This document shows positions 1-35,245 of a stretch of 35,245 nucleotides of DNA, piece after piece (position 1 is the first letter of the stretch; each line of letters starts with the position of its first letter). This stretch comes from Reyranella massiliensis 521 (lineage in GTDB: Bacteria; Pseudomonadota; Alphaproteobacteria; Reyranellales; Reyranellaceae): assembly GCA_945860205.1 (NCBI GenBank), contig CAMARK010000048.1, positions 1 through 35,245 of the forward strand, read 5' to 3'. The translations under genes were made by a program, and so were the position numbers. The notes beneath the pieces were generated by a model. That model was not told the origin of the DNA. It did not search any database and worked only from the letters and a program-made list of their open reading frames with translations.

Positions 1-10
1 CGCCTCATGA

Positions 11-27
11 GCGAGCGGGACGCTCGC
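11..27. repeat. Short perfect palindrome downstream of prfC
   Basis: Seven bases (GCGAGCG) pair perfectly with bases 21-27 across a three-base loop. It lies 12 bases beyond the prfC stop codon. There is no T-run on either strand, so it is a weak candidate for an intrinsic terminator. It looks more like a dispersed intergenic palindrome or a transcript 3'-end stabiliser. Only one copy was seen in this window. Confidence 0.5.
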
Positions 28-38
28 GGTCCGGAAAA

Positions 39-1622
<1,584 letters not shown>

Positions 1623-1692
1623 TTTTTTGATGAACCTTCGGGGGTGGCGAGGGCGTAGCGGAGGGGCCTAGCGGCGTCAACTCGGGCTTACA

Positions 1693-1721
1693 GGCGCCAG
1701 TCGCAGGGCTAAACTGGCGCC
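1693..1721. promoter_or_regulatory. Perfect 9-bp inverted repeat touching the M20 start codon
   Basis: GGCGCCAGT at 1693-1701 is the exact reverse complement of ACTGGCGCC at 1713-1721, with an 11-base spacer. The right arm ends at the base before the ATG at 1722, and the only plausible purine-rich ribosome site (CAGGG, 1704-1708) lies in the loop. As RNA it would form a strong hairpin against the start codon. As DNA it could be an operator shared by the divergent prfC and M20 genes. Its role is inferred only from position. Confidence 0.5.
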
Positions 1722-3146
1722 ATGAACAGCGATCAGCTCAAGACCTTCATCGGCACCTTCTGGGACGACCAGATCCTCCCCTCCCTCACCGAGTACATCC
1801 GCATTCCCAACAAGTCGCCGGCCTTCGACCCGAAATGGGAAGAGCACGGCTACATGGAAGATGCGGTCACGCTGATGGTGGACTGGGCGCGGCCACACCT
1901 GGCGGCCTTCGTGGGCGCCACGCTGGACGTGGTCCGCCTGCCCGGGCGCACGCCGTTGATCTTCATAGATATCCCCGGCGAAGGGGACGACACGGTGCTG
2001 CTCTACGGCCATCTCGACAAGCAGCCCGAGATGGTGGGCTGGACCGAGGGCACGGGGCCCTGGATCCCCATCCGCAAGGACGACAAGCTCTATGGCCGCG
2101 GCGGCGCCGACGACGGCTACGCGATGTATGCCTGTTTCGCCGCACTCCTGGGGTTGCAGCAACAGAACATCCCGCGCGCCCGCTGCGTGATCATGATCGA
2201 GGGCTGCGAGGAATCCGGCAGCTACGACCTGCCCTTCTACGTCGACCATCTGATCGAGCGTATCGGCGATCCGTCGCTGGTGGTCTGCCTCGATTCCGGC
2301 TGCGGCGACTGGGACCGGCTGTGGCTCACCACCTCGCTGCGCGGCATCGCGGCCGGCACCTTGAAGGTGCGCGTGCTGAACGAGGGCGTGCATTCGGGCG
2401 ACGCGTCGGGGATCGTGCCCTCCTCCTTCCGCATCGTGCGCAGCCTGCTGACGCGGCTGGAAGATGAAGCGACCGGCGAGATGAAGCTGCCCGACCTTTT
2501 CGTGCAGATCCCGCCGCAGCGACAGCAGCAGGCCGAGGAGGCCGCGCGCGTGCTGGGCAAGGAGGTCTACCGGAAGTTCCCCTTTGCCGGCACGACCAAG
2601 CCGATGGTCGAGGATCTGGGCCAGATGGTGCTGAACCGGACCTGGCGGCCGCAGCTCGCGACCGTCGGCATGGCGGGCTATCCCGAGCCGATCGATGCCG
2701 GCAACGTGCTGCTGCCGTACACCGAGGCCAAGCTCAGCATCCGCACACCGCCGACGCTCGACGCCAAGGAGGCCGTGAAAGCGATCAAGAAGGCGCTGGA
2801 GGCCGATCCACCCTATGGCGCGACCGTCGAGTTCGATGCCGGCGAAGGCGGCCAGAGCGGCTGGCACGCGCCGCCGCTCGCGCCGTGGCTGGAGAAGGCG
2901 GTGACGGAAGCCTCGCAGGAAGCGTTCGGCAAGCCGGTCGCCTACATGGGCGAAGGCGGCACGATCCCGTTCATGGGCATGCTCGGCGACAAGTTCCCGA
3001 ACACGCAGTTCGTCATCACCGGCGTGCTCGGGCCCCACTCCAATGCCCACGGGCCCAACGAATTCCTGCACATCCCGACGGGAAAGCGCGTGACGGCGGC
3101 CACGGCGCGGCTGATCGCGGCGCACTATGAGCGGAAGAGGAAGTAA
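1722..3146 (+). CDS. M20 family metallopeptidase (dipeptidase/carboxypeptidase type)
   Basis: Likely a cytosolic zinc-dependent exopeptidase of the M20 family (ArgE/DapE/CPG2 clan); the substrate cannot be told. Metal and catalytic residues are visible: YGHLDKQP (H97, D99), the bridging aspartate in GRGGADDG (about 130), the general base and ligand in EGCEESGS (E163-E164), CLDSG (D191), and a late histidine in GPHSNAHGP (439/443). An insert between residues 210 and 360 fits the lid or dimerisation domain. The 474-residue length is normal for this subgroup. The ATG start is supported by the typical opening MNSDQL..., which runs into EYIRIPNKSP. It is monocistronic and convergent with uup. The perfect inverted repeat right before its start codon is unusual. 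Confidence 0.9.
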   Translation: MNSDQLKTFIGTFWDDQILPSLTEYIRIPNKSPAFDPKWEEHGYMEDAVTLMVDWARPHLAAFVGATLDVVRLPGRTPLIFIDIPGEGDDTVLLYGHLDKQPEMVGWTEGTGPWIPIRKDDKLYGRGGADDGYAMYACFAALLGLQQQNIPRARCVIMIEGCEESGSYDLPFYVDHLIERIGDPSLVVCLDSGCGDWDRLWLTTSLRGIAAGTLKVRVLNEGVHSGDASGIVPSSFRIVRSLLTRLEDEATGEMKLPDLFVQIPPQRQQQAEEAARVLGKEVYRKFPFAGTTKPMVEDLGQMVLNRTWRPQLATVGMAGYPEPIDAGNVLLPYTEAKLSIRTPPTLDAKEAVKAIKKALEADPPYGATVEFDAGEGGQSGWHAPPLAPWLEKAVTEASQEAFGKPVAYMGEGGTIPFMGMLGDKFPNTQFVITGVLGPHSNAHGPNEFLHIPTGKRVTAATARLIAAHYERKRK

Positions 3147-3152
3147 CGCCCC

Positions 3153-3260
3153 GTCGCCTCGAGCGGAGCGAAGCGCAGTCGAGAGGGCTTCTCTCTGCTA
3201 AATGCCGGCAAATTGCGGAGAGGAGGTCTCTCCACTCCGCTTCGCTCCGGTCGAGACGAC
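3153..3260. repeat. Large imperfect inverted repeat between convergent genes
   Basis: Bases 3153-3186 match the reverse complement of 3227-3260 at 29 of 34 positions, separated by 40 bases. Both arms share the core GGAGCGAAGCG. The element fills almost the whole space between the stop codons of the M20 peptidase and Uup. It resembles paired REP/BIME elements, which often sit between convergent genes and may act as transcript ends or supercoiling sites. The pairing is directly visible; the family membership is inferred. Confidence 0.7.
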
Positions 3261-3267
3261 GGTGGGC

Positions 3268-5070
3268 CTAACCGCTCAATTCCTCGCGCAGCATCTCGAG
3301 TTCCAGCCACGCGGTTTCGGCGGCTTCCAGCTCAGCCTGGGCAGTGCCGAGGCGGGCGCTCTTGGCGGCAAAGCCCTTGGGGTCGCGGCTGTAGAGGGCG
3401 GGATCGGCCATTGCCGCATGGATGGCGGCCATTTCGGCCTGAAGGGCGGCGATGGTCTTGGGCAGTTCGACCAGGGCCCGCTCGCGCTTGAATCCCAGGC
3501 GCTTGGCCGACGCCGGCTCCCGCGCCGCGGCCTTCGCCTTGCGCGGCGTGAGGCTGACGGTGGTCGGCATCTCGCGGGGACCGCGCTGGGTGAGATAGTC
3601 GGTGTAGCCGCCGGCATATTCGGTGGCGGTGCCGTCGCCCTCCAGGGCCACCGTCGAGGTCACGAGCCGGTCGAGGAAGTCACGGTCGTGGCTCACCAGC
3701 AGCACGGTGCCGTCGTAGTCGGTCAACGCCTCCTGCAGGAGGTCGAGCGTGTCGGCATCGAGATCGTTGGTCGGCTCGTCGAGCACCAGCAGGTTCGAGG
3801 GCGCGGCCAGCGCCTTCGCCAGCAGCAGGCGGTTGCGTTCACCACCTGACAAGGTGCGCACCGGCTGGCGCGCCTGCTCGTCGCGGAAGAGATATTCGCG
3901 CAGGTAGGTCATCACATGCGTGGGGTGGCCGCGCACCAGCACATGGTCGTTGCGGTCGGCCAGCGTCTCCCACGGCGTCTTGTCGGGATCGAGGCCGAGG
4001 CGGCGCTGGTCGATGATCACGGGCAACAGGTTGGTGCCGAGCTTCACCGTGCCGCTATCGGGTTCGAGTTCGCCGATCATCATCTTCAGCAAGGTCGTCT
4101 TGCCCGCACCATTGGGGCCGATCAGGCCGATACGGTCCTTGCGGAAGATGCGCGTGGAGAAATCCTCCACGATCACGCGCTCGCCCCAGCGCTTGGTGAT
4201 GTTGCGCACGGTGATGGCGAGTGCCCCGGAGGATTCCGCCGCGCCGACTTCTATGGTGGCGCGCCCGACCGGACCGATCTGCTCGCGGCGCTGCTTGCGC
4301 AAGTCACCCAGAGCCCGCAGCCGGCCCTCGTTGCGGGTGCGCCGGGCGCGGATGCTCTTGCCCGCCCATTCGGTCTCGCGCTCGATCAGCCGGTCGAGCT
4401 TGTGCCGCTCGGTGGCCTCGCGCTCCTGGATGTCGGCCGACCAGGCGTCGAACTCGGCATAGCCCTTGTCGAGGCGGCGCACGATGCCACGGTCGAGCCA
4501 CAGCACGGCCCGCGTCAGGTTGGCGAGGAAGCGGCGATCGTGGCTCACCAGCACATAGGCGCCACGCCAGTTGGAAAGCTTGTCCTCCAGCCACTCGATG
4601 GTCGGCAGGTCGAGATGGTTGGTGGGCTCGTCGAGCAGCATGACGTCGGGCTCGGCCACCAGCGCGCGGGCGAGTGCGGCGCGCCGTGTCTCGCCGCCGG
4701 AGAGGTTCGCGGGCTCGCGGGCCGCGTCGAGCTTCATCTCGTCGAGAAGTGCCGTGACGCGATAATCGTCCGGGCCCAGCGAGTCGGTGAGTGCCGAGGC
4801 CACGTAGGCGCCGACGCTGGCGTGGCCCGCGAAATTGGGCTCCTGTGGCAGGGTGGCGATGGTGGCGCCAGGCTGGGCAAAGCGGGTGCCGCCATCGGCA
4901 ATGGGCTCGCCCGCCAGGATGCGCAGCAGGGTCGACTTGCCGGCACCGTTGCGGCCGACCAGCGACAGGCGCTCGCCGGGCGCGATCGAGAGCTCGACGC
5001 CGTCCAGGATGGTCTGGTCGCCGAGGTGAAAGCGGATGTCGCTGAGCGCGAGAAGGGGCGGGTCGGCCAT
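3268..5070 (-). CDS. uup: ABC-F family ATPase Uup
   Basis: ABC-F proteins are soluble tandem ATPases acting on the ribosome or in stress tolerance; Uup is linked to ribosome assembly and to limiting transposon precise excision. The 600 residues contain two nucleotide-binding domains: Walker A GRNGAGKST (39-47), signature LSGGE (123-127) and Walker B with DEPTNHLDL (147-155), then GPNGAGKTT (318-326), LSGGE (407-411) and DEPTNDLDA (431-439). There are no membrane segments. The linker between domains has RARRTRNEGR (241-250), a Uup-type feature, and the C-terminal 90 residues look like the charged coiled-coil domain of Uup. The ATG at 5068-5070 opens directly into the first ATPase domain. It is divergent from the hypothetical gene at 5152. 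Confidence 0.92.
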   Translation of the reverse strand: MADPPLLALSDIRFHLGDQTILDGVELSIAPGERLSLVGRNGAGKSTLLRILAGEPIADGGTRFAQPGATIATLPQEPNFAGHASVGAYVASALTDSLGPDDYRVTALLDEMKLDAAREPANLSGGETRRAALARALVAEPDVMLLDEPTNHLDLPTIEWLEDKLSNWRGAYVLVSHDRRFLANLTRAVLWLDRGIVRRLDKGYAEFDAWSADIQEREATERHKLDRLIERETEWAGKSIRARRTRNEGRLRALGDLRKQRREQIGPVGRATIEVGAAESSGALAITVRNITKRWGERVIVEDFSTRIFRKDRIGLIGPNGAGKTTLLKMMIGELEPDSGTVKLGTNLLPVIIDQRRLGLDPDKTPWETLADRNDHVLVRGHPTHVMTYLREYLFRDEQARQPVRTLSGGERNRLLLAKALAAPSNLLVLDEPTNDLDADTLDLLQEALTDYDGTVLLVSHDRDFLDRLVTSTVALEGDGTATEYAGGYTDYLTQRGPREMPTTVSLTPRKAKAAAREPASAKRLGFKRERALVELPKTIAALQAEMAAIHAAMADPALYSRDPKGFAAKSARLGTAQAELEAAETAWLELEMLREELSG

Positions 5071-5151
5071 CGGTCCTGAATTCTATGGGGCCGGTGTCAT
5101 GACTGAAGCTGTCCAGATGGGCAAGCGCCGCGGGGAGCGGTAGGATCACGC

Positions 5152-6102
5152 ATGCTGCGGGCCGTGGCGGAACCGAGGCGGATCGACCGAGCCATCAGGC
5201 GCCTGCAGGGCGCGCTGAAGGGTGTGCCTGCGCGCGGCGTGCGCCTGACCTGGCGCGGCGGCGAACTCCTCACCACCATCCGCTGGGCGCGCGACGATCA
5301 CTTCTGGTGGGCCTTCGAACCACGCCCTGCCGGCAAATCGACCTGTGCTCGCCATGCCCTGCTGCTGGGCCATGCCGCCCATCCGCCGACCCGACGCGAG
5401 AGCATCACCTGCGAGATCAACCTGCCGTTGGGCGGCGCCGACCGCAAAGTGGCCGGCATCATCGCCGCCGACGCCGAGGGCGCGCTCTATCTCGCCCATT
5501 CCGGCCGCATGGGCGGCGCCCGGCCGGGCCAGCGCAAGGCGGGCTTCCGCGACTTCCTCAACGACGGCGTGTGGCGGCCCCTCGTCTGGCCCGACGGCGA
5601 GGAGTCCGAGGCGTTGATCGTGGCGCCGCTCGACAGCCCACGCCTCACCCGGCTGCTCGGCCAGTTCGTCGACACGGTGCGCCGCTACAAGGCAGGCGAC
5701 GCGCCGGTCGCACGCACTGGTCTTTGCGTTGAGCCGGGGCCGGTCGATTCGGCCACCGCCGCCTGCGACCGGCGCCTGGTCGACGGCGCGCTGCACGAGG
5801 AGCTGGTCAAGCGCGGGCTTTTCGGTGGCCAAGCCGATCTCTTTTCGTTGCGCGGCGATCGTCCGCAGCCGCTGTTCGCCCTGGTGGCCGACGGCCGGCC
5901 GGAGGAACTGGCGCTGGCCGTGGGCTCGCTGTCGCTGGCCCAGGCCCGCGGCGGCAGCGATGTCCGGCCGATCCTGATCGCGCCCGCGGCGCTGGTGGCC
6001 CGCGACGATGCCACGCTGCAGGCATTGCCCTTCGCCTGCGTCGGCTTCCGCTGGCGCGGGGCGCGCGCCATCTTCGATGGCCTCGACGACGCATTGGCGT
6101 AA
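5152..6102 (+). CDS. Hypothetical protein, 316 residues, family not recognised
   Basis: I do not recognise this family. It has no signal peptide or membrane segment. Visible features are an N-terminal basic stretch, the motif HSGRMGGARPGQRKAGF (about residues 119-135), and a C-terminal half (about 200-310) alternating hydrophobic strands and helices. That half includes DLFSLRGDRPQPLFALVADGRPEEL followed by a helix. This arrangement faintly recalls a degenerate PD-(D/E)XK nuclease core, but the catalytic lysine is not evident, so that is only a guess. AGGA at 5142-5145 lies six bases before the ATG and supports the start. It is followed after nine bases by the DUF1491 gene and is probably co-transcribed with it. 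Confidence 0.75.
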   Translation: MLRAVAEPRRIDRAIRRLQGALKGVPARGVRLTWRGGELLTTIRWARDDHFWWAFEPRPAGKSTCARHALLLGHAAHPPTRRESITCEINLPLGGADRKVAGIIAADAEGALYLAHSGRMGGARPGQRKAGFRDFLNDGVWRPLVWPDGEESEALIVAPLDSPRLTRLLGQFVDTVRRYKAGDAPVARTGLCVEPGPVDSATAACDRRLVDGALHEELVKRGLFGGQADLFSLRGDRPQPLFALVADGRPEELALAVGSLSLAQARGGSDVRPILIAPAALVARDDATLQALPFACVGFRWRGARAIFDGLDDALA

Positions 6103-6111
6103 GTTGTTCAG

Positions 6112-6447
6112 ATGGTGATGGGTCTTACGACCGGACTATGGGTAAGCGCACAGGTGCGTCTGTGCGATCGCGCCTTCATTCCGGCCACGGTGGTGCGGCG
6201 CGGCGATGCCGATGCCGGCACGGTGCTGGTGAAAATCAACCGCTTCGAGGACGGCGTCACCGTCTTCACCCAGGCCAGCACGATGGACGACGGGCCGGCG
6301 TGGAGCCGTGGCACGGGCCCCAAGCCCGTGCCCGAGGCCGAGGCCGACGCCTACATCGCCCGCCAGGTCGCCCGCGACCCCGACCTCTGGGTCCTCGAGA
6401 TCGAGGACCGCAAGGGCGCCTATAAGCTGGACGGCAAGGTCGTCTGA
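6112..6447 (+). CDS. DUF1491 family protein
   Basis: A 111-residue soluble protein matching the DUF1491 pattern, a family found mainly in alphaproteobacteria and of unknown function. Recognisable parts are GLWVSAQVRLCDRAFIPA near the N terminus, VVRRGDADAGTVLVKIN (about 27-43), WSRGTGPKPVPEAEADAYI (about 64-82) and the end RDPDLWVLEIEDRKG. No catalytic motif is evident. The start MVMG could also be the second methionine two codons on. It follows the unrecognised 316-residue gene closely on the same strand and is convergent with nlpD, with a hairpin in between. Confidence 0.85.
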   Translation: MVMGLTTGLWVSAQVRLCDRAFIPATVVRRGDADAGTVLVKINRFEDGVTVFTQASTMDDGPAWSRGTGPKPVPEAEADAYIARQVARDPDLWVLEIEDRKGAYKLDGKVV

Positions 6448-6448
6448 T

Positions 6449-6466
6449 CCGGCGCTATTGCGCCGG
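6449..6466. terminator. Bidirectional hairpin between convergent DUF1491 and nlpD genes
   Basis: CCGGCGC at 6449-6455 pairs perfectly with GCGCCGG at 6460-6466 around the loop TATT. The stem contains the end of the nlpD reading frame (stop at 6455-6457) and begins one base after the DUF1491 stop. A T-run is lacking on both strands, so termination may be inefficient or the hairpin may mainly protect 3' ends. Confidence 0.5.
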
Positions 6467-7303
6467 CAGGACCGTCATCGGGTCGAGGGTCTTGTTGGCG
6501 CGGCGGACTTCGAAGTGGACGCGCGTGTCGGACTTGGCGACGGGCTGGCCCTTCTTCACGGCCTCGCCCTTCTTGACCAGCAGCGACTCGTTGTTGGCGT
6601 AGGCAGTGATCCAGCCGCCGGGATGGCTCACCAGCACGAGATTGCCCATGCCGCGCACTTCGTTGCCGGCATAGACGACGGTGCCTGAATCGGCAGCCTT
6701 CACGGTGGCACCCTTCTCGGCCTGGATGTCGATGCCGTCGTTCTTCTGGCCGCCCGCCGTGCCGTAGTTGCCCACCACCTTGCCGTTGATCGGCCAAGCG
6801 AAGCGCGGCGGCGGCGTGGCCGGCACGGTGACGCTTTCGGCGGCGGGGCTGAGTGGGGTCGGCTGGCCGGCCGGCGCGGCGGAGCGCGGCGCCTCTCCCT
6901 GGGACGGCGGGGGCGCCAGGCCTTCGCGCTTGACCGGGCCGGGGCTGGTGGCGGTGGCGGGCGTGGTCTCGCCGGGGATGGAATCCGGGACGTACTTGGC
7001 GCCCGGCATGTCGAGGCTCTGGCCGGCGCGGAGCTTGTAGGGCGATTGCAGCTTGTTGCGCTCGGCGATGGTCTGGATCGGCACACCGTACTTGAACGAC
7101 AGGGCTTCGACCGTGTCCTTGTCCTTCACGACATAGACCGGCACGGCGTTGGGTCCGGCGCCGGAGCCGGGATATTCCATGGTGCCTTCGCGGGCACCCA
7201 TGACGGAGTTGCAGGCGCCGAGCACGACCGAAAGCACCGCTATTGTACCCAGCGTGCGCAACCGGCCGGCCCATCGCGAGGGGAAGCGAGGGGCTCTTTT
7301 CAT
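6455..7303 (-). CDS. nlpD: NlpD-like lipoprotein with LysM and degenerate M23 (LytM) domain
   Basis: Probably an envelope lipoprotein that activates amidases during septal peptidoglycan splitting. A signal peptide ends in the lipobox VLGAC (Cys31). A LysM peptidoglycan-binding domain spans about 55-100, then a Pro/Ala-rich linker to about 167, then a LytM domain to the end. The zinc and catalytic positions are changed: the HxxxD histidine is Asn188 (NDGID), the YAH histidine is Asn237, and the first His of HxH is Arg261 (RVHFE). Only Asp192 and His263 remain, so it should lack peptidase activity, as in NlpD and EnvC. It closes the surE-pcm-nlpD order also known from gammaproteobacteria. No clear Shine-Dalgarno sequence precedes the ATG. 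Confidence 0.9.
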   Translation of the reverse strand: MKRAPRFPSRWAGRLRTLGTIAVLSVVLGACNSVMGAREGTMEYPGSGAGPNAVPVYVVKDKDTVEALSFKYGVPIQTIAERNKLQSPYKLRAGQSLDMPGAKYVPDSIPGETTPATATSPGPVKREGLAPPPSQGEAPRSAAPAGQPTPLSPAAESVTVPATPPPRFAWPINGKVVGNYGTAGGQKNDGIDIQAEKGATVKAADSGTVVYAGNEVRGMGNLVLVSHPGGWITAYANNESLLVKKGEAVKKGQPVAKSDTRVHFEVRRANKTLDPMTVLPAQ

Positions 7304-7364
7304 AAGACTATTCTACTGCATCATGAATCCGGCGGGAATCGGGCTCATGTCGATTTATCGGGTC

Positions 7365-8012
7365 TTATCCCTGCCCCAAAATCGGCAGGGGCCCGGTGAC
7401 CAGGGGCACGAAGCGGACCGGCATCAGCGTATCGCGCTGGAGCCCGCTCTCGCTCTTGACGATGCGCTCGACGACTTGGGCGGTGGGGTCACGGCCGACC
7501 GGCACGATCAGGATGCCGCCCATGGCGAGCTGGTCGATCAGGGCCTGGGGGCGCTCGTCGGCGGCAGCGGTCACGATGATGCGGTCGAACGGCGCCTGGC
7601 CCGGCCAGCCCTTGCTGCCGTCGCCGATGTCGAACACGACATTGTGGATGCGGAGGTCGAGCAGCAGGCGCTCGGCTTCCTTCGACAGGGGCTTGTAGCG
7701 CTCGATCGAGTAGACGCGGCGCGCCAGCTTGGCCAGCACCGCCGCCTGGTAGCCCGAGCCAGTGCCGACCTCGAGCACCTTCATGCGCGGGCCGACGCGC
7801 AGCGCCTCGGTCATGGCGGCCACGACCAGCGGCTGGCTGATGGTCTGGCCGAAAGCGATGGGGAGCGCAGTATTCTCCCAGGCGCGCTCGACGAAGGGCG
7901 TCGACACAAAGCGCTCGCGGTCGACCGCGGCGATGGCCGCCAGCACGTTCTCGTCGACGATGCCCGAATTGCGCAACTCGGCGATCAGGCGCTGCATGGC
8001 CGCGACGTTCAC
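7365..8012 (-). CDS. pcm: Protein-L-isoaspartate O-methyltransferase
   Basis: Uses S-adenosylmethionine to methylate isoaspartyl residues in damaged proteins, starting their repair in the cytosol. The 215 residues carry the substrate-site signature GQTISQPLVVA (about 55-65) and the SAM-binding loop VLEVGTGSGYQA (about 79-90), followed by the Rossmann methyltransferase strands (IIVTAAADERP). The upstream start is GTG at 8010-8012; an in-frame ATG five codons downstream (MQRL) is an alternative. It begins 15 bases after the surE stop and is very probably in the serS-surE-pcm operon. Confidence 0.95.
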   Translation of the reverse strand: MNVAAMQRLIAELRNSGIVDENVLAAIAAVDRERFVSTPFVERAWENTALPIAFGQTISQPLVVAAMTEALRVGPRMKVLEVGTGSGYQAAVLAKLARRVYSIERYKPLSKEAERLLLDLRIHNVVFDIGDGSKGWPGQAPFDRIIVTAAADERPQALIDQLAMGGILIVPVGRDPTAQVVERIVKSESGLQRDTLMPVRFVPLVTGPLPILGQG

Positions 8013-8027
8013 GGCGCCCGCCCGGTG

Positions 8028-8810
8028 TCAGCCCGCCGCGAACAACGAGCCGAACTTGCGGCGCGTGGCCTCGTGCGTCAGGTCGAGATGCAGCGGCGTG
8101 ACCGAGACGTAGCCGGCGCGCACGGCAGTGATGTCGCTCTCCTCGTCGCGGTCGTGCTCGCCCGGCGCGTAGGCGATCCAGTAGTAGGTACCGCCGCGCG
8201 GGTCGGTGCGCTCGACGATGCCGCCGCCGAAGGCGCGCACGCCCTGACGCGTTACGCGCGTGCCCTTGACCGCACCGGCGGCGACGTCGGGAAAATTCAC
8301 GTTGACCAGCACGTTGCGCGGAATGCCGCCGGCCAACACGCGCCGCGCCACGTCGGCGCCAAACTGCGTGGCCGTGTCCCACTTCACCGGATGCGGATGC
8401 GTATAAGTCTGGCTGAAGGCGATCGAGGGGATGCCGAGCAGGCAGCCCTCCATGGCGCCGGCGATGGTGCCGGAATAGGTCACGTCGTCGGCCATGTTGC
8501 TGCCGCGGTTGACGCCCGATAGCACGATGGTCGGCTTGCGGTCCTTCAGCAGGTGTTTGACCGCAAACAGCACGCAGTCGGTTGGCGTGCCTTCCAGCGC
8601 GAACTTGGTCTCGGAGAGTTGGCGGGCCCGCACGGGATGGGTCAGCGAGAGGGAATGACCAGCGCCGCTCTGGTTGTACTCCGGTGCCACGATCCAGACG
8701 TCCTGCGCGAGCTGGCTCGCGATGTCGATCATGGCGTCGAGGCCCGGCGCGTTGATGCCGTCGTCGTTGGTGACGAGGATGCGCGCCTTGGCGAGTTCCT
8801 CGGGCGTCAT
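8028..8810 (-). CDS. surE: 5'/3'-nucleotidase SurE
   Basis: A metal-dependent survival phosphatase that dephosphorylates nucleoside monophosphates and possibly polyphosphate. The 260 residues begin with [13 protein letters not shown], whose NDDG (15-18) supplies metal ligands, and contain the conserved SGVNRGSN loop (about 95-102) and [10 protein letters not shown]. An open frame continues upstream, but the true start is the ATG at 8808-8810. That ATG overlaps the serS stop by four bases and puts the NDDG motif at the usual distance from the N terminus. The overlap implies translational coupling with serS. Confidence 0.95.
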
Positions 8811-10087
8811 TTCACGGGCCCCGGGATCACGGCCAGCCCGCCCATATAGGAGCGCAGCGCATCGGGGATGGCGATCGAGCCATCCTCGTTCTGGTAGTTC
8901 TCCAGGATGGCGACCAGGGTGCGGCCGACGGCCAGCGCCGAGCCATTCAGCGTGTGCAGGAAGCGCGTTCCCTTCACGCCCTGGGGCCGGTAGCGCGCGC
9001 CCATGCGGCGGGCCTGGTAGTCGCCGCAGTTGGAACAGCTCGAAATCTCGCGATAGGCGTTCTGGCCGGGCAGCCAGACCTCGATGTCGTAGGTCTTGCG
9101 CGAGGCCGGCCCCATGTCGCCGCCGCACAGCACGATGGTGCGGAAGGCAAGACCCAGCCGCTTCAGCACTTCCTCGGCGCAACCCGTCATGCGGTCGTGC
9201 TCGGCCGCGGACTGCTCGGGCGTCGTGATGCTGACCAGTTCGACCTTGGGGAACTGGTGGAGGCGGATCAGGCCTCGCGTGTCCTTGCCGGCGGCCCCCG
9301 CCTCCGAGCGGAAGCAGGGAGTGAAGGCGGTGAAGCGCCACGGCAGAACGGCCTCATCCAGCACCACGTCGTTCGCCAGATTGGTGAGCGGCACCTCGGC
9401 GGTCGGCACCAGCCAGTAGCCGTTGTCGGTGTGGAACATGTCCTCAGCGAACTTCGGCAGCTGGCCGACGCCGTAGGCGGCGTTGTCGCGCACCAGCAGC
9501 GGCGGGGCGACCTCGGTGTAGCCGCCCTCGACCGTATGCAGGTCGAGCATGAGCTGGGCAAGCGCGCGCTCCAGCCGGGCCAGGTGAGCCTTCAGGAACA
9601 CGAAGCGCGAGCCCGAGATCTTCACCGCCTGGGCGAAATCCATCTCGCCGGTCGCCTCGCCCAGCGCCACATGGTCCTTGGGTGCAAAGCTGAAGTTGCG
9701 CTGGTTGCCCTGGCGGCGGAGCTCGACGTTGCCGTGCTCGTCGGCGCCCTCGGGCACATCGTCAAACGGCAGGTTGGGCAGCACTTCGAGGCGGTGCGTC
9801 AGCTCCTCATCGAGGCGCGCCGCGTCGGCCTCGCCCCTCTTGAGGCCTTCCTCCAGCGACGCGACCTCGGCCATCAGGGCTTCCGCGGGCTCACCCTTGC
9901 GCTTGGCGATGCCGACCTGCTGGCTGAGCGCCTTGCGTCTTGCCTGCAGCCCCTCGCTCTCGGAGATGGCGGCGCGGCGGCGTTTGTCGATCTCCAGCAG
10001 CTCGGCCGACAGCGGCGCCAGGTTGCGCTTCTTCAGGCCGGCGTCAAAGGCCTCGGGGCTTTCGCGGATGAAACGTATGTCGTGCAT
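8807..10087 (-). CDS. serS: Seryl-tRNA synthetase
   Basis: Class II aminoacyl-tRNA synthetase charging tRNA-Ser (and tRNA-Sec where present). The 426 residues show the N-terminal coiled-coil tRNA-binding arm (about 25-105), then the catalytic domain. Motif 2 is visible in [15 protein letters not shown] and motif 3 in [18 protein letters not shown]. The opening MHDIRFIRE is typical for the family, fixing the ATG at 10085-10087. It lies three bases after tatC and overlaps surE by four, so it appears to be part of one transcript with tatABC and surE. Confidence 0.97.
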
Positions 10088-10090
10088 GGC

Positions 10091-10945
10091 CTAGCTCGCG
10101 GGATCTTTCGGCGCGTCGCCCGCTGCGTCCTTGGCCCTCTTCTCTTCTTCCGCCTTCTCGGCTTGCTCGGCCGCCAGCTCCTCAGCCTCGGTCTTTTTGT
10201 CCGCGGCATCGCGCTTCCGCTCGATCACGCGGCCGATCAGGATGCTGACCTCGTAGAAGATGAGCAGCGGGATGGCGAGTGCCAGCTGGCTCACCACGTC
10301 GGGTGGCGTCAGCACGGCGGCGATGATGAAGGCCACGACGATGGCGTAGCGGCGCTTGGAGCGCAGGCCCTCGGTGGTGACGATGCCGACCTGGACCAGC
10401 AGCGTCAGCAGCACAGGTACCTCGAAGGCGAAGCCGAAGGCGAAGACGAGTTGCAGGATGCGCTCAAGATAGTCCGAGGAGCGCAGCGTCTTCTCGATGT
10501 CGGGCGGCGCGTAGACCGTGAGCATGAAATTGATCACGTACGGCAGCACGATGTAATACATGACCGCGCAGCCGGCATAGAACATGAACGGCGTGGCGAC
10601 CAGGAACGGCACGAAGGCGCGCTTCTCGTGCCGGTAGAGGCCGGGCGCCACGAACAGCCAGATCTGCACCGCGATCAGCGGAAAGCCCACGATCAGCGCC
10701 ACGAAACCCGACAACTTTACCGTGACGAAGAAGAACTCGAAGATGTCGAGGACGATGACCTTGTAGCCATCGGACAGCGCCGGCTGGATCAGGAAAGAGA
10801 AGATCGGCTTGGCGAAGTAGAACGTGACGAAGAAAACCAGGAAGAATCCGACCAGGGCATAGATCAGCCGCTTGCGCAGCTCGATCAGGTGATCGAGCAG
10901 CGGCATCGGCTTGTCGTCTTCGGGTCCGTCGTGCGCTTGGGTCAA
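10091..10945 (-). CDS. tatC: Sec-independent protein translocase TatC
   Basis: Core twin-arginine signal-peptide receptor of the Tat system in the inner membrane, exporting folded proteins. The N-terminal LLDHLIELRKRL (16-27) is the family hallmark. Six hydrophobic helices follow (about 28-50, 75-100, 115-140, 160-185, 198-213 and 216-235). The C-terminal tail after about residue 245 is highly charged (Lys/Glu/Ala-rich) and longer than in Escherichia coli TatC. It follows tatB after 71 bases and is followed almost at once by serS. Confidence 0.96.
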   Translation of the reverse strand: MTQAHDGPEDDKPMPLLDHLIELRKRLIYALVGFFLVFFVTFYFAKPIFSFLIQPALSDGYKVIVLDIFEFFFVTVKLSGFVALIVGFPLIAVQIWLFVAPGLYRHEKRAFVPFLVATPFMFYAGCAVMYYIVLPYVINFMLTVYAPPDIEKTLRSSDYLERILQLVFAFGFAFEVPVLLTLLVQVGIVTTEGLRSKRRYAIVVAFIIAAVLTPPDVVSQLALAIPLLIFYEVSILIGRVIERKRDAADKKTEAEELAAEQAEKAEEEKRAKDAAGDAPKDPAS

Positions 10946-10986
10946 GGTTTGCGTCGCGGCATGGCTGGCGCGTTATGCCGCCCTTT

Positions 10987-11016
10987 GCGCTTCAATTCAA
11001 AGCGCTAATTGGCGCT
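10987..11016 (-). promoter_or_regulatory. Two mutually exclusive hairpins between tatB and tatC
   Basis: On the minus strand AGCGC (11016-11012) can pair with GCGCT (11005-11001). The same region (11005-11000, GCGCTT) can instead pair with AAGCGC (10992-10987). The two stems share one arm, so only one can form. They lie just after the tatB stop and 42 bases before tatC. Such a switchable structure might tune tatC expression, but it may be chance in GC-rich DNA. Confidence 0.3.
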
Positions 11017-11520
11017 CTAGCCCGCGACCGCGGCCTTGGCCGGCTTGTCTTCCGCCGGCTGAGACGCAGCAGGCTCGACCGGAGGGGGCACTTCGGCCAC
11101 CGTGACGGCTGGCGCGGGCGCCCAATCGGGCGCCGGATCGGTCACAATAGCTGCAGGTTCGACCGCAATCTGCGGGGCGGACTCGGGCTCGACCAGGGGA
11201 TTGTCGATCGCGCTCTTGGCGTCGGCCAGGGCCTTCTCGCCCTCGGTCACGCCTTCCTGGATCATGCTCTTGATCTGCTTGGTCGGGTCGAGCGACTGCA
11301 GATCGAGACCGGGCACGGCCTCGAGCTGCTTCTTCACGTTGTCGAGGTCGGACTGACGGACCATTTCGTCGACATGGCCGCGGAACTCCGAGGCCATGCC
11401 GCGCATCTTGGTCATCCACTTGCCCCAGCTGCGCAACAGGTTGGGCAGTTCCTTGGGGCCAATGACGACCAACGCCACAATCGCGATGACGAGAAGCTCA
11501 GGACTGTCGATACCGAACAT
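11017..11520 (-). CDS. tatB: Sec-independent protein translocase TatB
   Basis: Partner of TatC in the receptor complex for twin-arginine signal peptides. The 167 residues start MFGIDSPELLVIAIVALVV, with a single short membrane helix (about 6-21). The conserved hinge GPKELPNLLR (about 22-31) and an amphipathic helix with WGKWMTKMRG follow. The E8/P22-type polar residues distinguish TatB from TatA. A Pro/Ala/Glu-rich tail (after about 105) is probably disordered. It sits in the standard tatA-tatB-tatC order. Confidence 0.95.
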   Translation of the reverse strand: MFGIDSPELLVIAIVALVVIGPKELPNLLRSWGKWMTKMRGMASEFRGHVDEMVRQSDLDNVKKQLEAVPGLDLQSLDPTKQIKSMIQEGVTEGEKALADAKSAIDNPLVEPESAPQIAVEPAAIVTDPAPDWAPAPAVTVAEVPPPVEPAASQPAEDKPAKAAVAG

Positions 11521-11565
11521 CGGTGTTCAGACCCGGTCGCTAACTGACAACGCGGCCGCCGGCCC

Positions 11566-11844
11566 TCAGACCTTGGCGGCGCTGTCCTGGTGAACCTGGC
11601 CGCCCGCCACTGTTCCCGGCGGCGTGGTCGTGGTCTGCGCCGAGATCGGCTTGGCGGTGTCGCCCGGCTGCTGGCCCGGCTGGGCCTGCGGCGTCTCCTC
11701 GGGGCCTGCTCCGACGCCCTTCTTGAAGGCGTTCAGGCCTTTTCCGAAGTCGCCCATAAGCTGCGAGATCTTGCCGCGACCGCCGAACAGCAGCAGCACC
11801 ACGGCCAGCACGATGAGCCAGTGCCATACGCTGAAGCTACCCAT
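11566..11844 (-). CDS. tatA: Sec-independent protein translocase TatA
   Basis: Oligomerising pore-forming subunit of the Tat translocon. In its 92 residues there is one N-terminal membrane helix ([14 protein letters not shown], about 7-20), the FGGRGKI hinge, and an amphipathic helix ending [10 protein letters not shown] Gln/Pro/Thr-rich tail follows. A good ribosome site AGGAG (11854-11858 on the complement) lies nine bases before the ATG. It is the first tat gene after scpB, with 104 bases between them that could house a promoter. Confidence 0.95.
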
Positions 11845-11898
11845 GTGAAAATGCTCCTAAAAACGATTTCGATCGGCGTATCGAATTCATGAGGGGTG

Positions 11899-11928
11899 AG
11901 TATGGCACCCCGGCCGAAGCCCCGGCAA
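11899..11928 (-). promoter_or_regulatory. Candidate sigma-70-like promoter for tatABC
   Basis: Reading the minus strand, TTGCCG (11928-11923) and CATACT (11904-11899) are 18 bases apart, about 55 bases before the tatA start. The match is partial. A hairpin (GGGGTG/CACCCC, 11893-11911) overlaps the -10 hexamer and could instead mark the end of scpB transcripts. Confidence 0.25.
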
Positions 11929-11948
11929 CCTGTCGAATGCGGCAGGAT

Positions 11949-12905
11949 CTAGGCTGAGCGAACCGGATCTTCGGCGGCAAGAGGCTCGTCGACCTCGTCA
12001 TCGGCCGGCTCAAGCGGCAAATCCGGCTCGTCTGGACGGAATATGGGTGGTTGCGCGCGCGCATCCAAGAGGCCGGCGGCCTTCAATTCTTCCTGTCCCG
12101 GCAGATCGTCGAGGCTGGGCAGGCCGAAATGCTCGAGAAAGAAATCCGTCGTGCCCCAGGTCACCGGCTTGCCCGGCGCCCGGCGACGGCCCATCGGCTT
12201 GATCCAGTTCTGCTCGAACAGCAGGTCGAGCGTGCCCTTGCTGAGGCCGACGCCGCGGACCTGTTCGATCTCGGTGCGCGTCACCGGCTGGTGATAGGCG
12301 ATGATGGCCAGCGTCTCGACCGAGGCCCGCGAAAGCTTGCGCGTCACCGGCCGCTCGATTTTGAGCTTCTCCGACAGGTCCGGCGCCGTGCGGAAGGCGT
12401 AGCCACCCGCCACCGCCACCAGGTTGACGCCCCGGCCGGCATAGAGTTCGGCGAGATCGGCCAGCAGTTGCTTAACGTCGGCGTCGTTGGGCAGGCGGTC
12501 GGCCAGCTCCTTCTCGTCGAGCGCCTGGGTGCCGGCAAAGACCAGCGCCTCGAGCAGGCGCAGATGCTGGGCGTGATCGGGCGAGACGACATTTGTGACC
12601 GCGGGCGCGACCACGGGCACGACCGCCACGGGCGCCGACGATTCCTCTACGACCGGCTTCTCGGCCTCGTCGTCTTCTTCTTCGTCCTCATCATCATCGT
12701 CGTCGTCATCGTCGTCGTCGTCATCATCGTCGTCCAAATCATCGTCGTCATCGGAGTCGTCATCATCCTTATCGTCGTCCTTCTCGACTTCCGACTTTTC
12801 CTTGGCGGCAGCCAGGCCATGAGCGGCCGACTGCTCGTCGGCGAGCGCCACCGCGACCTTGTCCGGGTCTTCGATGGCGGGCGTGGCATTTTCGATGTCT
12901 GACAT
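11949..12905 (-). CDS. scpB: Segregation and condensation protein B (ScpB) with acidic N-terminal extension
   Basis: Partner of ScpA and SMC in the bacterial condensin complex that organises and segregates chromosomes. From about residue 110 the protein matches ScpB: two winged-helix domains with LRLLEALVFAGTQAL, TLAIIAYHQPVTR, EIEQVRGVG and GRRRAPGKPVTWGTT. The first 110 residues are an unusual extension, with about 35 Asp/Glu in residues 43-80 including 15 consecutive Asp. The C-terminal tail after about 285 is also acidic. An open frame runs further upstream, but the ATG at 12903-12905, 11 bases after the scpA stop, fits operon spacing. A start closer to the core cannot be excluded, but no equally well placed one is seen. 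Confidence 0.9.
   Translation of the reverse strand: MSDIENATPAIEDPDKVAVALADEQSAAHGLAAAKEKSEVEKDDDKDDDDSDDDDDLDDDDDDDDDDDDDDDEDEEEDDEAEKPVVEESSAPVAVVPVVAPAVTNVVSPDHAQHLRLLEALVFAGTQALDEKELADRLPNDADVKQLLADLAELYAGRGVNLVAVAGGYAFRTAPDLSEKLKIERPVTRKLSRASVETLAIIAYHQPVTRTEIEQVRGVGLSKGTLDLLFEQNWIKPMGRRRAPGKPVTWGTTDFFLEHFGLPSLDDLPGQEELKAAGLLDARAQPPIFRPDEPDLPLEPADDEVDEPLAAEDPVRSA
12663..12785 (-). repeat. GAC/GAT trinucleotide tract coding polyaspartate
   Basis: On the coding strand this is a nearly uninterrupted run of GAY codons with a few Lys, Ser, Leu and Glu codons. It contains 15 Asp codons in a row. GAC and GAT are mixed, so the DNA repeat is imperfect while the peptide repeat is perfect, which suggests selection for acidity as well as slippage-driven growth. 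Confidence 0.85.
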
Positions 12906-12916
12906 GTCGGGGACCG

Positions 12917-13738
12917 TCACCGTTGCTCGGTACGTTTGCGAAGATGGATGGGGCCGAAACGCTCGGCCTGGCGCAGTTCGAGCTGGCCGTCCTTGGCCAA
13001 CTGGAGACCGGCAACGAAGGTCGAGGCGAGCGCCGAACGCCGCCGCGCCGGATCGGTGAGGCCGGCTGGCAGGAATGCTTCGAGCGACTGCCATTCGATG
13101 GCGATGCCCAGCATGCGGCCCAGGCGCTCGGCTGCTTCCTCGACCGAGAAGAATTCCATCGGCGCGATCTGATAGGTGTCGGCATCCTTGGGCCGTACCT
13201 GGGCGCCATAGGCATGCAGCAAGTCGTAGAGCTTCACGTCCCAGATCGCGCGGCGCACCACGACCACGCCCTCGGGCTGGCCGCGCACGAAGATGTCGCG
13301 GCCGAGCTGTGGGCGGGCCATCAGGCGGACGCCCGCCTCCTGCATCGCCTCCAGGCGCCGGAGCTGCCACTGCAGCGCATCGGCCATCTCCTGGCCCGAC
13401 GGCTCCTCGCCGGCCGGCGGTTCGGGCAACAGCAGGCGCGACTTGAGGTAGGCGAGCCACGCCGCCATGACGAGATAGTCGGCGGCGAGTTCCAGCCGGA
13501 TCCGGCGCGCTTGGGCCACGTGGGCCAGGTACTGATCGACCAGAGCGACCATCGAGATGCGGCGCAGGTCGACCTTCTGGTCGCGGGCCAGACTCAGCAA
13601 CAGGTCGAGCGGACCTTCGAAACCCTCGAGGTTGACGATCAGCTCGCCCTCGCCCGGCGCGATGACGTCGGGGCCGGCAGCGGCGAAGCTGTCGGGGCCG
13701 CCATCGCTGGCGGCAGGCGGAGGGGTTTGTTCGGTCAT
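12917..13738 (-). CDS. scpA: Segregation and condensation protein A (ScpA)
   Basis: Kleisin subunit that bridges the SMC heads and binds ScpB. The 273 residues have the ScpA hallmark LEGFEGPLDLLLSLARDQKVDL (about 37-58). The helical N-terminal domain includes YLVMAAWLAYLKSRLLLP, and a C-terminal winged helix carries TFVAGLQLAKDGQLELRQ. The open frame extends upstream, but the ATG at 13736-13738 is preferred because the upstream residues are basic and unlike the family, and it leaves a normal 55-base gap after nagZ. The preceding N-terminal 30 residues are Pro/Ala-rich. It is immediately upstream of scpB. Confidence 0.94.
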   Translation of the reverse strand: MTEQTPPPAASDGGPDSFAAAGPDVIAPGEGELIVNLEGFEGPLDLLLSLARDQKVDLRRISMVALVDQYLAHVAQARRIRLELAADYLVMAAWLAYLKSRLLLPEPPAGEEPSGQEMADALQWQLRRLEAMQEAGVRLMARPQLGRDIFVRGQPEGVVVVRRAIWDVKLYDLLHAYGAQVRPKDADTYQIAPMEFFSVEEAAERLGRMLGIAIEWQSLEAFLPAGLTDPARRRSALASTFVAGLQLAKDGQLELRQAERFGPIHLRKRTEQR

Positions 13739-13793
13739 GCAGGTCCGGTTTAGTCCAGTGGGAGCGCCTGCCGCCACTGGATTTGACCCGGCC

Positions 13794-14825
13794 TTATCCC
13801 CATTCGGGAAGAAGCGCTTCCAGTCGCCGGCCGGCATCGGCCAGTCCGGCCTTGCCGGCGGGGTCGCGGTGACGGGCCAGAAAGCCCCGCCCGGCATCGA
13901 AACGATGCCCTGCGGCCTCAGTCATCGGGTCGGTCCGGGCCACGATCTCGGTCATTTCGTTCATCCGGCCATTGCAGTGGAGCGCCACGTCGCATCCGGC
14001 CGCGAGCGCCCGCGACGCCCGCTCGCCCAACGATCCGCCGAGCGCCTGCATCGAAAGATCGTCGGACAGCAGCAAACCGTCGAAGCCGATATGGCCGCGA
14101 ATGACTTCGCGCACGCCCCGTGCCGAAACGGTGATGCAGGCGGCGGGATCGATGGCCTCGAACAGCAGATGGCCGGTCATCGCCCAGGGCAGATCGGCCA
14201 GGAGCTTGAACGGCAGGAAGTCGGTGCGCTCCAGCACATCTAGCGGCGCACTCACCGTGGGTAGCTTTTCATGGCTGTCGACCGTGGCGCGGCCATGTCC
14301 GGGGATGTGCTTGATCACCGGCATCACGCCTTCGGCCAAAAGCCCCTCGGCCGCGGCACGGCCCAGCGCCGCCACCGGCTCCGGCCGGTCGGCATAGGCG
14401 CGGTCGCCGATCACCGCATGGGTTTCGGGAAAGGTGATGTCCAGGACCGGCAGGCAATCGACGTCGCAGCCGACCGACGCCACGTCTGATGCCAGCAGCC
14501 TCGAATTCAGCCGCGTCGCTTCGAGTCCAAGGTCGGGATTGCGCGCGTAAAGGTCGCCCAGCAGGCGGGCTGGCGGGGCCTTGCGCCAATGCGGCAGCCT
14601 GAGGCGGGCAACGCGGCCGCCTTCCTGGTCGATCAGCACCGGCGCATCGGACCTGGCCACGCAGGAGCGAAGATCGTCGACCAGCCGGCGGGTGCGCTCG
14701 GGCGTGTCGACGTTGCGGGCAAACAGGATGAAGCCCAGTGGATCGGCGTCGCGGAAGAAAGCGCGTTCGTCGGGCGTGAGGTCGGGCCCGGCGCAGCCCA
14801 GGATCGCCGCGCGCGGGCGGCTCAT
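13794..14825 (-). CDS. nagZ: Beta-N-acetylhexosaminidase NagZ (GH3)
   Basis: Cytosolic glycoside hydrolase that removes N-acetylglucosamine from anhydromuropeptides in cell-wall recycling; its products can feed beta-lactamase regulation. The 343-residue TIM barrel shows substrate-binding DQEGGRVARL (66-75), KHIPGHG (172-178) with the acid/base histidine, and SDDLSM (254-259) with the nucleophile Asp255. These are the NagZ subfamily signatures rather than large plant-type GH3 enzymes. The ATG at 14823-14825 leads straight into the barrel. It lies between the SPOR gene and scpA in a typical alphaproteobacterial order. Confidence 0.95.
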   Translation of the reverse strand: MSRPRAAILGCAGPDLTPDERAFFRDADPLGFILFARNVDTPERTRRLVDDLRSCVARSDAPVLIDQEGGRVARLRLPHWRKAPPARLLGDLYARNPDLGLEATRLNSRLLASDVASVGCDVDCLPVLDITFPETHAVIGDRAYADRPEPVAALGRAAAEGLLAEGVMPVIKHIPGHGRATVDSHEKLPTVSAPLDVLERTDFLPFKLLADLPWAMTGHLLFEAIDPAACITVSARGVREVIRGHIGFDGLLLSDDLSMQALGGSLGERASRALAAGCDVALHCNGRMNEMTEIVARTDPMTEAAGHRFDAGRGFLARHRDPAGKAGLADAGRRLEALLPEWG

Positions 14826-14849
14826 GAGAGGGAACTCACCGTGCCCGTC

Positions 14850-15782
14850 TCAACGCGCCGGCGGAACCGTGACGCAGTCGGCGCGGCGCCCCTTCAGGGT
14901 GCTGCAGACGCTTTGCGCCTGCTTCTCGTCGAGGGGACCGGCCTGGACGCGATACCACACGCCCTTGTCGCCGAGATCGACGCGCGCGGCCTGCATGCGG
15001 AGGTTGGCCAGCACGTCGCCGTGCGCGCTTTGCAGGCGTGCCCAGGTCGACTTGGCAACATCCTCGCTCTTCACGGAAGCGATCTGGACGCGCCAACCGC
15101 CGGTCGGACCGGACATGTTCTCGATCAAGCTGGCGATGGTGGGGCCGGCCTCGGTCGGCACGAGGGTCGTGGCGTTGGTGGCAGCGGCAGTGGCCGAAGC
15201 GGGCTGAGCGGCGGCCCCCGGTGTCGTTGCGCCGGCAGCGGGTGTCGGCCCCGTACCCGGTGTGGCCGATTGCACCGGAGTAGGCGTCTTGGCAGCAGTT
15301 GCTTCCTGCTTGGGCGCCGCAGGTGCCGGCAGGCCGCCGGCCGGCAGCTTGGGCGTCTCCACCCCCGGCAGCAGCTTCTCCGGCGAGGTCGGCACCGCGC
15401 CCGGCGCGATGCGGTTGAAAACTTCTTTGTCCTGATTGGGCGGCACCAGGCCGCCGGCGTTCTCAGGCTTCATCCGCGACGGAGTCGTCGGCGCCTGGAC
15501 GACCAGAGGTTCCAGTCCGCGGCCCCCGGCCTTCACGTCCTGGTTATGCGCCCACCACACGACCGAGCCGAAGCTCGCGATGGCGGCGATCGAGACCATG
15601 ATGGTCAGGATCTGGCCGCGGCGGCGGTTGACCAGAGTCAGCAAGGAGTCCCGCGGCGGCGGCGGGATGGAATCAGGATCGTGTGCGACGGGCCGAGGCG
15701 GCGGATCGAGCCGTACGGCAACCGACTCGCTGGGTCGGTAAATCGTTGGACCGTCGCCGGAGGGGGACCGGCGCATGTGCAT
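14850..15782 (-). CDS. SPOR-domain membrane protein
   Basis: Single-pass inner-membrane protein likely recruited to the division septum by binding denuded glycan strands. About 55 cytoplasmic N-terminal residues precede a membrane helix (about 57-77, QILTIMVSIAAIASF...WW). A long Pro/Ala/Thr-rich periplasmic linker follows (about 80-225), and a C-terminal SPOR domain (about 231-307) carries WRVQIASVKSE and WYRVQAGPLDEKQAQ. Two adjacent starts exist (15782 or, two codons on, 15776); neither has a strong ribosome site. It begins three bases after argS, so the two are coupled. Confidence 0.9.
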   Translation of the reverse strand: MHMRRSPSGDGPTIYRPSESVAVRLDPPPRPVAHDPDSIPPPPRDSLLTLVNRRRGQILTIMVSIAAIASFGSVVWWAHNQDVKAGGRGLEPLVVQAPTTPSRMKPENAGGLVPPNQDKEVFNRIAPGAVPTSPEKLLPGVETPKLPAGGLPAPAAPKQEATAAKTPTPVQSATPGTGPTPAAGATTPGAAAQPASATAAATNATTLVPTEAGPTIASLIENMSGPTGGWRVQIASVKSEDVAKSTWARLQSAHGDVLANLRMQAARVDLGDKGVWYRVQAGPLDEKQAQSVCSTLKGRRADCVTVPPAR

Positions 15783-15785
15783 TTC

Positions 15786-17528
15786 TTATCTCATTTCATC
15801 GACGGGTGTGACGCCGAAGACCTTTAGACCTGATCCTATCACAAAACCGACGGCTTGTACCAATGCGAGACGCGCGTGGGTGAGATCGACATCGCCCTCG
15901 ATGACGAACTTCAGCTCCGGCTCCTTGGAGCCGCGCGTCCAATGGGAATGGAAGGCCGCCGCCAAGTCGTAGAGGAAGAAGGCGAGGCGGTGCGGCTCGT
16001 GCGCCGCCGCCGCCGCTTCGACCTGCCGCGGCCATTGCGCGATCAGCCGGATCAAGGCGAGCTCGCCCTCGTCGGTCAGCCGGTCGAGCACGGCGCCCGA
16101 CAGGGCCTCAGGCGCGATCCTGGCCGCCGCCGCCTGGCGCACCACCGAATGCGTGCGGGCATTGGCGTACTGGACGTACCAGACCGGATTGTCGCGAGAC
16201 TGTTCGGTGGCCTTGACCAGGTCGAAGTCGAACGCGGCGTCGTTCTTGCGCGTGAGCATCGTGAACCGCACGACGTCGGGACCGACCTCGTCGAGCAGGT
16301 CGCGCAGGGTGATGAAGGTGCCGGCGCGCTTGGACATGCGCACCAACTCGCCGTTCTTCAGCACGCGCACGAGCTGGCAGAGCTTGACGTCGAGCTCGCC
16401 CTTCTTGCCCGTGATGGCGCTCACCGCCGCCTTCATGCGCTTCACGTAGCCGCCGTGGTCGGCGCCCCAGATATCGATCATGTCGGCAAAGCCACGCATG
16501 AACTTGTCGTGGTGATAGGCAATGTCGTTGGCGAAGTAGGTCCAGTTACCGTCCGACTTCTTGAGCGGCCGATCTACATCGTCGCCGAACTGCGTGGAGC
16601 GAAACAGCGTCTGCTCGCGATCCTCCCAGTCGTCGGGCATCTGGCCCTTGGGAGGCTCGAGCCGGCCCTGGTAGATCAGGCCCTGAGTGGTGAGCGCCTC
16701 GAAGGCGCGATCGACGGCGCCGCTCTCGACCAGCGCCCGCTCGGACGAGAAGACATCGATATGGACGCCGAGCGTCTCGAGATCGGTGCGGATCTCGGCC
16801 ATCAGGGTGGCGATGGCGAAGCTCCGCATCTCGGGCAGCCAGTCGGCTTCGGGCTTGTCGATCCAGCGCGCCCCGTCGCGCTTGGCGATCGCTGAGCCGA
16901 CATCCTTGAGATACTCGCCGGGATAGAGGCCCTCGGGAATCGCGCCGATCGCCTCGCCCAAGGCCTCCTTGTAGCGGAGGTAAGTCGACTGGCCGAGCTT
17001 GTCGACCTGGGCGCCGGCGTCGTTGATGTAATACTCCTTGGTGACGGCGAAACCCGCCTTGTGCAGCAGGTTGGCGAGCGCATCGCCCACCACGGCGCCC
17101 CGCGCATGCGCCACGTGCAACGGGCCGGTCGGATTGGCCGAGACGTATTCAACATTGACCTTGCGGCCATCGCCCACCTGCGAATCGCCATAGGCGATGC
17201 CGGCCGCCAGGCACTCGCCCAGCCGCGCCCGCCAGAAAGCGTCGGTGATTTTCAGGTTGATGAAGCCTGGCCCCGCCACCGCGCCGTCGACCACGTCGGG
17301 ATTGGCTTTCAGACGCTGAAGCAGCGGCTCGGCGATGTCGCGCGGCTTCTTGCCCGCGGCCTTGGCCAGTACCATGGCGGCGTTGGTCGCGATATCGCCG
17401 TGCGCCGGATCGCGCGGCGGCTCGGCGGTGATGGCGGAGAAGTCGAGCGAGGGCGGCAGCTCGCCGGATGCCTGCATCGCCTGCAGGGCGCTCACGACCA
17501 CGCCGATGAAATGACGGTAGGGGTTCAT
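15786..17528 (-). CDS. argS: Arginyl-tRNA synthetase
   Basis: Class I synthetase charging tRNA-Arg. The 580 residues include the N-terminal additional domain, the HIGH-like motif HVAHARG (138-144) after ANPTGPL, and RMSKRAG as the KMSKS-like loop. The anticodon-binding DALR domain ends in [11 protein letters not shown]. The frame is open for 12 more codons, but the ATG at 17526-17528 (MNPYRHF) matches the family's N terminus better. It follows dgt by 52 bases. Confidence 0.96.
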
Positions 17529-17580
17529 GGCCGGGGGTATTGCCCATTCAGGGCATTTTGTCATCCGCAGGCCGCCGGAC

Positions 17581-18768
17581 CTACTCGTAGAGGTCGAACA
17601 GGCGCCTGTGCTCGTCGAGGGCGAAGCGGTCGGTCATGCCGGCGATATAGTCGGCGACCAAGCGGGCGCGGGCCTGGGTTTCGGCCTGCTCCGCGCGCTC
17701 GCGCCACGGCGGGGGCAGGCAGTTGGGCTCGGCGAACAGCAATCCAAAGAGGTCGGCCACGACACGCCGTGCCTTGGAGTGCGAAGTGTTGAGCTTCCAA
17801 TGCTCGTACATGCGCCTGTAGAGGAACGCCTTCACCGTGCGGTCGGTCGCGGCCATGTGCTCCGAGAAGGCCACCACCGGCCGGCCCAGCGCGCGGATGT
17901 CGGCCACCGACTTGGGCGCCGCATCGGCAAGCCGCCGCCGCGTTTCGGCCAGCACGTCTTCCACCATGGCGTTGATGACGCGGCGCACCGCCTCGTGGAT
18001 CAGCCGCGCCTGGTCGATGCCGGGATACTTCTGGGTCACGATCGAGAACATCTCGCCGACCAGCGGCAGTTCCATGAGATCGGCAACCTCGAACAGGCCG
18101 GCGCGGAGGCCGTCGTCGATGTCGTGGTTGTTGTAGGCGATGTCGTCGCTCAAGGCCGCGACCTGCGCCTCCGGCCCGGCATGGCCGGTCAGTTCGAGAT
18201 CGTGGTCCCGGCAATATTCGACGATGGCGGCCGGCAGCTGCGACAGCGTGCGGCCCGGCTTGATCAGCGGACCGTTGTGCTTGACCGCGCCTTCCAGCGT
18301 TTCCCAGGTGAGGTTGAGGCCGTTGAACTCGGCGTAGCGCTCCTCGAGCTTGGTGAGGATGCGCAGGGTCTGCGCGTTGTGGTCGAAGCCGCCATGGCTC
18401 TTCATGGCGGCGTGCAGCGCGTCCTCGCCGGCATGGCCGAACGGTGTGTGGCCGAGATCGTGGGCCAGCGCCACCGCCTCGCCCAGCTCCTCGTCGAGGC
18501 GCAGCACGCGGCAGATCGTGCGGGCGATCTGGGCGACTTCCAGAGAATGGGTCAGCCGCGTCCGGTAGTGATCGCCCTCGTGATAGACGAAGACCTGGGT
18601 CTTGTGCTTCAGCCGGCGGAATGCCGTCGAATGGATGATGCGGTCACGGTCGCGCTGGAACGGGCTGCGGCTGGGCGAACTCGGCTCGACGTGCAGGCGG
18701 CCCCTGGACTGCCAAGGCAGGGTGGCAAAGGGCGCCAGGGCCTGGTTTCGCCACATCTCGTCAGCCAC
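17581..18768 (-). CDS. dgt: Deoxyguanosinetriphosphate triphosphohydrolase-like protein
   Basis: HD-domain phosphohydrolase that splits dGTP (or other dNTPs) into nucleoside and triphosphate, controlling dNTP pools. Its 395 residues carry the HD metal ligands [10 protein letters not shown] (H74), [16 protein letters not shown] (H103, D104) and [15 protein letters not shown] (the last Asp ligand, about 210). The N terminus with [17 protein letters not shown] is typical of the dgt type 2 subgroup. In alphaproteobacteria it commonly precedes argS, as here. Confidence 0.94.
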
Positions 18769-18798
18769 GCCGACCTCCGTCCGCCCCGACGGCCCACG

Positions 18799-19230
18799 CT
18801 ATTTGACGAGGACGACCGGAACCTTGCTGTGGGCGATCACATCCTGGGCGACCGAGCCCAGCAGGACACCGGCAAGGCCGGTGTGGCCGCGGGTGCCGAG
18901 AACCACCATGCCGGCGCCCAGCTTGTCGACGTAGTCGCCGACGATCTCGCCCTGCCGGCCGACGCCGATATGGACCTTGGCCGGCACCGACGACTTCTTG
19001 GCGAGGTCGACCGAAGAGGCCAGCGCCTTGGTGCCCTCCTCGCGGTGATGGCTCTCGATCTGCTCCCGCGAGACGAACGTCGAGACCGCGCCGCCGAGAT
19101 TGGGCTGCACGTTCAGGAAATGCAGCTCGGCGGACAGGCCAGCCGACAGCAGGTCGAGCGCATGGCGCACGGCCCGGTCGGACGTTTCCGAGCCGTCCAC
19201 GGCCACGAGGATTGCCTTCATCTTGGCCAT
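18799..19230 (-). CDS. Universal stress protein (UspA family)
   Basis: Small cytosolic stress protein, 143 residues. It has the UspA fold start ILVAVDGSETSDRAVRHAL and the ATP-binding pattern Gly-x2-Gly-x9-Gly-Ser in GTRGHTGLAGVLLGS, so it is predicted to bind ATP. The frame is open upstream, but the ATG at 19228-19230 is chosen. AAGGAC lies in front of it, it starts five bases after the TerC-like gene, and the family begins just before ILVAVDGS. Co-transcription with the TerC-like gene is likely. Confidence 0.92.
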   Translation of the reverse strand: MAKMKAILVAVDGSETSDRAVRHALDLLSAGLSAELHFLNVQPNLGGAVSTFVSREQIESHHREEGTKALASSVDLAKKSSVPAKVHIGVGRQGEIVGDYVDKLGAGMVVLGTRGHTGLAGVLLGSVAQDVIAHSKVPVVLVK

Positions 19231-19235
19231 GGCGA

Positions 19236-19961
19236 CTAGTCCTTCCCCTTGTCCGCCGCGAGATCGACCGGCTCGGCGTGCCTGCGCTGCTTGGCGCGGT
19301 ATTGCAGGTAGTATCCAAGAGCCACGGTGATGACCGCACAACCAATCTCGAAGACGAGCTGGGCGTTGGGGATTGCGGCCGCAAGTTGCTTGGCATAGGC
19401 CGGATCGGTCGCCAGTACCTCGCCCGCGATCCAGCCGAGCAGGCCGCCGCCGGCAATGACGATGATCGGGAAGCGCTGGAGCAGCGCCATGATCAGGGTG
19501 GCGCCGAAGATGATGAGCGGGATGCTGATCAGCAGGCCAAGGATGATCAGGGTCGTATCGCCCTTGGCTGCCGCGGCGATGGCAATGGCATTGTCGAGAC
19601 TCATCACCGCGTCGGCGATGATGATGGTGCGGATGGCGCCCCACAGGGACGCCTCCGCCTTCACCCCATCGCCGTGCTCTTCCTCGCCCTGGACCAGCTT
19701 GACGCCGATCCACAGAAGAAGGAGGCCACCGATCAGCTTCAGATACGGAATCTGAAGCAGCACGTCGACGATCAGCACGAAGATGATTCGGAGCAGGATG
19801 GCGCCGGCGCTGCCGGCGAGGATGGCCGGCTTCTGGTAGCGCTTTTCGAGGTTCCGGCAGGCCAACGCGATGACCAGCGCATTGTCCCCAGATAGGACGA
19901 TATTCACCAGAATGATCTGGGTGAGGCCGCTCCAGAAGGCGGGCGTAAGCTCAAATCCCAT
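19236..19961 (-). CDS. TerC family integral membrane protein (YjbE-like)
   Basis: A 241-residue membrane protein with about seven hydrophobic helices. It carries the TerC family's acidic intramembrane motifs NIVLSGDNALVIALA (19-33) and DAVMSLDNAIAIAAAA (about 116-131), which resemble metal-binding sites. Characterised relatives export manganese or metallate exoenzymes; here the ion is unknown. I looked for a yybP-ykoY manganese riboswitch in the 121-base upstream region (19962-20082) and did not find a convincing one. It is divergent from gpt and followed by the stress protein. Confidence 0.9.
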   Translation of the reverse strand: MGFELTPAFWSGLTQIILVNIVLSGDNALVIALACRNLEKRYQKPAILAGSAGAILLRIIFVLIVDVLLQIPYLKLIGGLLLLWIGVKLVQGEEEHGDGVKAEASLWGAIRTIIIADAVMSLDNAIAIAAAAKGDTTLIILGLLISIPLIIFGATLIMALLQRFPIIVIAGGGLLGWIAGEVLATDPAYAKQLAAAIPNAQLVFEIGCAVITVALGYYLQYRAKQRRHAEPVDLAADKGKD

Positions 19962-20082
19962 GATTCAGCAATCTCCGTCCCGTTTATCCCTGCGCCGTGA
20001 TCTTCATTGCGTCGTTCGAAGCTGTTAATGCAGCCTCCGTCGGGGGGCAAGCCAAACCGGACAAGCCCAGGGAGAAGACCGC

Positions 20083-20583
20083 ATGGCGAGCAGTGCCGGT
20101 TACAACAAGATGTTTCCCGTCTCGTGGACGGAATTGCACCGCGACGCCCGCGCGCTGGCCTGGCGGCTGGCCGATCTCGGGCCGTTCAAGGGCCTGGTGG
20201 CGGTCACCCGGGGCGGGCTGGTCCCCGCCGCCATCATTGCCCGCGAGTTGAACCTTCGCCTGATCGACACGGTCTGCTGCTCGACCTACGAGCGCATGGA
20301 CCGGGGCGGCAAGGTCGAAATCCTGAAGGGCACGGCGGCCGAGCAGGAACAGGGCAAGGGCTGGCTGATCGTCGACGATCTGGTCGACACCGGCGTCACT
20401 GCCCGGGCCGTGCGGGCGATACTGCCGCAGGCGCATTTCGCCACGGTCTATGCAAAGCCCGCCGGCCGGCCGACCGTGGACAGCTATATTACAGAGGTGA
20501 GCCAGGACACTTGGATCCTGTTCCCCTGGGACCAGGAGGCGGTGATGGCCAAGACCGTGCTCGAGCTGAAAGGCAGCCAGTGA
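20083..20583 (+). CDS. gpt: Xanthine (guanine) phosphoribosyltransferase
   Basis: Type I phosphoribosyltransferase salvaging xanthine and guanine to XMP and GMP with PRPP. The 166 residues contain the PRPP loop [10 protein letters not shown] (95-104), [16 protein letters not shown] (41-56), and the Gpt-type end with DTWILFPWD. The ATG at 20083 is preceded by GGAG (20071-20074) at good spacing. The stop TGA overlaps the next gene's ATG (TGATG), so the downstream reductase is translationally coupled to it. Confidence 0.95.
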
Positions 20584-21596
20584 TGAAGTGCTACGTCATC
20601 CCCTCGCCGAGGGGCATCGACTCGCTCGCGCTCGCCGAGCGTCCCGACCCGACGCCCGGGCCGCGCCAGGTGCTGGTGCGGGTGCGCGCCACCTCGCTCA
20701 ACTACCGCGATCTGCTCACGATCGAGGCACAGTACGCGCGCGCCGCGCCCAAGCCCGACCTGGTCCCGCTGTCCGATGGCGCAGGCGACGTGGTGGCGGT
20801 CGGCCCTGGCGTCAGCCGGGTCAAGGTCGGCGACCGGATCGCCGGCTGCTTCATGCAGAAGTGGATCGGCGGCACGATCGACGAGGCCGCCCAGGCCTCG
20901 GCCATGGGCGGCGCGATCGACGGCATGCTGACCGAGCTCGCGGTGCTGGAAGAGGACGGCGTGGTGCAGCTGCCGCCGGGCATGAGCTTCGAGGAAGGGG
21001 CTACTCTGCCCTGCGCCGGCCTGACGGCATGGCATGCGCTGGTCGAGATCGGCAAGATCAAGGCCGGCGACATCGTGCAGATCCAGGGCTCGGGCGGCGT
21101 CTCGATCTTCGCCCTGCAGTTCGCGAAGATGTTCGGCGCGCGCGTGATCGCGACCTCGAGCTCGGCCGCCAAGGCCACACGGCTGAAGCAGATGGGGGCC
21201 GAGGCGGTCATCGACTACAAGGCCACGCCCGACTGGGACCAGGAGACGCTAAAACTGACCGGCGGCCGCGGCGCCGATATCACCGTGGAAGTGGGCGGCG
21301 CCGGCACGCTGCCGCGCTCCTTCCTGGCGACACGGCTCGGCGGCCGCATCGCCGTCATCGGGCTGCTCTCGGGCATGGCGCAGGTCGACCCGATGCCGAT
21401 CCTGCGGCGGAACCTGCTCGTGCAGGGACTCTACGTCGGCAGCAAGCAGATGTTCGAGGGTATGAACCGCGCGATCGCGGCGAACGGCCTCAAGCCCGTC
21501 ATCGACAAGGTGTTTCCTTTCGCTGAGGCAAAGGAGGCGTACCGACACCTCAAGAGCCAGAACCATTTCGGCAAGATCGTCATCGCGCACGCTTAG
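20583..21596 (+). CDS. Zinc-independent NAD(P)-dependent alcohol dehydrogenase / quinone reductase
   Basis: Medium-chain dehydrogenase/reductase, 337 residues, cytosolic. The N-terminal catalytic domain has LNYRDLLTIEAQY and PLSDGAGDVVAVGPGV, where zinc-dependent members have a GHE site, so catalytic zinc is probably absent. The Rossmann motif is QGSGGVSIFALQFAKMFGARVIATSSS (about 180-206). Ser and basic residues at the end of the second strand suggest NADPH. The substrate is unknown. The start is the ATG at 20583-20585, overlapping the gpt stop. It is followed ten bases later by the aldolase/dehydrogenase fusion. Confidence 0.88.
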   Translation: MKCYVIPSPRGIDSLALAERPDPTPGPRQVLVRVRATSLNYRDLLTIEAQYARAAPKPDLVPLSDGAGDVVAVGPGVSRVKVGDRIAGCFMQKWIGGTIDEAAQASAMGGAIDGMLTELAVLEEDGVVQLPPGMSFEEGATLPCAGLTAWHALVEIGKIKAGDIVQIQGSGGVSIFALQFAKMFGARVIATSSSAAKATRLKQMGAEAVIDYKATPDWDQETLKLTGGRGADITVEVGGAGTLPRSFLATRLGGRIAVIGLLSGMAQVDPMPILRRNLLVQGLYVGSKQMFEGMNRAIAANGLKPVIDKVFPFAEAKEAYRHLKSQNHFGKIVIAHA

Positions 21597-21606
21597 AGAG
21601 GCTTCG

Positions 21607-23643
21607 ATGGAAAACCTGTGGTCCGACGGCGACGCCAAGGCAGCGATCGCGCGCCACGCCGCCAAGGGCATCAACGGAGACCTGGCGCTGCGCGTCTACA
21701 CGACACGCCTGCTGGGCGGCGAGCCGCGCCTGGTGCTGCACGGCGGCGGCAACACCTCGGTGAAGACACGAATGGCCGACATCACCGGTGCCGAGATCGA
21801 CGTACTCTGCGTAAAAGGCAGCGGCTGGGACATGGGCACGATCGAAGCCCCCGGCCTGCCGGCGGTGCGGCTTCAGCCATTGCAGGAGCTGCACGGGCTC
21901 CAGGCGCTCAGCGACGAGGACATGGTCAACGTCCAGCGCAGCAACCTGCTCGACTCCAAATCGCCCAACCCCTCGGTCGAGACGCTGCTGCACGCCTTCC
22001 TGCCGCACAAGTTCATCGACCATACCCATTCCAACGCCGTGCTGGCGCTGACCGACCAGCCCGACGGCGAGGCGCTGGCCGCCGATCTCTACGGCAAGCG
22101 CGCCGCGCTGGTGCCCTACGTCATGCCGGGCTTCGCGTTGGCCAAGAAGTGCAGTGAGGTCGGCAAGGCCCATCCTGACGTCGAGGGGCTGATCCTGCTG
22201 AAGCACGGCATCTTCTCGATGGGTGCCACGGCGGAAGAAGCCTATGTGCGCATGATCGACCTGGTGACGCTGGCCGAGAAGCGTCTGGCCAAGGCCACGC
22301 GCAAGATCTTCCCGGGCGTCGCCCTGCCCGCGGCGCCCGCAAGTGCGGCGGACGTCGCGCCCATCCTGCGCGGCCTGTTCTCGATTCCTGCGCGAAGCGG
22401 CGGCCGCGAGGCAGCGCAGCGCTTCGTCTTCGAGTTCCGCACCGGGCCAGAAATCCTGGCCTTCGTCGGCGGCAAGGAGATCGCGCGCTACAGCCAGCAG
22501 GGCCCGGTGACACCCGATCATGCGATCCGCACCAAGAACCTGCCGTTCATCGCGCCCGCGCCCGAAGCCGGCAAGCTCGACGCCTTCGCCAAAGACACCA
22601 AGGCCGCGCTGGAAAAATTCGCGGCCGACTATCACGCCTATTTCACGCGCCACAATGGCAAGCTCGTGACCGCAAAGAAGGAGCTCGACCCGATCCCGCG
22701 CGTGGCACTGGTCCCGGGCCTCGGCCTGTTCGGCATCGGCAATACGTCGAAGGACGCCAAGATCGCGGCCGACCTCGCCGAGACGACGGTGGCGGTGATC
22801 GCCGACGCCGAGCGGCTGGGCACCTATGAGTGCATTCCCGAGCCCGATATCTTCGACATCGAATACTGGTCGCTCGAACAGGCCAAGCTGAGCGCGGCGG
22901 CCGAAAAGCCGCTGGCGCGGCGCATCGTCGTCGTCACCGGCGGTGCCTCGGGCATTGGTGCGGCCACAGCGGCAGCCTTCGCACGCGAAGGCGCCGAGGT
23001 CGCGGTCCTCGATCGCGATGTTTCCAAAGTGAAGGGCCTCGGCATCGCCTGCGATGTCATCGATCCCGCCTCGGTACGCGCAGCCTTCGACAAGGTGTCG
23101 GCGACCTATGGCGGCGTCGACATCGTGGTCTCCAACGCGGGCGCGGCCTGGCAGGGCCGCATCGGCGACGTCGACGACGCCACCCTGCGCAAGAGCTTCG
23201 AGCTCAACTTCTGGGCCCACCAGAGCGTGGCGCAGAACGCGGTGCGCGTGATGCGTCGCCAAAACCTCGGCGGCTGCCTGCTGTTCAACACTTCTAAGCA
23301 GGCGGTGAACCCCGGCCCCGACTTCGGTCCCTATGGACTGCCAAAGGCCGCGACCCTGTTCCTGATGCGCCAGTATGCGCTCGACCATGGCGGCGACGGC
23401 ATCCGCGCCAACGCCGTCAACGCCGACCGCATCCGCACCGGCCTGCTGACCGACGACATGATCGCCCAGCGCTCCAAGGCGCGCGGCCTCAGCGAGGCCG
23501 ACTACATGGGCGGCAACCTGCTCGGCCTCGAAGTGACGGCCGACGATGTCGCCCAGGCCTTCGTTTCGCTGGCCAAAGCGGGCAAGACGACAGGCGCTGT
23601 CACGACCGTGGACGGTGGTAATATCGCGGCGGCCCTGCGCTAG
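21607..23643 (+). CDS. Bifunctional class II aldolase / short-chain dehydrogenase (RhaD-like)
   Basis: A 678-residue fusion. The N-terminal part (about 1-430) is a class II aldolase with LHGGGNTSVK, the metal-binding HKFIDHTHSNAVLAL and ILLKHGIFSMG. The C-terminal part (about 438-678) is a short-chain dehydrogenase with TGGASGIG (444-451), VSNAG and the catalytic YxxxK at Tyr576/Lys580. Members have been studied as rhamnulose-1-phosphate aldolase/lactaldehyde dehydrogenase. No rhamnose genes lie nearby, so the sugar or hydroxy-acid used here is open. The ATG has only a weak ribosome site, and spacing suggests an operon with the preceding reductase. Confidence 0.9.
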   Translation: MENLWSDGDAKAAIARHAAKGINGDLALRVYTTRLLGGEPRLVLHGGGNTSVKTRMADITGAEIDVLCVKGSGWDMGTIEAPGLPAVRLQPLQELHGLQALSDEDMVNVQRSNLLDSKSPNPSVETLLHAFLPHKFIDHTHSNAVLALTDQPDGEALAADLYGKRAALVPYVMPGFALAKKCSEVGKAHPDVEGLILLKHGIFSMGATAEEAYVRMIDLVTLAEKRLAKATRKIFPGVALPAAPASAADVAPILRGLFSIPARSGGREAAQRFVFEFRTGPEILAFVGGKEIARYSQQGPVTPDHAIRTKNLPFIAPAPEAGKLDAFAKDTKAALEKFAADYHAYFTRHNGKLVTAKKELDPIPRVALVPGLGLFGIGNTSKDAKIAADLAETTVAVIADAERLGTYECIPEPDIFDIEYWSLEQAKLSAAAEKPLARRIVVVTGGASGIGAATAAAFAREGAEVAVLDRDVSKVKGLGIACDVIDPASVRAAFDKVSATYGGVDIVVSNAGAAWQGRIGDVDDATLRKSFELNFWAHQSVAQNAVRVMRRQNLGGCLLFNTSKQAVNPGPDFGPYGLPKAATLFLMRQYALDHGGDGIRANAVNADRIRTGLLTDDMIAQRSKARGLSEADYMGGNLLGLEVTADDVAQAFVSLAKAGKTTGAVTTVDGGNIAAALR

Positions 23644-23644
23644 A

Positions 23645-23672
23645 GTTCTCTTGCGGGGGTTCTCTTCCGGGA
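23645..23672 (+). repeat. 14-base tandem duplication before the TfdA-like gene
   Basis: Bases 23645-23658 and 23659-23672 match at 12 of 14 positions (GTTCTCTT.CGGG). The second copy runs into the Shine-Dalgarno sequence GGGAGG at 23669-23674. The unit could be a small duplication that created or moved the ribosome site. Confidence 0.55.
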
Positions 23673-23679
23673 GGTCCTC

Positions 23680-24564
23680 ATGGCGATCGAGACACGCCCG
23701 CTCCATCACCATATCGGTGCCGAGATGACCGGCATCGACGTGCGCCGTCCGCTGACGCCGGCCGAGGTCACCGCCATCGAAGCCGGCATGGATCGCCACG
23801 CCGTGCTCGTGCTGCCGCGCCAGGACATCGACGACGAGCAGCAGCTCGCCTTCACGCGGAACTTCGGCCCGCTCGAGGAAGGTGCCAACTCGACCGTCCG
23901 CGCCAACGAGCTCCGCCTCGCGCCCGCCTTCGCCGACGTCTCCAACCTCGACAAGTCAGGCGGCGTGCTGGCCCGCGACAACAAGCGTCGCATGGCATCG
24001 CTCGGCAATCGCCTCTGGCACTCCGACGCCTCGTTCCGCGCCGTGCCGGCTCGCTACTCGCTGCTGAGCGGCCGCATCGTGACGACCGACGCCGGCAACA
24101 CCGAGTTCGCCGACATGCGCGCGGCCTACGATGCCCTCGATGCCGCGACCAAGGCCGAGGTCGAGGAGCTGGTCTGCGAACACTCGCTGATCTATTCGCG
24201 CCAGCAGCTCGGTTTCACCGAGTTCCTGCCCGACGAGCGCGTCTCGATGAGGCCGGTGCTGCAGCGGCTGGTGCGCACGCATTCCGTCACGGGGCGCAAG
24301 TCTCTCTATTTGTCGGCCCATATCGGCGCGATCGTCGGCTGGCCCAGGCCCGAGGCGATGGCCTTCGTGCGCGACCTGATGGAGCACGCGACCCAGGCGC
24401 AGTTCGTCTACGTGCACCGCTGGACGAAGCATGACCTGGTGATCTGGGACAACCGCCAGACCATGCACCGCGTGCGCCGCTTCGACGATCTCAACATTGT
24501 GCGCGACATGCGCCGCACCACGACCCGCAGTGACGGGCCGACGGTGGCGCAGCAGGCGGCCTAG
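23680..24564 (+). CDS. TauD/TfdA family Fe(II)/2-oxoglutarate dioxygenase
   Basis: Non-haem iron dioxygenase of 294 residues that hydroxylates an organic substrate using 2-oxoglutarate; many relatives release sulfite or open ether bonds. The iron triad is visible as WHSDASF (H114, D116) and TMHRVRRFD (H263), with RDMRRTT (Arg near 275-279) for 2-oxoglutarate. The spacing and the string LWHSD...R are closer to TfdA (2,4-dichlorophenoxyacetate type) than to TauD, though the substrate cannot be assigned. GGGAGG five bases before the ATG makes the start firm. It is the last gene of the gpt-led group. Confidence 0.92.
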   Translation: MAIETRPLHHHIGAEMTGIDVRRPLTPAEVTAIEAGMDRHAVLVLPRQDIDDEQQLAFTRNFGPLEEGANSTVRANELRLAPAFADVSNLDKSGGVLARDNKRRMASLGNRLWHSDASFRAVPARYSLLSGRIVTTDAGNTEFADMRAAYDALDAATKAEVEELVCEHSLIYSRQQLGFTEFLPDERVSMRPVLQRLVRTHSVTGRKSLYLSAHIGAIVGWPRPEAMAFVRDLMEHATQAQFVYVHRWTKHDLVIWDNRQTMHRVRRFDDLNIVRDMRRTTTRSDGPTVAQQAA

Positions 24565-24576
24565 GCGCGGGCCGAG

Positions 24577-25230
24577 CTAACGCCCGTCGAACTCCGCGTC
24601 CTTCTTCGGGATCAGGTCGTAGGGCAGCGCAAAGCCAGGCATCGCCTTCAGGCGGTCGCGCCAGGCCGCGAGGTTGGGCCGCGTATCGATCGACAGGCCA
24701 CCTTCGTGCGCGAACACCATGCGGCCCCAGCAGCCGATGTCGGCGATGGAACAGGCATCGCCCACCAGCCACTCGCGGCCGGCCAGCGACTTGTCGGCGA
24801 AGTCGAGCGCGGCCTCGGCCTGCGGGCGGAAGAAGTTCACGATCTCGGGCGCCACGTCGGGGCGGAAACGGGCGAAATGGCGGACGCGCGCCACGTTGGT
24901 GATGGCGTCATTCTCCCACGACAACCACTCACGGGCCTGCCAACGGTGCTGCTCCGTCCTGGGCTCGAAGTGCCCAGTGGTGCGCGCGAGATAATCGAGC
25001 ACGACGTTCGACATCACGAGGGTGAGGCCGCGGTGGCGCAGCACCGGCACCTGGCCGTAGCGGTTGATGGCGAGGTGGGCCGCCTCCTTCTGCACGCCGT
25101 TCTTGAGATTGACCGTGCGGAACGAAAACGGCAGGCCGCTCAGCGCCAGGAACAGCATCGGCTTGTAGCTCGAGCTCGAGGTGAAACTGCCGTGCAGAAC
25201 GAGGCGCCCCTCACCAATGTTGTCGGTCAT
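24577..25230 (-). CDS. Glutathione S-transferase family protein
   Basis: Predicted cytosolic glutathione transferase, 217 residues. The N-terminal thioredoxin-like domain has LHGSFTSSSSYKPMLFLALSGLPF (Ser residues at the usual activating position) and the cis-proline region GQVPVLRHRGLTLVMSNVVLDYL with the gamma-Glu-binding Ser. The helical C-terminal domain ends with the GST hallmark LVGDACSIADIG. It ends 12 bases from the dioxygenase stop (convergent) and is divergent from the aldo/keto reductase gene, so those two may share a 77-base promoter region. Detoxification is likely; the substrate is unknown. Confidence 0.9.
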   Translation of the reverse strand: MTDNIGEGRLVLHGSFTSSSSYKPMLFLALSGLPFSFRTVNLKNGVQKEAAHLAINRYGQVPVLRHRGLTLVMSNVVLDYLARTTGHFEPRTEQHRWQAREWLSWENDAITNVARVRHFARFRPDVAPEIVNFFRPQAEAALDFADKSLAGREWLVGDACSIADIGCWGRMVFAHEGGLSIDTRPNLAAWRDRLKAMPGFALPYDLIPKKDAEFDGR

Positions 25231-25307
25231 ATCGTCTCCTGTGGCGCGAACCCATGGTCTTTCCCGGCCGCAATTCGTACTCTCTCGCGTCTGCGGAGGA
25301 AACGAAC

Positions 25308-26336
25308 ATGACGACGCTCAAGCGACGCAAGGTTGGCAAAACGAAACTCGAAGTCACGGAACTGGGGTTGGGCGGCGCGCCGATGGGCGGCTTTCGCGCC
25401 ACCATTCCCGATGCCGAGGCGGTAAAACTCACCGACGACGGCTACGATGCCGGCATCCGATTCTTCGACACCTCGCCTTACTATGGCTACGGCCGCAGCG
25501 AACTGCGCATGGGCGCGGCGCTGCGCGAAAAGCCCCGGGACAGCTACGTGCTGTCGACCAAGATCGGCCGGATCATGCATGCGATGAAGCCCGGCGAGAA
25601 GCCGCCGGCGGATTTTCGCGAGAACGGCCTGCCCGGTTTCGCACCGGTCTACGACTACACCTACGACGGCGTCATGCGCTCGCTCGAACACTCGCACATG
25701 AGGCTCGGCCTGCAGAAGATCGACATCGCGCTGATCCACGACGTCGATTTCTGGACCACCAAGGACCGTGCCGTGCTCGAGGAGCGCTTCAAGACGGTGA
25801 TGGACGGCGGCTATCGTGCGCTCGACGAGCTGCGCAAGGCCGGCATCATCGGGGCCATCGGCGTCGGCATCAACGAGAGCGACACCAGCACGCGCTTCGT
25901 CAAGGCCGGCGACTTCGACTGCATGCTGCTGGCCGGGCGCTACACGCTGCTCGAACAGGGTGCGCTCGAGGAATTCCTGCCGGAATGCACCAAGCGCCAT
26001 GTCTCGGTGATCCTGGGTGGGCCCTACAATTCCGGCATCCTGACCGGCAACGTGAAGGCCGGCGCCACGCACGACTATGTCGCCGCGCCTGCGCACCTGA
26101 TCGAGAAGGCGCAGAAGATCGAGGCGATATGCCAACGCCATGGCGTGCCCCTCGGCGCCGCCGCAATGCAGTTCCCGCTGTTTCATCCAGCCTTCTGCTC
26201 CGTCATTCCGGGCGCGCTGAGCGTGGCAGAGGTGAAGGAGAATGTGGCGTACATGGGCGTCAAGATCCCGGTCGAGCTGTGGAGCGAGCTTAAGCGCGAG
26301 AAGCTGCTCGACCCCTCCGCGCCCACACCGAACTGA
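25308..26336 (+). CDS. Aldo/keto reductase
   Basis: NAD(P)H-dependent oxidoreductase of 342 residues, probably a TIM barrel. The catalytic tetrad is visible: Asp54 and a Tyr in FFDTSPYYGYGRSE (53-65), Lys85 in LSTKIGR, and His144 in LIHDVDFW. The long region 90-120 and overall length resemble D-threo-aldose (L-fucose) dehydrogenase or pyridoxal dehydrogenase types. An upstream in-frame start exists, but the ATG at 25308 is preferred for its ribosome site (GGAGGAAA at about 25295-25302) and a normal N terminus. The next gene follows 23 bases on. Confidence 0.9.
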   Translation: MTTLKRRKVGKTKLEVTELGLGGAPMGGFRATIPDAEAVKLTDDGYDAGIRFFDTSPYYGYGRSELRMGAALREKPRDSYVLSTKIGRIMHAMKPGEKPPADFRENGLPGFAPVYDYTYDGVMRSLEHSHMRLGLQKIDIALIHDVDFWTTKDRAVLEERFKTVMDGGYRALDELRKAGIIGAIGVGINESDTSTRFVKAGDFDCMLLAGRYTLLEQGALEEFLPECTKRHVSVILGGPYNSGILTGNVKAGATHDYVAAPAHLIEKAQKIEAICQRHGVPLGAAAMQFPLFHPAFCSVIPGALSVAEVKENVAYMGVKIPVELWSELKREKLLDPSAPTPN

Positions 26337-26359
26337 GGCGCCCAACTGAGGAGATCGCC

Positions 26360-27184
26360 ATGAAGGTCGTCGACGCGCAGATCCACATCTGGGGTCAGAC
26401 GGTGACGCCGCCGTCCGGCCTGCATCGCAAGGTCGAGAAATTCACGGCCGAGGAAGCGCTGAAGGAGATGGACGAGGCCGGCGTCGATGCCGCCCTGATC
26501 CATCCGCCCTACTCCTGGGATCCCAACTCCCAACAGCTCGCGCTCGACGCGGCGAAGAACTATCCCGACCGTTTCGCGGTGATGGGTCAGTTCCCGCTCG
26601 GCGATCCCGAGAGCCGCAAGCGCATCGTCGGCTGGCGCAACCAGCCCGGCATGATGGGCGTGCGCTGGGCGCTGTTGCAGCCGGCCGAGCAGAAATGGCT
26701 GCATGACGGGCTGCTCGATTGGGTGTGGCCGGCGGCCGAGAAGGAAGGAATCCCGGTCGCCACCATGGGCGGCATCTTCATCGACAAGTTCCGCGAGATC
26801 GCCGAGCGGCATCCCAACCTGAAGCTGATCGTCGACCATTGCGGGCTAAACCGCCACGGCCAGGACGAAGAAGCCTTCATCCACCTCGACAAGTTGGTGG
26901 CACTCGGCAAATTACCCAACGTCGCCGTGAAGGCGACGGGCGCGCCGCACTACTCGACCAAGGGCTATCCGTTCCGCAACATCCAGGACGGGCTGCATCG
27001 CATCTTCGACGCCTTCGGGCCCAAGCGCTTCTTCTGGGGCACCGACATCACCCGCATGCAGTGCAGTTACCGCCAGTGCGTGACCTTCTTCACCGAGGAG
27101 CTGCCATGGCTAAAGGGAAACGACCTGCAAGATGTGATGGGCCGCGGTCTCTGCGAGTGGATCGGCTGGAAGCAGAAGTTCTAG
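26360..27184 (+). CDS. Amidohydrolase family protein (amidohydrolase_2)
   Basis: TIM-barrel metal-dependent hydrolase or decarboxylase, 274 residues. The metal-site opening is VVDAQIHIWG: the first histidine of the usual DxHxH is Gln7, while His9 is kept. This substitution is known in related lactonase-type members. Further ligands are probably in LIVDHCGLN and FFWGTDITR. Lactonase, hydrolase or decarboxylase activity are all possible. GAGGAG before the ATG supports the start. It is likely co-transcribed with the preceding aldo/keto reductase, as in sugar or furanone catabolic pairs. It is convergent with the CHRD gene, with three bases between stops. Confidence 0.87.
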   Translation: MKVVDAQIHIWGQTVTPPSGLHRKVEKFTAEEALKEMDEAGVDAALIHPPYSWDPNSQQLALDAAKNYPDRFAVMGQFPLGDPESRKRIVGWRNQPGMMGVRWALLQPAEQKWLHDGLLDWVWPAAEKEGIPVATMGGIFIDKFREIAERHPNLKLIVDHCGLNRHGQDEEAFIHLDKLVALGKLPNVAVKATGAPHYSTKGYPFRNIQDGLHRIFDAFGPKRFFWGTDITRMQCSYRQCVTFFTEELPWLKGNDLQDVMGRGLCEWIGWKQKF

Positions 27185-27187
27185 ACG

Positions 27188-27640
27188 CTACTTCTTCAAC
27201 GGCAGGATCTGGCCGCGGATCTCGCCGTCGGGGAATTTCTCCGTCATCACATTCACGTACCAAAGGCCGGCCAGGACCTGGGCGGCCTGTTCCTCGGTGA
27301 GCGTCACTCCGTTCGAAATGTGCGAGCGATCGCGGTAGAACGGGACGTCGATGGGCACGACCTTCTCGGCATTTTCGCCAGGTGCCGCCGGGCCTTGCAG
27401 GTAGGCGATGGTAACCGGACCGCTCAGGCCCACCAGGTTCAGGCGATACTCCAGCACGTTGGTCGAGGGCCGATAGACCGCGGTGAAGTAGCCGCTGCCC
27501 TTGGTCGCCGTCGGCGGCACTTCGCTGGCGCCAATCAACGTGGCCTGAAAGTCGGTCTTGGGCAGCTTGGGCTCGCCCATGTAGAACGAGCAGCCACTCG
27601 CCGTGAGCAGAAGTCCGAGAAGCAGGGCGCGGCGAACCAT
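27188..27640 (-). CDS. CHRD domain lipoprotein
   Basis: Small exported protein, 150 residues. An N-terminal signal peptide ends in a probable lipobox (TASGC, Cys17). The rest matches a CHRD domain: FQATLIGASEVPPTATKGSGYFTAVY, then LEYRLNLVGLSGPVTIAYLQGPA, and the end DGEIRGQILPLKK. CHRD domains occur in chordin and many bacterial envelope proteins without a settled function. The frame continues upstream, but the ATG at 27638-27640 gives a clean signal peptide. It follows the flavin monooxygenase after 46 bases on the same strand. Confidence 0.87.
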   Translation of the reverse strand: MVRRALLLGLLLTASGCSFYMGEPKLPKTDFQATLIGASEVPPTATKGSGYFTAVYRPSTNVLEYRLNLVGLSGPVTIAYLQGPAAPGENAEKVVPIDVPFYRDRSHISNGVTLTEEQAAQVLAGLWYVNVMTEKFPDGEIRGQILPLKK

Positions 27641-27686
27641 CGTCCTCAGTCTACGCTGCCAACACAGCGATCGTCCCCAGGGTAAA

Positions 27687-29453
27687 TCACGCCCGGTGAT
27701 GGACCGGCGCTTGCCCGTAGACGGGTGTCGGCAATCCCTCCAGCCGCGCCTTGAGCTGGAGCGCCAGGAACCGCGAATAGAGCCGGGACTGCATGAGGTT
27801 GCCGCCGTGGAACCAGAGGTTCTCCTGCGCCGTCGGCTTCCACATGTTGCGCAGTTCGCCCTCCCACGGCCCGGGGTCCTTCGCCGTGTCGGAACCAAGC
27901 CCCCAGCACCTACCGACCTTGTCGGCGACCTCGGGCGAGATCAGTTCACCGGCCCATTGGTTCATCGATCCGTAGCCGGTGGCATAGACGACGAGGTCGG
28001 CTTTCAGTTCGCTGCCGTCATTCAGCACGACGGAGTCGGCCGTGAGCCGCGCGACCTCGACACCCGACTTGAGCTTTATGCGGCCGTCAGCGATCAGCTC
28101 CGACGCGCCGACGTCGATGTAGTAGCCCGAGCCGCGGCGGAGATACATCGGGCCGATGCCGGTATCGTCCTCACCGAAGGTGAGCTTGAAGCCGGCGGCC
28201 GTGAGGCGCGCGTAGAAATCCGCATCCTCGCGCCGGATCTGCTCGACCACCGGTCGCATGACCTGCGGCAGGGCGCCATAGGGCATCGACGCCGTCGTGA
28301 GATCGGCGATATCGGTGGTGATACCGGCCGCCAGCGCTGCCTCCGAATAGAGCGCACGATTTTTTGCCAGCGTCTCCGCCCGCATGACCAGAGTCGGCGA
28401 GCGCTGCAGCAGGGTCACGTCGGCGCCGTGTTCCCAGAGATCGGCCGCGATGTCGTGCGCGGAATTGTTCGAGCCCACGACGACGCAGCGCTTGCCAGCC
28501 CAGCCATCGCCGCCGGTGTGGCGGCTGGAATGATGCTGCGTGCCCTTGAAAAGATCGGCGCCGGGAAAGCGCGGGATTTCGGGGAAGCCCGACATGCCGG
28601 TGGCCAGCACGATGTGTTTCGGCGTCATCGTGACCGGCTTGCCGTCGCGCTCGACGACGACGGTCCATTCCTGCCGGGCGTCGTCCCACGACGCGCCCTT
28701 GCACGTCGTCGAACTCCAATAGTCGAGCTCCATGATCTTCACATAGGATTCTAGCCAGTCGCCCATCTTGTCCTTGGGCGTGTAGATCGGCCAGTGATCG
28801 GGAAACGGCAGGTACGGCAGATGGTCGTACCAGACCGGATCGTGCAGGCAGAGCGACTTGTAGCGGTTGCGCCAGGCATCGCCCGGCCGCGGATTGCGGT
28901 CGACGATCAGTGCCGGCACGCCCAGGCGCTTCAGCCGCGCGCCGAGCCCGATGCCGCCCTGCCCGCCGCCGATCACCAGCACGTACGGCTGGCGGCCGTA
29001 GCCCAGTTCATTGGCGTCGGCCTGGCGCCGATCGGTCCAGGTGATGCGGTTCTGGATGGCGCCGTGCTGGACGCCCGACTCGCGGGTGGCACCCTTCAGC
29101 TCCTCGAAGCCCTTCAACTCCATCAGGGCGGTGAACAGCGTAGAAGCCTTGGCGTCCTTCAGGCGGACATGGCCCGTGCCACGGCCTCGCGCCGTCTCGA
29201 AGGTGAACCAGCCCTCGCGGTCGCCGGCCACGAACCCGTCGGGCCGCACGTCCCCGAGCCGCGCCGTCAGCATGTCGGCGATCGCCGCCCGCCCCTCCAG
29301 GGTGACGATGTTCCAAGTGAAGGAAACGAGGTCGCGCCAGTAGCCATCGTCGGCGAACAGGGCGGCGGCGCCGGCGGCATCACCTTTTTTCAGAGCAGCG
29401 GCAAAACGGGCGAGCCAGTCGGATACGGCAGATGAGGGGGTGGTCTCTTTCAT
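27687..29453 (-). CDS. Flavin-dependent monooxygenase with N-terminal NTF2/SnoaL-like domain
   Basis: Predicted FAD/NADPH monooxygenase, 588 residues. Residues about 8-140 look like a SnoaL/NTF2-like domain (LARFAAALKKGDAAGAAALF). The FAD Rossmann motif is VIGGGQGGIGLGARL (160-174), followed by GDAWRNRY. LFKGTQHHSSRH (301-312) resembles the FxGxxxH fingerprint of class B monooxygenases. The NADPH motif is VVVGSNNSAHDIAADL (324-339), and VYATGYGS is the later ATG-like motif. Baeyer-Villiger, N-oxygenation or YUCCA-like decarboxylation are all possible. The open frame continues upstream; the ATG at 29451-29453 fits the NTF2-like start. It is divergent from an amidohydrolase gene. Confidence 0.88.
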   Translation of the reverse strand: MKETTPSSAVSDWLARFAAALKKGDAAGAAALFADDGYWRDLVSFTWNIVTLEGRAAIADMLTARLGDVRPDGFVAGDREGWFTFETARGRGTGHVRLKDAKASTLFTALMELKGFEELKGATRESGVQHGAIQNRITWTDRRQADANELGYGRQPYVLVIGGGQGGIGLGARLKRLGVPALIVDRNPRPGDAWRNRYKSLCLHDPVWYDHLPYLPFPDHWPIYTPKDKMGDWLESYVKIMELDYWSSTTCKGASWDDARQEWTVVVERDGKPVTMTPKHIVLATGMSGFPEIPRFPGADLFKGTQHHSSRHTGGDGWAGKRCVVVGSNNSAHDIAADLWEHGADVTLLQRSPTLVMRAETLAKNRALYSEAALAAGITTDIADLTTASMPYGALPQVMRPVVEQIRREDADFYARLTAAGFKLTFGEDDTGIGPMYLRRGSGYYIDVGASELIADGRIKLKSGVEVARLTADSVVLNDGSELKADLVVYATGYGSMNQWAGELISPEVADKVGRCWGLGSDTAKDPGPWEGELRNMWKPTAQENLWFHGGNLMQSRLYSRFLALQLKARLEGLPTPVYGQAPVHHRA

Positions 29454-29478
29454 GGGGCGCACTCTAGCCAAAGAATCC

Positions 29479-29494
29479 CCCGGCAGGTGCCGGG
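29479..29494 (+). promoter_or_regulatory. GC-rich hairpin in the monooxygenase/amidohydrolase divergent region
   Basis: CCCGGC (29479-29484) and GCCGGG (29489-29494) form a perfect six-base stem, followed by CCTTTT on the plus strand. It lies about 80 bases before the amidohydrolase ATG and 26 bases before the monooxygenase start. It could be an operator or a leader terminator, but no promoter was identified with confidence. Confidence 0.35.
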
Positions 29495-29572
29495 CCTTTT
29501 CGCGGAACGATGCGAAGGGGCTGGCCCGACGGCCAGAGCGGGAGGATGATTTCACCCGGGAGGGCCACGCCC

Positions 29573-30712
29573 ATGCAATACGACGTCATCTCTGCCGACG
29601 GACATATCGACCTGATCTGGCTGCCGACCGACCTGTTCACCGCGAACGCGTCAAGCCAGATGAAGGAGCGCATGCCCTACGTGGTCGAGGGACCGAAGGG
29701 GCCGGAATGGACCAGCCGCAACGGTGCCAAGTTCGGCCTGGTGAATGGCATGGGCTCGGCCGGCCGTGAATATGTGCCGGGCATCATCCATCGCTCCGAC
29801 CGCATGGCCTCGACCGGTCTCTATGACGACGGCAAGAAGGGCATCCGCCGCCTCACCGAGGTCGACCTGCGCCTCAAGGACCAGGACCGCGACGGCGTGC
29901 AAGCCGAGGTTCTGTACGGCGTGCTGGGCTCGAGCGGCCGGCTGAACGATCCCGAGGCCGCGCTGGAGATGCTGCGCATCTACAACGACTGGCTCCATGA
30001 CTTCTGCAGCCGTGCGCCCGACCGGCTGGTCGGCCTCGCCAACCTTCCGAACTACAACATGGAGGAGTCGGTCGCCGAGGCGATGCGCTGCGCCAAGCGT
30101 GGCGTGCGCGGCCTCGACATCGCCAACCGGCCCGACATGACGCCACTGTGGGACGAGCATTGGGAGCCGCTCTGGAAGTTCGGCCACGAGACCGGCATTC
30201 CGCTGCACTTCCACACGATCGGCGGCCGCTCGCCCGACGTCACCAAGTTCCCGGCGCATGTGCAGCGCCGCATCTTCGCCGTGCACATCACCGGGTTCCA
30301 GATGCACATGAGCACCATGCTGATGGGGCTGATCTTCTCGGGCGCCCCGGAACGCTATCCGAACCTGAAGATCGTGATCGGCGAGGCCGGTCTCGGCTGG
30401 ATCCCCTACGTGCTGCAGCACATGGATCTCGAGTGGGAGGACCAGTTCAAGGACCTCGACCTCAAGATGAAGCCCAGTGAGTACTGGCATCGCCAGTTCT
30501 ACGCCACTTACCAGACCGACCCGGTGGGCATCGAACTGCTGAAGCACCTGGGCGAGGACAATGTCATGTGGGGGTCGGACTTCCCGCATCCCGACGGGAT
30601 CTGGCCGGACAGCCAGCAGTTCCTGACCGAGGAGCTGACCGGCGTCCCGGCCGAGGTGCGTCGCAAGATCGTCCGCGACAACGCCGTGAAGCTCTATCGA
30701 CTGAACGCGTGA
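29573..30712 (+). CDS. Amidohydrolase family protein (ACMSD/decarboxylase-like)
   Basis: A 379-residue TIM-barrel amidohydrolase_2 protein. The N-terminal metal site is ISADGHIDL (Asp9, His11, with Asp13 in place of the second histidine). Other probable ligands are LHFHTIGG, HITGFQMHMS and the late NVMWGSDFPHPDG. The last pattern is common in gamma-resorcylate/ACMSD-type decarboxylases and related hydrolases. GGGAGGG at 29558-29564 supports the ATG at 29573. An earlier in-frame ATG at 29546 lies too close to its own GGAGG. Its divergent neighbour is a flavin monooxygenase, so both may act in one degradative route. It overlaps the EamA gene by four bases. Confidence 0.88.
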   Translation: MQYDVISADGHIDLIWLPTDLFTANASSQMKERMPYVVEGPKGPEWTSRNGAKFGLVNGMGSAGREYVPGIIHRSDRMASTGLYDDGKKGIRRLTEVDLRLKDQDRDGVQAEVLYGVLGSSGRLNDPEAALEMLRIYNDWLHDFCSRAPDRLVGLANLPNYNMEESVAEAMRCAKRGVRGLDIANRPDMTPLWDEHWEPLWKFGHETGIPLHFHTIGGRSPDVTKFPAHVQRRIFAVHITGFQMHMSTMLMGLIFSGAPERYPNLKIVIGEAGLGWIPYVLQHMDLEWEDQFKDLDLKMKPSEYWHRQFYATYQTDPVGIELLKHLGEDNVMWGSDFPHPDGIWPDSQQFLTEELTGVPAEVRRKIVRDNAVKLYRLNA

Positions 30713-31575
30713 GCGAGACCCAAGGGGGCGGCGTCGCACGCACCGCCCTGCTGACGACGCTGGCGATGCTGGCCTTCGCCGGCAATTCGCTGTTTTGCCG
30801 CCTCGCGCTGCGCGACACCGAGATCGACGCCGCGAGCTTCACGGCGATCCGCCTCGCCGCCGGCGCGCTGGTCCTGGCAGCGCTGCTCATGCTGCGCGGC
30901 AAGCGCCCCACGGCGGGCGGAAGCTGGCCGATGGCGGCCATGCTGTTTGCCTATGCCGTGTGCTTCTCCTTCGCCTATCGCGACCTCACCGCAGCGACCG
31001 GCGCGCTGCTGCTGTTCGGCGCCGTCCAGTTCACCATGACGGGTTATGGCCTGTGGACGGGCGAACAGATCCGCGGCCTCAAGCTCGTGGGGCTGCTGCT
31101 CGCGCTGGGTGGCCTGGTCTGGCTGCTGCTGCCCGGCCTCGCGGCGCCGCCCCTGCTGGCGGCGGCGCTGATGCTGGTCGCGGGCGCGGCCTGGGGCGTC
31201 TATTCGCTCCTCGGCAAGGGTGCCGGCGACCCGACGGCGGCCACCGGCGGCAACTTCCTGCGGTCCCTGCCCTTTGCCGCAGCCCTCGCCTTGACGGCAA
31301 CGACGGCTGGCACGACGGCCGGCACGGTCGACCATACCGGGGCGCTCTATGCCGTTCTGTCAGGCGCCGTCACCTCGGGCCTGGGCTATGTCCTCTGGTA
31401 TGCCGCCCTGCCGATGCTCCGGGCGACGTCGGCCGCGACGGTGCAACTTTCTGTGCCGGCCATTGCGGCCCTGGGTGGGGCAATGCTACTCGCCGAGCCG
31501 GTCACGATGCGCCTGCTGGTGGCGTCGGTGGCGGTGCTGGGCGGCATCGCCCTCACGATCTATCGGAAGAATTGA
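30709..31575 (+). CDS. EamA/DMT family transporter
   Basis: Inner-membrane permease of the drug/metabolite transporter superfamily, 288 residues, with about ten hydrophobic helices in two EamA repeats. The repeats begin TLAMLAFAGNSLFCRLAL and LMLVAGAAWGVYSLLGKGAG. The conserved end of the second repeat is VQLSVPAIAALGGAMLLAEPV. The start is chosen as GTG at 30709-30711, overlapping the amidohydrolase stop (GTGA). The longer open frame would add 47 Arg-rich residues that are a shadow of that gene. The substrate is not predictable; context suggests import or export of the compound handled by the cluster. Confidence 0.88.
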   Translation: MSETQGGGVARTALLTTLAMLAFAGNSLFCRLALRDTEIDAASFTAIRLAAGALVLAALLMLRGKRPTAGGSWPMAAMLFAYAVCFSFAYRDLTAATGALLLFGAVQFTMTGYGLWTGEQIRGLKLVGLLLALGGLVWLLLPGLAAPPLLAAALMLVAGAAWGVYSLLGKGAGDPTAATGGNFLRSLPFAAALALTATTAGTTAGTVDHTGALYAVLSGAVTSGLGYVLWYAALPMLRATSAATVQLSVPAIAALGGAMLLAEPVTMRLLVASVAVLGGIALTIYRKN

Positions 31576-31586
31576 AAGAAGGCTCC

Positions 31587-32789
31587 ATGTTCCAGGTCTC
31601 CGAGCGTCTCAAGAATGTAAAGGTGTCGGCGTCAGCCGCCATGACCCGCAAGGTGCGCGAACTGCGCGCCGAGGGCGTGAAGATCGTGGGCCTGTCGTCG
31701 GGCGAGCCCGACTTCCCGACGCCGCTGCATGCCATCGAGGCGGCGCACAAGGCAGCCCTGGCCGGCGACACCAAGTACCCGCCGCAGGACGGCGTGAAGC
31801 CGCTGAAGGAGGCGATCCGCGCCAAGTTCAAGCGCGACAACAACCTCGACTACGCGCTCGACGAGATCATGGTCTCCAACGGTAGCAAGCAGATCATGTA
31901 CGACGCGCTGATGGCGAGCGTGAACCCCGGCGACGAGGTGATCATCCCCGCACCTGGCTGGATCTCCTACGCCGACCAGGCGACGGTGGCCGGCGCCACG
32001 CCCGTGCCGGTGTCGTGTCCCGAGAACAACCAGTTCAAACTGCGCGCCGCCGACCTCGAGGCCGCGATCACGCCGCGGACCAAGTGGATGGTGCTGAACT
32101 TCCCCAACAACCCGACCGGGGCTGTGTGCTCGCGCGCCGAGATGCGCGAGATCGCTGACCTGCTGCTCGCCCATCCGCACGTGCTGATCATGGCCGACGA
32201 TGTCTACGAACACCTGATCTATGACGACTTCGGCTTCTGCACCATCGCCGAGGTCGAGCCGAAGCTGAAGGAGCGCACCCTGACGGTGAACGGCGCGTCG
32301 AAGGCCTATGCCATGACCGGCTGGCGGGTGGGCTTCGCCGGCGGGCCGAAGCCGCTGATCGCCGCCATGACCAACATGCAGGGCCAGATCGGTTCTGGCA
32401 TCTCGACCATCAGCCAGGCGGCGGCCACGGCGGCGCTCAACGGACCGCAGGAGCTGCTGAAGGAGCGCGCGGCCGACTACCAGAAGCGGCGCGACGAGGT
32501 CGTGACGATGCTGCGCGCGGCGCCGGGCATCACCTGCCACAAGCCCGAGGGCGCGTTCTACGTGTTCCCCAACATCGCAGGCTGCATCGGCAAGACCAGC
32601 AAGGGCGGCCGCAAGATCGACACCGACACCGCCTTCGTGACGGCGCTGCTCGAGGAGAAGCATGTCGCCACGGTGCAGGGCGCGGCCTACGGCATGAGCC
32701 CCTATTTCCGCATCTCCTACGCCACCGACCTGGCCAGCATCCGCGACGGCTGCGGCCGCATCCAGGAATTCTGCCGCGAGCTGCGCTGA
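31587..32789 (+). CDS. aspC: Class I/II pyridoxal-phosphate aminotransferase (aspartate type)
   Basis: PLP-dependent aminotransferase, 400 residues, close to the aspartate aminotransferase Ib/Iγ type of alphaproteobacteria. Visible residues are the PLP lysine in NGASKAYAMTGWRVG (Lys239), Asp204 and Tyr207 in MADDVYEHL, Asn174 in NFPNNPTG, and Arg247 in the GWRVG motif. The dicarboxylate-binding region near the N terminus is GLSSGEPDFPTP. AAGAAGG upstream supports the ATG at 31587. It overlaps no gene but is only 11 bases after the EamA stop, and the PIN-like membrane gene follows after three bases. Confidence 0.93.
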   Translation: MFQVSERLKNVKVSASAAMTRKVRELRAEGVKIVGLSSGEPDFPTPLHAIEAAHKAALAGDTKYPPQDGVKPLKEAIRAKFKRDNNLDYALDEIMVSNGSKQIMYDALMASVNPGDEVIIPAPGWISYADQATVAGATPVPVSCPENNQFKLRAADLEAAITPRTKWMVLNFPNNPTGAVCSRAEMREIADLLLAHPHVLIMADDVYEHLIYDDFGFCTIAEVEPKLKERTLTVNGASKAYAMTGWRVGFAGGPKPLIAAMTNMQGQIGSGISTISQAAATAALNGPQELLKERAADYQKRRDEVVTMLRAAPGITCHKPEGAFYVFPNIAGCIGKTSKGGRKIDTDTAFVTALLEEKHVATVQGAAYGMSPYFRISYATDLASIRDGCGRIQEFCRELR

Positions 32790-32792
32790 GCC

Positions 32793-33578
32793 GTGCTCTA
32801 CATTCTCGACAGTGGGGCGATCGTCGAGCGGCCCGAGATCCTCGCCCATGCCGCGGCGGGCGACCTGCTGATCCCCGGGGCCGTGGTCGACGACATTCGC
32901 GGCCGCCGGGAACGTGGGCTGCGCGGCGATCTCCAGAGCCTGCTCGAGCAGACGATCGAAGCCGGCGCCGTCGTCGCGCCGTCCGCCGATGGCGGCACCG
33001 CGGAACTCGCCGTCAAATGTGCCGGGGAAGGTGGCGCCGGGAATGTCCGCGTGGTCACGACCGACCGCCGGCTGGTCCGGCGCCTGGTCGCGAAGGGCGT
33101 GGCATCGGTCGGCACCGACCAATTCCTGGCCGAACTATCGACCGCATCTGTCGACGCTAGCATCGAGCAGGTTGCCCGGCGCATCGTGTCGGCGCAGCGT
33201 CGCCACCTCGCCGTCGGCCTGGCGATCGCCGTCGTTGCAACGGGCGTGGCCATCCTCGTCGTGCGCAACCATCAGCTGATCTTCCACACCGCACCCGACT
33301 GGATCGTGCCCATCGCGCTCTTACTGGCGGGGCTCGTCTTCTTCTGGTGGCGCGAGCGCGACCATCTCTCCTACGGGCTGTTCGAGGTCATGATCGGCCT
33401 GCTCATCTCCTCGCAGTCGATCGTCACGCTGCCCGCGCCCTACGAACTGTCGACCGCCAAGTCGATCCAGCTGGTGGGCGGTCTCTATGTCATGGTGCGC
33501 GGGTTCGACAACATAGACCGCAGCATCGAGGACACGCGTCTCGGCGGCTGGTGGAAACGACTGTTTCGCCGTGGATGA
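32793..33578 (+). CDS. PIN-like domain protein with C-terminal membrane segments
   Basis: A 261-residue protein with two parts. Residues 1-115 have a PIN-like nuclease pattern: YILDSGAI (Asp6), IPGAVVDDIRGRRER (Asp33/34, Glu40), and VVTTDRRLVRRLVAKGV (Asp91), with the trailing GTDQFLAEL. Acidic residues are at plausible PIN positions, but the family match is inferred by eye. Residues 138-160, 170-187 and 196-213 are hydrophobic and probably membrane-spanning; a further stretch at 223-238 ends in YVMVRGFDNI. The start is GTG at 32793, three bases after the aminotransferase stop, without a clear ribosome site, so translation probably depends on coupling. Confidence 0.7.
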   Translation: MLYILDSGAIVERPEILAHAAAGDLLIPGAVVDDIRGRRERGLRGDLQSLLEQTIEAGAVVAPSADGGTAELAVKCAGEGGAGNVRVVTTDRRLVRRLVAKGVASVGTDQFLAELSTASVDASIEQVARRIVSAQRRHLAVGLAIAVVATGVAILVVRNHQLIFHTAPDWIVPIALLLAGLVFFWWRERDHLSYGLFEVMIGLLISSQSIVTLPAPYELSTAKSIQLVGGLYVMVRGFDNIDRSIEDTRLGGWWKRLFRRG

Positions 33579-33581
33579 TGG

Positions 33582-33600
33582 AAAAACGGTCGGCAGACCG
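33582..33600 (-). terminator. Intrinsic terminator of the minus-strand lipoprotein gene
   Basis: On the minus strand CGGTC (33600-33596), loop TGCC, GACCG (33591-33587) is followed by TTTTT (33586-33582). It begins three bases after the stop codon at 33603-33605. The plus-strand version lacks a T-run, so it mainly ends transcripts of the lipoprotein gene. Confidence 0.7.
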
Positions 33601-33602
33601 GC

Positions 33603-34058
33603 CTAGACTTCTTTTATCCGTTTGAGCTGCGCCGGGATGCCGAGTTTGCGCGAGCAGAGCGGCCAGTGCCACGGCTCCTGCAGGTCGTAGATCATGTACC
33701 AGGTGAGGCTGGCGGCCTTCTCGTAGTCCTGCGTGTACTCGGCGGCTTCCTTCATCGTGAGCACCGTGCCATCGCGCATGCGTGTGTAGGTGATGAAGGT
33801 GCGCAGCGTGAACTGGAAGCGCCCATGATAGGCGCCGCGGCTGCCGTAGATCGGCCGCGCCGATGGTCCCCAGCTTCCGCTCTCGCAGGTCGCGAGCTGC
33901 TGCAGGAGCTGCTCCTTGCGATCGGCCAACTCCTGCTCACGCGGGGTGAGGCCGGGCGCGACGGCCGCGACTTCCGGCGGCTTCGAGCCCGCGCAACCGG
34001 CGATAGCCAGCGAAGCGGCAACGAGAAAAGGGAGAGTGGCGGCGCGAAGGGCGATCAC
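33603..34058 (-). CDS. Small lipoprotein with lysozyme-like signature
   Basis: A 151-residue exported protein of uncertain function. With the GTG at 34056-34058 as start, the N terminus gives a good signal peptide and lipobox (AIAGC, Cys22). Upstream in-frame residues are unlike protein and match the other strand's ORF. The mature part has an acidic helix (PREQELADRKEQLLQQLATCESG), and the string CESG...YHGRFQF (58-84) resembles the catalytic Glu and Gly-Gln-Phe core of lysozyme or Rpf-like transglycosylase folds. Glu59 would be the acid. Cys58 and Cys135 could pair. A lytic role in peptidoglycan is only inferred. The gene has its own terminator. Confidence 0.65.
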   Translation of the reverse strand: MIALRAATLPFLVAASLAIAGCAGSKPPEVAAVAPGLTPREQELADRKEQLLQQLATCESGSWGPSARPIYGSRGAYHGRFQFTLRTFITYTRMRDGTVLTMKEAAEYTQDYEKAASLTWYMIYDLQEPWHWPLCSRKLGIPAQLKRIKEV

Positions 34059-34169
34059 AACCAACCATTGTTCCCATGAAATCACTGGCGCGGCAAACCC
34101 CCTCGACGCAAACTCAATGACACACAAGGTGCAGTATGAAACACCGCGAAACGGGCCAAGGAGTGTAGC

Positions 34170-34376
34170 GTGAGCGACGATCTCAGCGCCGATCAGGTTC
34201 GCATGCTTCTGAAACTCGAACCCAACCAGACCTGCGGCTTCGTGCGCGTGACCAATGTCAGCGATCAGAAGATTGGAACCGAGCGACCTGTCGGCTCGGC
34301 GCTCTACTTCATGGTGACACCCGATGCACCGGTACGAGGACGGCGGCAGCGGCGTCACCGACATACATGGTGGTGA
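34170..34376 (+). pseudogene. Truncated DUF985-type cupin gene fragment
   Basis: A 68-residue frame starting MSDDLSADQVRMLLKLEPNQ, with TCGFVRVTNVSD and RPVGSALYFMVTP. This is the start of a DUF985 (cupin_5) sugar-binding-type protein as I know the family. The expected histidine-rich metal motif and second half of the barrel are missing. From about residue 58 the reading frame turns into Arg-rich sequence (RGRRQRRHRHTWW) and stops. About ten residues also seem deleted near residue 36. Most likely a decayed gene with a recombination junction near 34335, but a short, truly expressed protein cannot be ruled out. Confidence 0.6.
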
Positions 34377-34863
34377 ACAGCTAAAGGGCTTGGGTTCGGC
34401 GAGAGACGCGAAACGCATCTCGGTTTGGGCTGAGGAAGAGTTCCCCCGCTTTGGCTGGGTCTGCACTCCTCGCACGTATCTAAAATACATTGGAAAAATG
34501 ACCGATGGCGGGAGCGTTCACTACAAGAGCCGCCTTCCGACTTTCTCATACGCCATGGTGGGCGAACTCAGCCGCGCGCGACTGCTGGCCGCAAGGTCCT
34601 GGCAAGAAGGCGAGCTCGATCGCACCTTCCATGCCGAGTTGCGCGAGGAAGCAGCGGCCGAAGACGAAACTTGGGCCTTCAACAGCCACTACTCGATTGC
34701 CTGGGTAAGACGGATGCGACGCGTGCTCCATGTTCTACGGGGCGGGCAAGAGCACGCCGACGCCATGCTTCGAACATTCGAGCGCATCAATGTAAGGCAG
34801 CTCGGCTTGGAGGCGCATTGGACATCGCCCTGGCCGGAGCGGAGATGGCGAAGGGGTATTTAG
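34324..34863 (+). CDS. Unrecognised ORF, 179 residues, overlapping the cupin remnant
   Basis: A 179-residue frame in a different phase from the cupin fragment. I recognise no family. It is rich in Arg, Glu and Trp, with short motifs RFGWVCTPRTYLKY and HAELREEAAAEDETWAF, and it ends four bases inside the acyl-CoA synthetase end on the opposite strand. Codons and base composition are visibly less GC-rich than in neighbouring genes. The ATG at 34324 follows an in-frame TGA closely and has no obvious Shine-Dalgarno sequence. It may be a fragment of a larger foreign gene or a real small protein. Confidence 0.4.
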   Translation: MHRYEDGGSGVTDIHGGEQLKGLGSARDAKRISVWAEEEFPRFGWVCTPRTYLKYIGKMTDGGSVHYKSRLPTFSYAMVGELSRARLLAARSWQEGELDRTFHAELREEAAAEDETWAFNSHYSIAWVRRMRRVLHVLRGGQEHADAMLRTFERINVRQLGLEAHWTSPWPERRWRRGI

Positions 34864-35245
34864 CCGACCTGACGCGCCTGCCCGGCCCAGTACTTGGCCC
34901 GCAGCACTTTCTTGTCGACCTTGCCGACGGCGGTGAGCGGCAGGCTGTCGACGATCTCGATCTGCTTGGGCGCATGCGGGGAGCCCTTGCGGTCCTTCAC
35001 GAGTTGCATCAGCGCCTCGGGCGACGGCGTACAACCGGCCCTGGCGACGATCAGGGCGGCGACGGCCTCGCCCCATTTCTCGTGCGGCACGCCGAACACG
35101 GCAGCCATGGCGACGTCGGGATGCGAGGACAGCACATCCTCCACTTCGCGCGGAAAGATGTTGAAGCCGCCACTCACGATCATGTCCTTCTTGCGATCGA
35201 CGATGTAGAGGTAGCCACGCTCGTCAGCGCGAGCGATGTCGCCGG
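34860..35245 (-). CDS. Acyl-CoA synthetase (AMP-binding family), C-terminal part; continues beyond window
   Basis: Only the last 128 or so residues are inside the window; the start lies beyond base 35245. The visible sequence begins in the hinge motif GDIARADERGYLYIVDRKKD, followed by MIVSGGFNIFPREVEDVL. These are the A8 and A9 motifs of the ANL (AMP-forming ligase) family. LPLTAVGKVDKKVLR holds the catalytic lysine that contacts AMP. Together they indicate a long-chain-type fatty-acid or aromatic-acid CoA ligase that joins acids to CoA using ATP. The substrate domain is not visible, so the acid cannot be named. Confidence 0.9.
   Translation of the reverse strand, partial: GDIARADERGYLYIVDRKKDMIVSGGFNIFPREVEDVLSSHPDVAMAAVFGVPHEKWGEAVAALIVARAGCTPSPEALMQLVKDRKGSPHAPKQIEIVDSLPLTAVGKVDKKVLRAKYWAGQARQVG

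Follow-up and report, generated by a model that had tools for sequence, protein, structure and literature searches.

What does a nuclease-like domain do at the front of a membrane protein? This question is raised by one gene of the window, a stretch of 35,245 nucleotides from a contig of Reyranella massiliensis 521. Toxins and RNA decay commonly use PIN domains as RNases, yet few of these domains are known to be tied to a membrane. We wondered if the gene, here called PIN-TM, really joins a PIN domain to membrane helices, where else this arrangement occurs and what the protein may do.

PIN-TM occupies positions 32793..33578 of the forward strand, as an earlier note on this DNA had placed it, and encodes 261 amino acids from a GTG start, stop codon included in the interval. 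Relatives over the full length share 62-89% identity with the window protein; the remotest one in the genus, that of locus L058, shares 34%. Whole-gene dN/dS between the window and four relatives (L004-L007) is 0.17-0.28, by which PIN-TM is under purifying selection. Since full-length relatives exist and dN/dS is that low, the open reading frame is taken as a true gene and not as a chance frame. The two parts of the gene differ in all four pairs, with dN/dS of 0.27-0.40 for the PIN part versus 0.07-0.16 for the membrane part.

Upstream lies a class I/II aminotransferase gene on the same strand (31587..32789, forward; short name aspC; PF00155, E 1.5e-75), whose stop codon is 3 nt from the PIN-TM start. 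Downstream, on the far side of the variable site described below, a small lipoprotein-like gene (33603..34058, reverse) runs convergently, its stop codon 24 nt from the end of PIN-TM; the start codon of this gene is unsettled, its lipoprotein nature is a by-eye call and it has no Pfam family match. With 3 nt on one side and 24 nt on the other, no adjacent antitoxin gene is present, as the earlier note had remarked. Eight other window proteins were scanned against Pfam and none is a mobile-element protein.

To estimate the fold of the N-terminal part, AlphaFold2 was run with five close rows. Residues 1-115 show a PIN-like order of strands and helices, with block pLDDT of 65-81 up to residue 100 and 56 at residues 101-110 (whole-model mean 56.9). 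In VIA-align, over model residues 1-118, the best match is the SMG6 PIN domain (Z 12.7, rmsd 2.7, 115 aligned), followed by Thermus domain 3ix7, NMD4, DIS3 and others. PDB entry 3ix7, a Thermus domain which we take to be YacL-like, stands in row four (Z 10.7, rmsd 2.9, 105 aligned, 23% identity). The top rows of Foldseek are likewise PIN chains, with probability ~1 and E values of 0.009 and above, none at 0.001; VapC PIN chains are found in lower rows.

At the level of sequence, the window protein has no match to Pfam PIN models even at E 10, and none was found in its genome either. Its relatives come closer to PIN_4 (PF13638), with 21.3 bits for L007, 31.8 for L058 and 41.3 for L081, the curated cut-off of 21.9 serving as a working test of membership and not as a definition; L002 and L055 have no PIN_4 match. 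Among PDB sequences, phmmer with the L058 protein retrieved nothing at E 10, and the family profile A4 retrieved only DIS3 at E 0.29, level with unrelated chains. The predicted structure, together with PIN_4 in L058 and L081, supports the view that residues 1-118 (32793..33146, forward) fold as a PIN domain. The comparison with PIN folds that the earlier note had called for thus came out in favour of its PIN-like domain.

A second AlphaFold2 model was built from 11 mixed rows. Because rows with a diverged or absent PIN were mixed in, it was used for the membrane half only: block pLDDT of its PIN part falls to 33-71, Foldseek gives 236 matches, none at E 0.001, with the first PIN chains at ranks 25 and 26, and the best VIA-align Z is 5.5. 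Structure matches of this model are to be read as background for helices, and absence of a match among them proves nothing.

PIN nucleases are recognized by their acidic residues, and conservation of these was counted over the 11 sequences of alignment A7. The first acid, Asp6 (32808..32810), is acidic in all 11, as are the second, Asp34 (32892..32894; Glu in five), and the fourth, Asp91 within a T-x-D motif (33063..33065; Glu in L002). The third, Asp66 (32988..32990), is acidic in 8 of 11 and replaced by Gly in L002, L055 and L056; all four codons lie on the forward strand. Sixteen positions among window residues 1-115 carry Asp or Glu, and only 6, 34 and 91 are acidic in every sequence. Asp6 and Asp91, which had been proposed as plausible acids, are thereby upheld, and Asp34 and Asp66 are the two other canonical PIN places, unnamed in that proposal. 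A weak alignment to DIS3 (E 0.29) pairs D6 with the D of LDT, D34 with the E of DE and D66 with the D of ND; D91 lies one column off the D of TND. The window protein thus keeps all four canonical PIN places, the second being Asp instead of Glu; L058 and L081 keep the D/E/D/D set itself. That some close relatives lack the third acid speaks against activity, and cleavage of RNA or DNA by PIN-TM is an inference. A fold other than PIN and unconserved acids, the two outcomes that the earlier note had set against itself, did not appear.

The second half of the protein, residues 121-261 (33153..33575, forward), is a membrane module and the part under the strongest purifying selection. Hydropathy reveals three segments after the PIN domain: TM1 at residues 139-157, TM2 at 166-184 and TM3 at 195-213; it also flags residues 14-32, within PIN, at 1.24 versus a threshold of 1.2. 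The 11-row AlphaFold2 model places helices at 121-158, 171-189, 191-211, 221-245 and 249-258, with block pLDDT of 66-88 across residues 131-260, dropping to 58 at 211-220. Combined, the module consists of a long helix 121-158 containing TM1 (139-157), TM2 at about 166-189, TM3 at about 191-213, TM4 at about 221-245 and a C-terminal helix 249-258. The expected number of three or four membrane segments was therefore correct, and four is the likelier, since hydropathy gives three clear segments and AlphaFold2 four. Four Lys/Arg residues lie within the 15 residues ahead of TM1, and this positive charge would put the PIN domain on the cytosolic side.

Alignment of 20 modules reveals a two-part signature: Y194-G-x-x-E198 at the start of TM3 (33372..33386, forward) and Y232-x-x-V-R-G-x-D-N240 at the end of TM4 (33486..33512, forward). 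E198 is invariant, and R187, Y194, G195, Y232, V235, R236 and G237 are conserved at 90% or more; for the second part, the L082 row ends before it and L064 has VDG in place of VRG. Among the proteins tested, the module matches no Pfam, NCBIfam, PHROGs or PADLOC family at cut-off and so is without a model in the libraries searched. The nearest families, below cut-off, are DUF6114 in L007 (E 0.0012, 19.9 of 27.9 bits) and DUF4271 in the stand-alone module protein L015 (E 0.00045, 20.6 of 29.7 bits), and the module may have a distant tie to families of this type. The SLATT effector of NCBIfam was rejected at 11.5 bits versus a cut-off of 41, as were pyruvate kinase, Bax1 and similar names, which appear in sub-threshold lines only. 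PADLOC models gave no match at E 1 for the proteins of the window, L015, L081, L158, L159 and L162; L058 matched PDC-S70 at E 0.024 over 33 residues only.

We wondered how widely this architecture occurs. Profile search of 65 Reyranella genomes identified ten PIN-TM copies in nine of them, one copy (G065) being cut by a contig end. GenBank loci L004-L007 were not counted again, because their proteins are, by eye, four of these ten. The plasmid collection, queried with the window protein, returned a single record, pSULKU02 of Sulfuricurvum kujiense (Campylobacterota). Its protein L081 (WP_151174363.1, annotated as 'PIN domain-containing protein') aligns to 98% of the window protein at 31.4% identity (E 4e-31) and has the same architecture from end to end, differing in its D/E/D/D acids, a longer loop before the third acid and its plasmid context. 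The PIN-first membrane architecture, for which a search had been suggested, occurs in the Reyranella copies and on the Sulfuricurvum plasmid, and thus in two phyla. On the plasmid, PIN-TM is followed by a gene (L081, 4412-5218) that matches HNH_5 only weakly, at 17.2 of 27.5 bits.

Among 385 Alphaproteobacteria, with at most six candidates scored per genome, no full-length relative was found beyond the window's genome; searching the same genomes for the module retrieved, apart from the window, two hits, of which one is weak. No relative was seen in 11 genomes that belong to the order but not to Reyranella. In 258 Gammaproteobacteria, the search recovered G638, which is itself part of the profile, and a single weak hit. 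Four of the 65 Reyranella genomes encode the module with no PIN (the frame was read in all except G023), as do G638 and one Rhizobium etli plasmid. On the latter, a conjugative plasmid, the module-only protein (L165, 3890-4673) adjoins a Ref-family recombination nuclease.

Profile A4, run against 398 genomes of the window's phylum, matched 92 of them with E values up to 0.001. One is the genome of the window, another is G638 with its membrane-module protein, and in the other 90 the match falls between profile positions 1 and 107 and the frame has 360-632 codons. Three of the frames were read and are PIN-PhoH in appearance; for one, L083, PIN_4 plus PhoH was confirmed.

We also examined the chromosomal position of the Reyranella copies. 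Nine of the ten directly follow the aminotransferase gene, with a gap of 3 nt in six and of 23-25 nt in three (the cut locus L057 included); the tenth, L058, lies elsewhere. The aminotransferase loci with the best matches, 30 loci in 30 of the 65 genomes, include seven that have PIN-TM at this position. The spacing to the lipoprotein-like gene was measured in 22 of the 23 loci without PIN-TM (L134 omitted) and is at most 100 nt in ten, 227-461 nt in eleven and 1370 nt, with another frame, in one. By eye, 8 of the 11 loci with 227-461 nt contain a small basic frame.

The gap between the aminotransferase and lipoprotein-like genes (window 32789-33603; L111-L140) is a variable site in Reyranella. 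It is either near empty or filled by PIN-TM, by a small basic protein (MPRGDKSKYT...) or, in L119, by a 439-codon frame with the appearance, by eye, of a nucleotide cyclase. At another locus, L055 5124-6781, the gene of a 342-aa protein, whose PD-(D/E)XK match stays sub-threshold (E 0.0094), overlaps one that encodes 210 aa. The window at 34324-34863 encodes a relative of that 210-aa protein (41% over 56 aa), the 342-aa partner not being beside it, and resembles what an orphan partner might look like.

In the tree of aminotransferases, PIN-TM carriers cluster: two changes suffice and none of 500 shuffles scored that low, the fork of the tree being unresolved and L005 a long branch. Comparison of L005 (4004-5992) with the window reveals aminotransferase genes that are 72-82% identical per 150 nt over their first 900 nt and 91-96% over their last 300 nt, with PIN-TM at 79-95% nucleotide identity throughout. 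The L005 aminotransferase gene is likely a mosaic with a recombination edge, judged from these identities. The pattern points to recombination in the flank as the way by which PIN-TM, together with flanking DNA, reached a divergent locus.

Further, the module was found on 11 distinct viral contigs (L157-L163, L166, L168, L170 and L176). A profile scan detected seven; a pattern scan gave 21 matches, which by eye are the same seven, four new ones and ten unrelated. Eight of the 11 carry the module only, again by eye, and the L163 protein is the same as that of G638. Viral scans with profile A2 and with the L081 protein gave no relative, the scan with the L158 protein returned its own contig only, and phage records held no match to the L081 or L058 proteins. 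L158 lies behind tRNA-Ser and a tyrosine integrase, L159 behind tail and methyltransferase genes, and the module-only L160 and L162 have terminase genes nearby. The four-helix module, which has no model in the libraries searched, thus recurs on viral contigs, in the examined contexts near integrase, terminase or tail genes.

In the three remaining contigs, L157, L158 and L159, the module is preceded by an N-terminal part like the first half of PIN. One hhalign comparison of this part with PIN gave E 7.6e-5 and a probability of 62% over 63 columns; Pfam gave no match. The first acid is shifted by one place in L158 (Asp) and missing from L157 and L159; the second acid is Glu in L158 and L159; no T-x-D motif was seen in the three, the second half being without a safe alignment. 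Their PIN-like part is strongly diverged and probably decayed. In L157 (1214-2239), a single frame is split by a stop codon between its diverged PIN part and its membrane part.

Several known systems come close to this organization. PhoH2 proteins (PIN_4 plus PhoH ATPase, for example PIN-PhoH of Synechococcus) carry the same kind of N-terminal PIN, and profile A4 reaches such proteins next after its own family; between residues 4-44 of L058 and the PhoH2 model there is a weak match (17.3 of 680 bits). Membership in PhoH2 was rejected: the window protein has no PhoH match and its residues 121-261 are membrane helices instead. YacL-type proteins likewise join PIN to membrane helices, in the order membrane, PIN, TRAM. 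A place among YacL or PIN-TRAM proteins was rejected too, as no TRAM match was found to E 10 and PIN lies at residues 1-118 with the helices after it. Relative to the YacL order, the arrangement is reversed here, PIN first and membrane second, as had been claimed. The best structural matches, the PIN domains of eukaryotic SMG6, DIS3 and NMD4 (8-20% identity), belong to proteins that are not known to be membrane proteins. VapC has the PIN fold in common with PIN-TM, which differs in lacking an antitoxin, in its membrane module and in being of PIN_4 type.

Searches of the open-access literature retrieved no paper on PIN plus membrane or on PIN in Reyranella and, among the matches listed, none that names a PIN-first membrane protein in title or abstract start. 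Because PIN is known, and PIN with membrane is known in the other order, what appears new is the PIN-first membrane variant.

What may such a protein do? Our tentative proposal, the best placed of those weighed and still short of probable, is a membrane-tethered cytosolic PIN RNase that takes part in conflict between genetic elements (phages, other mobile elements). Starting from what was computed (the gene, its predicted fold, the conserved acids, the module, the two-phylum architecture, the accessory distribution and the module on viral contigs and plasmids), we infer the side of the membrane, catalysis, substrate, trigger and role. PIN-TM would be an inner-membrane protein with its N-terminal PIN, of the type that opens PhoH2, on the cytosolic side, and a long helix links this PIN to the four-helix module with Y-G-x-x-E and Y-x-x-V-R-G-x-D-N. 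The PIN domain, kept at the membrane, would cleave single-stranded RNA in a metal-dependent way; an event at the membrane would be passed by the module to PIN, which would be released or activated. PIN-TM would serve to limit an element that infects the cell, or to keep out a second one, rather than to turn over RNA in general.

In favour of the tethered RNase we count the PIN fold, PIN_4 in L058 and L081, the reach of A4 to PIN-PhoH, the acids, the charge ahead of TM1, the Sulfuricurvum plasmid, the 11 viral contigs, the presence at 7 of 30 aminotransferase loci and the L005 mosaic. Against it stand the loss of D66 in 3 of 11 sequences, Glu for D91 in one, the faster evolution of the PIN half, its diverged and probably decayed state in three viral-contig relatives, the lack of a PADLOC model match and the lack of mobile-element proteins among the eight scanned. 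In Synechococcus, inactivation of a PIN-PhoH operon is reported to have raised the yield of phage Syn9, with a median burst of 79 phages in the mutant versus 52 in wild type (PMC5490813). By analogy, this result shows only that a related PIN may act against phage.

The strongest alternative, unlikely on balance and ranking close behind the tethered RNase, reverses the roles. The module would be the effector, acting on the membrane or blocking entry of a second element, and PIN an RNA- or protein-binding sensor or regulator for which cutting is not needed; if PIN only binds and the module acts, PIN can decay. Selection on the module is indeed much tighter than on PIN in 4 of 4 pairs, a module that lacks PIN is seen in four of the 65 Reyranella genomes, on 8 of 11 viral contigs and on the Rhizobium etli plasmid, PIN is diverged in L157-L159, and D66 is lost in 3 of 11 sequences. 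Because PIN evolves faster and has probably decayed in the three viral-contig relatives, the module seems to matter more than catalysis. Against this reading, three catalytic places are the sole positions acidic in 11 of 11 sequences and L058 and L081 keep the D/E/D/D set, as one expects of an enzyme that is, or until recently was, active.

A housekeeping function, RNA decay or quality control near the membrane without a role in conflict, appears improbable. It would agree with the metabolic gene that PIN-TM adjoins and is probably translated with (3-nt gap, six loci), and with the Pfam-matched window neighbours, which among the eight proteins scanned are metabolic or transport genes, but PIN-TM is found in just 9 of 65 Reyranella genomes, at a variable site, and the module is carried by viral contigs and plasmids.

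We find it hard to see in PIN-TM the orphan VapC-like toxin of a toxin-antitoxin pair, to which its PIN fold, small gene and patchy distribution might point. No gene fits into the 3 or 23-25 nt upstream in 9 of 10 copies or into the 24 nt downstream in the window, the relatives match PIN_4 best among Pfam models, and the membrane module is present; since there is no room for an antitoxin, this reading was rejected. As for an assembly artefact or chance open frame, which the lack of an obvious Shine-Dalgarno sequence ahead of the GTG start (by eye) would suit, it has next to no probability and is already contradicted by the ten copies in Reyranella, by a further one of this architecture in another phylum and by dN/dS far under 1.

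Returning to the tethered RNase and its module, a bolder reading, which we regard as rather unlikely, is that the module represents an undescribed family of small inner-membrane proteins, which prophages, integrative elements and plasmids carry in two phyla or more, PIN-TM being its nuclease-armed form. An RNA-sensing or RNA-cutting head would then sit on a membrane effector that excludes a second element or aborts its infection, domesticated on the chromosome in some hosts. The conserved PIN-first membrane architecture, whose membrane half also occurs on viral contigs, makes PIN-TM a testable new candidate for conflict between elements, and the two-part signature lets the unnamed membrane family be collected.
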